From positions 1-53,903 of the forward strand of contig CALZUA010000022.1 in NCBI GenBank assembly GCA_945829235.1: a DNA stretch of 53,903 nucleotides, read 5' to 3'. Source of the stretch: an uncultured Clostridia bacterium. Its GTDB lineage: Bacteria > Bacillota > Clostridia > Oscillospirales > Ruminococcaceae. Shown in pieces: positions 1-53,903 of this stretch (the first letter of the stretch is position 1; every line of letters starts with the position of its first letter). The position numbers were made by a program, and so were the translations under genes. The notes under the pieces were generated by a model. It worked only from the letters and a program-made list of their open reading frames with translations, had not been told where the DNA came from and did not search any database.

Positions 1-587
1 GCACTCCCGAATCCAGCGAAAGCACACCGGAATCAAGCACAAGCACTCCCGAATCGAGCTTAAGTTCTCCCGAATCCAGCGAAAGCATACCGGAATTGAG
101 CGCAAGCACACCCGAATCAAGCGAAAGCACTCCGGAATCAACTTCAAGCGTTACGGAATCAAGCACCCCTGCCGAAACCAATCCTGCTTTGCAAAAATAC
201 TATGAAGAGATGATAGCAAACTATTTCGAGTATGTGAGCGGAACTGTTCCGGGGAACACTCCCGAGATTGCGCGCGGCATAGCGGAAGCGGAAACTGCGG
301 GTCTGGAAAAGTTTGGGAAGATGACCGTGCCGAATGAATATGCGGACCGTCACAGCGCTTTGATGAAAGCAGCTGAAACCGAACGGGAATATATAAAGCT
401 TCTGCTTGATTACGCAAACGGTGTAATTGATAATGATGAAATGACGGCGAGGGCGCTGGTTATCCGCCCCAACAACAGAAGCGAGTTCACCACGCATTGC
501 CTGAACATAGTCGCCGACCTTAACCACGAGCCATCGGTTGTTCCGACGGAAAAAGGGCAGATGCTCGAAATGCTGAGCAAGCTTTGA
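1..587 (+). CDS. Secreted or lipoprotein-like protein with Ser/Thr/Pro/Glu repeat linker (5' truncated)
   Basis: The reading frame is open from base 3 to the stop at 587, so the gene begins outside the window; the TTG near position 96 is inside the repeat and is unlikely to be the true start. The visible N-terminal part is a low-complexity linker built from imperfect seven-residue units of the type S-T-P-E-S-S-E. It is followed by a helical domain of about 130 residues. That domain resembles the product of the next gene: both have an aromatic-rich helix, a segment F-x-x-M-x-x-P-x-x-Y-A-(D/E)-x-H and a charged helix. Such linkers usually separate a membrane or lipid anchor from an extracytoplasmic domain, so an exported protein is inferred. 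The function is unknown. Confidence 0.7.
   Translation, partial: TPESSESTPESSTSTPESSLSSPESSESIPELSASTPESSESTPESTSSVTESSTPAETNPALQKYYEEMIANYFEYVSGTVPGNTPEIARGIAEAETAGLEKFGKMTVPNEYADRHSALMKAAETEREYIKLLLDYANGVIDNDEMTARALVIRPNNRSEFTTHCLNIVADLNHEPSVVPTEKGQMLEMLSKL
3..167 (+). repeat. Tandem 21-bp coding repeats (heptapeptide STPESSE-like)
   Basis: About seven imperfect 21-base units, each encoding variants of S-T-P-E-S-S-(E/T/L/A), run from the window start to about position 167. The array probably starts upstream of the window. Units differ mainly at third codon positions and at the last residue. This is a Pro/Glu/Ser/Thr stalk likely to be prone to copy-number change. Confidence 0.75.
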
Positions 588-637
588 TTTCCCGACATTT
601 TGAGCAGCTGTAACGCGGCTTAAACAAAGGAGCTTTT

Positions 638-1186
638 ATGACCAAACGTGCGGTTTCTCTTGCAATAGCCTTGATTTTGCCTATAATACTGCTCTGCGGC
701 TGTTCATCTGAGCAGAACAAGCGGCTTTCTCCCGAGGAATACAGAACGGCGATGGAAAGCGCTTGGGACAAATACATCAACTCAATGCTGGATTTGATTG
801 ATTTAATACCGCTTGAGTTGAACGAGGAGAGCGTGAAAACGTTGCAGGAAAACGCCGAGAGCGCCGAGCCTGCGTTGAAAATGCGCGAGCAGTCGCTTAA
901 GGAATTCAAGGAAATGTTGCCGCCCGAAAAGTACGCGGAATTGCACAAAAAGCTGATTTCCGCCGAGGACGCGTGGGAGTACAAGCAACTGGAGCTTTAT
1001 AGGAAGATGTTCACGGTGCAAAGCGCCGCGGAGCTTACCGAGATAAGCAAAATCTTCGAGGAGCACTCGGCTGAGATTTCGGGCACGGCTTCGGACTTCG
1101 GCTCGGGAACAACATTCCCCGCGATTTATCTGCAAATCATCAAGGAACTCACCGCGGATAATGTTGGAGGAAAAACCCTGCAATGA
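638..1186 (+). CDS. Putative lipoprotein, helical, unknown function
   Basis: A 182-residue protein with a typical lipoprotein signal: Lys/Arg, a hydrophobic stretch, then the lipobox L-C-G-C at residues 19-22, so Cys22 is the likely lipidated residue and the protein is anchored on the outer face of the membrane. The mature part is predicted to be almost entirely helical and highly charged. Its central segment (F-K-E-M-L-P-P-E-K-Y-A-E-L-H) matches the equivalent segment of the upstream gene, suggesting that the two are diverged paralogs arranged in tandem. An AAAGGAG ribosome binding site precedes the ATG. No catalytic motif is visible and I cannot assign a function. Confidence 0.8.
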   Translation: MTKRAVSLAIALILPIILLCGCSSEQNKRLSPEEYRTAMESAWDKYINSMLDLIDLIPLELNEESVKTLQENAESAEPALKMREQSLKEFKEMLPPEKYAELHKKLISAEDAWEYKQLELYRKMFTVQSAAELTEISKIFEEHSAEISGTASDFGSGTTFPAIYLQIIKELTADNVGGKTLQ

Positions 1187-1292
1187 AAACCCGCAGTTGA
1201 CGCGGCGATTGTGATAAAATGGAATGCCGCGGAAAGCGACCTGTCGCGCGCGGTTTCGCAATAATGCAAAAATAATGAAAGGTAAAATTTTT

Positions 1293-2669
1293 ATGGACAA
1301 CAAGCAGAAATCTCTCGACACGATTAAGACGCTTTGTATTCACCGCGGATTTGTTTATCCGGGAAGTGAAATCTACGGCGGACTTGCAAACACCTGGGAT
1401 TACGGTCCTCTCGGCGTTGAGCTGAAGGAGAACATCAAAAAGGCGTGGCGCAAGAAGTTCATTCAGGAGAACAAGTATAACGTTGGTCTTGACAGCGCAA
1501 TTCTGATGAACCCGCAGACTTGGGTAGCTTCGGGACACGTCGGCGGCTTTTCCGACCCGCTGATGGACTGCAAGGACTGCAAAACCCGTCACCGCGCCGA
1601 TAAGCTCATCGAGGACTTCGGCGAAACGGACGCAAACGGCTGGTCAAACGAGAAGATGGTTGAGTATATCCGCGAAAAGGGTATCAAGTGCCCGAATTGC
1701 GGCAGCACGAATTTCACCGATATCCGTCAGTTCAACCTGATGTTCAAAACGGCTCAGGGCGTAACCGAGGACAGCAAGAACGACCTTTATCTCCGCCCCG
1801 AAACCGCCCAGGGTATTTTCGTAAACTTCGCGAATATCCAGAGAACGAGCCGTAAAAAAGTGCCTTTCGGTGTTGCACAGGTGGGAAAATCCTTCAGAAA
1901 CGAGATTACACCCGGACAGTTTATCTTCCGTGTACGCGAGTTTGAGCAGATGGAGCTTGAGTTCTTCTGCAAGCCCGGCACGGATTTGGAGTGGTTTGAG
2001 TACTGGAGAAGCTACTGCAAGAACTTCCTCCTGTCGCTCGGCATAAAGGAGGAGAACCTCCGTCTGCGCGACCACTCACCCGAGGAGCTTTGCTTCTACT
2101 CGAAGGCAACCACGGACTTCGAGTATCTGTTCCCGTTTGGTTGGGGAGAGCTCTGGGGAGTTGCGGACAGAACCGACTACGACCTCACCCAGCACATCAA
2201 AACGAGCGGCAAATCCCTCGAATATTTCGACCCCGAAACCAACGAAAAGTACGTTCCTTATGTAATCGAGCCGTCGCTTGGCGTTGAGCGTCTGTTTCTG
2301 GCAATCGTCTGCGACGCTTACGATGAGGAACAGCTCGAAGACGGTACAACGAGAAACGTTATGCACTTCCACCCCGCGCTTGCGCCCATCAAAGCGGCAG
2401 TTCTTCCGCTCTCGAAGAAGCTCTCGGAGAAAGCAACCGAGCTTTTCGAGGAGCTGTCGAAGAGCTTCCCTGTTGACTTTGACGAAGCGGGAGCAATCGG
2501 CAAGCGTTATCGCCGTCAGGACGAAATCGGCACGCCTTTCTGCGTAACTTATGATTTCGACAGCGAAACCGACGGCTGCGTAACCGTCCGCGAGCGCGAT
2601 ACAATGGAGCAGGTGAGAATACCGATTGCCGAGGTTAAGGCTTATATTGAGGAAAGAATTGCGTTTTAA
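1293..2669 (+). CDS. glyQS: Glycyl-tRNA synthetase, single-chain (class II, alpha2 type)
   Basis: Charges tRNA-Gly with glycine in the cytoplasm. The protein has 458 residues and belongs to the homodimeric GlyRS family found in many Bacillota, Actinobacteria and eukaryotes, not the alpha2beta2 GlyQ/GlyS type. Visible family features are the N-terminal [13 protein letters not shown] motif, a four-Cys insertion (C-K-D-C and C-P-N-C), class II motif 2 around F-R-N-E-I-T-P and motif 3 with G-V-E-R. The C-terminal part is the anticodon-binding domain. I chose the ATG at 1293 because the conserved N terminus starts there and GAAAGG lies about 10 bases upstream; an in-frame upstream extension to 1224 has no homology or ribosome binding site. 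No T-box motif was seen in the roughly 100-base leader. Confidence 0.95.
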
Positions 2670-2699
2670 TCAACGCGGTTTTGGCAAGGAGGAACAACT

Positions 2700-3026
2700 A
2701 TGAAATTTGAAGAAATTTTAGAAAAGGTACGCGAGAAAAGCAAGCAGATTGACGCTTCCAAGACCGATTTTCTCGCGGTTATGGTAACGCTCACAGGCAA
2801 AAACGGCGGTGTTTTCTACGTTGAAATCAAGGACCACAAGGTAAACGTTGAGCCGTATGAGTACAACGACAGAAACTGCGAGATTGTTATGACAACGGAG
2901 AATTTCCTGAAATTCATTGACGGAAAGCTGAATCCCGTGACCGCGTACACGCTCGGCAAGCTGAAAGTAAACGGCGACTTGGGAAAAGCGCTTGAGTTCT
3001 CGAAGCTGATAAACAAAGAAGATTAA
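2700..3026 (+). CDS. SCP2 sterol-binding-domain protein
   Basis: A 108-residue cytoplasmic protein consisting of a single SCP2 (sterol carrier) domain. The diagnostic C-terminal part is clear: F-x-x-x-(I/L)-D-G-K-L-N-P-V-T-A-Y-T-L-G-K-L-K-V-x-G-D. In bacteria such domains bind acyl chains or other hydrophobic ligands; the ligand here is unknown. The gene starts 30 bases after glyQS behind a strong GGAGGAAC site and is followed by an intrinsic terminator, so it is probably co-transcribed with glyQS. Confidence 0.85.
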   Translation: MKFEEILEKVREKSKQIDASKTDFLAVMVTLTGKNGGVFYVEIKDHKVNVEPYEYNDRNCEIVMTTENFLKFIDGKLNPVTAYTLGKLKVNGDLGKALEFSKLINKED

Positions 3027-3028
3027 AC

Positions 3029-3066
3029 GAAATTCCCCTTGGTTTAACCGAGGGGAAATTTTTTTG
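3029..3066 (+). terminator. Intrinsic terminator after SCP2 gene
   Basis: The stem AAATTCCCCTTGG pairs with CCGAGGGGAAATTT around a TTTAA loop and is followed directly by a run of T. Confidence 0.9.
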
Positions 3067-3140
3067 AAATTTTGTGCAACCTTTTTCGGAGTTGTCGGGT
3101 ATTATTTTCAGAAAGCGAAATTCAAAAGTTTTCCAAACGG

Positions 3141-3238
3141 AAAAAGCGCCGCACGGCGTTCATATAAATCGTTTCACATTTCACAAAAAACAATCGGGGC
3201 AAAATAATCGGGGTAATATATAAAACACGGCGCTTTTT
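3141..3238 (+). promoter_or_regulatory. Structured leader with long-range inverted repeat upstream of VWA lipoprotein
   Basis: AAAAAGCGCCG at 3141-3151 is exactly complementary to CGGCGCTTTTT at 3228-3238, enclosing about 76 bases. The 5' arm can instead fold locally (CGCCG-CA-CGGCG), giving two mutually exclusive structures just ahead of a T-rich segment. The enclosed segment contains two AATCGGGG direct repeats. This could be a terminator/antiterminator leader of the lipoprotein gene at 3284. I do not recognise a riboswitch family. Confidence 0.4.
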
Positions 3239-3283
3239 CACCGATTTTTGTTCTTGATAACACGACAAGAAAAGAGGTTAATT

Positions 3284-4657
3284 ATGAAAAAATATCTGTC
3301 AATTCTGGCGTCAACAGCGGTTGTTCTGTCGCTTGCGGGCTGTTCATCGGCGGGGATAAACGGACCAACTCCGTCATCTGTTGTTTCGGGAGCAACAAGC
3401 GGTTCTTCGGGAACGACTGCTCCTGCTAACTCCGGCGAGTACACGGGAACCGACATCGGCGGCACGGGGAAACGCCCCGACACGGGCGACTTGGAAATGT
3501 TTGCAACAACCGAAGCGGCAATGGATACCGCGGCAGGAGGTGCGATAAAGGGCGGAGCTATGGCACCGACAGCACCGGCGGGAGATATTGCCCCGCCTGT
3601 TGAAGAACCGAGCGTGGTAGTTGAACCTATAAAGCCGACCGAGCTTGAAACACCCCCGCAGGCGGGCTTGCTGACTGGCGGCGAGTGGAACGACAACGCG
3701 CACTGGGCTGATTGGAACGCGCTCTACACCTCTCACGAGGACTGGAACAGCTACAAAAAGACTTGGAAAAACGAAACCGATTGTCGTATAGCCGTTAAAG
3801 TAACGTCAAACGGCGAGCCGTTCGAGGGCGCACGAGTAAGCTGCAAGAGTGCGATTTCAAGCGCTGTTACCGACAACAAGGGAAAGGCATACCTGTTTTA
3901 TCCCGCGATAAACGGTCCGACCGAGCCGATAACCGTTGAATTTGGCGGCACTTCCAAGACGATTGACGGCGTAATCGGCAACGCAGAGGTTGAGTGTGAC
4001 CTCGGAACAGTCGCCCGTGATACGGAAGTCCCCTCGCTTGACTTTATGATAATGTGCGACACGACAGGCTCTATGGGCGATGAGCTGGAGTACTTGAAGG
4101 TGGAGCTTGAAAACATTGTCCGTAAAATCAAGTCCGATAATTCAAACATTCCCGTTCACACCAGCGTGAATTTCTACCGTGACGAGGGCGATGAGTATGT
4201 GGTAAGGCAGTTCCCGTTCACCGATGATATCGAGAAATCCGCAAATGCAATTCGCGAGCAGTCTGCAAACGGCGGCGGCGACACCCCCGAAGCTGTTCAC
4301 ACGGCACTTGACAGCGCGATAAACAATCACACTTGGAGCGAAAATTCGGTTAAGATAATGTTCCTCGTTCTTGACGCACCGCCCCACGATGACGCGCAGA
4401 TTATCGACAGCGTGAACAAATATGTCCGTCAGGCGGCTGAAAAGGGCATCAGAATTGTGCCGATAGCGTCCAGCGGTATCGACAAATCAACCGAGTATCT
4501 TCTCCGCACAATGGCGTTCACAACGGGCGGTACCTACACGTTCCTCACGGACGACAGCGGCGTTGGCAACAGCCACATCAAGCCCACGGTTGGCGCTTAT
4601 AACGTTGAAAAATTGTCCGATATGATGATTAGGATAGTAAACAGTTATCTTGCCTAA
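3284..4657 (+). CDS. VWA-domain lipoprotein
   Basis: A 457-residue exported protein. It starts with Lys-Lys, a hydrophobic segment and the lipobox L-A-G-C, so it is probably lipid-anchored outside the cell. Residues about 20-130 form a Ser/Thr/Gly/Pro-rich linker. A beta-rich segment follows at about 165-240, then a von Willebrand factor A domain from about 250 to the end. The metal-ion-dependent adhesion site is visible as D-T-T-G-S (D259), a variant of D-x-S-x-S, with G-G-G-D-T-P-E and L-D-A-P-P-H-D-D as later conserved parts of the fold. VWA proteins of this kind bind metal-dependently to other proteins or surfaces; the partner is unknown. ATG 3284 has AAAGAGG upstream; an earlier in-frame start would spoil the signal peptide. 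Confidence 0.85.
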   Translation: MKKYLSILASTAVVLSLAGCSSAGINGPTPSSVVSGATSGSSGTTAPANSGEYTGTDIGGTGKRPDTGDLEMFATTEAAMDTAAGGAIKGGAMAPTAPAGDIAPPVEEPSVVVEPIKPTELETPPQAGLLTGGEWNDNAHWADWNALYTSHEDWNSYKKTWKNETDCRIAVKVTSNGEPFEGARVSCKSAISSAVTDNKGKAYLFYPAINGPTEPITVEFGGTSKTIDGVIGNAEVECDLGTVARDTEVPSLDFMIMCDTTGSMGDELEYLKVELENIVRKIKSDNSNIPVHTSVNFYRDEGDEYVVRQFPFTDDIEKSANAIREQSANGGGDTPEAVHTALDSAINNHTWSENSVKIMFLVLDAPPHDDAQIIDSVNKYVRQAAEKGIRIVPIASSGIDKSTEYLLRTMAFTTGGTYTFLTDDSGVGNSHIKPTVGAYNVEKLSDMMIRIVNSYLA

Positions 4658-4680
4658 TCAATTTCACCCACAACACAAAC

Positions 4681-4711
4681 GAGAGCGGCAAAAATCTGCC
4701 GCTCTTTTTGT
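4681..4711 (+). terminator. Intrinsic terminator after VWA lipoprotein
   Basis: The stem AGAGCGGCA/TGCCGCTCT with an AAAATC loop is followed by TTTTTG. Confidence 0.9.
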
Positions 4712-4771
4712 ATATTTCTAACAAACCTTAGTTTATCGATTGGAGAATTATATAAAATTTGACAAAAAATC

Positions 4772-4800
4772 TTTACATTTTCTTTGCAACGTGTTATAAT
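4772..4800 (+). promoter_or_regulatory. Sigma-A-type promoter of the chemotaxis receptor
   Basis: TTTACA at 4772-4777 and TATAAT at 4795-4800 are separated by 17 bases. The receptor ATG is 46 bases downstream. Confidence 0.8.
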
Positions 4801-4845
4801 AAAATAAGGTATAACAGTTGTGTTCCGTGGTTCGGGGGGGTAAAA

Positions 4846-6786
4846 ATGTCAAAGATAACCAAGAAAATTTTGTCAATTGTTACGATTGCATTGGTAATAA
4901 TGGTCGCGATAATCGTCACGGTGAGTGTATTTGTGTCGAAAAATCACAGCGACGAGGTGCTTATTTCGCAGGTTTCGGTGGGAGTTGGAGTTCTCGAAAA
5001 CGATGTCGAGGTTCAGCTTGACCGCTTGAAAGGGATAGCCTTGTCGTGGGGCGGCGAGGGAATGGACTACACCGCAGTCACGGGAAGAAAGCTCGACAAG
5101 GTTAACAAAAGGTGGGAGGAATCCAAGTCCTCCGAGTATGATTTCGCGTGTGTATTTGAATTGGGCGGGAGTATTGTCTGGAAATCCGACAACTACAACC
5201 TCAGCTCCACGCGAATAACAGACGTTATCGATGGTGACCCGATAAGCGGCATTTTCACAGACAGCAACGTTGAGCTTTCCGCACAGTATATGGGGCCTAT
5301 CACGTTCAACGAAACCGGTGAAATTGTCGGAATGATGCTTGTGGGAATGGATTTGCGCGAGTACGGCTATCTGGACAACGTAAAGCAACAGACCGGCTCG
5401 GAGGTTTCGCTGTTCTCGGGAAGCAAGCGCTATTCGACAACGCTTGTTGATGAAGCGGGAGCGCGAGCTGTTGACACGCAGATGGACGAGCATATAGTCA
5501 AGACCGTGCTTCAGGACGGCAAGCCGTACGTTGGACAATCGGTGCTGTTTGGACAGAACCATTTCGTGAATTACCAGCCGATGACGGATTATGACGGAAA
5601 CATAGTCGGCGCGTATTTCTCGGGAATGTCCTCGGCAAGCTCCGATGCGTCCTTTGCAAAAATGGTTATGTTCTCGGTAATCATCGCTGTTGTTGTGCTG
5701 ATTATCATCGATTTGCTGATGATGGTTTTCGTGAGAAAATTTGTCGGAAAGCCGATTATCGAGTCCAACCGAATTGCCGAAGAGATGAGAACGGGACAGC
5801 TTTCCACGCCCGATTCCACGTTTAATTTCGGCAACGATGAAATCGGACAATTTGCGAGAAAGCTCGAGGACGCGAAGCACAACCTGCGCGATTACATAAA
5901 CGACATTTCGCGGTTGCTTTCGATGATGGCGGACGGTGATTTTACCGGTGAACCGAGCCGCGAGTATATCGGAGATTTCGAGCAGATTGACAAATCGTTC
6001 AAGCAAATTCGAAGTAATTTGAGCGAGATTATCCGGCAGATAAGCACGTCTGCGGACAGCGTGAGAAAAGGCGCGGAGCAGATGTCTGACGGCACGATGA
6101 GGCTTGCGGAGGGCACGTCAAAGCAGGCGGCTTCGATTGAAACGCTTGCGGGCGCGATTGACAATATTTCCGAGCAAATCAAGAACAACACCGAAAACGC
6201 CGAGAAAGCCGATAATTTGTCAAAGGTTACGGCGGACAGGATAACCAACCAAGACCGTGAAATCAAGAATATGCTGTCGGCGATGGACGAGATTAAGAGC
6301 CGTTCCAACGAGATAAGTGTGATTATCAAGACGATTGAGGACATTGCGTTCCAGACGAACATATTGTCGCTGAATGCCGCGATTGAAGCGGCGAGAGCAG
6401 GAGAAGCGGGCAAGGGCTTTGCGGTTGTTGCGGACGAGGTGAGAAATCTCGCGTCGAAGTCGGCACAGGCCGCGAGCAATACAAACGCGCTGATAACGGC
6501 AACGATTGACGCGGTGAATAACGGTGCTGAGATAGCCGAGCGGACAGCGGCGGCGATGACGGAGGTAAAGAGCTTCTCGGAGCAGACTGCGGAGTACATT
6601 TCGAGGATATCCGAGGCATCGGCGGTGCAGTCGGAGAGCGTGCGGAGAGTTGAGGAGGACGCGGACCAAATTCGGGCGGTTACGGAGCAGAACAGCTCGA
6701 CAGCGGAGGAGTCGGCGGCGTCTTGTGAGGAGCTGACGGGAATGTCGGCGGTATTGCACGGCGAGGTGTCGAAGCTAAAGGCGTGA
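4846..6786 (+). CDS. Methyl-accepting chemotaxis protein with extracytoplasmic Cache-like sensor
   Basis: A transmembrane receptor that relays ligand binding to CheW/CheA and so to the flagellar motor. Of 646 residues, about 8-30 form the first membrane helix, about 33-272 an extracytoplasmic Cache-type sensor domain, and about 274-297 the second membrane helix. A HAMP linker and a long coiled-coil signalling domain follow. The highly conserved hairpin tip (E-A-A-R-A-G-E-x-G-x-G-F-A-V-V-A-x-E-V-R) lies near residues 512-535. No C-terminal CheR/CheB pentapeptide tether is present. ATG 4846 is chosen because it gives a normal short N terminus before the first helix and follows a G-rich ribosome binding site. 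The ligand cannot be predicted. The gene appears monocistronic. Confidence 0.92.
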
Positions 6787-6825
6787 TTTTTAGCAAAGCT
6801 ACACTCAAGCACCGCGAAGCGTACA

Positions 6826-7111
6826 AAAGTTTTCGGTCAAGCCTTTTTCAAAAGGCTTGTGGGGCGTGGGGCAAAGCCCCACACTCGCGGCGAAGCCGCA
6901 CTACTGGAGCGAAGCGCCAAAATCAAAAAAACAAACTCCCCGAGCATTTTTCGGTTCAATACCGAAAAATGCAGGGGATAAGTTTTTGCAAAGTGTGTCC
7001 CAAGCACCGCGCGCCGCCACACATATTCCGGAAAAATCTACCCTTCCCGATGCATTTTTGGAGGCGAAGCCAACAAAAATGCGAGGGAACGCGCAAACCT
7101 ATAAATGCACA
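6826..7111. repeat. Intergenic hairpin-repeat cluster (no gene)
   Basis: The 355-base gap between the receptor and hemW holds no credible gene. It contains a chain of hairpins: AAGCCTTTTTCAAAAGGCTT, GTGGGGC-(AAA)-GCCCCAC, GCGGC-GAA-GCCGC, GCATTTTTCGGT-TCAAT-ACCGAAAAATGC and a GCATTTTT/AAAAATGC pair. The 15-mer TACTGGAGCGAAGCG at 6902-6916 recurs in inverse orientation near 27.46 kb, so this is a dispersed intergenic repeat family in this genome. Confidence 0.65.
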
Positions 7112-7113
7112 AT

Positions 7114-7143
7114 AAAGCCGCCCAATCCGAGCGGCTTTGTTTT
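7114..7143. terminator. Bidirectional terminator between the receptor and hemW
   Basis: AAAGCCGC at 7114-7121 pairs with GCGGCTTT at 7131-7138. A T-rich tract on the plus strand and an A-rich stretch before it serve both converging transcripts. Confidence 0.8.
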
Positions 7144-8179
7144 ATCGCAAAAGCGTAGCAATAATCTGATTTGACACGAGAAAACCGCGCGGCGTGAGCG
7201 AAACCCTCCCGTCCTCAACACGAAAATACTCTTTCGGAACAAGTTTCAGCCTTTTTTCAAGCCGCTCGTCAAGCAAAATTCCCTCGCGAAGGCGCAACCC
7301 GAGCAAAACCTTTTCCTCATATTTATCGGGATTTTCGTCGGTAAAAACCTCGCGTTGAACATCGCTTTCAAGAAACTCCGCGAGATTTCTCGGGACGGCG
7401 AAGCGCTTCCCATTATAATAAGAGTGCGCCGCCGGTCCAATTCCCACATATTCCTCCGCGCGCCAATAAATCAAATTGTGCCGGCTCTCGAAGCCGTTTT
7501 TCGCGAAATTGCTGATTTCGTATTGCCGAAAACCGCGCTTTTCAAGCTGTTCAACCGCCGCGAGATAAAGCTCCGCCTGCTTATCTTCATCGGGAATTTC
7601 GGGCGGATTTTTGCCAAAGGGGGTGTTCGGTTCAATTTTTAGGAGATATGCGGAAACGTGCGTTATCGGCAACCCGCAAAGCTCATCAATCGTTTCGTAG
7701 AGCGACTTAACGCTTTGTTGCGGAACGCCGAGCATCAAATCCGCAGAAATGTTCTCAAACCCAAGCTCGTGCGCCGTCAAAATCGCTTTTCGCGCACTTT
7801 CCGCGCCGTGAAGCCGCCCAAGCGCCGCGAGTTCCCGTTCGTTCAGCGACTGCACGCCAAACGAAAGCCGATTGACACCCGCGTTTTTGAGTTCAACGAG
7901 AACCCGTTCGTTGACAACATCGGGGTTGCACTCAACCGTAATTTCCGCGCCCTCGCGAAACCGCACCTCGCGCAGAATTTCCGAAATTTTCCCCGAAATC
8001 AGCGCAGGCGTTCCCCCGCCGAAATAAACGGTATCAAAAATCTCGGGATAACGCTTGAGGTTTCGCACAACCGCCGCCGCAAATTTTTCGCTTTCGGTGC
8101 GAGAGAATTTCTCGGAGTAAAAATCGCAGTAAGGGCACTTTCGCACGCAAAACGGAACGTGAATATAAAGCCCGAGCAT
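7142..8179 (-). CDS. hemW: Radical SAM heme chaperone HemW
   Basis: A 345-residue radical S-adenosylmethionine protein of the HemW type, a heme-binding chaperone formerly annotated as oxygen-independent coproporphyrinogen oxidase. The iron-sulfur cluster motif C-V-R-K-C-P-Y-C-D-F is at residues 11-20; the CPYCDF form is characteristic of HemW and not of true HemN, which carries an extra Cys in C-x-F-C-x-C. The G-G-G-T-P motif follows at about 56-60. The ATG at 8179 overlaps the lepA stop by one base (TGATG), implying translational coupling, and lepA-hemW is a classical Bacillota gene pair. A longer in-frame upstream reading would run inside lepA and was rejected. Confidence 0.9.
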   Translation of the reverse strand: MLGLYIHVPFCVRKCPYCDFYSEKFSRTESEKFAAAVVRNLKRYPEIFDTVYFGGGTPALISGKISEILREVRFREGAEITVECNPDVVNERVLVELKNAGVNRLSFGVQSLNERELAALGRLHGAESARKAILTAHELGFENISADLMLGVPQQSVKSLYETIDELCGLPITHVSAYLLKIEPNTPFGKNPPEIPDEDKQAELYLAAVEQLEKRGFRQYEISNFAKNGFESRHNLIYWRAEEYVGIGPAAHSYYNGKRFAVPRNLAEFLESDVQREVFTDENPDKYEEKVLLGLRLREGILLDERLEKRLKLVPKEYFRVEDGRVSLTPRGFLVSNQIIATLLR

Positions 8180-10041
8180 CAGTCGTCGTCCAGCTTGAGC
8201 ACAGCCATAAACGCTTCCTGCGGCACCTCGACCGTGCCGAATTGCCGCATACGTTTTTTTCCCTCTTTTTGCTTTTCGAGGAGCTTTTTCTTGCGCGTGA
8301 TATCGCCGCCGTAGCACTTCGCGAGAACGTCCTTGCGGAGCGCCTTGATGGTTTCACGCGCGATAATTTTCCCACCAACGCAAGCCTGAATGGGAATTTC
8401 AAAGAGCTGCCGCGGGATATTTTCCTTGAGCTTTTCAGCCATTTTGCGCGCGCGCTCGTAGGCTCTGTCGGCGAAAACGATGAACGAAAGCGCGTCAATA
8501 ACCTCGCCGTTGAGCATTATATCGAGCTTCACGAGCTTTGACGGCGCAAAGCCAATCATCTCGTAGTCATAGCTTGCGTAGCCGCGCGTGCGGGACTTCA
8601 GCGCGTCAAAAAAGTCATAGACGATTTCGTTGAGCGGCAACTCGTAGTGCAAATCCACGCGCTTCTCGTCAATATATTTCATATCCTTGAACACGCCGCG
8701 CCGATTTTGGCAAAGCTCCATAATCGCGCCGACATACTCGGACGGCGAGTAAACGTGCGCGTTGACCATCGGTTCATAGCTCTGCGCGATAAGCGTGGTG
8801 TCGGGGTAATTCGTGGGGTTGTCAATCATACGCACGGTACCGTCCGTCATCTCGATTTTGTAGACAACGGAAGGAGCGGTTGTGATGATATCGAGGTTAT
8901 ACTCGCGCTCGATGCGCTCCTGAATAATCTCCATGTGGAGCAACCCAAGAAATCCGCATCTGAAGCCAAATCCGAGCGCAACCGAGCTTTCCGGCTCGAA
9001 TGAAAGCGAAGCATCGTTGAGCTGGAGCTTATCGAGAGCGTCACGCAAATCGGGGTATTTTGCACCGTCTGCGGGATAGATACCGCTGAAAACCATCGGG
9101 TTGACCTCGCGGTAACCGGGGAGCGCCTCGGAAGCGGGGTTTTGCGCGTTCGTGACGGTATCGCCGACTTTTGTATCACCGATTGACTTAATCGAAGCCG
9201 TGATATATCCAACCTCACCCGCCTTGAGTCCGCTTGCGGGAACAAGCTCTGTTGCGCCCATATAACCGGTTTCGACAACGGTAAATTCCGCCTCCGAAGC
9301 CATCATTTTAATCTTGTCGCCCGGCTTCACGAAGCCCTCTTTCACGCGTACATAAACGATAACGCCCTTGTAGCTGTCGTAAACGCTGTCGAAAATGAGC
9401 GCTTTAAGCGGAGCTTCGATATCGCCTCTCGGCGCGGGAATTTTGTTTACAATTTCCTCCATAACCGCGTGGATATTTATACCCATTTTCGCGGAAATTT
9501 CGGGCGCGTCCATCGCTTCTATGCCGATAACATTTTCGATTTCCTCTTTAACCTCTTGGGGACGAGCGCTGGGCAAATCGATTTTGTTTACCACGGGCAC
9601 AACCTCGAGGTCGTTTTCAACGGCAAGATAAGTGTTGGCGAGCGTCTGCGCCTCGATACCCTGTGACGCGTCAACGATAAGCACCGCGCCCTCGCACGCC
9701 ACGAGCGACCGCGAAACCTCATAGTTAAAGTCAACGTGACCGGGGGTATCGATGAGGTTGAAGATGTAGTCCTCGCCGTTGTCCGCGTGATATTTGAGGC
9801 GAACGGCGCGCGCTTTTATGGTAATTCCGCGCTCGCGCTCGATGTCCATATTATCGAGCAATTGCTCCTCCATATCGCGCAGAGCAACGGTTTCCGTCTG
9901 CTCCAAAATCCTGTCAGCAAGCGTGGATTTGCCGTGGTCGATGTGCGCGATTATGCAGAAATTGCGGAGCTTGCTAAGATAGTCTGCCGAATTGCGTCCC
10001 ACGGGTTCAAAAAATTCCATTGTTTCGTTGTTGTTTCCCAT
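8179..10041 (-). CDS. lepA: Elongation factor 4 (LepA), ribosome back-translocating GTPase
   Basis: A translational GTPase that acts on stalled or mis-translocated ribosomes and in 30S assembly. The protein has 620 residues, slightly longer than the usual 600 because of an extra N-terminal stretch before the conserved [16 protein letters not shown] (P loop, G1). Also visible are R-G-I-T-I-K (switch I), D-T-P-G-H (G3) and N-K-I-D (G4). The C terminus has the LepA-specific domain ending G-x-V-x-V-P-Q-E-A-F. AAGGAGT lies 5 bases before the ATG at 10041. It is downstream of the small membrane protein gene and coupled to hemW. Confidence 0.96.
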
Positions 10042-10049
10042 ATTACTCC

Positions 10050-10664
10050 TTAAATATCCTCGTTATATTCCGCGGTGAGATACCACTCGATATCCTCAAG
10101 ATTTTTCAAAAACTCCGCTTCTGTCTCCCAAGACGGAAGCTCAAAGCTCTTGTATCGCTCGCCTTTGAGCAACTGCCGCACGACATAGAGGTCGTTTTTG
10201 CGTTTTGTCGCGCTTTCCTTATATTGCCGCAACGGAGCAAAAACGCCGTACTCACCCTCCAGCCGATAGATAACAAACTCGCCGAATTGATAAGCGTTCA
10301 GATTGCCGCCCGAAATCAGCGTCTTGACAACGGTTTTCTCCATAACCACAGGCGTTTCGTTGAGCGTAAAAATCGCGAGCGGCTTGTCCTTGATGTGAGC
10401 GTTGTCGTGCTCCGAAGCAACGTTTTTGTACTTAGTTTCATCGTAAACAAAATCGCCGGGGAGCAGATAATAGTGGCTTGACGGATTCTGATAGCACTGG
10501 ATAACGACAAATTTCTCGTCACCGTTTTCCTTGACATAAACGGTATCCTTAGGCTCATAGAAAATGCCGATAACCCACTTTATCAGAAACACAAAAATTC
10601 CCGTCGATACCAGCACAATCAGCAGCGGCAGGCACTTTATAAATGCTTGTTTAAACTTAGACAT
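10050..10664 (-). CDS. Single-pass membrane protein, unknown function
   Basis: A 204-residue protein with one N-terminal membrane helix (about residues 8-31) and a soluble C-terminal part. The start of the soluble domain has a beta-rich pattern ([16 protein letters not shown]), which may be extracytoplasmic. It has its own promoter (10704-10732, minus strand) and AAAGGTGA before the ATG at 10664. It ends 8 bases before lepA, so it is the first gene of a lepA-hemW operon. I do not recognise the family. Confidence 0.75.
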
Positions 10665-10703
10665 AAATATCACCTTTAAATAACTTTTCAACAAACCATT
10701 CTT

Positions 10704-10732
10704 ATTATAACATAAAAAATCGCGTTTGTTAA
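10704..10732 (-). promoter_or_regulatory. Sigma-A promoter for the membrane protein-lepA-hemW operon
   Basis: On the minus strand TTAACA (10727-10732) and TATAAT (10704-10709) are separated by 17 bases. Confidence 0.85.
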
Positions 10733-10762
10733 GCCCTTTTTGAAAAAAATTGAAAAATCCTC

Positions 10763-10791
10763 TTGACAAACGGGAAAATATCTGTTATAAT
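10763..10791 (+). promoter_or_regulatory. Consensus sigma-A promoter for ylxM-ffh
   Basis: TTGACA (10763-10768) and TATAAT (10786-10791) are separated by exactly 17 bases, a perfect consensus promoter. It is divergent from the lepA promoter 30 bases away. Confidence 0.93.
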
Positions 10792-10836
10792 AACGTTTGT
10801 TGGTGTAAGGATAAAAATATTTACACAGGAGCGCGT

Positions 10837-11178
10837 ATGGACGGAAATTTGGTGCTTTTGCTTGATATATACGGAGAGTTGCTCTCGAAAAATCAGCGTG
10901 AAGCACTTGATTTGAAGTACAATTCGGATTTGTCGCTGTCGGAAATCGCCGAGGAAATGGGCGGGATATCGCGGCAGTCGGTGAACGAAGCGCAGAAAAA
11001 CGGCGAGAAACGCTTGTTGGAGCTGGAGAAAGTTCTCGGAAACGCAAAGCGGCTTGTTGCCAACAAAAAGAGATTGAGCGAAGCGAGAGCGCTTGTGGAG
11101 CGGCTTTGCGGGGATTATCCCGACGAGCGTTTCGGGGAGCTCGCGGCGCTTTTGGAAGAAATCGAGAAATCAATGTAA
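10837..11178 (+). CDS. ylxM: YlxM-family SRP-associated DNA-binding-like protein
   Basis: A 113-residue protein with a sigma-region-4-like helix-turn-helix: Y-G-x-L-L-S-x-x-Q, then S-x-x-E-I-A-E-E-x-G-I-S-R-Q-S-V-x-(E/D). YlxM is encoded next to ffh across the Bacillota and binds or stimulates the signal recognition particle. The ATG at 10837 follows CAGGAG. It lies 12 bases before ffh, supporting co-transcription from the consensus promoter at 10763. The C-terminal half is a charged helix. Confidence 0.9.
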   Translation: MDGNLVLLLDIYGELLSKNQREALDLKYNSDLSLSEIAEEMGGISRQSVNEAQKNGEKRLLELEKVLGNAKRLVANKKRLSEARALVERLCGDYPDERFGELAALLEEIEKSM

Positions 11179-11190
11179 GGGGGCTTTGTT

Positions 11191-12543
11191 GTGGCTTTTG
11201 AAGGATTGTCGTCAAAATTGAACGCGGTATTTGGTAAGCTGAAAGGTCACGGAAAGCTCACCGAGAAGGATATAAAAGACGCGATGCGCGAGGTGCGAAT
11301 GGCGCTTCTGGACGCGGACGTGAGCTTTAAGGTCGCGAAGGATTTCGTCAACAAGGTAAGCGAAAAAGCGCTGGGAGCGAAGGTTATGGAAAGCCTCACG
11401 CCCGCGCAGCAGGTTATCGATATCGTGCGCACGGAGCTTATCGAGCTTATGGGCAACACGACCGCGAAGCTGGATTTCCCGTCAAAGCCGCCGTGCATTA
11501 TAATGATGTGCGGACTTCAGGGTGCCGGTAAAACCACGCATTGCGCGAAGCTCGCAAAGTGGCTTATGGGACAGAACCGCAGACCGCTTTTGGTTGCGTG
11601 TGACGTTTACCGTCCGGCAGCTATCGACCAGCTGAAGATTGTCGGCGAAAAGGTTGGCGCGCACGTTTATGAAGAGGGCTTGGGAAATCCCGTTGAAATA
11701 GCGAAGCACGGCGTTAAATACGCGAAAGACCAGGGCTTCGACACGGTTCTTCTCGATACTGCGGGCCGTCTGCACATAGATGAAACGCTGATGGAGGAGC
11801 TGCGGAAAATCAAGTCGGAAACCCAGCCGAACGAGATTTTGCTCGTTGTTGACTCAATGACGGGACAAGACGCGGTAAACGTAGCGCAGAGCTTCAATGA
11901 CGCGCTTGACATAACGGGCGTTATCCTGACAAAGCTTGACGGCGACACCCGTGGCGGTGCGGCGCTGACGGTGCTTGCGATAACGGGAAAACCGATAAAG
12001 TTCGCGGGTATCGGCGAAAAGGCGGACGATATCGAGCCGTTTTATCCCGACAGAATGGCTTCTCGAATACTTGGAATGGGCGATGTGCTCACGCTTATCG
12101 ACAAGGCAAAGGCTTCGTTTGATGAAAAGGAAGCGGAGAAAACCGTCAAAAAGCTCGAGGAAAACAAGTTCGACCTGAACGACCTGTACGCGCAGTTTGT
12201 GCAGATTGAGAAGATGGGCAACATCAAAAATCTGCTGAATATGATACCGGGCGTTGCGGGAAAAGTCAAGGACGAGGACATTGACGAGAAGAAGATGCCT
12301 CACACGAAAGCGATTATCACGTCAATGACCAAGCGCGAGCGCGAAAAGCCGTCGATAATTGACGCGAAGAGAAAGCGCAGGATTGCGGCAGGCTCGGGAA
12401 CATCGGTTGAGGAGGTAAACCAGCTTCTCCGCCAGTTCGAGCAGATGCAAAAGGTGATGAAGCAGATGGGCTTTGGCAAGGGCAAAAAGCGCCGCCTGCC
12501 GAAATTCCCGATGAATATGGGCGGCGGTTTCCCGGGAATGTAA
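11191..12543 (+). CDS. ffh: Signal recognition particle protein Ffh
   Basis: The GTPase and RNA-binding subunit of the signal recognition particle, which delivers nascent membrane and secreted proteins to FtsY and SecYEG. It has 450 residues: N domain (about 1-85), G domain with P loop G-L-Q-G-A-G-K-T-T at about 108-116, D-T-A-G-R and T-K-L-D-G-D, then the methionine-rich M domain that binds 4.5S RNA and signal peptides, ending in an Arg/Lys/Met/Gly-rich tail. The start is GTG with AAGGGGG upstream. It sits with ylxM, rpsP and khpA in the conserved order. Confidence 0.97.
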   Translation: MAFEGLSSKLNAVFGKLKGHGKLTEKDIKDAMREVRMALLDADVSFKVAKDFVNKVSEKALGAKVMESLTPAQQVIDIVRTELIELMGNTTAKLDFPSKPPCIIMMCGLQGAGKTTHCAKLAKWLMGQNRRPLLVACDVYRPAAIDQLKIVGEKVGAHVYEEGLGNPVEIAKHGVKYAKDQGFDTVLLDTAGRLHIDETLMEELRKIKSETQPNEILLVVDSMTGQDAVNVAQSFNDALDITGVILTKLDGDTRGGAALTVLAITGKPIKFAGIGEKADDIEPFYPDRMASRILGMGDVLTLIDKAKASFDEKEAEKTVKKLEENKFDLNDLYAQFVQIEKMGNIKNLLNMIPGVAGKVKDEDIDEKKMPHTKAIITSMTKREREKPSIIDAKRKRRIAAGSGTSVEEVNQLLRQFEQMQKVMKQMGFGKGKKRRLPKFPMNMGGGFPGM

Positions 12544-12610
12544 AAAACGATTTTAAAATAAGCACCCGCTTATTTTTATAATAAATCAAATCTGAAAGGA
12601 GAATAATAAA

Positions 12611-12841
12611 ATGGCAGTTAAAATCAGACTCAGAAGAATGGGCGCAAAGAAGGCACCGTTCTATCGCGTAGTTGTGGCAGACTCTCGTTTCCCGCGTGAC
12701 GGACGTTTTATCGAGGAAATCGGTTACTATGACCCCACGAAGGAACCCGTTGTCGTAAACATCGACAAGGAGAAGGCTGAAGAGTGGATTAAGAAGGGCG
12801 CACAGCCTACCGACACTGTTAAGCGTCTGCTTAAGGGCTGA
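12611..12841 (+). CDS. rpsP: 30S ribosomal protein S16
   Basis: A 76-residue S16 protein starting [11 protein letters not shown] and containing [19 protein letters not shown]-x-(I/L)-G-(Y/F)-Y-(D/N)-P and the C-terminal [12 protein letters not shown]. It binds 16S rRNA early in 30S assembly. GAAAGGAG precedes the ATG. The position between ffh and khpA is typical for Clostridia. Confidence 0.97.
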
Positions 12842-12937
12842 TTTGTTTTAACAAACGGCAAAATTTAATCAGGGAAAAGGTTTGTCGGGGACGGCGGGCG
12901 CTGTCCCAAGCATCTAGCTCCCGGGAAGGGAAAAACT

Positions 12938-13174
12938 ATGTTAAAAGAACTTCTTATCACAATCGCGACTGCACTTGTTGAGGACAAGAGCTCTGTTGAG
13001 GTAACTGTTGACGCTCCGAACGAGGAGGACGTTGTGGTTTATCATCTGCACGTTGGACCCGAGGATATGGGCAGAGTTATCGGCAAGCAGGGCAGAATTG
13101 CCAAGTCAATCCGTACCGTAATGCGTGCGGGCGCTGTTCGCGTAAACGAGAAGATTTCCGTTGAAATCGACTGA
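12938..13174 (+). CDS. khpA: KH-domain RNA-binding protein KhpA
   Basis: A 78-residue protein with a single KH domain; the G-R-V-I-G-K-Q-G-R-I-A loop binds RNA. KhpA forms a complex with KhpB/EloR and affects cell elongation and post-transcriptional control in Bacillota. The 96-base gap from rpsP contains a small hairpin (GGGACGGCG/CGCTGTCCC), and AAGGG precedes the ATG. Usually rimM, trmD and rplS follow; here a strong terminator follows instead, so the operon is split in this genome. Confidence 0.92.
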   Translation: MLKELLITIATALVEDKSSVEVTVDAPNEEDVVVYHLHVGPEDMGRVIGKQGRIAKSIRTVMRAGAVRVNEKISVEID

Positions 13175-13188
13175 TTTTCGGAAAACAA

Positions 13189-13221
13189 AAGCTCCGTGAA
13201 ATTTTTCGCGGAGCTTTTTTT
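13189..13221 (+). terminator. Intrinsic terminator after khpA
   Basis: AAGCTCCG (13189-13196) and CGGAGCTT (13208-13215) form the stem, followed by TTTTTTTG. Confidence 0.92.
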
Positions 13222-13268
13222 GTCGATAATCATTCATCTGCTTTGTCAACAGAAGATTTTGGGAAATG

Positions 13269-13299
13269 AAATGCCGTGCTGAATTAACGCACGGCATTT
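13269..13299 (-). terminator. Terminator of secA (bidirectional hairpin)
   Basis: AAATGCCGTGC (13269-13279) pairs perfectly with GCACGGCATTT (13289-13299). It lies just beyond the secA stop and, read on the minus strand, ends in a T-rich stretch. Confidence 0.85.
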
Positions 13300-13304
13300 T
13301 GATA

Positions 13305-16004
13305 TTATTTCTTATTCTTAGACTTTTTCGCGGCGCGTTTCTCGGAGCGATAGGGGACATTTGCACCCGCGTTCGGCGCGTCGGGCTTCAAAACCTGTTC
13401 ACGCTGTGGGGCAACGTTAATGCGCACGGGAATTGTAAGCACGAGCTTAACCGTATCCTCACGAATAGCGGCAATCATTTCATCGAACATATTGAAGCCC
13501 TCGAAGCGGTACTCCTCAACAGGGTTTCTCTGAGCGTAGCCGCGCAGACCGATACCGTTTTTCAGCTCTTCCATAGCGTCGATGTGGTCCATCCAGTACT
13601 TGTCAACCGTTTTCAGCAAGCACACGCGCTCAATCTCGCGTGTATTCTCCGCGCCAAGCTCCTTTTCTCGCTCATTGTACATCAAACTTCCGCGCTTTTG
13701 GATAAAGCTGATGATATCCTTCTGGCTGATATCGTTCAGCTCGTCTGTTGTGAAGCGCAAATCGGTCTCCATAAGGTACAGATTTGCATAATGCGCGCGC
13801 AGACCGTCAAGATTCCAGTTGTCTGCGATATCGTCCGAGCAGTAGGTCTTGACGTTTTCCTCGATATCCTGATTCATCATCTGAACAATATTCTCGTGGA
13901 TATCCTCACCGTCAAGCACCTTTCTTCTCTGCGAGTAAATAGTCTGGCGCATCTGCGACATAACGTCATCGTAATCGAGAACGTGCTTACGCATAGCAAA
14001 GTTGTTGCCCTCGATTTTCATTTGAGCACTTTCGATAGCGCGTGAGAGGAAGCCTGCCGCGATGGGGACATCTTCGTCAAAATTCATCGTTTCCATCAAA
14101 CGCTGAACCTTCTCGCCGCCGAACAATCTCATCAAATCATCTTCCATTGAGATGAAGAAACAGCTTTCGCCGGGGTCACCCTGACGGCCTGCACGACCGC
14201 GGAGCTGGTTGTCGATACGTCTTGACTCGTGGCGCTCGGTACCGATGATATACAGACCGCCCGCCGCGCGCACTTCTTCAGCCTCGGGCGCGATTTTTTC
14301 CTCGTATTTCTTGTTAAGCTCCTGATACTTTTCTCTTGCCGCGATAATTTCCTCGTCATCGGTTTCAGCGAAGCCGGTTGCTTCTTGGATAAGCTGTTCG
14401 GAGTATTCAAGCTTTCTCATTTCAGCAAGCGCGAGATATTCAGCGTTACCGCCGAGCTTGATATCGGTACCGCGTCCCGCCATATTTGTGGCGATGGTAA
14501 CAGCACCCTTTTTGCCTGCCTGAGCGACAATTTCCGCTTCACGCTCGTGGTTCTTCGCATTAAGAACCTCGTGCTTGATACCGCGTGCCTTGAGGAGCTT
14601 TGAGAGTTGCTCGGACTTTTCGATGGTAACAGTACCTACAAGCACGGGCTGACCTTTTTTGTTGCACTCCTCAACCTGATTGCAAACCGCGTTGAGCTTG
14701 CCCTTGATGTTCTTGTAAATCTTATCGTGGTTATCGATACGGATAACGGGCTTGTTTGTGGGGATTTCGATAACATCGAGCGAGTAAATCTGTCTGAACT
14801 CGTCCTCCTCGGTCATCGCGGTACCCGTCATACCCGAGAGCTTTTTGTACAGTCTGAAGAAATTCTGGAAGGTGATAGTAGCGAGGGTTTTGCTTTCCTG
14901 ATTAACCTTAACGCCTTCCTTTGCCTCAATCGCTTGATGTAAACCCTGATTATAACGGCGACCGAACATCAGACGACCGGTAAATTCATCAACGATAACA
15001 ACCTCATCGCCCTTGCCTTTTTCCGCGGGACGAACAACGTAGTCAACATCGCGCTTCATAATACCGTTAGCACGGATTGCTTGGTTGATGTGGTGAAGAA
15101 GTGTGATATTTTCGGGGTCCATAAGGTTCTCGACACCGAAATATTTCTCAGCCTTAGCAACGCCGTTAGGCAAAAGGTTGCAGGTTTTCGCCTTTTCGTC
15201 AACGAGATAATCCCCGTCAAACTTGTCGTCATATTCTTCCTTTGTATCAACCTCAACGACAGTGTTCTTGGTAAGAGTTTTGGCGAATTTGTCAGCTTTC
15301 TCGTACAAATCGGAGGAATCATCGCCGCGTCCCGAGATGATGAGGGGGGTTCTCGCCTCATCGATTAAGATGGAGTCAACCTCATCGACAATCGCGAAAT
15401 TCGGGTCACGCTGAACGCAGTCCTTCTTGTAGATGCACATATTATCGCGCAGATAGTCGAAGCCAAGCTCGTTGTTGGTAGCGTAGGTTATGTCGCACGC
15501 GTAAGCGGCGCGGCGCTGGTCGTTGTTGAGCTCGTGGGTGATAAGCCCGACGGTAAGCCCGAGGAAGCGGTGAACCTTTGACATCCACTCGCTGTCGCGC
15601 TTTGCGAGGTAATCGTTGACGGTGACGATGTGGACGCCATTGCCGGTGAGCGCGTTAAGGTACGCGGGGAGCGTCGCAACGAAGGTTTTGCCCTCGCCGG
15701 TTCTCATCTCGGCAATTCTTCCCTGATGAAGAACGATACCGCCGATAATCTGCACGGGATAGTGCTTGATACCGATAACTCTGCTTGACGCTTCTCTGCA
15801 CACAGCGAAAGCGTCGGGGAGGATATCGTCGAGCGTTTCGCCGTTAGCGAGTCTTTCCTTGAGGAGAGGAGTCTGCGCTTTCAGCTCCTTGTCGGACATC
15901 GCGTGATATTTCGGCTCGAGGTCGAGAACGGCTTGTTTTATAGGCTCAATTCTTTTCAATTCTCTTGACGAATAAGTTCCGAAAATAGATTTGATAATTC
16001 CCAT
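13305..16004 (-). CDS. secA: Preprotein translocase ATPase SecA
   Basis: The motor that pushes unfolded preproteins through SecYEG. It has 899 residues and starts M-G-I-I-K-S-I-F-G. Walker A is R-T-G-E-G-K-T at about residues 102-108, and the DEAD-box-like V-D-E-V-D-S-I-L-I-D-E-A-R-T-P-L-I-I is present. Helicase motifs such as M-A-G-R-G-T-D-I and the Q-L-R-G-R-A-G-R-Q-G-D-x-G motif are also intact. The C terminus ends in an Arg/Lys-rich tail and lacks the usual zinc-binding C-x-C-x8-C-(H/C) motif that contacts SecB or the membrane. GAAAGG precedes the ATG at 16004. The gene is monocistronic. Confidence 0.97.
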   Translation of the reverse strand: MGIIKSIFGTYSSRELKRIEPIKQAVLDLEPKYHAMSDKELKAQTPLLKERLANGETLDDILPDAFAVCREASSRVIGIKHYPVQIIGGIVLHQGRIAEMRTGEGKTFVATLPAYLNALTGNGVHIVTVNDYLAKRDSEWMSKVHRFLGLTVGLITHELNNDQRRAAYACDITYATNNELGFDYLRDNMCIYKKDCVQRDPNFAIVDEVDSILIDEARTPLIISGRGDDSSDLYEKADKFAKTLTKNTVVEVDTKEEYDDKFDGDYLVDEKAKTCNLLPNGVAKAEKYFGVENLMDPENITLLHHINQAIRANGIMKRDVDYVVRPAEKGKGDEVVIVDEFTGRLMFGRRYNQGLHQAIEAKEGVKVNQESKTLATITFQNFFRLYKKLSGMTGTAMTEEDEFRQIYSLDVIEIPTNKPVIRIDNHDKIYKNIKGKLNAVCNQVEECNKKGQPVLVGTVTIEKSEQLSKLLKARGIKHEVLNAKNHEREAEIVAQAGKKGAVTIATNMAGRGTDIKLGGNAEYLALAEMRKLEYSEQLIQEATGFAETDDEEIIAAREKYQELNKKYEEKIAPEAEEVRAAGGLYIIGTERHESRRIDNQLRGRAGRQGDPGESCFFISMEDDLMRLFGGEKVQRLMETMNFDEDVPIAAGFLSRAIESAQMKIEGNNFAMRKHVLDYDDVMSQMRQTIYSQRRKVLDGEDIHENIVQMMNQDIEENVKTYCSDDIADNWNLDGLRAHYANLYLMETDLRFTTDELNDISQKDIISFIQKRGSLMYNEREKELGAENTREIERVCLLKTVDKYWMDHIDAMEELKNGIGLRGYAQRNPVEEYRFEGFNMFDEMIAAIREDTVKLVLTIPVRINVAPQREQVLKPDAPNAGANVPYRSEKRAAKKSKNKK

Positions 16005-16177
16005 TATTTTTTGCCTTTCTTTAAGATAAACGTTACCCTTATTCAAATAATTACAAACATACACATATATTATACACTATCCGTTCACTTTTGTCAACAG
16101 AATTTTCGCTTTATTTTTGGGAATAATCTTTTTGACAGGCGATTTTGAGCAACATTCGCCGAAAAGGAGGTGAAAAA

Positions 16178-16363
16178 ATGTACCCTTATCCCGACAAAAC
16201 CGATGAAAACGGCGGTGAACCGCTGATGAACGTATCGAGCGACCGCGACTGCACGGGCTTAATTCCGGCAAATCCGCAGTCCGAGGAGGAATTTCGGAGC
16301 TACGAGGACGTGTATGATTTTCTCCCGAACGCAGTTCCCCCTCAGCCGCGAGAGCGCTCGTAG
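16178..16363 (+). CDS. Small acidic conserved protein, unknown function
   Basis: A 61-residue, acidic, Pro-rich protein with no signal or membrane segment. It has a very strong AAAAGGAGGTGA ribosome binding site 6 bases before the ATG at 16178, which argues that it is a real gene. Its middle part (S-D-R-D-C-T-G-L-I-P and S-Y-E-D-V-Y-D-F-L-P) looks conserved, but I cannot place it in a named family. Its last codons overlap the first unit of the repeat array at 16345, so the C terminus (P-P-Q-P-R-E-R-S) may be repeat-derived. Confidence 0.7.
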   Translation: MYPYPDKTDENGGEPLMNVSSDRDCTGLIPANPQSEEEFRSYEDVYDFLPNAVPPQPRERS

Positions 16364-16618
16364 AGCGGTTTCACAATATTTTTGCACTTTTCGTCAACCC
16401 ACAAAGCGCCGTTGAACCTCTTTGTGGCACTCCCACCCCTCAACCCCTCTCGCAGAGCCGTTCCGAGGCACTTCCGAGTAGCCACTGCCAACCCTCTTGC
16501 TACTCTCCGCATCCCCGCGAGAGCGCTCGCAGAGCCGTTCTGCGGCACTTCCCGAGCAATCAACGACCACTTCGATGCTCACCACATACTAGCGATAGCG
16601 CTCCTAGAGCCATTTCGC
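16345..16618. repeat. Degenerate repeat array, four units (no gene)
   Basis: The 423-base gap between the two small genes contains four imperfect copies of a unit like GCGAGAGCGCTCGCAGAGCC followed by GTTCYGNGGCACTTCC. They begin near 16345, 16447, 16516 and 16590, about 70-100 bases apart. GAGAGCGCTCGC is itself partly palindromic. Open frames on the minus strand here just translate the repeat. The rest of the gap, 16620-16770, shows only AT-rich sequence ahead of the next ribosome binding site. Confidence 0.6.
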
Positions 16619-16786
16619 AAAATCAGACATTTGCGAAACCGCTTCGTTATCACGTTTTTAACACGGCAATTGTTGAAAACCGTGTTGAAATCGTTTAAAA
16701 CGTTATTGCAAAGCGGATAATCAAAAGTTTACAGCAAATACTATTTTCGTCAAAAAGAACAAAAATTCCCCAAAGGAGTGATCATA

Positions 16787-17059
16787 ATGACGAAAAACAC
16801 GAAACGCATTCTCTCGGCGTTGATTGCCGCACAAACGGCTTTCTTATGCGGCGTGAGCGCAAACTCAGCCTGCTTTGTTCTGCGGGAATACGAAGGCAGA
16901 ATTGCGCTTTTCCAAGAAAACGAGCCACAGCCGATTGCGGTATACGAAACGCCGGTTGATGCGCTTTACCCCGCGGACGCAGAGCTTTTGCGCGAGGGAA
17001 TACGCGTGAAGTCCGAGGGCGAGATAACCCGACTTATTGAGGATTTGGATTTGGAGTAG
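16787..17059 (+). CDS. Small protein with N-terminal signal/membrane segment, unknown function
   Basis: A 90-residue protein. The N terminus (K-R-I-L-S-A-L-I-A-A-Q-T-A-F-L-C-G-V) is a signal peptide or membrane anchor. The rest, with A-C-F-V-L-R-E-Y-E-G-R-I-A-L-F and V-Y-E-T-P-V-D-A-L-Y-P-A-D, resembles a conserved clostridial hypothetical protein that I recall but cannot name. A BofC-like fold has been suggested to me only by this pattern and is unproven. AAAGGAG is 8 bases before the ATG at 16787; a GTG at 16778 overlaps the ribosome binding site and is rejected. A terminator follows directly. Confidence 0.72.
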   Translation: MTKNTKRILSALIAAQTAFLCGVSANSACFVLREYEGRIALFQENEPQPIAVYETPVDALYPADAELLREGIRVKSEGEITRLIEDLDLE

Positions 17060-17067
17060 TTTACAAC

Positions 17068-17096
17068 AAACGCCGATTTTTTCGGCGTTTTGTTTG
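17068..17096 (+). terminator. Intrinsic terminator
   Basis: The stem AAACGCCGA/TCGGCGTTT with a TTTTT loop is followed by TGTTTG. Confidence 0.85.
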
Positions 17097-17263
17097 TGTG
17101 AATTATAGAAATATTGTTAACAAATTGTTAATAAGAAACAATAAATTGATATTTGTCCTTTATTCCCGCAAAATCAGCAGTTTGTCCCTTGTAAAAATCG
17201 CTGAAATTTTGTATAATAATAAAGGTTGATAATTGCGGGATAACCGCGTAGGAAGTGATTTTT

Positions 17264-17938
17264 TTGAAGAAAGACCCGTCCAAACAGAGCTTTGGCGGCA
17301 AGCTTTTTCAAGGGCTGATAACCTTTTTGGTTTACATATTTTTCCGACCGAAAATAATTTACGCGGACAAAACGCTGAAAAAGCGGCTGAAGAAACAGCC
17401 CTGCGTTTTCGTTGCAAACCATACTCACCATTTCGACGGAGCGTTTTGCGGAGCGGTTTTGCACAGATACAAACCGTGGGTGCTGGTAACGAAAAAGTGG
17501 TTTGAAAAGAAAAAGGTCGGGAAGCTGATTTCGCTTTGCAGGTGCATTTCGATAAGCCTTGACGAAGCGGACGGCGAGTGGTTCAAGACCGCTGAGGAGA
17601 TTATAAATCGCGGCGGCGCGCTGATGATTTTCCCCGAGGGAGCGCTCTCGAAGAGCGGAAAAATTGAGGAGTTCAAGCCCGGCGCGGCGCTTATTTCTGC
17701 GAAGCACGGCGTTCCGATTGTCCCGTGCACGATTTACGGCAAGTACAAGTTCTTCATAGGTATGCGAATGAAATTTTACATCGGCGAACCTATTGAGAGC
17801 AATTGCCCGCCCGATGTCCGCCACAGCAAATACGCGCGGGAGCTGATTGCAAAGGCGAAAACGGCGGTTGAGGAGAACTTCGCGGCGCTTGAAAAGCGGT
17901 ACGGAAAAGTTGTAAAAAACGGCGAAAAAGCCGATTAA
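17264..17938 (+). CDS. PlsC-type 1-acyl-sn-glycerol-3-phosphate acyltransferase-like protein
   Basis: A 224-residue lysophospholipid acyltransferase-fold protein. Motif I is N-H-T-H-H-F-D (H-x4-D) at about residues 49-55, giving the catalytic His and Asp. Motif III is F-P-E-G-A at about 123-127, for phosphate binding. The N terminus is amphipathic, as in membrane-associated family members. It transfers an acyl group from ACP or CoA to a lipid or other hydroxyl acceptor. It lies 16 bases before an ACP gene and upstream of ketosynthase, reductase and dehydratase genes, so it may off-load the product of that pathway. The start is probably TTG at 17264, 7 bases after GGAAGTG; GTG at 17255 overlaps this site. 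Confidence 0.85.
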   Translation: MKKDPSKQSFGGKLFQGLITFLVYIFFRPKIIYADKTLKKRLKKQPCVFVANHTHHFDGAFCGAVLHRYKPWVLVTKKWFEKKKVGKLISLCRCISISLDEADGEWFKTAEEIINRGGALMIFPEGALSKSGKIEEFKPGAALISAKHGVPIVPCTIYGKYKFFIGMRMKFYIGEPIESNCPPDVRHSKYARELIAKAKTAVEENFAALEKRYGKVVKNGEKAD

Positions 17939-17954
17939 ATACGGAGGATTTACT

Positions 17955-18197
17955 ATGACCAACGAAGAAATTTGTGCTAAAATCAAGGCTATGCTGGTGG
18001 AGAATTTGAGAATTCCCGAGGACGAGCTGGAGAACGATTCCGAGCTTTTCGGCGACGATATCGGGCTTGATTCCATCGATTCCATCGAGATTATCGCGGG
18101 TATCGACAGCCTTTTCGGCGTGCAGATGACCGGCGCGGCAAGAGAGAATTTCCAGAGCATCAACACCCTTGCAAAGTACGTTGAAGAGCACAAGTAA
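17955..18197 (+). CDS. Acyl carrier protein
   Basis: An 80-residue acidic four-helix carrier protein. The phosphopantetheine attachment Ser lies in I-G-L-D-S-I-D-S, near residue 39, and is preceded by the typical D-S-E-L-F-G-D-D segment. It follows the acyltransferase gene by 16 bases with a GGAGG site and is closed by a strong terminator. The D-S-I-D-S-I-E-I form, with Ile after the active Ser rather than Leu-D-x-V-E, resembles specialised ACPs of polyketide or polyene pathways as much as fatty-acid AcpP. A dedicated phosphopantetheinyl transferase is encoded 4 kb downstream, which fits a specialised carrier. Confidence 0.9.
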   Translation: MTNEEICAKIKAMLVENLRIPEDELENDSELFGDDIGLDSIDSIEIIAGIDSLFGVQMTGAARENFQSINTLAKYVEEHK

Positions 18198-18203
18198 ATG
18201 ACG

Positions 18204-18252
18204 ATTTGTTTTCCTTTGCGGCTCCGGCTGTGGGGGAAAACAAATTTTTTTC
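18204..18252 (+). terminator. Intrinsic terminator after the ACP gene
   Basis: ATTTGTTTTCC (18204-18214) pairs perfectly with GGAAAACAAAT (18234-18244), with a T8 run after it. It separates the acyltransferase-ACP unit from the ketosynthase unit. Confidence 0.9.
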
Positions 18253-18366
18253 ACATCGTCAATTTAACTAAATTTTTGCGATTTATTTGGGTAAAGCGAA
18301 GCGCCGATTTTTTGCATTTTTTGCGATTTTCGGTTGTTTTTGCGAAAAAACCTAGCAGGCTGATTT

Positions 18367-18387
18367 TTGTGTAAACTTGTTACACAA
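18367..18387. promoter_or_regulatory. Palindromic operator candidate upstream of the ketosynthase gene
   Basis: TTGTGTAA-ACTTG-TTACACAA is a perfect 8-base inverted repeat with a 5-base spacer, typical of a dimeric repressor site (TetR/GntR-like geometry). A second hairpin, ATCTGCG/CGCAGAT followed by T5, lies at 18417-18443. Otherwise the 376-base gap between the ACP and ketosynthase genes is AT-rich and holds no gene. I did not find a convincing -35/-10 pair. Confidence 0.5.
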
Positions 18388-18573
18388 GGAATTTTTGGCT
18401 GTTTTGCACAATAATTATCTGCGTGAACTATCGCAGATTTTTGCGTTGTTGAAAATTGTTGTGAAATTGCACAAAAAATATTGACGCATATTTTCACGAA
18501 AAATTGCCGCAGATTTTTGCGGAAAAATTTGCTCGGAAAACCGAGCTTGAATATAGTGATTGGAGGCTTTTTG

Positions 18574-20814
18574 ATGAGCAATATTGATAACCGCCGCGTT
18601 GTCGTGACAGGTCTCGGACTTTGCTGCGCGCTCGGCGATAACGTTTCGGAGTGCTGGGAAAGCGCAGTGAACGGCGTTTCGGGCATTAAGAAGATTGATA
18701 CGTTCAGCACGGCTGACTGCTATGCAAATATCGGCGCGGAGTCGCACATTCCTTCAAAAGAACTCTCGAGCGAGGATTACGACCGCTCTTCGCTTTTGTG
18801 CATCAAAGCGGCGGGCGAGGCTCTCGCGGACGCAGGCTACGAGGTGACCGAGGAAAATTCCGACAAAATCGGCGTTATCATCGGAAACTGCGTTGGCGGC
18901 GCGGCAAGTATTGACGTTTATTATACAGATGAGATGAAAAACGGCGGCGGCAAGTCCTCCGATATCCTCAAGATGACCGCTTCGGCGATTGCGAACAATG
19001 TTGCCAAGCATTTCGGGCTGAACGGCGTAACCGCGAACATCGTAAACGCTTGCGCGGCGGGTACAATCAGCCTTTCCTACGCGTGCGACCTTATTCGCGC
19101 GGGCAAGGCGGACGCTTTTGCGGCGGGCGGCTCGGACAGCTTCACTTCGCTTGCATTTGCGGGATTTCACGCGCTCCACGCGCTTGACGAGAACCCCTGC
19201 TCACCGTTCAACAACAGCCACGGTATCACGCTCGGTGAGGGCGCGGGTGTGCTGATTGTCGAGAGCTACGAACACGCAAAGGCTCGCGGAGCAAAGATTT
19301 ACTGCGAAATTCTCGGCTCGGGCGTAAGCTCGGACGCGCACCACATCACCGCTCCCCGTCCCGACGGAGAAGGTCAGATGCTCGCGATTAACAGAGCAAT
19401 CAAAAAATCGGGGCTTGCTCCCGCGGATATCGATTATATCAACGCTCACGGTACCGGTACCGCGAAAAACGACGAGGCTGAGTTCCTCTCGCTCCACACG
19501 ATTTTCGATGGAAACGACCACCTCTCTGTAAGCTCCACAAAGTCGATGACAGGTCACTGCCTCGGCGCGGCGGGCTCGATTGAGGCTGTTCTCACGGTCA
19601 AAGCGGTCTGCGAAAACACCGTTCCTCCGACTATCGGCTACACCGAGGAAAATCTTGAAACGCTCAAGGAAAAGGCTGGGAACATCGATTTCGTTCCCAA
19701 CACAAAGCGCGAAAAAACCATTAACTACGCCGCTTCCAACTCCTTTGCGTTCGGCGGAAACAACGCTTCTATCGTGTTCGCGAAAGAGCCGCGCGTTATC
19801 CCCGACAACACAAATTCCGAGCGCGTTTTTGTCACGGGTATCGGTGAAATTGCCGGCAAAAACCGCATTGAAATCAGCTCTGACGACTACAAGGAGCACG
19901 GCATTAAAATGGCTTTCTGGAGAAAGCTCGACAGGTTCTCTCAACTTCAGCTTGTCGGCGGTATGAGAGCGCTTCGTGACGCGGGAATTACTATTGACGA
20001 CAGCAACTCTGCGGATATCGGTATCATCATCGGTACTGCGGACGGACCGCTCACCGAAATCGTGAATTTCCAGAAGAACGTTATCGAGCACGGCACGGCC
20101 AGCGGCTCTGCGTTCTCTTTCCCGAACACCGTTTACAACGCGGCGGGCGGCTATTTCTCGATTTTTGCGGGAATTAAGGGCTACAATGTCACCAACGCAA
20201 ACGGCAATCAGGCGGGACTTCAGAGCGTGTGCTACGCGGCTGATGTCCTCAGAAACGGTGATGAGAGCATTATGGTTGCGGCGGGCGTTGACGAGTGCAC
20301 CGATGTAACCGAGTTCCTTTACGGCAGGCTTGGTGTTCTCGACAAGGGCGTTACCCTCGGAGAAGGCTCGGTTTCCCTTATCCTCGAAACCGAAAAATCC
20401 GCAAACGCGCGCGGCGCGAAGAAATATGCGGAGCTTGTCGGCTGGGCAAACGCGCACAAGTCTGTTGAATTCGGCAGTGTTTCCGGCTCGGAGAGCGCTC
20501 TTGAAAAGGTTATCCTTGACGCTTGCGAGAACGCGGGAATTAAGCCCACTGACGTTGATTTAATCAGCGGTTTCGCAAACGGCGACAAGGAAACCGATGA
20601 GCTGCAAAATTCCGTTTTCGCAAAGCTGTTCGGCGAGAACAAGACGTTTTTTGATGTTAAGGAAGAAATCGGCGAGGCGAGAGCTGCCGCTTCCGCAAAA
20701 CAGGCGGCAAAACTCGCGGAAATTCTCGCGGGGAACAATTCGTATAAGTACGCGCTGGCGGTTTCTGTCGGCTCGGGCGGTCAGTATTCTGCCGTTGTTT
20801 TGAAGAAAGCCTGA
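18574..20814 (+). CDS. Double ketosynthase: active KS fused to a chain-length-factor-like KS
   Basis: A 746-residue fusion of two thiolase-fold ketosynthases. Domain 1 (about 1-408) is a complete FabF-type KS: Cys160 in N-A-C-A-A-G, His292 in N-A-H-G-T-G-T and His328 in T-G-H-C-L-G-A-A-G. Domain 2 (about 415-746) starts again with V-F-V-T-G-I-G but lacks the catalytic triad: Cys is replaced by Asn543 (N-A-N-G), and the H-G-T-G-T and G-H-x-x-G-A-A-G motifs are gone. The layout matches the KS/CLF heterodimer of type II polyketide, aryl polyene and related systems, joined into one chain. It would condense malonyl-ACP units on the ACP encoded upstream. TTGGAGG precedes the ATG at 18574. The 3' end is followed by two decayed copies of itself. 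Confidence 0.88.
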   Translation: MSNIDNRRVVVTGLGLCCALGDNVSECWESAVNGVSGIKKIDTFSTADCYANIGAESHIPSKELSSEDYDRSSLLCIKAAGEALADAGYEVTEENSDKIGVIIGNCVGGAASIDVYYTDEMKNGGGKSSDILKMTASAIANNVAKHFGLNGVTANIVNACAAGTISLSYACDLIRAGKADAFAAGGSDSFTSLAFAGFHALHALDENPCSPFNNSHGITLGEGAGVLIVESYEHAKARGAKIYCEILGSGVSSDAHHITAPRPDGEGQMLAINRAIKKSGLAPADIDYINAHGTGTAKNDEAEFLSLHTIFDGNDHLSVSSTKSMTGHCLGAAGSIEAVLTVKAVCENTVPPTIGYTEENLETLKEKAGNIDFVPNTKREKTINYAASNSFAFGGNNASIVFAKEPRVIPDNTNSERVFVTGIGEIAGKNRIEISSDDYKEHGIKMAFWRKLDRFSQLQLVGGMRALRDAGITIDDSNSADIGIIIGTADGPLTEIVNFQKNVIEHGTASGSAFSFPNTVYNAAGGYFSIFAGIKGYNVTNANGNQAGLQSVCYAADVLRNGDESIMVAAGVDECTDVTEFLYGRLGVLDKGVTLGEGSVSLILETEKSANARGAKKYAELVGWANAHKSVEFGSVSGSESALEKVILDACENAGIKPTDVDLISGFANGDKETDELQNSVFAKLFGENKTFFDVKEEIGEARAAASAKQAAKLAEILAGNNSYKYALAVSVGSGGQYSAVVLKKA

Positions 20815-20819
20815 CAAGA

Positions 20820-21054
20820 CAGGTCGTTTTGCGAAGCTGTTCGGCGGGAAAACGCTTGTTGACGTTAAACGCGAAATCCGCAAAACCGGTTTCGGTTCTC
20901 GCGGGGAATGTTTCGTGTAAGTACGCGCCGGCGGTCAGTATTCTGCCGTTGTGTTGAAGAAAAGTTGATGCGGGCTGAACGGCTGCGAAAGCGGTTTCGG
21001 CTCGCGGGAAAATGCCGAAGAAAATCGGCATTGTGTTGAAGAAAGCAGGTTGAC
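20820..21054 (+). pseudogene. Two decayed tandem copies of the 3' end of the double-ketosynthase gene
   Basis: This 235-base gap is not random. Positions 20824-20967 re-read the last 200 bases of the KS gene in shortened form. Shared words include CAAAGCTGTTCGGCG versus CGAAGCTGTTCGGCG, TCTCGCGGGGAA, GTAAGTACGCGC, GGTCAGTATTCTGCCGTTG and TTGAAGAAA. A third, shorter copy (about 20985-21052) retains GGCTCGCGGGAAAATGCC and TTGTGTTGAAGAAAGCAGG before its own TGA. Both copies carry frameshifts and deletions and code for nothing intact. The third copy's end supplies the sequence just before the fabG start. Confidence 0.75.
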
Positions 21055-21792
21055 GTGGAAGAAAATAAGGTTGCTCTGGTAACGGGCGCGTCTCGCGGTA
21101 TCGGTCGCGCGTGCGCTCTCAAGCTTGCCGAAAACGGCTATGATGTGTGTGTGAACTACAACTCAAATTCGCAGAAAGCCGAGGAGGTTGTCGCGGAAAT
21201 TGAGAAAATGGGCAGAAAGGCTATCGCAGTTCAGGCGGATACCTCGGATTTGAAGGCGGTTCAGAATATGTTCCGCGAGGTTACAAAGACGTTTCGCAGA
21301 ATTGATGTGCTCGTCAACAATGCGGGCGTTGTCGATGATGCGTATCTGTTGATGATAAACGAGGACAGCCTCTCGAAGAGCCTTGACATCAACATCAAGG
21401 GTTATTTTCACTGCGCGCAGGCTGCCGCTCTGAAAATGATGAAAACAGGCGGAAAAATCGTCAATATTTCATCGGTAAGCTCGGTTCTCGCGGTTGAGGG
21501 ACAGGGCGTTTACTCGGCGACAAAGGGCGCTGTGAACTCGATGACGGCAACTCTCGCAAAGGAGCTTGCGCCGAGAAATATCACAGTAAATGCGGTTGCG
21601 CCCGGCTTCATCGAAACCGAGATGATAAACGCAATTCCCGAGGACAAGCGCGAGGGTTATCTCAAAGCGGTTCCGTCGGGACGCTTCGGAACAGCCGAGG
21701 AGGTTGCGGGCGTGGTCGCGGCACTCTGCTCGGACGCGTTCGGCTATATGACGGGACAGGTTCTCGTGCTGGACGGCGGACTTAGTTTGTAA
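21055..21792 (+). CDS. 3-oxoacyl-ACP reductase (FabG-type SDR)
   Basis: A 245-residue short-chain dehydrogenase/reductase that reduces 3-oxoacyl-ACP to 3-hydroxyacyl-ACP with NADPH. The nucleotide-binding motif T-G-A-S-R-G-I-G is at residues 10-17; N-N-A-G and the catalytic Ser, Tyr and Lys (I-S-S-V and Y-S-A-T-K) are present. The C terminus ends in the usual V-L-D-G-G. The start is GTG with only a weak AGG upstream, in sequence derived from the duplicated ketosynthase tail, so translation may partly depend on readthrough coupling. It lies between the ketosynthase and the dehydratase genes and is probably dedicated to this pathway. Confidence 0.92.
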   Translation: MEENKVALVTGASRGIGRACALKLAENGYDVCVNYNSNSQKAEEVVAEIEKMGRKAIAVQADTSDLKAVQNMFREVTKTFRRIDVLVNNAGVVDDAYLLMINEDSLSKSLDINIKGYFHCAQAAALKMMKTGGKIVNISSVSSVLAVEGQGVYSATKGAVNSMTATLAKELAPRNITVNAVAPGFIETEMINAIPEDKREGYLKAVPSGRFGTAEEVAGVVAALCSDAFGYMTGQVLVLDGGLSL

Positions 21793-21805
21793 TGGAGATT
21801 TTGTG

Positions 21806-22255
21806 ATGAATTTACTCGAAATAAACAAGCGCATTAAACAGCGCCCGCCGTTTCAGATGATTGAGCGGGTAATCGAGCTTGAGCCGAACAAAAGCGCGGT
21901 CGGCATCAAGAACGTGTCTGTAAACGAGCCGTATTTTATCGGGCATTTCCCCGACGCGCCGATAATGCCGGGCGTTTTGCTCATCGAGAGCGCCGCACAG
22001 CTTTGCAGTCTGGTTATCGCACCCGAAAGTGCGGCTTCTGATGAAAACAAGCTCTACGTTCTCTTAAAGGTCAAGGATTTCAAGTTTTTGAAGCCCGTTA
22101 TCCCGGGAGATACCCTGCAAATTGCCGTAAACTGCGTTTTGGCAAGCGCCGCCGCGTATGAATTTGAGGCGAAAATTTCGGTTGACGGCGTTGTCAAGGC
22201 AAAGGGCAATATGCTGTTTACAACAATGGATAAAAGTGCCGTTTACGGCGAATAA
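21806..22255 (+). CDS. 3-hydroxyacyl-ACP dehydratase (FabZ-type hotdog protein)
   Basis: A 149-residue hotdog-fold dehydratase that removes water from 3-hydroxyacyl-ACP to give trans-2-enoyl-ACP. The active-site helix is visible as G-H-F-P-D-A-P-I-M-P-G-V-L with the catalytic His, followed by E-S-A-A-Q with the acidic residue. The N terminus R-P-P-F-Q-M-I-(E/D)-R-V is typical FabZ. GGAG lies 8 bases before the ATG at 21806; GTG at 21803 is the alternative. No enoyl reductase follows, so the double bonds would be kept, which points to an unsaturated (polyene) product. Confidence 0.92.
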   Translation: MNLLEINKRIKQRPPFQMIERVIELEPNKSAVGIKNVSVNEPYFIGHFPDAPIMPGVLLIESAAQLCSLVIAPESAASDENKLYVLLKVKDFKFLKPVIPGDTLQIAVNCVLASAAAYEFEAKISVDGVVKAKGNMLFTTMDKSAVYGE

Positions 22256-22267
22256 TCGGAGTTTGTT

Positions 22268-22927
22268 ATGAAAATTGATTTTGCGTCCTGTATTGTCACG
22301 GGCGGAAACTTTATGCGTATGCGTGTTGAAAACGCGATGGAAAATTACAGTGCTGAGTCGGTGGATTATTTTCAGACGATTTTTGCCAAGCGCAAGGAGG
22401 CGTTCTGCGACAGCGCGTGCGGATTTTTGTTGCTGGACGGGCTTTTGCAGAAGAACAAAATCGACCGCTCGGAGCTTGTCATCACGGTTGACGAGAGAAA
22501 CCGCCCGCACGTTTCCGCGGAAAATCTCGATTTCAGCATCTCCCACAGCGAGGGCTGCGCGCTCTGCGCTTTGGCGATGGGAAACGGCTCGGAGAACGTC
22601 ACGATTGGTTGCGATGTTCAGCGCGAGAGGGATTATTCCCGCGATAAAATGCAGGAGCTTTCGCGCGCTTTTATGAACGAAAAGGAGCTTGCCGAGTTCG
22701 AGCGAAGCGGCTTTGAACCCGACCGCTTTTTCACGGCGTGGACGCACCGCGAGGCTTATGTTAAACGCGCAGGCTCGGACATTTTTGACGCGCTCAAGAC
22801 CGCTGATTTAAGCGATGAGTATTTCATTGACGGCGTGATTTATGTTTGCGGTGAAAAGTATCGTTACAGCATTAACCGCCCGAAATTATCTGCGGAAGAG
22901 CTTGCCGAAATTGAGGAGAACCGATGA
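22268..22927 (+). CDS. Sfp-type 4'-phosphopantetheinyl transferase
   Basis: A 219-residue enzyme that activates carrier proteins by moving phosphopantetheine from CoA to the conserved Ser. The three family motifs are present: R-P-x-V-x-x-x-x-L-x-F-(S/N)-(I/L)-S-H-(S/T) near residues 78-93, I-G-C-D-V-Q near 115-120 (Mg-binding Asp), and W-T-H-R-E-A-Y-V-K near 158-166. Its presence beside an ACP and KS genes indicates a self-contained secondary pathway. It overlaps the next gene by 4 bases (ATGA). Confidence 0.92.
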   Translation: MKIDFASCIVTGGNFMRMRVENAMENYSAESVDYFQTIFAKRKEAFCDSACGFLLLDGLLQKNKIDRSELVITVDERNRPHVSAENLDFSISHSEGCALCALAMGNGSENVTIGCDVQRERDYSRDKMQELSRAFMNEKELAEFERSGFEPDRFFTAWTHREAYVKRAGSDIFDALKTADLSDEYFIDGVIYVCGEKYRYSINRPKLSAEELAEIEENR

Positions 22928-23643
22928 AAATTCTTGTGATTAACGGCAGCCCAAAGGGCGAAAAATCCAACACGATGAACGTCACGCGTGCGTTTCTGAG
23001 CGGCTTTCCCGAAGGCACCGAGGTTGAATATGCGGAACTGCAAAAGCTGGATATCAAGCCGTGTATGGGGTGCTATTCGTGCTGGGGGAAAACGGACGGG
23101 CGTTGCGTGATTAACGACGATATGGGGGAGCTTCGCGGGAAAATTCTCGCCGCGGACGTGATTGTCGAGAGCTTTCCGCTGTACTTTTTCGGAATGCCGT
23201 CAAAGGTGAAAATGATGACCGACCGTTGTCTGCCGTTTATGTTGCCGTATCTCGGGAATGTTGTCGAGGAGCGGAATATCTGCTTCCACGAGTTGCGCGA
23301 GAAAAGCCTGCTCGAGAAGAAACTGGTTGTGATTTCCTCGTGCGGGTATGTTGACGCGAACGCGGTTTATCCCGCGCTGTTGAAGCAGTTTGACTTGATT
23401 TGCGGCGAGGGGAAGTACACGGCGATTTTGTGCGGGCAGGGCGAGCTTTTTATCTCGGGCAACGCCAAGCGTCAGCGTGACGGCTACCTCAACGATGTCA
23501 GGAAAGCAGGCGCAGAGTTTGCTGAAAAGCTCTGTTTGAGCGAGGAAACGAAAAGGCGCATTGCGAAGCCGATTTTGTCGCCGAAGGGTTTTGAAACGAT
23601 AACCTCGGCGCATTGGGAAGAAAAAAGAAAATCGAATAACTGA
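22924..23643 (+). CDS. NAD(P)H-dependent flavodoxin-fold oxidoreductase
   Basis: A 239-residue protein of the NADPH-dependent FMN reductase family. It starts M-K-I-L-V-I-N-G-S-P-K-G (FMN phosphate loop) and has the Cys motif P-C-M-G-C-Y-S-C-W followed by a further Cys (G-R-C-V-I), as in iron-sulfur flavoprotein-like members. F-P-L-Y-F-F-G-M-P-S is the flavin-binding loop. It is translationally coupled to the phosphopantetheinyl transferase and is the last gene of the operon. It might oxidise or reduce the polyketide/acyl product or supply reduced flavin; its substrate is unknown. Confidence 0.82.
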   Translation: MKILVINGSPKGEKSNTMNVTRAFLSGFPEGTEVEYAELQKLDIKPCMGCYSCWGKTDGRCVINDDMGELRGKILAADVIVESFPLYFFGMPSKVKMMTDRCLPFMLPYLGNVVEERNICFHELREKSLLEKKLVVISSCGYVDANAVYPALLKQFDLICGEGKYTAILCGQGELFISGNAKRQRDGYLNDVRKAGAEFAEKLCLSEETKRRIAKPILSPKGFETITSAHWEEKRKSNN

Positions 23644-23653
23644 TAATTCCCGA

Positions 23654-23687
23654 AAAAGGCGCTGTTTAAAATCAGCGCCTTTTGTGT
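23654..23687. terminator. Bidirectional terminator
   Basis: AAAAGGCGCTG (23654-23664) pairs with CAGCGCCTTTT (23673-23683) around TTTAAAAT. It serves the polyketide-like operon and the convergent lipoprotein gene. Confidence 0.9.
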
Positions 23688-23699
23688 ATTCAATTTCGC

Positions 23700-24314
23700 T
23701 TAATAGACCTTCGAGTCCTTAAAATCATAGCTTCCGATAGTCACTTCTCCGCCTATATACGACAACTTAACGTTGAATTTATAGCAGTGAGAGTCGCCGT
23801 ACTTGTCCTTTACCCAGTACTTTCCGGACGCATTGTATTCATATTTGTCGCTGCCCTTTGAGATGTCGGCAATTTCAATTCTATCGAAATTGCCGCGGAC
23901 GCTTGAACGAGATTTTACATAGTTTTTTACTCCTTCTTCAATGGTTTCGCCCGTTGCCTTGTTGTTTGCTTCATTGTCCGCGCTGTTCTTTAGGTCGTGG
24001 ATTACCACCTTATCTTCCAACGCATAGTATGTAGTATTGGCTTCAAAATTATAATTGTGAGTTTTGCCGGATTCGTCGGTGCTTGAGTACTTTCCGGTAA
24101 CGATATATACATAGGTGCTGTCTTGCCTTATGTTGGTTATCTCCATGCTTTTAAATGTGTTTCCGTTAATTCCTGCCTTGCTCTTCACATAGGCAGTTAC
24201 TGCTTCGGATACCTTTGCTTCGGCAGATTTCGAGGAAGAGCTTGCGGAATTGCTGCACGCACATAATCCAACACTCAAAGATACCGCCGTCAGAATTGCA
24301 AACGATTTTTTCAT
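23700..24314 (-). CDS. Lipoprotein with two tandem copies of one domain
   Basis: A 204-residue lipoprotein: K-K, hydrophobic core, lipobox L-C-A-C (Cys20), then a Ser-rich linker. The mature part is two copies of one beta-rich domain of about 74 residues, at about 35-108 and 125-198. Both copies carry the pattern V-x-x-Y-V-K-S-(K/R)-x-x-(I/V)-x-G-N, then E-I-(T/A)-(N/D)-I, then G-K-Y and a conserved Y-x-F. I do not recognise the domain. It sits alone between terminators; GAAAAGGGG precedes the ATG. The protein is presumably surface-exposed. Confidence 0.8.
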   Translation of the reverse strand: MKKSFAILTAVSLSVGLCACSNSASSSSKSAEAKVSEAVTAYVKSKAGINGNTFKSMEITNIRQDSTYVYIVTGKYSSTDESGKTHNYNFEANTTYYALEDKVVIHDLKNSADNEANNKATGETIEEGVKNYVKSRSSVRGNFDRIEIADISKGSDKYEYNASGKYWVKDKYGDSHCYKFNVKLSYIGGEVTIGSYDFKDSKVY

Positions 24315-24349
24315 AAAAAACCCCTTTTCAAATTTTTCTGATACAATAA

Positions 24350-24529
24350 TTTTCGGAAATCCATATTAAAACGAACAGCCGAGCGCGAAATTCTCTGTAT
24401 CCGGAGTTGACAGGTACTGACAAATCACAGCCAACTCCCGAGGATATCCAAGAGAAAATAAAAAAGCTGGACGAAAAAAATCGCCGGCTTTTAAACGAGA
24501 TAATCGATGTCCTCATAGGACTGCAATAG
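24350..24529 (+). pseudogene. Gene remnant: C-terminal tail of a regulator-like protein
   Basis: An open stretch of 59 codons without a start codon ends at a TAG at 24527. The last half (P-E-D-I-Q-E-K-I-K-K-L-D-E-K-N, then R-L-L-N-E-I-I-D-V-L-I) looks like the C-terminal coiled helix seen after helix-turn-helix domains in clostridial regulators. No DNA-binding part or ribosome binding site is visible, so it is probably a decayed 3' fragment. The lower strand of the same stretch is the upstream region of the lipoprotein gene. Confidence 0.35.
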
Positions 24530-24533
24530 TATG

Positions 24534-24558
24534 AAAAAGCCGCCCATTTAGAGCGACT
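24534..24558 (-). terminator. Terminator of the acyl-CoA synthetase gene
   Basis: Read on the minus strand, AGTCGC and GCGGCT form the stem (one G-U pair) followed by TTTTTC, starting 5 bases after the stop codon. Confidence 0.6.
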
Positions 24559-24562
24559 CATC

Positions 24563-26233
24563 TTATTTCCTGAAATCCTTATCCTTGTCGTTTTCGCGTA
24601 TCTCAACGCGGCGGATTTTCCCGCTGATGGTCTTGGGAAGCTCCTTGACAAACTCGACAACTCTCGGGTATTTGTAAGGCGCGGTGTTCTTTTTAACGTG
24701 ATTCTGGATATCAACCTTCAGCTCCTCGGTTGGCTCATAGCCGTCCGTCAACACAATCGTTGCCTTGACAACCTCGCCGCGTATCGGGTGCGGAACACCT
24801 GTAACCGCGCACTCCAGAACAGCCGGGTGAGTAACGAGAACCGACTCAATCTCAAACGGGCCAATGCGATATCCGCTTGACTTGATAACATCATCGTTTC
24901 TGCCGACATACCAATAATACCCGTCCTCATCGCGTTTCGCGGTATCGCCTGTGTGGTACATTCCGTCGTGCCAAACCTTTTTGGTTGCTTCTTCGTTGTT
25001 GTAGTAACCACGGAAAAGCCCCGGCGTATGCTCATAGTCACCCTTGACAACAATCTCTCCGACAACTCCCGGCGGCACGGAATTTCCTTCCTTGTCAACC
25101 AAATCGATGTCATAAAGCGGAGTCGGCTTGCCCATAGAACCGGGCTTTGGCTTCATTCCGATGATATTTCCGATAAGGCAGGTGCTCTCGGTCTGACCGA
25201 AGCCCTCCATAAGCTCCAAGCCAGTCGCTTCCTTCCAACGATTGAAAACCTCTGCGGAAAGCGCTTCTCCTGCAATATTGCAGTATTTCAGACTCGACAA
25301 ATCGTATTTTTCAAGACCTGCGTTGATGAAAAATCTGTACATTGTCGGCGGCGCGCAGAACGTGGTGATTTTGTATTTCTCCATTATCGCGAGCATATTC
25401 TCGGGGATAAACTTGTCAAAATCGTACACGAAAACGCACGTTCCCATTGCGAGTTGTCCGTAGAGCTTGCCCCAAGCGGATTTTGCCCAGCCCGAGTCGG
25501 ATACCGTGAGGTGTATTCCGTTCGGGCAAACCTTTTGCCAGTGCTTTGCAGTCTGAATGTGCGCGAGAGCAAGTGTATGGTCGTGGATTGCCATTTTCGG
25601 ATAACCCGTTGTGCCGCTCGTGAAATACAGCAGGAAAATCTCGTCCGCTTTTGTCGGTATTCTTTCAAGCGTGTCGGGATATTTCTCAATCTCCTCGTCA
25701 AACGAAAGCCAGCCTTCTTTTGAGCCGTTTACGATAAACTTGCACTTGAGGTCACCGGCGGTCTTTTTGTCGGCAGCGTCAATAAAGTCGCACACCTCGC
25801 CGTCGTGCGTCGCGACAACGCCTTTAACATCGGCGGCGTCCATTCTGTACACAAAATCCTTGACGGTCAAAAGATAGGTCGCGGGAATAGCAATTGCGCC
25901 TATTTTTATCAGCGCCATCATCGTGTACCAGAACTGATAGTGGCGCTTCATAACGAGAATAACGTGGTCGCCCTTTTTGATGCCGTGCGCCAGAAACATA
26001 TTCGCCGCCTTGTTTGACAGCCTTGACAAGTCCCCGTAGGTGAATGTTTTCTCGTTTCCCTTGAGGTCAACCCACATAACCGCGCGGCGATTGGGTTCCA
26101 TTTCCGCATATTTATCTATAATGTCATACCCGAAATTGAAGTTCTCGGGAAACTTTATACCAAATTTTTTCAAGCTCCCGTCTTCGTTGTATTCCTCTGT
26201 AACGAAATTGAGATGATATGACTCAACATCCAT
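24563..26233 (-). CDS. AMP-forming acyl-CoA synthetase (medium-chain/ACSM-like)
   Basis: A 556-residue ANL-superfamily adenylating enzyme that activates a carboxylic acid as acyl-AMP and then acyl-CoA. Core motif A3 is Y-F-T-S-G-T-T-G-Y-P-K-M, A5 G-F-G-Q-T-E, A7 Y-H-T-G-D, A8 Y-R-I-G-P-F-E-I-E-S, and the catalytic Lys lies in P-K-T-I-S-G-K-I-R-R near the C terminus. The D-S-G-W-A-K-S-A-W-G segment is typical of acetyl/medium-chain acyl-CoA synthetases (ACSM-like). It might supply a starter acyl group to the nearby ketosynthase locus, but that is only inferred from proximity. GAAAG lies close to the ATG at 26233. Confidence 0.9.
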   Translation of the reverse strand: MDVESYHLNFVTEEYNEDGSLKKFGIKFPENFNFGYDIIDKYAEMEPNRRAVMWVDLKGNEKTFTYGDLSRLSNKAANMFLAHGIKKGDHVILVMKRHYQFWYTMMALIKIGAIAIPATYLLTVKDFVYRMDAADVKGVVATHDGEVCDFIDAADKKTAGDLKCKFIVNGSKEGWLSFDEEIEKYPDTLERIPTKADEIFLLYFTSGTTGYPKMAIHDHTLALAHIQTAKHWQKVCPNGIHLTVSDSGWAKSAWGKLYGQLAMGTCVFVYDFDKFIPENMLAIMEKYKITTFCAPPTMYRFFINAGLEKYDLSSLKYCNIAGEALSAEVFNRWKEATGLELMEGFGQTESTCLIGNIIGMKPKPGSMGKPTPLYDIDLVDKEGNSVPPGVVGEIVVKGDYEHTPGLFRGYYNNEEATKKVWHDGMYHTGDTAKRDEDGYYWYVGRNDDVIKSSGYRIGPFEIESVLVTHPAVLECAVTGVPHPIRGEVVKATIVLTDGYEPTEELKVDIQNHVKKNTAPYKYPRVVEFVKELPKTISGKIRRVEIRENDKDKDFRK

Positions 26234-26450
26234 TCTTTCAAAAATTCCCTTCCATAATTAGCGGCTTTTGCCCAGTTGTGTATAATACCGCTATTATCCA
26301 TTATAATACAATACACTATATTTGTCAAGGTTTGGAATATGAAAATTATGTGTAATTTTCAAGTGGAATATGTGTTTAAGGTACAAAGTGTGATAAAATT
26401 ATACAAAAATGTTTCAAGGGTGAACACAAGAAAAAATTTGCGGGATAGGG

Positions 26451-26479
26451 TTGAAATTTTGGCTGAAATGTGGTAGAAT
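26451..26479 (+). promoter_or_regulatory. Promoter of rnpB
   Basis: TTGAAA (26451-26456) and TAGAAT (26474-26479) are 17 bases apart; the RNA starts about 10 bases downstream. Confidence 0.85.
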
Positions 26480-26489
26480 AGTAAGGTAA

Positions 26490-26847
26490 TGAACGCTGTT
26501 CGTTATATAATCACGGCGCGTGGGAACGTGCTGAGGAAAGTCCGGGCATCACAGAGCAGGGTAGCTGATAACGTCAGCCGAGGGCGACCTTAGGGCTAGT
26601 GCAACAGAGATATACCGCCGTGACTGCTTGCAGTCACAGCAAGGGTGGAAAGGCGAGGTAAGAGCTCACCGGAGTTCGGGAGACCGAACTGCCATGTAAA
26701 CCCTATCCGATGCAACGCCGATTGGTACGGGGAGCAACGCGTCTGCTCGGCGCGCCTCGTTTAAGGCGGCTTGACTCTTTCGGTGACGAAAGAGCTAGAT
26801 AGATGATTATACACGACAGAACCCGGCTTATCGATGAACAGCGTTTT
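26490..26847 (+). ncRNA. rnpB: RNase P RNA
   Basis: The catalytic RNA that matures tRNA 5' ends. Diagnostic conserved segments are present in order: GAGGAAAGTCCGGGC, AGGGCTAGTGCAACAGAGA, ATACCGCC, AAGGGTGGAAAGGCG, GGTAAGAGCTCACCG, and near the 3' end ACAGAACCCGGCTTATCG. The ends pair: AACGCTGTTC (26492-26501) with GAACAGCGTT (26836-26845). Length is about 358 nt. It lies immediately downstream of its own promoter and upstream of the repeat mosaic. Confidence 0.97.
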
Positions 26848-26938
26848 GTTACATTTTCACGATTATTGGCTTGCTCCTTGCAATTGGCTTGGGGCATTTT
26901 TTGTGCTTTTGGTTTTGTTCAACAGTACCGCTTTACCT

Positions 26939-27320
26939 TTTGAACAACTTTTTCGCGAGCTTCTTGCTTTTCCGCTTGGAACAGCTCGGCTCGTTCAACA
27001 ACTTTTTCGCGAACAGCACCGGATTTGCGAAAAATCCCGCACCACTATTGCAAATAGGGGTGGGCTTCTGCGAAGCCTTGGCATTTTCGGCGGCATCGAA
27101 CCGCCGAAAATGCGCGGGTGCAGTCACGCGCGAGGATTGAGAAATTGATAAGTATGATTAGCGTGACTGCACCCGCTCTTTTGCCGAGTCTTACCGTTGG
27201 GCTGGCTTTGCGAGGGGTGCGGGCGATTTTTCGGGCATCGAACCCGAAAAATCGCGCGGGTGCAGTCACGCTCCGTTGTTAGAGAAAATCACCGGATTGT
27301 GAAGCGTGACTGCACCCGCC
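26939..27320. repeat. Hairpin-repeat mosaic downstream of rnpB (no gene)
   Basis: An approximately 20-base word, T-AACAACTTTTTCGCGA, occurs at about 26940 and 26996. It is followed by two composite modules. Module 1: the 13-bp hairpin GCATTTTCGGCGG-CATCGAA-CCGCCGAAAATGC (27081-27113), then the arms GCGGGTGCAGTCACGC (27114-27129) and GCGTGACTGCACCCGC (27161-27176). Module 2: GCGATTTTTCGGG-CATCGAA-CCCGAAAAATCGC (27223-27255), then the same 16-base arms at 27256-27271 and 27304-27319. The loop CATCGAA and the outer arms are identical, while the inner stems differ in sequence but remain paired. No coding sequence is supported. Confidence 0.75.
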
Positions 27321-27456
27321 TGTTAAGATAAGTTTGCGAAATGGGATTTGCGAATTTTTTTGCGTTCGCAAAAAAAATTTGGCAATGGTTGCTTACTGGA
27401 TTTCAAGTCGGTTTGTATACCATTAGTTTGCGAAAACGTCATTTTTTATGATTTTA

Positions 27457-27534
27457 CGCTTCGCTCCAGTAATTACGCTTCGCTCCAGTGCCTCCGGCGG
27501 CTTAAAAACTTTTTCTGAAGAAAAAGTTTTTAAG
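27457..27534. repeat. Copies of the dispersed repeat and a long perfect hairpin
   Basis: CGCTTCGCTCCAGTA (27457-27471) and CGCTTCGCTCCAGTG (27476-27490) are inverse-orientation relatives of the 15-mer at 6902. They are followed by a perfect 15-bp hairpin, CTTAAAAACTTTTTC-TGAA-GAAAAAGTTTTTAAG (27501-27534). Confidence 0.7.
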
Positions 27535-27581
27535 AATTTCAAAAAGACTTTTTTCGCTTCGCGATAAACTTTTAGTATGCA

Positions 27582-27612
27582 AATTGCCCCTCGCTTCTCG
27601 CAAGGGGCAATT
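27582..27612 (-). terminator. Terminator of groESL
   Basis: AATTGCCCCT (27582-27591) pairs with AGGGGCAATT (27603-27612), located 38 bases beyond the groEL stop. Confidence 0.8.
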
Positions 27613-27649
27613 CTTATTTATCACAATTATGCGTTTCAGCGGAACAATC

Positions 27650-29323
<1,674 letters not shown>

Positions 29324-29713
29324 TTACTTTTTAGCTGCGGCTTTTTTAGCAGCGGGCTTTTTTGCTGCAGCTTTAGCAGCGGGTTTCTTTGCAACGGCTT
29401 TAGCGGCGGGCTTTTTTGCCTCGGCTACTTCTTCAACAACCGCGAGAATATCGTCCTGCTTAACGATTGAGTACTCAACGCCGTCAACCTTAACTTCCGT
29501 ACCCGCGTACTTGCTGATGAGCACCTTCTCGCCAACCTTAACGAACATCTTGACTTCGTTTCCGTCAACCATTCCGCCGGGTCCAACCGCCACGATTTCC
29601 GCGATGGACGGCTTTTCCTGAGCAGCTGCCGTGAGGATAATACCGCTCTTGGTTGTTTCCTCCGCCTCGACTGCCTTGATAACAACTCTGTCTGCCAAAG
29701 GTCTGATTGTCAT
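29324..29713 (-). CDS. groES: 10 kDa co-chaperonin GroES with a Lys/Ala/Pro-rich C-terminal extension
   Basis: Residues 1-95 are a normal GroES: I-R-P-L-A-D-R-V-V-I, mobile loop around E-E-T-T-K-S-G-I-I-L, and D-D-I-L-A-V at the end of the fold. The usual protein stops here at about 95 residues. This one continues for 34 residues (96-129) built from K-K-P-A-A-K-A repeats, with no acidic residues after position 98. The extension resembles histone H1 or bacterial HU/RNA-binding tails and would project from the dome of the heptamer. The reading frame is intact; the tail is coded with repetitive GCxxCGGGCTTTTTT-type DNA on the plus strand. It is the first gene of groESL behind CIRCE. Confidence 0.95.
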   Translation of the reverse strand: MTIRPLADRVVIKAVEAEETTKSGIILTAAAQEKPSIAEIVAVGPGGMVDGNEVKMFVKVGEKVLISKYAGTEVKVDGVEYSIVKQDDILAVVEEVAEAKKPAAKAVAKKPAAKAAAKKPAAKKAAAKK

Positions 29714-29801
29714 AATTTATTTCCTCCTAATAAAATTTTCCTTTATTTCAACCCGTTTTCTCGGGCGTGTCGCTCTGAATTTTTATTGCCGTTTAAGCGA
29801 C

Positions 29802-29828
29802 TTAGCACTCAATCTCTCTGAGTGCTAA
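29802..29828 (-). promoter_or_regulatory. CIRCE operator (HrcA site)
   Basis: TTAGCACTC, nine bases, GAGTGCTAA is the perfect CIRCE inverted repeat. HrcA represses heat-shock genes through it and releases on stress. hrcA itself is not in this window. Confidence 0.98.
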
Positions 29829-29832
29829 TTAT

Positions 29833-29860
29833 ATTTTAACCCATATTTGAAAAAAATCAA
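29833..29860 (-). promoter_or_regulatory. groESL promoter
   Basis: On the minus strand TTGATT (29855-29860) and TAAAAT (29833-29838) are 16 bases apart. CIRCE begins 4 bases downstream, over the start site. The remaining 348-base gap to the next gene holds only this promoter and the divergent one at 29988. Confidence 0.75.
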
Positions 29861-29987
29861 GTGGTAATTAACAATTTTTCGCAACTTTTGTATATTTGCA
29901 TAAAGAAACATTTTTTCGATATTGCCTTCTTGGTTATTTTAACATAAATTTTGATTATTATTTGACCATAATTTTGTTTAATACATA

Positions 29988-30016
29988 TTGAAATATACGA
30001 AAAAATATGTTATACT
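29988..30016 (+). promoter_or_regulatory. Promoter of the unknown gene pair
   Basis: TTGAAA (29988-29993) and TATACT (30011-30016) are separated by 17 bases. Confidence 0.75.
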
Positions 30017-30061
30017 AAAAATGTAAATTTCAGTTCTATTATTTATAATGAGGTGATTTTT

Positions 30062-30409
30062 ATGTTCGGTTTGTCGAAGAAAAACAAGCTCTCCGATGAG
30101 GAAAAGCACGCGCTAACTCTGCCGAAAACCAAGAAGGTGCAGTTTAACCCGTTTCCGCTTTCCCGCGTTGAAAACGAGCTTAACACCGACATTACCGCGG
30201 TTTTGAGCTACACGCCCGCCAACTATTACGCCTCAAAGGACAATTATTTGCAGTGCGTTTTCTATTTCACCGAGGACTATTCCGAGGTTTATATGCAGTT
30301 TGAAAACCGCGTGGACGATGTGTTGAAGGGCAAAACCAAAATGTGGAAAATCGACAAGGTTTTGTTCAGGGATATTTTGCGGAAATTCGGACAGCAAATT
30401 CAGATATAA
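30062..30409 (+). CDS. Small cytoplasmic protein, unknown function
   Basis: A 115-residue protein without signal or membrane segments: a basic N terminus (K-K-N-K-L and K-T-K-K-V-Q-F-N-P-F-P), then a mixed alpha/beta part with L-S-Y-T-P-A-N-Y-Y and a C-terminal basic helix. I do not recognise a family. GAGGTGA precedes the ATG at 30062; GTG at 30053 lies inside that site. It has its own promoter and stands 46 bases ahead of the DUF6882-like gene, likely in one transcript. Confidence 0.7.
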   Translation: MFGLSKKNKLSDEEKHALTLPKTKKVQFNPFPLSRVENELNTDITAVLSYTPANYYASKDNYLQCVFYFTEDYSEVYMQFENRVDDVLKGKTKMWKIDKVLFRDILRKFGQQIQI

Positions 30410-30455
30410 GGCGGTGCCGTTTGTTTCGCGGCTTGCGTCTTGAAAAGGAGCAGGA

Positions 30456-31160
30456 ATGGAAAAAATCAGTATCTTAACAACGCCCGTCCCGTTCGATAAA
30501 AGCGATTATCTGAGCCTTTTGTCGCTGTCGGTCGGCGCGGCGATTTCACGGCAGAAGAAAATGGGCGAGCTGGTTATCGGCGCAAGCGGCTGGAATGTTG
30601 ACGTGAGAAACCGCCGCATAAAGTTCGGCGAAAACGAGTTTGACTGCGGGATAATCGGCTCGGAGAGCTATCAGAGCAACACTTGGCTTTGGGGCTGGGC
30701 AAACACGGAAAGCGGCGTGCCTGAGATTTGCTTTGCGCCGTCAAGACGTGCAAAGCGAAATCTTCCCGAATGCGCGGAGTTCAGTACGGGTAAATTTATG
30801 CTCGATGAAATTCACACGGGGCACAATCTCTCGATGATAACGGTTTCCGCGTCCGAGAAAAACGCTTGCTATTACCGTTGCCCGTATGACGGCGGAGCGC
30901 TTTTTGTGCAGATTGATGGCTTGCCCGAGAGCGTGTTTGCACCGATTTCTCTCGATGACCTCGCGCGCGAGTTTCTCGAAATCATCGGCTCGTTTTACTG
31001 CGACCACAAGCTGACGGCGGCGGGTTTCCTCCACCAAAACGGCTGTTCCTTCGAGGACGGCGGCGATTATATTTCAGCATCGGACGGTGCGAGAACGCTG
31101 CGGTTTGATTTCGAGAACGTGGACGAGCTGTTTCGCGTTGTCAACATTTCTTTACAATAA
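30456..31160 (+). CDS. DUF6882-like protein, unknown function
   Basis: A 234-residue protein with the motif T-W-L-W-G-W-A-N at about residues 74-81, which I associate with DUF6882, a family with no known function. Upstream of it is G-I-I-G-S-E-S-Y-Q-S-N, downstream are several beta strands and Cys-rich segments. It is cytoplasmic, with no signal peptide. AAAAGGAG precedes the ATG. The stop is only about 15 bases before the start of the first small-RNA repeat unit. Confidence 0.65.
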   Translation: MEKISILTTPVPFDKSDYLSLLSLSVGAAISRQKKMGELVIGASGWNVDVRNRRIKFGENEFDCGIIGSESYQSNTWLWGWANTESGVPEICFAPSRRAKRNLPECAEFSTGKFMLDEIHTGHNLSMITVSASEKNACYYRCPYDGGALFVQIDGLPESVFAPISLDDLAREFLEIIGSFYCDHKLTAAGFLHQNGCSFEDGGDYISASDGARTLRFDFENVDELFRVVNISLQ

Positions 31161-31192
31161 TTTCACAAGATTTTCACGCGAAAAACTTTGTC

Positions 31193-31220
31193 TTGTCATA
31201 AAAAGCTGTTATTATATAAC
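31193..31220 (+). promoter_or_regulatory. Promoter of twin small RNA copy 1
   Basis: TTGTCA (31193-31198) and TATAAC (31215-31220) are 16 bases apart. The upstream element TTTCACGCGAAAAACTTT (31172-31189) is conserved in copy 2. Confidence 0.7.
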
Positions 31221-31221
31221 T

Positions 31222-31335
31222 GTAATAAGCAAGCAGAGCTTATTACCGAAACATTGCCAACCACCCTTTTCATAAATTACCAACCAAGCGTTACAGCCTC
31301 GGGGAGTCTTCCTCGGGGCTGTAATGCTTTTTTAT
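31222..31335 (+). ncRNA. Candidate small RNA, copy 1
   Basis: About 110 nt. It begins with a perfect 9-bp hairpin GTAATAAGC/GCTTATTAC (31222-31246). An unpaired C-rich stretch follows, containing CCAACCACCC and ACCAACC (31256-31287). It ends in a strong hairpin TTACAGCCTCGGGGA/TCCTCGGGGCTGTAA (31291-31324) with a T6 run shortly after. No start codon or open frame is present. 54 bases (31252-31305) are identical to copy 2, while the two hairpin loops differ. The layout of hairpin, C-rich seed and terminator is that of a base-pairing regulatory RNA. Confidence 0.7.
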
Positions 31336-31399
31336 GACAATGAATTGCGAAATTTTTATCAGCTGAATTTCACCAACATTTCACGCGAAAAACTTTATC

Positions 31400-31427
31400 T
31401 TGTCATAAAAACCTGTTATTATATAAA
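31400..31427 (+). promoter_or_regulatory. Promoter of twin small RNA copy 2
   Basis: TTGTCA (31400-31405) and TATAAA (31422-31427) are 16 bases apart, mirroring copy 1 at a 207-base offset. Confidence 0.7.
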
Positions 31428-31428
31428 T

Positions 31429-31541
31429 GTAATAAGCAAGGGGAAATGCTTATTACAGAAGCATTGCCAACCACCCTTTTCATAAATTACCAACCAAGCG
31501 TTACAGCCTCGGGGACACGTCCTCGGGGCTGTAATGCTGTT
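31429..31541 (+). ncRNA. Candidate small RNA, copy 2
   Basis: Same architecture as copy 1: 9-bp hairpin GTAATAAGC/GCTTATTAC with a different, longer loop (AAGGGGAAAT), identical 54-base core (31462-31515), and the same end hairpin with loop CACG in place of GTCT. The T run after the hairpin is weaker (GCTGTTATAAC). It may read through towards the convergent terminator of the GH5 gene. Confidence 0.68.
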
Positions 31542-31546
31542 ATAAC

Positions 31547-31578
31547 AAAAACGGCTCGGTGAAAAGACCGAGCCGCGT
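31547..31578 (-). terminator. Terminator of the GH5 gene
   Basis: CGGCTCGGT (31552-31560) pairs with ACCGAGCCG (31567-31575) around GAAAAG; read on the minus strand it is followed by TTTTTG. Confidence 0.85.
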
Positions 31579-31582
31579 TGCT

Positions 31583-32611
31583 TTATATCATTTTAATAAG
31601 TTCATCGTAAATCGGCTTGCGGATATCGTCGATAAATCCGAAATCCATCTCCTTATACGACCACACCGAGCGCGAAATTTTCAGCTTGTCAAATGTATCG
31701 CGCATATCACGGTGCCAGCGAAGCGTGTCTTCAAGAGGCGCAACCTCAATTACACCGTATTCGCCGCAGTAAAGCGGAGCGTTCATTTTCTCGGCAAACT
31801 CGATAGCTTCCTTCATATAAAACTCGAAAAATTTCGCGTCAACGATTTCCTCGGTGTATCCGTCAAAGACCTCCCAGACCTTCTTTTCGGGGAACTGCTT
31901 TGACTTTTCGATATATTCGGCTGTCGGCGCGGGGTAAGACATAACGTAATCCGCGGGCATTCCGTCAAACCAGTACGCTTTCTGATGCGTGAAAATCAGC
32001 GGGTCATAGAGATGGAACGTGTACACAATCCTGTCGTCAAGCGGCTTTTCCAGAAGCGCAAGTCCTTTGATGCTGTTGTTGTGGATACCGCCGTAGATGA
32101 TGTAGTTTTTCGGCGCAATTTTTCTGATTTCCGTTATAACGCGCTTTGCGATTTTATTCCACGGCTCGGCAAATTCGTCATCGGTGATTTCATTCAGGAT
32201 TTCGTATGCAATTCTGTCGGATTTGTCGGCATAGCGCGCCGCAACCGCTTTCCACAAATTCACGAAAATGTCCTGATATTTCTCGTCCGAGAAGAAGCCG
32301 GTTTCCTTTTCTCCCGGGTCAAAGCAAAAGCCCATTGTCTTGTGCAGGTCGAGAATTATGTTCAAGCTGTGCTTTTCCGTCCACTCGACAGCACGGTCGA
32401 GATACTTGAAAGCGTCCGCTTTAAGCGCGCCGTTTTCGTCCAGAAGAATGTTGAAATCAAACGGCAGACGAACGTGGTCAGCACCCCAGCTAGCTATTTT
32501 CGCGATATCCTCTTCCTTGATGAAATTCTCGAGGCGGTCGAGCGAGTAGTCGCACTGCGAAAGCCAGCCGCCGAGGTTTACGCCCTTTTTAAATCCCACA
32601 AAATCCCTCAT
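31583..32611 (-). CDS. Glycoside hydrolase family 5 (cellulase-like), cytoplasmic
   Basis: A 342-residue (beta/alpha)8 GH5 retaining glycosidase. The proton donor is Glu141 in Y-E-I-L-N-E and the nucleophile Glu284 in Y-C-G-E-Y-G. The N-terminal K-K-G-V-N-L-G-G-W-L and L-D-L-H-K-T are typical GH5. No signal peptide is present, so it probably hydrolyses imported oligosaccharides rather than polymer. AGGAGG precedes the ATG, and the start is 11 bases after the lysA stop, so it is likely in the same transcript. The exact substrate (glucan, mannan or other) cannot be told. Confidence 0.88.
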   Translation of the reverse strand: MRDFVGFKKGVNLGGWLSQCDYSLDRLENFIKEEDIAKIASWGADHVRLPFDFNILLDENGALKADAFKYLDRAVEWTEKHSLNIILDLHKTMGFCFDPGEKETGFFSDEKYQDIFVNLWKAVAARYADKSDRIAYEILNEITDDEFAEPWNKIAKRVITEIRKIAPKNYIIYGGIHNNSIKGLALLEKPLDDRIVYTFHLYDPLIFTHQKAYWFDGMPADYVMSYPAPTAEYIEKSKQFPEKKVWEVFDGYTEEIVDAKFFEFYMKEAIEFAEKMNAPLYCGEYGVIEVAPLEDTLRWHRDMRDTFDKLKISRSVWSYKEMDFGFIDDIRKPIYDELIKMI

Positions 32612-32622
32612 AAGTCCTCCTG

Positions 32623-33888
32623 TTAAAGCTCGTAGTTTTTGTCTGCAAAATCAAATGTTGCGAAATAATCCGCGGGAGTTTCCGCGCGGCGGATTAACTT
32701 AACGCTTCCGTCCTCACGGAGAAGCAACTCTGCGCTTCTCAGCTTGCCGTTGTAGTTGTAGCCCATCGAGAAGCCGTGCGCGCCGGTATCATGAATTGCG
32801 AGATAATCGCCGATATCGATTTTCGGGAGCATACGGTCAACCGCAAATTTGTCGCAGTTTTCGCAAAGTCCGCCCGTGATATCATACTTGTGGTCGCAGG
32901 GAGCGTTTTCCTTTCCGAGAACCGTTATGTGGTGATAAGCGCCGTAAATTGCGGGACGCATAAGGTTTGCCGCGCACGCGTCAAGACCGATATACTCCTT
33001 ATAAATATGCTTCTCGCGTATTGCCTTTGCAATCAACATTCCGTAAGGCGCAAGCATAAATCTGCCGAGCTCCGTGAAAATCGCAACATCGCCCATTCCC
33101 GCAGGAACGAGAATTTCCTCGAATTTTTCACGAACCTTTTCGCCGATTACCGCGATATCGTTTGCGGGCTGGTCGGGCTTGTAGGGGATTCCCACGCCGC
33201 CGCTCAGGTTGATGAACGAAATCTCAACGCCCGTCTTTTCCTTGATTTCAACCGCTGTTCTGAACATAATTCCCGCAAGAGTCGGGTAGTAATCGTTTGT
33301 GAGCGTGTTGGAAGCAAGGAACGCGTGCATACCGAACTTCTTCGCGCCCTTTTCCTTGAGGATTTTGTAGCCCTCGATGATTTGGTCGTGCGTGAAGCCG
33401 TACTTCGCGTCCTTCGGCGTGTCCATTACATTCGGAGAACCGTCCGTCTTGAACTCACCGCCGGGGTTATAGCGGCAGCAAATCGTTTCGGGAATACCGG
33501 TGAGCTTGTCGAGAACGTCAATATGCGTGAAATCATCGAGGTTGATGATTGCGCCAAGCTCGAACGCTTTCTTGAAATCAGCGTCGGGCGTTGCGTTTGA
33601 CGAGAACATAATGTCGTGCTCTTTCGCGCCAACATCGTCCGAAAGCATAAGCTCGGTGTACGAGGAGCAGTCAAATCCGCAGCCCTCGCTCTGCAAAATC
33701 TTCATAATAAACGGGTTCGGGGTAGCCTTAACCGCGAAATACTCGCGGAAACCCTTGTTCCAAGAAAACGCCGCCTTGAGCCGGCGCGCGTTTTCGCGAA
33801 TACCCTTTTCATCGTAGATGTGAAAAGGCGTGGGATAAGTTTTGGTTATCTCTTCGATTTGTTCTTTGGTCACAAATGGGGTTTTCAT
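32623..33888 (-). CDS. lysA: Diaminopimelate decarboxylase
   Basis: A PLP enzyme that decarboxylates meso-diaminopimelate to L-lysine in the last step of lysine synthesis. It has 421 residues in the fold type III (alanine racemase-like) family. The PLP lysine is in Y-F-A-V-K-A-T-P near residue 54, S-G-G-V-G-I is the glycine-rich loop, and the DAP-specific C-terminal motif is C-E-N-C-D-K-F-A-V-D-R followed by H-D-T-G-A-H. Related carboxynorspermidine or ornithine decarboxylases lack this set. ATG 33888 follows GAAAGGAC; an in-frame extension upstream to 33924 has no support. Confidence 0.85.
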   Translation of the reverse strand: MKTPFVTKEQIEEITKTYPTPFHIYDEKGIRENARRLKAAFSWNKGFREYFAVKATPNPFIMKILQSEGCGFDCSSYTELMLSDDVGAKEHDIMFSSNATPDADFKKAFELGAIINLDDFTHIDVLDKLTGIPETICCRYNPGGEFKTDGSPNVMDTPKDAKYGFTHDQIIEGYKILKEKGAKKFGMHAFLASNTLTNDYYPTLAGIMFRTAVEIKEKTGVEISFINLSGGVGIPYKPDQPANDIAVIGEKVREKFEEILVPAGMGDVAIFTELGRFMLAPYGMLIAKAIREKHIYKEYIGLDACAANLMRPAIYGAYHHITVLGKENAPCDHKYDITGGLCENCDKFAVDRMLPKIDIGDYLAIHDTGAHGFSMGYNYNGKLRSAELLLREDGSVKLIRRAETPADYFATFDFADKNYEL

Positions 33889-33923
33889 AGAAAAAAGTCC
33901 TTTCTTTGTTTTCGGGCGGTGCA

Positions 33924-34253
33924 TTACGCTATTATCGGCAGTGACAGCACAAAAATTGCCGCCATCAGAATCGTTTTCGCGATAATCAACCCGCGGCGAG
34001 CTTTTCTGAACGAGGCTTCGGAGATATTTTCGGGCTTGTCGAACAGGTTCGTGTGTTGCGGGAAGACCGAGCAGATTGTGAACAAGCCGTAAACTATCAT
34101 CAAAACCACAAGCAGGATTGAGTTCCCGCCGTCCGTTTGTCCGAGCGCCATCGGCGTTATCATCGCCGATGCAAATATTGCCGCCGTGCCTGCGCAGGCA
34201 ACCTCGGCGATTTTCTCGCCGTGCGTATAGGTCAGCTTATCCGGAATAACCAT
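33924..34253 (-). CDS. Small membrane protein, unknown function
   Basis: A 109-residue protein with three predicted membrane segments (about 17-38, 45-63, 88-107) and a charged cytoplasmic loop F-P-Q-H-T-N-L-F, then R-K-A-R-R. The loop and the last helix resemble clostridial membrane proteins of unknown function. AAAGGAGC lies 9 bases before the ATG. It is the first gene of the likely lysA-GH5 transcript and its promoter carries DtxR-like operator sequences. Confidence 0.7.
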   Translation of the reverse strand: MVIPDKLTYTHGEKIAEVACAGTAAIFASAMITPMALGQTDGGNSILLVVLMIVYGLFTICSVFPQHTNLFDKPENISEASFRKARRGLIIAKTILMAAIFVLSLPIIA

Positions 34254-34270
34254 AATGCACTTGCTCCTTT

Positions 34271-34287
34271 GGGTTAGCCTTAACTAA
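34271..34287 (-). promoter_or_regulatory. DtxR/IdeR-like operator at the transcription start
   Basis: On the minus strand TTAGTTAAGGCTAACCCAA aligns with the DtxR-family box TTAGGTTAGGCTAACCTAA at 16 of 19 positions. It covers the expected start site just downstream of the -10 box. Confidence 0.5.
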
Positions 34288-34295
34288 CTGATTAC

Positions 34296-34324
34296 ATTTT
34301 ACTTTAATCTGCGGTTTCTGTCAA
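34296..34324 (-). promoter_or_regulatory. Promoter for the membrane protein-lysA-GH5 transcript
   Basis: On the minus strand TTGACA (34319-34324) and TAAAAT (34296-34301) are 17 bases apart. Confidence 0.85.
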
Positions 34325-34393
34325 GACTTTTTTGCAAATATTTCTGATTTTATGCAAATTTTGGCAGTCTGCACATTTTTACAACGCGCGGAC

Positions 34394-34410
34394 GAGTTAG
34401 TCTTGACTAA
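34394..34410 (-). promoter_or_regulatory. Second copy of the operator-like sequence
   Basis: TTAGTCAAGACTAACTC on the minus strand matches the first operator at 14 of 17 positions and is itself nearly palindromic. It lies about 70 bases upstream of the -35 box, a distance compatible with looping or a second repressor dimer. Confidence 0.45.
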
Positions 34411-34421
34411 TTTTGATAAAT

Positions 34422-35231
34422 TTACACATTCATATACTTATTGAGGAACTCAATCGACAGCTTAATCCAGTGTCTGATGTGTCCATCAACATCGTTTTCG
34501 CCGCGTGCAATCGTCTTGTCGGCGGTTGAAATTCCGTGCGGTCCCTCGGCGTACATATGAAGCTCCACGGGAACTCTGTTCGAGATGCAAGCCTTCGCCA
34601 TTACCAGCGAATTGTGCGCGGAAACGCTCTCGTCGTTTGCGGTGTGCCAGATGAAAATCGGCGGTGTTTTCGGAGTAACGCGGTTCTCGAGCGACAACCT
34701 TGACAGGTCGGAGCGGCTTGCGTCCTCGCCGAGAAGTATCTTGAAGCTACCAACGTGCGGTGCGGTCACGCCGCTGATAACAGGGTAGCAAAGCACAGCC
34801 GCGTCCGGACGCAAATCCTCCGGCTCACAGCCGATTGCCTTGACAACGAGATTATCGCTCCACATTGTCGCAAGGCAGCCCGCCAAATGTCCGCCCGATG
34901 AACAGCCCAGCACGGCAATTTTCTTCGGGTCGATGTGAAATTCCTCCGCTCTCATACGGATTTTGTAGAAGGTGTACGCCGCGTCCATAAGCGAGGTCGG
35001 GAACGGCGCGTTGACCGAGTAGGTGACAACGAAAGCCGCATAACCCGCCGCGAGATACTGAAAAGCCATCGGCTCCATTTCGCGCTCGGAGCAATACTGA
35101 TAGCCGCCGCCCGGAAAAATCACGATGGACGGACGTTTTTCGGTGAATTCAATTCCCGCGATAACGTCGGGCAAAAACGCCTTTACATAAGCGGTTTTTT
35201 CGGGATTGATGGAAAAAGTCTTGACAGTCAT
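34422..35231 (-). CDS. Alpha/beta hydrolase, acetyl-xylan esterase-like
   Basis: A 269-residue cytoplasmic serine hydrolase of the BD-FAE/hormone-sensitive lipase-like group. The oxyanion hole segment F-P-G-G-G-Y is at about 39-44, and the nucleophile is Ser111 in G-C-S-S-G-G. The acidic residue is probably in H-T-A-N-D-E-S-V and the His in E-G-P-H-G. Such enzymes remove acetyl or other ester groups from sugars or small esters, which fits a nearby cytoplasmic GH5. The ATG at 35231 follows GAGGTG; an upstream TTG at 35243 was rejected. Confidence 0.82.
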   Translation of the reverse strand: MTVKTFSINPEKTAYVKAFLPDVIAGIEFTEKRPSIVIFPGGGYQYCSEREMEPMAFQYLAAGYAAFVVTYSVNAPFPTSLMDAAYTFYKIRMRAEEFHIDPKKIAVLGCSSGGHLAGCLATMWSDNLVVKAIGCEPEDLRPDAAVLCYPVISGVTAPHVGSFKILLGEDASRSDLSRLSLENRVTPKTPPIFIWHTANDESVSAHNSLVMAKACISNRVPVELHMYAEGPHGISTADKTIARGENDVDGHIRHWIKLSIEFLNKYMNV

Positions 35232-35283
35232 AGCGCACCTCAATTTGTTAATATTTTACATTTTTCGACAACTACGGTAAAAA

Positions 35284-36840
35284 TTATTCGTCCTCTTCGT
35301 CATCGTCAAGGTCGGACATTATTCCGTATTTGTCATAAAACGCCTTGATATCCTCATCGCCCTGCACAAGCTCGGAAAACATAAGCTTGTTTTGCTCGAA
35401 GCTGAAAAAACCGATTGTCTTTTCGCCCGTGCAGACGCTTTGTTCAATTCTGATATCTTTCGCGGAAAAGCCCTCGGGTATCGGCAAAACCGCGTTTTTC
35501 TTGGAGCTTGTAATCTTGGACTTCGCTTTTAACAGCTTTTCCTTTGTTTTCGTGCCGGTTTTTTTGATACCCGTGGGGATACTGCGGATTTTTTGGATAC
35601 TTTTGGTCACGTTGTCCATTATCACGAAAAATTCCTCCGTAACCACACCCTCGCGCCGCTGGGTTTGTCCCTTCATACAGCGCTCGACAACCTCGGGATA
35701 ACGGTTTACGGCGTTTTTCACCGCGTCCTCCCACGAAACGTAAACCTCGTTCATTGCGTGTTCACCGAACTCGTGAGCTTTTTCGCGGTTTTCGATAGCG
35801 AACTCCATTTTTGCCGCAACATCAGTAGCGTCCGCTTCGCACAAAATTCCCGTTCTGCCGTCCGTTATACCCTCGGCGGCGCAGCTTCCTTTAATCAATA
35901 TTGAAGCAACTCCGCAAGCCGCCGCTTCGCGCACGACAATTCCGTTTGTATCGTACTCCGACGGGAACACAAAAAGCTCGCCCGCCGTGTAGTAAACGCG
36001 CAGCTCCTCGCGGCCGGTCACAGCGCCCGTGAAAATGCACTTGTCGTAAACGCCGATTTCCTTCGCGTAAGCCTCGATTTCCTCGCGCTCAATGCCGTCA
36101 CCGACAACCATAAACCTGAACTTGAGATTTTTCTGCGCGAGAATTTTAATCGCGTCAAGAATATACCGCAAGCCCTTGTACCACAAAAGCCGCCCGACAA
36201 ACATAAACAAAAATTCCTCGGGTGCAACGCCGTATTGGCGGCGAAGCTCCTCGGCGGCGTTCTTGTCGGCGCGCCCTCTCGGAAAATCCACGCCGTTTTC
36301 CATAACAACAAAATCGCCCTTGTAGCCAAGGCTGCGCAGATTTTCGCCCGCGCCCTGACTGACCGTCCAAACCTCGTCACACGCGGAGATGTTGTTCACC
36401 ACGAACTTGATTGCCTGTTCCGCCATCAGCTTGTTCGGAAGTGAACGGCGGATATCGATGTCGAATTTGGTGTGATATGTGAGGACAATCGGTACGTTGC
36501 TCTTTTCCCGCAAAACGCGCGCCATCATTGTTGACGCGAAAGGGCAGTGGCTGTGGATTATGTTGAAATCCTGTCCGGCAAGCGCGTCCAGCTTACTGCT
36601 CGAGAACGGATAGCCCGCGCGGTAGCCGCAGATTTTTTTAGTTATGTTCATACTGCGGTAGCGCACGACATCGAAGGGATAGTTGTCCTCAGCGCCGGGT
36701 ACATTCGGCGTGACAACGGTTGCCTTGCCGAGATTATCCGAGGTGATTATGCTTGCGTAGTTCATAACGACATTTGCCACGCCGTCAATTACCGGCGCAA
36801 ACGAGTCGTTCATTAAACATACATTGAAATTTTCTGCCAT
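35284..36840 (-). CDS. GT4-family glycosyltransferase (diacylglycerol glucosyltransferase-like)
   Basis: A 518-residue GT-B enzyme of family GT4. The N-terminal Rossmann domain starts N-V-C-L-M-N-D-S-F-A-P-V-I-D-G-V; H-S-H-C-P-F is the acceptor loop. The sugar-nucleotide site follows in the C domain: F-V-G-R-L-L-W-Y-K-G and F-P-S-E-Y-D-T-N-G-I-V-V-R-E-A (E-x7-E). Members with this pattern add hexose to diacylglycerol or other lipid acceptors. After about residue 390 there is an unusual tail of about 120 residues: a Lys/Thr-rich stretch and an acidic end (D-L-D-D-D-E-E-D-E). ATG 36840 follows AGGAG. Its promoter is at 36912-36940. Confidence 0.85.
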   Translation of the reverse strand: MAENFNVCLMNDSFAPVIDGVANVVMNYASIITSDNLGKATVVTPNVPGAEDNYPFDVVRYRSMNITKKICGYRAGYPFSSSKLDALAGQDFNIIHSHCPFASTMMARVLREKSNVPIVLTYHTKFDIDIRRSLPNKLMAEQAIKFVVNNISACDEVWTVSQGAGENLRSLGYKGDFVVMENGVDFPRGRADKNAAEELRRQYGVAPEEFLFMFVGRLLWYKGLRYILDAIKILAQKNLKFRFMVVGDGIEREEIEAYAKEIGVYDKCIFTGAVTGREELRVYYTAGELFVFPSEYDTNGIVVREAAACGVASILIKGSCAAEGITDGRTGILCEADATDVAAKMEFAIENREKAHEFGEHAMNEVYVSWEDAVKNAVNRYPEVVERCMKGQTQRREGVVTEEFFVIMDNVTKSIQKIRSIPTGIKKTGTKTKEKLLKAKSKITSSKKNAVLPIPEGFSAKDIRIEQSVCTGEKTIGFFSFEQNKLMFSELVQGDEDIKAFYDKYGIMSDLDDDEEDE

Positions 36841-36911
36841 TAGAAACAAAGCTCCTATGTATTAAACGTCAAAGTGAGAATTTTGAGAGTTAAAAAAATC
36901 TATATATCATT

Positions 36912-36940
36912 ATTTTAACATATTTTGACGTTAAAATCAA
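36912..36940 (-). promoter_or_regulatory. Promoter of the glycosyltransferase gene
   Basis: TTGATT (36935-36940) and TAAAAT (36912-36917) on the minus strand are 17 bases apart. The word AACGTCAAA occurs at 36865 and, inverted, within the promoter near 36924-36932. Confidence 0.7.
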
Positions 36941-36974
36941 GAGCTTTTATATAAATAGGCAGAATTTTTCGCGC

Positions 36975-37616
36975 TTATATGAGCTTCTCCCGCAATTCCC
37001 CCAGAATTTTCCTCTCGCGCCGCGAAACGCCAACTTGCGTGCAACCGAGCAGCTTTGCGGTTTCAGCTTGAGTTTTGTTGCGGAAAAACCGCATTATAAT
37101 AAGCGCTCTGTCCTCATCGGAAAGCGCGTTTAGGCACTGCCGCAGAGCGAGCCTGTCAATAAGCGCGGCTTCCTTGCTCTCGGCGGGAATGGAAAGCTCT
37201 GCGCCGTCCTCATCGCAGGTGAGCGACACGGGCGGCAGTCCCGCGGAAATCGCCTCGGAAACGTCTTCCTCCGAAGCGCCGATTTTCGCGGCAATTTCGC
37301 TCACTGTCGGTATTTTCCCGTCAGCCGAAAGCTCGTCCCGCGCTCTTGCCGCTTTCATCGACAATTCTTTGAGTGAACGGCTCATTTTGATTGCCCCGCC
37401 GTCACGGAAAAGCCGCTTTATTTCGCCGAGAATAACAGGCACAGCGTATGTAGAGAATTTCAGTCCGCGGCTCTCGTCAAAGTTGTCGCAAGCCTTAACC
37501 AGCCCCACGCAACCCGCCGAATAAAGCTCCTCGTATTCAATCCCGCGCCCGCGAAAACGGTTTGCGAGCGAGTGTACGAGCGGCAGATTTTTCTCGATAA
37601 ATTCGTCTCGCGTCAT
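36975..37616 (-). CDS. sigF: Sporulation sigma factor SigF
   Basis: Forespore-specific RNA polymerase sigma factor. It has 213 residues, shorter than the roughly 250 usual for SigF because the N-terminal ~35 residues before region 2.1 are missing; the protein starts directly at I-E-K-N-L-P-L-V-H-S-L. Region 2 (F-S-T-Y-A-V-P-V-I-L-G-E-I-(K/R)-R), region 3 and region 4 (E-T-A-K-L-L-G-C-T-Q-V-G-V-S-R-R-E) are intact. Its start overlaps the spoIIAB stop by 4 bases. Activity is controlled by SpoIIAB sequestration. Identity as SigF rests on operon context plus V-P-V-I-L-G-E-I. Confidence 0.93.
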   Translation of the reverse strand: MTRDEFIEKNLPLVHSLANRFRGRGIEYEELYSAGCVGLVKACDNFDESRGLKFSTYAVPVILGEIKRLFRDGGAIKMSRSLKELSMKAARARDELSADGKIPTVSEIAAKIGASEEDVSEAISAGLPPVSLTCDEDGAELSIPAESKEAALIDRLALRQCLNALSDEDRALIIMRFFRNKTQAETAKLLGCTQVGVSRRERKILGELREKLI

Positions 37617-38053
37617 TTTCCGATAAGCGTCTTTTCGAGAACAACAGCCGTGCCTTTACCCTCGGCAGAGCGCACGCGAACCTTGTCCATAAAGCTCTCC
37701 ATAACCGTAAACCCAAGCCCCGAGCGTTCCTCCTCGGGCGGTGCCGTGGAGAACTCAGGCTCCATCGCCGCTTTTACATCGGGGATACCGCAACCCTTGT
37801 CCTTGATGATAATTTGCACAAGGTTGCCCTCGTACAGCCGCATAATCATCTCAACCGTGCCTTTTGTATTGCGGTAACCGTGAACGATTGCATTTGTCAC
37901 CGCCTCGGAAACTGCGGTTTTTATCGCCGCGGTTTCTTCAACGGTAGGGTCGAGTTGAAGCACAAACGCCGCCGCTGCGGAACGCGACAGGCTCTCGTTG
38001 CGCGAAATTGCGGGAAAGCGTAGCACACATTCGTTAATCAGAATTTTTTTCAT
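37613..38053 (-). CDS. spoIIAB: Anti-sigma F factor and kinase SpoIIAB
   Basis: A 146-residue GHKL-fold serine kinase that holds SigF inactive and phosphorylates SpoIIAA. The ATP-binding boxes are clear: N box E-A-V-T-N-A-I-V-H-G-Y, G1 D-K-G-C-G-I-P-D, and G2 E-R-S-G-L-G-F. It lies 10 bases after spoIIAA and overlaps sigF by 4 bases, keeping subunit stoichiometry coupled. Confidence 0.96.
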   Translation of the reverse strand: MKKILINECVLRFPAISRNESLSRSAAAAFVLQLDPTVEETAAIKTAVSEAVTNAIVHGYRNTKGTVEMIMRLYEGNLVQIIIKDKGCGIPDVKAAMEPEFSTAPPEEERSGLGFTVMESFMDKVRVRSAEGKGTAVVLEKTLIGK

Positions 38054-38063
38054 TTTTACTCCT

Positions 38064-38375
38064 TTAATTCGTGGTTTTGGTGACGATAAGCGAGGAAAGC
38101 CCCGACAGCCGTATCATTTCGGCGATTTCCCCGCGCGCGTTTTTGATAAGAATTTCACCGCCGACATCGTTCACCGCTCTCATTCTCCCCAGAATAAGCC
38201 CCACGCCCGAGCTGTCCATAAACCCGACATTTTCCATATCGAGAACCAGAAGCTCGGGGCGTGAACGCGCGATAACATCATCGAGCGCAGTGCGGAATTC
38301 ACGGGCGGCGTGGTGGTCGATATCGCCGTAAAGCGCGGCGGTAATCCGTTTTCCGTCGTTGTAGATTTTCAGCAT
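38064..38375 (-). CDS. spoIIAA: Anti-anti-sigma factor SpoIIAA
   Basis: A 103-residue STAS-domain protein. The phosphorylated Ser lies in M-D-S-S-G-V-G near residue 56. Unphosphorylated SpoIIAA binds SpoIIAB and frees SigF after SpoIIE acts. It is the first gene of the operon, with AGGGGG before the ATG and a leader of about 190 bases. Confidence 0.95.
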   Translation of the reverse strand: MLKIYNDGKRITAALYGDIDHHAAREFRTALDDVIARSRPELLVLDMENVGFMDSSGVGLILGRMRAVNDVGGEILIKNARGEIAEMIRLSGLSSLIVTKTTN

Positions 38376-38577
38376 AAAATTCCCCCTAAATTTAAGGCAA
38401 CATCGTACAATTATGTCGAGTTGCCCAAAGGATAAATCTCCGCAACGCGCCGAGCAAAATCACTCGGCGGCGCGGATTTCCGCCGTCCTTACTCCGTTGT
38501 TTCCCGATAAAACTCAGGCGCGCGGTGAGCGGATAAGACTGCACGATTAACGTGCTGTCTTTGGTTAAATTATAGCA
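38376..38577 (-). promoter_or_regulatory. Extended -10 promoter and structured leader of the spoIIA operon
   Basis: On the minus strand TGCTATAAT (38569-38577) is an extended -10 box without a good -35. The ~190-base leader then forms several hairpins: GACtGCACG-ATTAA-CGTGCtGTC (38537-38559), CGCCGAG/CTCGGCG (38452-38469) and GGCGG...CCGCC next to it. I did not find the sigma-H sequence normally driving spoIIA. No gene is visible in this 326-base gap; the stretch 38578-38650 shows nothing. Confidence 0.45.
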
Positions 38578-38653
38578 CGGTTTTTCCGCGAAGGTTGTCG
38601 TTATGAGTGCGAAAAAACCAACTATTTTGGCAAGTTTTGCTCGAAAACAAAAA

Positions 38654-38681
38654 AATCCCCGCGAATTTAATCACGGGGATT
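38654..38681 (-). terminator. Terminator of the DUF3784-like gene
   Basis: AATCCCCG (38654-38661) pairs with CGGGGATT (38674-38681); on the minus strand it is followed by TTTTTTTG. Confidence 0.88.
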
Positions 38682-38701
38682 GCATTATTTGGTTTTTTGG
38701 G

Positions 38702-39019
38702 CTATTTTTTGACGATAATATTCAGATTGCAGATAACCGCACTTGCCAAAATATCAGCACCGAGCAAAACCCAAAAAACATAGACAAACCATTCGGGGAC
38801 ATTGTTCCAAATCAATGCGGTGACTAACAGCGAAATCGTTATAACCGCGAAACACACGCCGAATGCTTTGCACAATTTTTGCGTGCTGAAAACTGGTTCA
38901 CGGGCGGTGTTGTGACCGACAAACAGCGAGCTTGCTTTACCTTTGAGGAAAATTATCGACAGCGCCGCGAATAATACCGCAAGCCCATATATCACTTGAA
39001 CAGGAATGTTTTGGTTCAT
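38702..39019 (-). CDS. DUF3784-like small membrane protein
   Basis: A 105-residue protein with three membrane helices (about 9-27, 54-72, 77-100). The loop K-G-K-A-S-S-L-F-V-G-H-N-T after the first helix matches the K-G-K-G-x-x-L-I-A-G-Y-N-T signature of DUF3784. Its function is unknown. GGAGG lies upstream of the ATG at 39019. It follows the large sensor kinase gene by 18 bases and is probably co-transcribed. Confidence 0.75.
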   Translation of the reverse strand: MNQNIPVQVIYGLAVLFAALSIIFLKGKASSLFVGHNTAREPVFSTQKLCKAFGVCFAVITISLLVTALIWNNVPEWFVYVFWVLLGADILASAVICNLNIIVKK

Positions 39020-39037
39020 CAAACGCCTCCGAGTTTT

Positions 39038-41944
<2,907 letters not shown>

Positions 41945-41988
41945 CGCACGTTCTCCTTTTTCGTTCTGCCAAAGCTATACTTATAACT

Positions 41989-42017
41989 ATTATACAATAT
42001 CTTGGAGCTTTTGTCAA
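41989..42017 (-). promoter_or_regulatory. Consensus promoter of the hybrid kinase
   Basis: TTGACA (42012-42017) and TATAAT (41989-41994) on the minus strand are 17 bases apart, a perfect consensus. Confidence 0.9.
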
Positions 42018-42118
42018 TTATTTTCGGTTAAAACGGAAAAATTTGCGTGAACCGACAAAAATTCATTGTAATAATTCACAAACTTATAATGCTTTTTAGC
42101 TAAAAATCGCCAAAATTG

Positions 42119-42147
42119 TTGACAAAAATTGTTGCAAATTGTATAAT
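42119..42147 (+). promoter_or_regulatory. Upstream consensus promoter of the MarR gene
   Basis: TTGACA (42119-42124) and TATAAT (42142-42147) are separated by 17 bases. Confidence 0.8.
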
Positions 42148-42171
42148 AATGTTATAATCGTGTAAATTATA

Positions 42172-42200
42172 TTGACAAATGTACGATTTCATACTATAAT
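42172..42200 (+). promoter_or_regulatory. Proximal consensus promoter of the MarR gene
   Basis: TTGACA (42172-42177) and TATAAT (42195-42200) are separated by 17 bases; the ATG is 25 bases downstream. Confidence 0.88.
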
Positions 42201-42224
42201 AAAAGGGCAAAGTGAGAGTTAAAA

Positions 42225-42659
42225 ATGGACAGCAGGTTTGAGTACATTCATAAGATAAACAATTTCATCACGGTGTTAAACGCGCTTTATCACCGCGCGT
42301 CAGTCAAGCTCGGCATTTCCGACAGCGTTTTCGTTGTGCTTTACGAAATTTTCGATGAGGGCGACGAGTGCCTGCTGACCGAGATTTACAAGAAATCCGG
42401 TATCAGCAAGCAGACCGTAAATTCCGCGCTTCGTTCGCTTGAGAAGGACGGAATTGTGTATCTTGAGAAGATTGACGGAAGAACAAAAAAAGTTGTTTTG
42501 ACGGAAAAGGGAAAAGTTTTCGTCAAGAACACAGTTGCGCGGCTTTATAAAGCCGAGGCGCGCGCCTTTGACGACTGGACGGACGAGGAAATCAAGGAAT
42601 ATCTCGAGAGTTCGGAGAATTACATAAGGCGTTTTGTCGAGGAAATTGACAAGCTGTGA
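42225..42659 (+). CDS. MarR-family transcriptional regulator
   Basis: A 144-residue winged-helix regulator. The recognition helix is in K-K-S-G-I-S-K-Q-T-V-N-S-A-L-R-S-L-E-K-D-G at about residues 64-84, followed by the wing K-I-D-G-R-T-K-K-V-V-L-T-E-K-G. MarR proteins form dimers and usually repress their own gene and a neighbour in response to small molecules. Here it has two perfect promoters, lies divergent from the hybrid kinase, and is closed by a terminator. The obvious candidate target is therefore its own gene or the kinase. Confidence 0.88.
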   Translation: MDSRFEYIHKINNFITVLNALYHRASVKLGISDSVFVVLYEIFDEGDECLLTEIYKKSGISKQTVNSALRSLEKDGIVYLEKIDGRTKKVVLTEKGKVFVKNTVARLYKAEARAFDDWTDEEIKEYLESSENYIRRFVEEIDKL

Positions 42660-42706
42660 TTTTTGCACCCAAAATGAAAAAACAAGTTTTTAAAAGAATA
42701 ACTTCG

Positions 42707-42735
42707 CTCCCCGTCATTTGGCGGGGAGTTTTTTT
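42707..42735 (+). terminator. Intrinsic terminator after the MarR gene
   Basis: CTCCCCG (42707-42713) pairs with CGGGGAG (42722-42728), followed by T7. Confidence 0.92.
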
Positions 42736-42852
42736 CATTTGCGGGAAAATTTATTTTATGCTATAATTTATCCGTAACATTTTGTTTTTTGAAACGTGTA
42801 AGTAAATGAAAAGGGAAAGCGGGGTGGTGTTCTGGAAAGAGAAACGGAGCTG

Positions 42853-43374
42853 ATGAAGCGGGTTCAGGCGGGCGATTACGGCGCATTTGAGGAGCTTGTT
42901 TCCCTTTGGCGAGCACCCGCAGAGCACTTCGCTGAGTCGATTGTCGGGGACTACGCGTTATCCGAGGACATCGCGCAGGACTGCTTTGTAAAGCTGTGGG
43001 TTTTCCGCGACAAATACCGCTTTGAGTTCAGCTTTAAGACGTACCTTTTCACCCTGATAAAGCGCCGCGCGATTGACGAATTGCGTAAAAGCCGCCGATT
43101 AACCGAGCTTCCCGATGAGCTTCTCGAACTGCTTTCGGACGAGAACACCCCCGAAGAAATCTACCTCCGCACCGAAACCGAACAGCGTATTTTCGAGGAA
43201 ATCGAGCGCTTGCGGCAAACGGACGGCGACTGCTTTTACCTTTTCGCGGTCTGCGGAATACCCGCGCGGGAGATTGCGAAACGGCTCGGGATAACGGAGG
43301 TCAACGTTCGCGTGAAAATCCACCGCACGCGCGTAAAGCTGAAAAAAATTCTTGAAAAGGAGGGCTTGTTGTGA
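42853..43374 (+). CDS. ECF-type RNA polymerase sigma factor
   Basis: A sigma factor of about 173 residues with region 2 (L-S-E-D-I-A-Q-D-C-F-V-K-L-W, then F-K-T-Y-L-F-T-L-I-K-R-R-A-I-D) and region 4 (R-E-I-A-K-R-L-G-I-T-E-V-N-V-R-V-K-I-H-R-T-R-V-K-L-K-K) in normal spacing. The ATG at 42853 has its GGAG only 3 bases away. The conserved N terminus seems to start earlier (E-R-E-T-E-L-M-K-R-V-Q-A-G-D). A non-ATG start (CTG at 42832) behind GGGGTGG is therefore possible. It is the first gene of an operon with a membrane protein and an ABC exporter and presumably controls it. Confidence 0.9.
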   Translation: MKRVQAGDYGAFEELVSLWRAPAEHFAESIVGDYALSEDIAQDCFVKLWVFRDKYRFEFSFKTYLFTLIKRRAIDELRKSRRLTELPDELLELLSDENTPEEIYLRTETEQRIFEEIERLRQTDGDCFYLFAVCGIPAREIAKRLGITEVNVRVKIHRTRVKLKKILEKEGLL

Positions 43375-44120
43375 ATTACAATGAATTGCTTCGCGAGAAA
43401 ATTCTCCTCGCCGAACAGCACCGCGATGAAACCGAGCAAATCCTAAAAGCCGCAAAACCGCGCCAAAAAACAGGTTTTGCGGAGTTTATCCGCGATATGG
43501 TTTTGGGACTGGGGCTGAAAAATGTATTCTACGGGATACAGGACGTTGCGGTTATCACGATTGCTGTTGCCGCGGGAATGATTACTCTGCTGTACGGAAT
43601 TTCGCCCGAATATCGTCAAGCGGACTTCGAGCTTTACGGCTTGGTTTTCGCGCTCTCGCCGCTGATTTATATGACGTTTTTCCTGCTCTCGTTCATCAAG
43701 GAAAAAACCGAGGGTTGCTTTGACGTGAAGATGTCCTGCCGCTATACCGCGCTTCACTTGTGCACTTTCAGAATGTTTATCTGCGGGATTTTTTGTATGA
43801 TAATCAACGCGCTGTCGGCGCTCGTTATCGCTCTCAGAGCGCAAACCAGCTTCACGGAGCTTGCGGCAATTTCGTTTTCATCGCTGTTTTTGTTTGCGCT
43901 GGTGATGATTTTGTCACTGCTTCGGTTCGGTACAAAGGGCTGTTTTGTGCCGCTGGGAATTATGGCGGCTTGCATAATTCTGTCGTCATTTTCTTGGTTC
44001 AACACGCTTCTCAAAAATATCCCGACAGCCGCATATTTGGTTCTCGGAGCGACCTTGCTTGTCCTCAATCAATCGGTTTTAAACAAAATAAACAGGAGGT
44101 ACAGCTATGCTGTCCGTTAA
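43371..44120 (+). CDS. Integral membrane protein, possible anti-sigma or transporter partner
   Basis: A 249-residue protein with a hydrophilic, charged N terminus of about 50 residues and about six membrane helices. The GTG start overlaps the sigma factor stop (GTGA). The gene directly after an ECF sigma factor often encodes its membrane anti-sigma factor, and the cytoplasmic N-terminal part could serve that role. No zinc-binding anti-sigma motif (H-x3-C-x2-C) is present, so this is inferred only from position. It overlaps the ABC ATPase gene by 14 bases. Confidence 0.75.
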   Translation: MNYNELLREKILLAEQHRDETEQILKAAKPRQKTGFAEFIRDMVLGLGLKNVFYGIQDVAVITIAVAAGMITLLYGISPEYRQADFELYGLVFALSPLIYMTFFLLSFIKEKTEGCFDVKMSCRYTALHLCTFRMFICGIFCMIINALSALVIALRAQTSFTELAAISFSSLFLFALVMILSLLRFGTKGCFVPLGIMAACIILSSFSWFNTLLKNIPTAAYLVLGATLLVLNQSVLNKINRRYSYAVR

Positions 44121-44985
44121 AAATGTTACAATGAAATACGGCAATCACACGGTTCTCGACAACCTCAGCATTGATTTCGAGAACGGAGTTTACGGTTTGC
44201 TTGCCCCGAACGGCGCGGGCAAAACCACATTTATGAAGCTTTTGGCAACGCTTCATTTCGCGTCATCGGGAAAGGTGATGTGGAACGGCGAGAGCATTGC
44301 CGCGCTTGACGAGAAATACCGCGACATTATCGGTTATCTCCCGCAACAGTTCGGCTATTACAAAAACTACACCGCCGAGGATTATTTGCTGTATCTATCG
44401 GCGCTGAAAGGCATACCGAGAGCAACGGCAAAACAACGCGTCAGCGAGCTGTTGAGCTTGGTTGCGTTGTCCGATGTTAAGAGCAAGAAGATGAAGAAAT
44501 TCTCGGGCGGTATGGTACAGCGCGTGGGGATAGCGTCGGCGTTGTTGAATAACCCGAAGGTGCTTCTCCTTGACGAGCCGACCGCCGGACTTGACCCGAA
44601 GGAGCGCGTGCGTTTTCGGAACATTCTCGCGGGACTTTCAAAGGACAGGGTTGTGATTTTGTCAACGCATATCGTGTCCGATGTCGAAAGCATCGCAAAC
44701 CGCATTGTAATGCTCCAAAACGGTAAAATTTACTGCAACGAAACAGTCGGCGAGGTCTGCGGACGGCTTGACGGAAAAGTGTTTGAGGCGGAAATGCCCG
44801 CGGCGGAAACGTCGGCTTTTTCGCGAAATCACTTTGTGGTATCGGAGCGCTTCGAGGGCAACAGCGCGTTTGTGCGTTTTATCGCCGATGAGGGCGATGG
44901 TTGCGCACCGAAAAGCGCGGGACTCGAGGACGTTTTTCTGTATCTTTATCGGGACAGCGAGGGCGAAAATGCTGATACTTTATGA
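44107..44985 (+). CDS. ABC transporter ATP-binding protein
   Basis: A 292-residue ABC ATPase of the ABC-2 exporter (antibiotic/multidrug) group. Walker A is A-P-N-G-A-G-K-T-T at about 33-41, the signature F-S-G-G-M-V-Q-R at about 133-140, Walker B L-L-L-D-E-P-T-A-G-L-D and the switch His in S-T-H. The glycine of the usual G-P/xNGAGK loop is replaced by Ala, within family range. It powers the two membrane proteins encoded next. The start overlaps the previous gene and the end overlaps the permease, so all are translationally coupled. Confidence 0.93.
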   Translation: MLSVKNVTMKYGNHTVLDNLSIDFENGVYGLLAPNGAGKTTFMKLLATLHFASSGKVMWNGESIAALDEKYRDIIGYLPQQFGYYKNYTAEDYLLYLSALKGIPRATAKQRVSELLSLVALSDVKSKKMKKFSGGMVQRVGIASALLNNPKVLLLDEPTAGLDPKERVRFRNILAGLSKDRVVILSTHIVSDVESIANRIVMLQNGKIYCNETVGEVCGRLDGKVFEAEMPAAETSAFSRNHFVVSERFEGNSAFVRFIADEGDGCAPKSAGLEDVFLYLYRDSEGENADTL

Positions 44986-46048
44986 ACTGAAAAAACAGCT
45001 TGAACAGCCGTTTGCGTACATTTTTCTTGCAATTTGCTTTGCGGTGAATATTTTTTTGTGCAATAATTCTTACAGCAACAGCGCAATAAAATCGCAGTCC
45101 AAGCTGGTATCGGAAACCGGAACTTTCTATATGACCGAGGAAATCGCGCAGTCGATTGAGGACGCGAAAATGCGCTCGATTGCTCAGCAGTACGTCGGAA
45201 AAGAAATTTCGCCCGAGGACGCGGCGGCGATTTTGTTGGATTGCTCGCGCTTTGGGAGCTACCGTTTTGACGAGGAATTTTCGGAGCATATCGCGGAAAT
45301 ATCGTCGGAGCAACTCGCAAAACGCCTTGCGGAAATCGCCGAAAAGGATGAGCTTTCCGCGGTAAACGGCGGCGCGGAGCTTTTTGGGGTGCTCTCGTCA
45401 ATCGTGTGGGCGGTGGCGATTGAGTCGGCGATTTTTGCGCTTTTGATGACCGCAAAAATTCTCGGTCACGAAGCGGTTTCGCAAACCGCCTCGGTTGTCC
45501 TCTCAACCCGCACGGGACGGCGCATAAACCTCGTAAAAGCGGCGGCTTCCGTGATAATCTCGATAGCGTTTCAATCGGTGAATTTCCTGCTTTGCTGTAC
45601 ATTATTTTTCGCGCTCTGTCCTTGCTTCAACCTGCTTTCAGCGCCGTTTGCACTCGATTATCCAACGGTTATCCCGTGGCTTGACACAACGGTCGGCGGG
45701 TATTTTATGCTAAACTTTTTGATGAGCCTGCTGTTAACCGCGATTTTTTCGCTGATGAGCTTTTGTTGCTCGGGCAAAAACGGCGGTATCAGGCAGTTTT
45801 TCTTATCAATAATTTTAGCGTTTATCTTGTACATTCCCGCGTTTTTCAAGCTCGGATTTATCTCGCCGTTTATCCGTTGCCTTACACCAACGGCTCTGCT
45901 TTTTAACCAACCAAGCTGCCGGTTTTCGGTATCACAAAGCGGGATTGCGGTGTTCGGCACGGACATTTTCGCGATAATTTTCTGGACGGCGGTGTGCGTT
46001 GTAGGGAGCGTTTTCGCGTACAAAAAATTCAAAAAATCACCTTTGTAA
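44969..46048 (+). CDS. ABC-2-type transporter permease 1
   Basis: A 359-residue membrane protein: one N-terminal helix (about 14-32), an outside loop of about 100 residues, then five or six further helices. This is the layout of ABC-2 permeases that export peptides or lipids. The ATG at 44969 overlaps the ATPase gene by 17 bases; a longer upstream reading frame lies within the ATPase gene and is not real. The exported substrate is unknown. Confidence 0.85.
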   Translation: MLILYELKKQLEQPFAYIFLAICFAVNIFLCNNSYSNSAIKSQSKLVSETGTFYMTEEIAQSIEDAKMRSIAQQYVGKEISPEDAAAILLDCSRFGSYRFDEEFSEHIAEISSEQLAKRLAEIAEKDELSAVNGGAELFGVLSSIVWAVAIESAIFALLMTAKILGHEAVSQTASVVLSTRTGRRINLVKAAASVIISIAFQSVNFLLCCTLFFALCPCFNLLSAPFALDYPTVIPWLDTTVGGYFMLNFLMSLLLTAIFSLMSFCCSGKNGGIRQFFLSIILAFILYIPAFFKLGFISPFIRCLTPTALLFNQPSCRFSVSQSGIAVFGTDIFAIIFWTAVCVVGSVFAYKKFKKSPL

Positions 46049-46062
46049 ATGGGGGTAAAAAA

Positions 46063-47598
46063 ATGAGAATACTTTTGGAAGAGCTGAAAAAGCTGTTTCG
46101 TGTGAGATATGTTTTGTGTATCGCGGCAGTCTGCGCGGTTGTTTTCATAATGTGCGTGTATATGGGCGGCTCGTATTTAATGCGTCTTTTCAATTCAACG
46201 GGAATGGAAAGAGCCGGCTATTATCACGACTACGGGAGCGCCGCGCTTTCTCAGGAATACAGGACATTCAAGTGGTTTACCGAGAAATTCGGCACGCGGA
46301 TAACCGATGAAACTATCGCCGAAATCGACAAGCTGACCTATCCGCTGATGGAAAAGCAGATTGCGGGAAGCGGGTTGTTCAAACAGCTCGGCGTGAAGTC
46401 GGTTGCCGAGTATGACGCGCTTCTCGATAAATACACATACGATAGAGATTACAGGCTAAATCCCGAAATGAAAATGTACTATCTGGAGAATGCGGACGAT
46501 GACAATAAAACCGCGCAGTTGCTGACGAAATGGGCGAAATACGCGTTTTATTCGCAGAGCATAGACGCTGAAATTTCCCAAACCGAAACCTTCATAAATA
46601 ACGGTGTAAGCACGTTTGACGAACTTGTGAATGTTGCTCAAAATGCTGACGATAACGGCATTGAAATGGAAAACAGTTTTCACGGTTTTCTTTGGAATCT
46701 TGAATACACCGCGCCCGTTTCGGAGGAAGCCGCGGCGCTTGCCGATGAATACTGGCGGTTTTGGTTTTGCAAAAAGCTGAAGTACGCGTACACCGCGGCA
46801 AAGAGCGATGCGATGAGCTTCGCGGAGGAATTTCTCGCGGTGTGTGAGCCGAGCGTTACGCACATTTCCGATGAATTTTTTTACAATGGCAAGTTGTACA
46901 GCGAGGACCATGAAATGATACTTTCACCGACCTATATGGAGCGCCTCGAAACCCGCATAAATCAGCTCGGCGAAGATTTTTACCAACTGAAATCCCCTCA
47001 AATCACCAAGACGTTTGAAAGCAGCGCGCCCGTGTTGTTTACAATTTGCATCGGCGCTTCGGCAATTCTCGCGGGGCTTTACGCCGTCAAGGACAACCGC
47101 AGCCGAATGAAAGGGGAGATTTATTCCGCGAAAATCGGACGAAAGCTGATAAAAACGAAGTTGCTCGCGGTTGTGGTTTCGGCGGGGATAATAAGCGCGA
47201 TTTTCTCCGTGGCGGTTGTCGTGCTGTCATCAATGAGCCTGTTTGCGGAGTTTTATTCGCTCCCGTTAAGCTCGTTTGCTGACCTTGAAATGTACTGGAT
47301 AAACGTGAATATGTGGCAATATATCGCGATTTATTGTGTATATTCGTTCGTGATATGCGCGGGTCTGTCGCTGGTTTCGTTCGGGATATGCAGCTTTTTC
47401 AGCGGCTATATTCCCGCGATTTCGGTTTCACTCCCGCTGATTGTCGGCACAGCGTTTTTGTACGCGAAACCGCTCGGCTGCTTGTTCTCGCTCCCCGAGA
47501 GCATTTTCGAGGATATCCTGATTTTGGCGGCGGCGGTTTTGGTTTCGCTTCTCGTTGGAATTATCCACACACGAAAAGCGCGCCGTGAAGCAGTCTGA
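46063..47598 (+). CDS. ABC-2-type transporter permease 2 with a large extracytoplasmic domain
   Basis: A 511-residue membrane protein: N-terminal helix (about 14-36), an extracytoplasmic domain of about 290 residues rich in acidic and aromatic residues, then six helices from about 325. It starts like the first permease (L-E-E-L-K-K-L-F versus Y-E-L-K-K-Q-L), suggesting a paralogous pair forming a heterodimeric exporter. GGGGGT precedes the ATG at 46063. It ends the operon; the following hairpin at 47608 acts as terminator. Confidence 0.85.
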   Translation: MRILLEELKKLFRVRYVLCIAAVCAVVFIMCVYMGGSYLMRLFNSTGMERAGYYHDYGSAALSQEYRTFKWFTEKFGTRITDETIAEIDKLTYPLMEKQIAGSGLFKQLGVKSVAEYDALLDKYTYDRDYRLNPEMKMYYLENADDDNKTAQLLTKWAKYAFYSQSIDAEISQTETFINNGVSTFDELVNVAQNADDNGIEMENSFHGFLWNLEYTAPVSEEAAALADEYWRFWFCKKLKYAYTAAKSDAMSFAEEFLAVCEPSVTHISDEFFYNGKLYSEDHEMILSPTYMERLETRINQLGEDFYQLKSPQITKTFESSAPVLFTICIGASAILAGLYAVKDNRSRMKGEIYSAKIGRKLIKTKLLAVVVSAGIISAIFSVAVVVLSSMSLFAEFYSLPLSSFADLEMYWINVNMWQYIAIYCVYSFVICAGLSLVSFGICSFFSGYIPAISVSLPLIVGTAFLYAKPLGCLFSLPESIFEDILILAAAVLVSLLVGIIHTRKARREAV

Positions 47599-47607
47599 TA
47601 TTGCACA

Positions 47608-47665
47608 AAAAGGCACTCGCCGGAAGGTGAGTGCCTTTTGCAATTGAAAGCTCTCGAAATGGAGA
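47608..47665. repeat. Hairpin repeat A (also terminator of the ABC operon)
   Basis: AAAAGGCACTC (47608-47618) pairs with GAGTGCCTTTT (47629-47639), followed by TTTTGCAATTGAAAGCTC and CGAAA. The same module recurs at 48673-48735 on the other side of the GIY-YIG gene. Confidence 0.8.
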
Positions 47666-47669
47666 GAAA

Positions 47670-48653
47670 TTACTTTTCGATTTTTCTTTGCCTTTCGTGG
47701 GTGTTGACAATTTTACATTCATCGAGCGATTGAGAATTTTTGTTCAGAATTTTAACAAGAGGCTTGCGGAGTTTAGACGCTTTGGGCATATCCAGAATCA
47801 TTGCGCAGTCGTGTATAGCGGCGTTTTCAATCAAATACAGGAACTCGTAATACTCCATATTGATAAGGCTGTATCTGTAATGGGTGAAATCGGGGATAGG
47901 GTCATTTCCGCTTGCATTTTTGGCGTGTTGAATTATCCTCTCGCGGAGATTTTTGGCTTTTCCGACATAAAACTCATTGCTTTCGGCGTTGTATAGCATA
48001 TAAATTCCGGCTTTTTTATCGAGGGATTGCTCACCGTTGCTTTTCATTATCTCCTCTCTTTTTTTCCAGCTTGAGATATTGTTCCAGCTATAAAAGTCCT
48101 TAACCTTATCGCCTGTCATCTCGTAATCACCGATACCAATAGCTTCAACCGAGAGCGTGTATACAGCATTTCTTGCGTATTCAAAATACGGGTCATCGGG
48201 TTCATACAAATGTATTTGGGTAATTGTAACGGTTTTCTTGTCCGTATCAAAAAGGAAATCGATAGTTTCATGCTCATTGTCCGGCAATCTTGCATTCTTC
48301 GATGAATAAACAATTGTGCTAATAAAAATGCGCTTTATGTACTCGAGCATCGACTTGTCAAATACACATCGGATATACGGAAGCATTCCGTTTTCGGTAT
48401 AGCGCTTGCCTTTGTTCATTTCAACGGAAAAATAAATCTCGTTGTTCTCGGACAATTCCTTGAGTATTTCGCACGACGCAGGAGAAATGCTTTTGAACAC
48501 GCTGTTGTCGATAAGAAGTTTGTATTTTAACAGATAATTATTGTAGTTAACCCACGATTTGTGAATTTTTGAGTCAATGGTAAAGCGATGCCATTTAAAG
48601 AGAGTTGAAATACCGATATCCTGCAAGTCAAGATGCACATCAAATTTTGACAT
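47670..48653 (-). CDS. GIY-YIG nuclease-domain protein
   Basis: A 327-residue protein whose residues ~213-300 form a GIY-YIG nuclease: G-I-Y at 216-218, Y-V-G at 229-231, and the catalytic Arg237 in K-N-L-R-E-R-I. It is followed by a Glu in L-I-E-N-A-A. The N-terminal ~200 residues are a mixed domain I do not recognise. Homing endonucleases, repair enzymes (UvrC) and some defence nucleases share this fold; the long unique N terminus fits none of the standard types. AAAGGAGT precedes the ATG. The gene lies between two direct copies of a hairpin module, which suggests insertion as a unit. Confidence 0.8.
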   Translation of the reverse strand: MSKFDVHLDLQDIGISTLFKWHRFTIDSKIHKSWVNYNNYLLKYKLLIDNSVFKSISPASCEILKELSENNEIYFSVEMNKGKRYTENGMLPYIRCVFDKSMLEYIKRIFISTIVYSSKNARLPDNEHETIDFLFDTDKKTVTITQIHLYEPDDPYFEYARNAVYTLSVEAIGIGDYEMTGDKVKDFYSWNNISSWKKREEIMKSNGEQSLDKKAGIYMLYNAESNEFYVGKAKNLRERIIQHAKNASGNDPIPDFTHYRYSLINMEYYEFLYLIENAAIHDCAMILDMPKASKLRKPLVKILNKNSQSLDECKIVNTHERQRKIEK

Positions 48654-48672
48654 TACAAAAACTCCTTTCAAA

Positions 48673-48735
48673 TAAGGCACCCACCGAAAAGTGAGTGCCT
48701 TGATTTTTTGCAATTGATAGCTCCCGAAAGGGATA
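48673..48735. repeat. Hairpin repeat B and upstream gap (no gene)
   Basis: AAGGCACCCACCGAAAAGTG, then AGTGCCTT, TTTTTTGCAATTGATAGCTC and CCGAAAGGG closely match repeat A. It forms the leader of the GIY-YIG gene. The rest of the gap to 49001 contains an AAAGACCAA doublet near 48915 and nothing else recognisable. Confidence 0.7.
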
Positions 48736-49001
48736 AAGAATATCTCTTCGTTTCAACTCGCATTCCCTTGTGTGGAATGAAAAATTATCTCTTGGAGTTT
48801 TGGATAGCGGTTCGAGCGTTTGTGCGCAACCTGCCGTGAACCGCATAACAGCGCGGATTTTCGGACACCATATTCAATCTTATTTCGCGGCTTTTTGTAA
48901 GCTGCTGTAACATTAAAGACCAAATAAAGACCAAGTGAACCTGTTGTGACTGCCCTCTGCAAATTGCTTTTATCAAATCATTTTTATTGGAGGTTATCAT
49001 T

Positions 49002-49307
49002 ATGAGCAATAACATAATCAAGGAAGAAGAACTCACAATCGGTCGCTGGGGCACAGCTTGGCAAAGGTTTATGCAGGAGAACTACCCTGACGAAGCGGCA
49101 AGGCTGAAAGAAAGTAATCGCTGGGACGAGCTTGCTTTTGAAATTGACAGAGAAGCGTACAGCCTTTGGGAGTTGCTCCGTAAGCAGTACGCAAAGGCAA
49201 ATTCCCGCCCGACCACCTTTATGGAAACGATGAAATGGGAGAACACACGAGGCTTCTATGTTGACCACGAGGTTATGGCGCAGGTGGTTTTGCAGTTCAG
49301 AGCGTAA
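49002..49307 (+). CDS. TnpV-like transposon-associated protein
   Basis: A 101-residue protein resembling TnpV: I-G-R-W-G near the N terminus, then an L-x-E-x-N-R-W-D-E-L helix, a W-E-L-L-R-K-Q-Y segment and the C-terminal W-E-N-T-R-x-x-x-x-x-E-V-M. TnpV proteins travel with clostridial mobile elements but have no defined activity. No transposase or integrase is visible within this window, so it may be a relic. GGAGG precedes the ATG at 49002. Confidence 0.65.
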   Translation: MSNNIIKEEELTIGRWGTAWQRFMQENYPDEAARLKESNRWDELAFEIDREAYSLWELLRKQYAKANSRPTTFMETMKWENTRGFYVDHEVMAQVVLQFRA

Positions 49308-49331
49308 GATACACGCCCCAAAATATGAGAA

Positions 49332-49366
49332 CAGGCTCTCTGATTGAACGGAGAGCCTGATTTTAT
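49332..49366. terminator. Bidirectional terminator
   Basis: CAGGCTCTC (49332-49340) pairs with GAGAGCCTG (49351-49359), followed by ATTTTATTT; it serves the TnpV-like and XRE genes. Confidence 0.85.
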
Positions 49367-49608
49367 TTATTGTTGTACTTAATAATATCGCTCGGAGAGC
49401 AGTTCAGAACATAGCAAATCCGTGCCAAAACATCCAAATCGAGTTTCTCTACCTGATTAGAATACCACTTGTTAATGACCTCAAAACGTGTATTTGATGC
49501 CTTTGCAAGATAGTTTCTCGTTAAGCCGCGCTCGTCTAAAATCTCCTTTAGGCAAACATCTATTTTACCGTAATCCTTGATAGTTATGATTGTAATCGCG
49601 TTTTCCAT
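49363..49608 (-). CDS. XRE/Cro-CI-type helix-turn-helix regulator
   Basis: An 81-residue single-domain HTH protein: L-K-E-I-L-D-E-R-G-L-T-R-N-Y-L-A-K-A, then F-E-V-I-N-K-W and L-D-V-L-A-R-I-C-Y-V-L-N-C-S-P-S-D-I-I, the standard five-helix pattern. It is divergent from the SLOG gene, and their promoters share one -35 hexamer, so it most likely controls itself and the SLOG gene. GGGGAG precedes the ATG. Confidence 0.88.
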   Translation of the reverse strand: MENAITIITIKDYGKIDVCLKEILDERGLTRNYLAKASNTRFEVINKWYSNQVEKLDLDVLARICYVLNCSPSDIIKYNNK

Positions 49609-49628
49609 ATAATCACTCCCCTATAACT

Positions 49629-49680
49629 ATTCTATTATGATAGTTACCTGTTGACAATATACATATACATGTGCTACTAT
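49629..49680. promoter_or_regulatory. Overlapping divergent promoters of XRE and SLOG genes
   Basis: Plus strand: TTGACA (49651-49656), 18 bases, TACTAT (49675-49680). Minus strand: TTGTCA (49652-49657), 17 bases, TAGAAT (49629-49634). Both use the same central hexamer, which makes them mutually exclusive. TATACATATACATG lies in the plus spacer. Confidence 0.75.
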
Positions 49681-49713
49681 GTATATAGTAAACAACAAGG
49701 AGAGTGTTGTAAT

Positions 49714-50154
49714 ATGGTAGTGGCGTTCTTTGGGCATAAAGATACTCCAAGTGCAGTGAAGCCGCTCTTGGAGCAAACGGTACAGCGATTGATTGAGGAG
49801 AACGAGGAGATAACATTTCTTGTCGGCACGCACGGAGCGTTTGATTTGATGGCGCAAGGCGTTCTCGGACAAGCTCTGCAAAAATACCCGCATATAAACT
49901 GTCATATAGTTCTTTCGTATATTCCTTTTGAAAGGAACGACGAACTGTATGCTTTACCGACGCTTGTCCCCGAAGGCATAGAGAACGTCCCGAAGCGCTT
50001 TGCTATATCATTCAGCAATAACTATATGGTAAATGAGTGCGACACCGTTGTGTGTTATATTACGCACGATTGGGGCGGAGCTGCACAGTTTGTAGAAAAG
50101 GCAAAGAAAAAAGGCAAGGTGATAATCAACCTTGCAGGAGCAAAATTACCTTAA
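49714..50154 (+). CDS. SLOG/DUF1273-type nucleotide-binding-like protein
   Basis: A 146-residue Rossmann-like protein starting V-V-A-F-F-G-H-K-D-T, with V-G-T-H-G-A-F-D and the C-terminal W-G-G-A-A-Q-F. This matches the SLOG/DUF1273 (YspA-like) group that senses or processes nucleotide-derived ligands, often in defence or mobile-element contexts. The ATG at 49714 follows AAGGAG. It sits between an XRE regulator and a restriction-type locus; a link is inferred only from position. Confidence 0.75.
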   Translation: MVVAFFGHKDTPSAVKPLLEQTVQRLIEENEEITFLVGTHGAFDLMAQGVLGQALQKYPHINCHIVLSYIPFERNDELYALPTLVPEGIENVPKRFAISFSNNYMVNECDTVVCYITHDWGGAAQFVEKAKKKGKVIINLAGAKLP

Positions 50155-50459
50155 TTTTTAGAGGGCAATTCAAGAACTTTTGTGTAACCTGATACAATCT
50201 GCATAACGATGTGGCTTTTGTAAGATGCCGTATCACTATAGAGTATCCAAACCTGTTGTTACATCCCTCTACTTTTATATATAATGTGAATTATTGGGTT
50301 TTTAATATAAAGCATAGCACGTGTTTGTATATTTTGCACATATATATCTGAATGCTTGTGTAAATATTGTACAAAAAATAAAAATTATTATTGAAGATTG
50401 ACAATTTACATGATATAATATAAAATGGTTTAGATTTGTTTTCAGAAAAGAGGTTTATT
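50155..50459 (+). promoter_or_regulatory. Gap with promoter of the restriction-modification genes
   Basis: This 305-base AT-rich gap holds no gene. TTGACA (50398-50403) and TAAAAT (50421-50426) are 17 bases apart, 33 bases before the methyltransferase ATG. No terminator is obvious after the SLOG gene. Confidence 0.75.
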
Positions 50460-52481
50460 ATGGCTGATAGTAAAATAATTTCTATTCCTGATGGAAAGAT
50501 ATGTGACTATATTGATGGAAAGTTCAGAAATGATACCCCCGAAGAATATGTCAGACAAACAATCGAAAAGAGATTGATAAATGAGCATAAATATGTTGCT
50601 TCGCAGGTTAGAATTGAATATACTTTACAGCTTGGCTCGAGAAAGCCTCGTGCGGACATAGTTATTTTTGATAAAGATTGTACAGAGTTTAAGCAGGAAC
50701 ACATTCGTATTATTATTGAATGTAAAAAAGAGACTGTGGAAGCGAGAAATGCTAAAGAAGGTGTAGAGCAACTTAAATCATATATGTCTGCCTGTCCAAA
50801 TTGTGAATGGGGTATGTGGACTAACGGCAAGCAAAAAGAAGTATTTAGAAAGTATGTTGACGATAAGGGTCATATCAGCTTTATGGAATACAATGATATT
50901 CCATCTGCCGACGGAAATCTTGATGATATAAATAGGCCTTCAAGAACATCTCTAAAGAACGCTTATGATGATAATCTTCTTTTTGTTTTTAAAACCTGCC
51001 ATAATCATATACATGTCAATGACGGATTGCAAAAACAACCCGCGTTCTTTGAGTTGCTTAAAGTGATTTTTTGTAAGATTGAAGACGAAAGGAACATACC
51101 GGCACCATTGGAGTTTTATACAACATCTGAGGAACGCTCAAACCCTGATGGACAGCTTACAGTAAAGAAACGCATTTCTAAATTATTTGAACGTGTCAAG
51201 AGAAAGCATGGCAAGATATTTGATTCCAATGATGAAATTAAGCTTGCGCCTAGAAGCCTCGCCTATATTGTTAGCGAATTGCAGAAGTATAGTCTGCTTA
51301 ACACTAATATAGACATAAAAGGCAAAGCATACGAAGAAATTGTTGGCGCAAATCTTCGTGGCGATCGTGGTGAATTTTTTACCCCAAGAAATGTCATGAA
51401 AATGACTGTGGAGATGATTAATCCGAAGATAGATGAACGTGTGCTCGACAGCTCTTGTGGTACGGGCGGTTTTCTTGTAACTGCAATGACTCATGTTATT
51501 GATCAGCTTGAGGCAGAGTTTTCTAAACAGATTGGTCATCCTCGCAGCGAATGGGATTCTGATTCAAACAAAGCTTTCTTAGATAGGATATCCGAGATGG
51601 CATCAACTAATTTCTTTGGCTTTGATATCAATCCCGATTTGGTTAAGGCTACAAAGATGAATATGGTTATGAACAATGACGGAAGTGGTAATATATTGCA
51701 AACAAACTCTTTGTTGCCTCCTCATGAGTGGACTGATGAATTCCGTACAAAGCTGGCTGAAGCCCTTGGTGTAAAGAAAGAAGAAATCAGAAATCACTCT
51801 ACTTTAGGTTTTTTCGATGTCATCGTTACAAACCCGCCTTTTGGAAGCAAAATTCCGATAAAAGATAAGAATATCCTTGAGCAATTTGAACTCGCTCATA
51901 TTTGGGAAAATAATAAGAAAACAAATGTTTGGACAATGACAGACCGCTTGCAGTCATCTGTTCCTCCGGAGATTCTGTTTATAGAGCGTTGTACGCAACT
52001 GTTGGTTCCTGGCGGAAGAATGGGTATAGTATTGCCTGATTCTATACTTGGCTCGCCGGGACTGGGATATATCAGAGAATGGCTTATAAAGAACCACCGT
52101 ATCATTGCAAGCATAGACCTTCATGCGGATACATTTCAGCCCAGAAATGGAACTCAGACCTCTGTTCTTTTTCTTCAGAAGAAAACTCAAGAGCAGAAGG
52201 ACAAGGAAGAGAAAAGCGGTACAATGGCTGATTATAATATCTTTATGGCAATGGTTGAAAAGATAGGTCATGACAAAAGGGGTACTCCAATCTTTAAACG
52301 AGACAAAGAAGGCAATGAAATACTCATTCCTGAAAGGAATAACACCTATGTCATGGGCAAGACTGCTGAAGGAAACACTACTTTTGCACAGATACGCAAG
52401 ACTAAAATAGAGGATGACCAGACGCCTGATGTGCCTGCTATATTTGCTGAATGGAAAGCTCAGGAGGGATTGACGTGGTAG
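50460..52481 (+). CDS. N6-adenine DNA methyltransferase with N-terminal PD-(D/E)XK-like domain
   Basis: A 673-residue type I-like modification protein. C-terminal part: SAM-binding motif I near Asp330 (D-S-S-C-G-T-G-G-F) and catalytic N-P-P-F at 458-461, so it methylates adenine N6; the N-terminal helical HsdM domain precedes it. Unusually, residues ~25-135 look like the HsdR N-terminal nuclease domain: Asp66 in R-A-D-I-V-I-F, Glu87 and Lys89 in I-I-I-E-C-K-K and G-V-E-Q-L-K-S-Y. It could therefore cut and methylate with the downstream specificity subunit alone, as BcgI-type enzymes do. The following gene overlaps by 7 bases. AT-rich codon use suggests recent acquisition. Confidence 0.88.
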   Translation: MADSKIISIPDGKICDYIDGKFRNDTPEEYVRQTIEKRLINEHKYVASQVRIEYTLQLGSRKPRADIVIFDKDCTEFKQEHIRIIIECKKETVEARNAKEGVEQLKSYMSACPNCEWGMWTNGKQKEVFRKYVDDKGHISFMEYNDIPSADGNLDDINRPSRTSLKNAYDDNLLFVFKTCHNHIHVNDGLQKQPAFFELLKVIFCKIEDERNIPAPLEFYTTSEERSNPDGQLTVKKRISKLFERVKRKHGKIFDSNDEIKLAPRSLAYIVSELQKYSLLNTNIDIKGKAYEEIVGANLRGDRGEFFTPRNVMKMTVEMINPKIDERVLDSSCGTGGFLVTAMTHVIDQLEAEFSKQIGHPRSEWDSDSNKAFLDRISEMASTNFFGFDINPDLVKATKMNMVMNNDGSGNILQTNSLLPPHEWTDEFRTKLAEALGVKKEEIRNHSTLGFFDVIVTNPPFGSKIPIKDKNILEQFELAHIWENNKKTNVWTMTDRLQSSVPPEILFIERCTQLLVPGGRMGIVLPDSILGSPGLGYIREWLIKNHRIIASIDLHADTFQPRNGTQTSVLFLQKKTQEQKDKEEKSGTMADYNIFMAMVEKIGHDKRGTPIFKRDKEGNEILIPERNNTYVMGKTAEGNTTFAQIRKTKIEDDQTPDVPAIFAEWKAQEGLTW

Positions 52482-53903
52482 ATAATTTAGCAAGAGCTGA
52501 ATATTATGATGATAAACAGCCTGCTGTCGAGGTAAGCGAATCACCGCTTAAATGGTGTTCTGTCTCTCTGTCTGAGATGGTCGAACGCGGAAAAAGACTA
52601 GAAGCGAGTGTCTTTGATGTTGAAGCAAAGCACGATTGGGAACTCATTAGCAACAATAAGTATGGCGTTGTAACCATAGGGGGAGAAAAAGGCTTAACGA
52701 CCTCATATACTTGTGGAAGATTTAAACGTATATGGGTAAAGAAATCAGAATATCCTATATATCAACCCTCGACCATTGTTGATATAAATCCCACACCTGA
52801 TGGATATATTTCTAAGAAGACCAAAGTAAATATTGATGCATTAAGGGTTCATAAAGGTCAGATTTTACTTACTTGCAGCGGCACAATCGGTAAAACAGCG
52901 CTTGTTTCTGATACATTAGATAATGCCATATTTAGCCACGACCTATTGAGAATTGACTGTAAAAACCCTATTGATTCTGGATATATTTACACATATCTTC
53001 GCAGCAAAATAGGAAGCAAAATTCTTATTACTAACAGTTATGGCGCTGTAATTACGCATATCGAATCAGAGCATTTAGCAACCGTGCCCATACCTGACGC
53101 TCCTTCTGCAATTAAGGAGAAAATTCACAAATTAATTGTCAGGTCTTATGAGCTCAGAGATGAGTCTAATACACTAATTGACGAAGCAACAAAGCTCCTT
53201 ATTGAAGAGCTTCACTTACCAGCTATTGAGGATTTTGGTGTTTCTCTCTACAAAACAGATGCTTCTGTTGATACATTCAGCGTTAAACTTAGCGAATTGA
53301 ACGGCAGAGCAGATGCTTCGTATCATGCTCCGATAGTTGATTCAATTGTTGAGCACCTTAAAAAATACGCTGCTGAAGTTACTACAATTGGTGATGAGAG
53401 AATAAGCTCTGATGTTGTTCTTCCGGGAAGGTTTAAGAGAGTTTATGTCGATGAGGGATACGGTATCACTTTCTTCAGTGGAAAGAACATATCAGAATTA
53501 GACCCGTCTGATAAAAAATATTTATCGTTTTCACAGCATGATAAAAAAATCAAACAAGAACTCACAATTCATAGCAATATGATATTGGTAACATGTAGTG
53601 GAACTATCGGTAATGCGACATTAGTGCCTAAACATTGGGACGGGTGGACAATGACACATGATATAATTAGAATAATTCCCAAAAATGATTTGTGTGGCTA
53701 TTTATATATATGGTTAAATTCAGAATACTGTAATAGAATTGTTTTGTCATATTCATACGGTTCAGTTGTTCAGCACATTGAAAAGGAACACATACTTAAA
53801 TGTCCTGTTCCGCTGTTAAAAAATCAAGCAATCCAAAAGAAAATCAACGACCTTGCTCTTGAAGCCAATGCAAAACGATATGAAGCTTATAAGCTTGAGC
53901 AAG
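52475..53903 (+). CDS. Type I specificity subunit HsdS-like (3' truncated by window end)
   Basis: The frame is open from a GTG at 52475 to the end of the window (476 codons). AGGAGG lies 7 bases upstream. Two target-recognition halves are visible. Each ends in the conserved T-C-S-G-T-I-G motif (about 133 and 374), a following H-D segment and a helical dimerisation spacer with I-x-x-K-I-x-x-L (about 232 and 450). This is the normal two-TRD layout of a full-length S subunit that reads a split DNA sequence. It runs off the window just after the second conserved helix, so little is missing. Confidence 0.9.
   Translation, partial: MVDNLARAEYYDDKQPAVEVSESPLKWCSVSLSEMVERGKRLEASVFDVEAKHDWELISNNKYGVVTIGGEKGLTTSYTCGRFKRIWVKKSEYPIYQPSTIVDINPTPDGYISKKTKVNIDALRVHKGQILLTCSGTIGKTALVSDTLDNAIFSHDLLRIDCKNPIDSGYIYTYLRSKIGSKILITNSYGAVITHIESEHLATVPIPDAPSAIKEKIHKLIVRSYELRDESNTLIDEATKLLIEELHLPAIEDFGVSLYKTDASVDTFSVKLSELNGRADASYHAPIVDSIVEHLKKYAAEVTTIGDERISSDVVLPGRFKRVYVDEGYGITFFSGKNISELDPSDKKYLSFSQHDKKIKQELTIHSNMILVTCSGTIGNATLVPKHWDGWTMTHDIIRIIPKNDLCGYLYIWLNSEYCNRIVLSYSYGSVVQHIEKEHILKCPVPLLKNQAIQKKINDLALEANAKRYEAYKLEQ

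Follow-up and report, generated by a model that had tools for sequence, protein, structure and literature searches.

Tandem small-RNA genes of an uncultured Clostridia bacterium: a predicted OmpR-type promoter box shared with htrA and a core complementary to translation starts

Tandem sRNA units and their relatives

The window analyzed here is a 53,903-nucleotide stretch of DNA, contig C22 of an uncultured Clostridia genome (G000; 3.2 Mb in 52 contigs). Two tandem small-RNA (sRNA) units span positions 31161 to 31545 of the window, between a DUF6882 gene on the 5' side (30456 to 31160, plus strand) and a GH5 cellulase gene on the 3' side (31583 to 32611, minus strand). Direct repeats between the copies comprise 75 nt at 91% identity and 97 nt at 93% identity, with spacings of 207 and 210. 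RNA folding gave each unit a 5' hairpin of 9 to 10 bp, about 40 unpaired bases, and a terminator-type hairpin of 19 to 20 bp. The folds have stability z scores of −7.8 and −6.3, and none of 200 shuffled sequences was as stable.

Both copies lie on the plus strand. Copy 1 is about 113 nt long (31222 to 31334, the start placed from the −10 element and the end from the T-run) and consists of a 9-bp 5' hairpin (31222 to 31246), a conserved unpaired core, GCCAACCACCCTTTTCATAAATTACCAACC (31256 to 31285), antisense to SD-spacer-AUG AAA, and a terminator hairpin with a T-run (31286 to 31335) that is supported by folding and compensatory changes. Copy 2, with ends placed by inference, measures about 113 to 117 nt (31429 to 31545). 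It has a 10-bp 5' hairpin with another loop (31429 to 31456), an unpaired 30-nt core identical to that of copy 1 (31466 to 31495), and a terminator-type hairpin with a weak T-run (31496 to 31545), delimited by folding and repeat comparison. In both hairpins, the loop sequences differ between the copies while the stems are kept.

A first-pass annotation of this DNA had proposed two tandem sRNA genes, each with its own promoter and terminator, and the repeats, the folds, and the aligned promoters described below agree with it. The terminator part of the proposal needs qualification: a terminator-type hairpin is present in both copies, but the T-run at the end of copy 2 is poor (GTTATAA), which makes its terminator weaker than that of copy 1. 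The annotated interval, 31172 to 31541, does hold two units, but the block shared between them begins further upstream, at about 31159. A separate hairpin lies 3' of copy 2 (31551 to 31576), with its T-run on the minus strand; it is the terminator of the GH5 gene and may also serve copy 2 as a backup terminator.

In an Rfam 15 search of the window, RNase P RNA (class A, 268 bits, positions 26495 to 26846) was the sole family at its gathering score and none was found at the sRNA units, in line with the annotation's remark that no known family was recognized. By E value, the best subthreshold trace in a 501-base search was to VR-RNA of Clostridium perfringens (RF02417; 21 bits; E = 0.019). This likeness is weak and limited to the 3' end of VR-RNA, and the score is far under the 100-bit gathering score of a model that has 397 positions. 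Coding potential was considered and rejected, the short TTG frame of the source clade being unconserved and, by eye, cut off elsewhere by a stop directly after CATATAA.

Of 37 same-genus genomes, 33 (28 read first and five added later) have the exact core in an sRNA context; G002, G003, G005, and G032 do not. A DNA search of 61 genomes detected one unit at 81 to 89% identity in three sister genomes, and many further genomes gave shorter matches in the region of the core. Most genomes have a single copy; G000 has the tandem pair, and two separate copies exist in G004, G012, G015, and G021. Because the flanking genes vary among genome groups, no single neighbor accompanies the sRNA unit. The annotation had also considered that such units might be scattered in many copies as a transposable repeat, and we found only one or two exact-core copies per genome. 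Alignment of 30 homologous units revealed 29 invariant columns, 22 of which fall within the unpaired core, and compensatory changes at 12 of 18 terminator pairs. The latter strengthen the earlier view that differing loops on preserved stems reflect functional constraint. The 5' hairpin, present in both window copies, is a less constant element: its sequence changes freely, and by eye at least five homologous units (L008, L010, L011, L013, and L014) have it in weak form or lack it.

A scan of 84,980 species genomes for the exact core yielded 50 loci. On reading, 41 of them were judged to be real, that is, to have a box and/or a strong terminator; they include L437, which is cut by a contig end, and L475, which is without a box. 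All 41 come from records whose titles name Oscillospiraceae, Ruminococcaceae, or uncultured Clostridia. The remaining nine, found outside these groups, lack both the box and a strong hairpin and appear to be chance matches. A covariance model run over the order gave hits in 24 of 295 genomes at an E value of ≤0.01, two of them from the source genus. The core is absent from the ten covariance-model loci read outside the genus (9 of 22 genomes), most of which, by eye, share just a terminator-type hairpin; at three of them (L271, L273, and L294), a different sRNA-like unit is seen.

The promoter box and the genes that share it

Comparison of 28 distinct boxes delimits a regulator box in front of copy 1 (31161 to 31199, plus strand) that reads TTTCAC, TTTCAC, AAACTT, and TGTCAT in 11-bp phase and is followed by a −10 element, TATTAT with an extended TG (31210 to 31215, from the promoter alignment). 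Box scanning and promoter alignment place the box of copy 2 at 31368 to 31406 and, with 29 promoters aligned, its −10 element (again TATTAT with an extended TG) at 31417 to 31422. The same layout exists in all 29 units: a TTTCAY-like half-site, 5 nt, TTTCAC, 16 nt, a TNTCAY-like half-site, 10 nt, and the −10 element, which begins 49 nt downstream of the first base of the box. Among the 28 distinct boxes, C is invariant at positions 14, 25, and 36 and strongly favored at position 3, which indicates four half-sites with an 11-bp period. Phased direct repeats that abut the −10 element are typical for OmpR-family regulators, and from its sequence each sRNA promoter is a fourfold 11-bp repeat of the TTTCAC type in an OmpR-type layout. 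The first-pass annotation had instead read the promoter as TTGTCA-16-TATAA; the aligned promoters place the −10 element, TATTAT, 5 nt upstream of that TATAA, and the supposed −35 element TTGTCA belongs to a regulator half-site. It had overlooked the fourfold box and its sharing with htrA and a response regulator, as well as the anti-start-codon core and the leader unit described below.

When 61 genomes were searched for the box plus the −10 element with at most one mismatch, 26 matches were obtained, compared with one for the reversed pattern. Eighteen belong to sRNAs of the window type, four precede hsp20 genes (an identity checked by Pfam for one of the four), three belong to another sRNA-like unit, near recR, and one lies in G044. 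At the hsp20 promoters (L110, L115, L117, and L118, at about 1470 to 1560), the TTTCAC box is accompanied by an inverted repeat that we take to be CIRCE-like, and hsp20 might possibly be under dual heat-shock and envelope-stress control. A looser search for two half-sites gave 63 matches versus 14 for the reversed pattern, some of which look like chance. The looser pattern precedes ABC ATPase genes in 12 genomes of the genus (a second ABC ATPase in three) and, in another family, a gene for a lipoprotein with FKBP and trigger-factor domains; Pfam was run on one example per kind.

A half-site model was built from the 28 boxes of the sRNA loci; on five genomes left out of the model, it scored positive in four and not in G025. 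Against 2,124 gene upstream regions, sampled from parts of four genomes, its top two hits were the upstream regions of an orthologous OmpR-family response regulator gene in G000 and G034, the regulator gene lying within the sampled parts of two genomes. The third-best hit was htrA of G000. Furthermore, all 20 htrA-like loci scanned in the genus (20 of 23 same-genus genomes, with G001, G018, and G021 left out) score above at least 99.6% of the 2,124 control upstream regions, with a search zone that was slightly wider for htrA (300 nt, extending 90 nt beyond the first Met) than for the controls (250 nt). Outside the genus, the box was found at one of 12 htrA-like loci. Trypsin and PDZ domains were identified in the htrA-like protein of G000; against TIGR02037, all htrA-like proteins scored below the cutoff.

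Scanning G000 for the box with three mismatches gave 45 matches versus 13 for the reversed pattern, one of them inside a CRISPR array, and these figures indicate that weak box matches arise by chance. The CRISPR match (C16:28516) was dropped for its position; a further match lies on C11 (L062). The large CRISPR array of G000 (L061, 6000 to 12000) contains one box-like spacer with three TTTCAC repeats phased at 11 bp.

The candidate response regulator gene of G000 (C2:106757-107434, minus strand) encodes receiver and Trans_reg_C domains and is followed by a HisKA/HATPase kinase gene. The best 25 of its 95 NCBIfam matches are all below the cutoff; a PhoB-type model is the best, and no CssR model is among these 25. 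The place of the recognition helix reads, by eye, TIDTHIKMLRNNL. In six of six loci read, a second sRNA-like unit is situated downstream of the box and ahead of the start codon of the regulator gene (e.g., L243, 7450 to 7620, minus strand, and L342, 400 to 530). This leader unit is box controlled and terminated and has an anti-start-codon core: a short hairpin (by eye) is followed by the unpaired stretch CAATGTTCATARTTTCCTC and a GGCGTTCTT-type terminator, and the complement of the core, GAGGAAAYTATGAACATTG, consists of an SD-like sequence, a spacer, and a start codon. A seventh match to the leader core (L341) lacks a box and looks like a chance occurrence.

The unpaired core and its predicted pairing with translation starts

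The best-conserved part of the sRNA is complementary to GG-TAATT(A)T-ATG-AAAA, i.e., the SD end, spacer, start codon, and a Lys codon. The SD antisense is partial, the complement GGUUGG not being a canonical SD sequence. Pairing at starts was set against pairing at ATGs inside the same genes (350, 250, and 250 genes). In this comparison and in the gene-set statistics below, starts were taken from a simple ORF finder of our own instead of a curated annotation, and the duplex energies ignore mRNA folding. The window sRNA prefers starts: shuffled sRNAs did as well in 0 of 40 cases in G000 and in 1 of 40 each in G017 and G034. The same preference was obtained for the leader unit, with 0 of 40 shuffles as good in both G000 and G034. 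The first-pass suggestion that the C-rich part pairs with ribosome-binding regions is thereby supported in its general form.

At the level of whole gene sets, the ten best duplexes together beat 100 of 100 shuffles in G000 (879 genes in 838 kb); elsewhere, 11, 52, and 5 of 100 shuffles were as good in G017, G020, and G034, respectively. Genes starting with ATGAAAA rank high in G000 (AUC, 0.751; 1 of 100 shuffles as good) and in G017, G020, and G034 (AUC, 0.69 to 0.76; 2 to 3 of 100). Predicted lipoproteins, recognized by a sequence pattern (27 of 879, 11 of 407, 18 of 429, and 12 of 409 genes in G000, G017, G020, and G034), are enriched in G000 (AUC, 0.660; 1 of 100), G017 (0.664; 5 of 100), and G020 (0.654; 2 of 100), an enrichment that overlaps with the AUGAAAA match itself and that failed in G034 (0.546; 35 of 100). 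Hydrophobic N termini in general are clearly enriched in G017 only: the AUC is 0.537 in G000, and 8, 1, 34, and 57 of 100 shuffles were as good in the four genomes.

The clearest perfect site, of 16 to 18 nt, occurs in five genomes, in the 5' untranslated region of the gene for a DUF2871 membrane protein. It is intact in five of 24 upstream regions read, nearly matched in two, and absent from G000, and two of the five carriers (G002 and G005) are without the exact sRNA core. Since the site is confined to a subclade, DUF2871 was ruled out as a universal target. The two-module antisense GGTTGG-N5-9-ATGAAAA matches mostly the sRNA genes themselves; among ten other loci that were read, no start region recurs except in two sister genomes, where the frame is very short. 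The shorter antisense GGTAATT-N1-2-ATGAAAA is found at true starts of several lipoprotein, prepilin-like, and membrane-protein genes, and it also matches cytoplasmic enzymes and nonstarts.

A proposed stress regulon and its relation to known systems

Taken together, these data make it probable, in our view, that the window encodes two tandem copies of an sRNA that would be driven by an OmpR-family regulator under envelope or secretion stress and act as an antisense block of AUGAAA starts. The four TTTCAC-type half-sites would be bound by a response regulator of the OmpR family, one that would also govern htrA and the regulator's own operon; this would switch on the sRNA promoters, with envelope or secretion stress as the most likely trigger. 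The RNA of about 113 nt would then display its unpaired core between the 5' hairpin and the terminator. With its antisense match to the SD end, spacer, and AUG-AAA, this core (UUUUCAUA(U)AAUUACC) is predicted to pair with the starts of AUGAAA mRNAs and to block ribosome entry, with the mRNAs of lipoproteins and other exported proteins as the likely main target class. That the sRNA switches resemble that of htrA and that the core mirrors a start signal suggests that the RNA probably lowers protein production under envelope stress. Control of the sRNA by a candidate htrA-linked regulator is well supported at the level of sequence, translational blocking is moderately supported, and the list of individual targets is weakly supported.

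There is a small but appreciable chance that the RNAs, while real and regulator controlled, titrate or guide a protein (an RNA chaperone or ribosome-binding factor) and do not act by antisense pairing. The invariance of the core over some 20 nt, longer than a typical seed, would fit such a role, as would the fact that long perfect mRNA complements are few and not kept throughout the genus. A protein-titrating RNA would not readily account for the preference for starts over internal AUGs, which beats 39 to 40 of 40 shuffles in all five tests, nor for two unrelated cores with the same anti-start logic.

The first-pass annotation had guessed at antisense action on one particular gene, the window's own ECF sigma gene (42853). 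Its duplex does have the best raw energy of 879 genes (−30.9 kcal/mol), and the top eight by this measure include three sigma-type genes, but it drops to 23rd (z = −3.0) after correction for target composition, 16 of 100 shuffled sRNAs reach an equally low minimum somewhere, and the remaining sigma-type genes scatter widely in rank. We regard repression of this gene as unlikely.

The regulator might also be of a different kind. The Pho regulon was considered first because of the 11-bp repeats, and both the geometry, which is of the Pho-box kind, and the candidate regulator's best (below-cutoff) match to a PhoB model would suit PhoB/PhoP control and a role in phosphate starvation. Five same-genus pstS-like loci with a phased repeat read TTTTACA/TTTAACA and not TTTCACA, having W instead of C at half-site position 4, whereas the htrA and hsp20 promoters carry the TTTCAC/TCAC type. 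We therefore rejected the Pho regulon as quite improbable. A remnant of a mobile or repetitive hairpin element, which a tandem duplication with hairpins might bring to mind, is a very remote prospect: each genome has one or two copies, the flanks vary, paired bases change in a compensatory way, the unpaired core is invariant, and the regulator box is shared.

The antisense, stress-linked sRNA that we favor has its closest counterparts in the csRNAs of streptococci, which are multicopy and CiaRH dependent (PMC3091779, PMC8186281). In these accounts, CiaR sites are 6-bp direct repeats every 11 bp (NTTAAG-N5-TTTAAG) situated 10 nt before the −10 element, 32 of 61 csRNAs have two stem-loops flanking an unpaired anti-SD/anti-AUG region, and htrA is among the genes most strongly regulated by CiaRH. 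The sRNAs described here are likewise multicopy, with an identical 11-bp spacing of OmpR-type repeats and an identical 10-nt offset to the −10 element. Their unpaired region is comparable in its complementarity to SD and AUG, with CAU and a start preference, although the anti-SD part is partial, and at the level of the box, htrA shares half-sites and offset with the sRNA at the 20 genus loci scanned. On the other hand, there are four half-sites of the form TTTCAC/T with an invariant C (TTTAAG in csRNAs), the recognition helix of the candidate regulator reads TIDTHIKMLRNNL by eye versus VVEVYVSKVRKKL in CiaR (PMC3091779, PMC8186281), the core sequence and the bacterial class are different, and a terminated sRNA-like unit is found in the regulator's own leader, which the portions of those sources at hand do not mention for csRNAs. 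Judged by half-site, recognition helix, and sequence, the window sRNAs are outside the csRNA family; in our analysis, they resemble the streptococcal system in another bacterial group, yet with another regulator, box, and sequence.

In Listeria, LhrC1-5 and Rli22 are multicopy sRNAs that are LisRK dependent, induced by envelope stress, and paired with SD regions, including those of mRNAs for surface and uptake proteins (PMC5880928). Multiple copies, two-component induction under envelope stress, and pairing with the SD region recur here, the last two as predictions, whereas LhrC has three CU-rich single-stranded sites and our units one anti-start core. The CssRS secretion-stress regulon of Bacillus comprises a TTTTCACA box, an autoregulated two-component operon, and control of htrA (PMC6749698). 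TTTCAC-type half-sites occur here at htrA and at the regulator operon, with the exact TTTTCACA octamer often off by at least one base, and the accessible part of that source mentions no sRNA for CssRS. Neither do those of PMC9386232 and PMC3408451, which mention sRNAs or CssRS, link the two. The box and the predicted control of htrA appear to point to secretion stress of the CssRS type. In a literature search that lacked most subscription journals, no published account of such an sRNA was found. We regard the units as a real sRNA family with a probable regulon, kin in kind to csRNAs and LhrC.

More tentatively, and with somewhat less than an even chance of being right, we propose a secretion-stress two-component system of gut Oscillospiraceae that acts in two ways: (i) through HtrA and chaperones and (ii) through a set of anti-start-codon sRNAs that would throttle the AUGAAA class of exported proteins. 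One of these sRNAs would be embedded in the leader of the regulator itself, and a class of mRNAs rather than single targets would be addressed. The logic would be that of CiaRH and the csRNAs, either independently evolved or kept from a deep ancestor of the Firmicutes. If so, an uncultured group of gut Oscillospiraceae gains a defined envelope-stress regulon with sRNAs, and streptococci are not alone in coupling htrA control to anti-start-codon sRNAs. In enterobacteria, outer-membrane stress sRNAs act on translation to reduce the load of exported proteins, and whether Gram-positive secretion-stress systems do the same becomes a testable question.

Other sRNA-like units were seen in the course of this analysis. 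A third box-controlled unit is located beside recR in G004, G012, and G015 (L103, L104, and L105, at about 1500 to 1700); its features are an anti-SD-like stretch, ACCTACCTCCCC, and CCTTCC in the loop of the terminator. In another genus of the same family, a different unit is present twice in G144 and once in G195 (L271, L273, and L294), and at L271, the one locus of the three that was scored, the TTTCAC box is absent. This unit carries TTTTCATATAT-TTCCCC before its terminator and is anti-start-codon in design.
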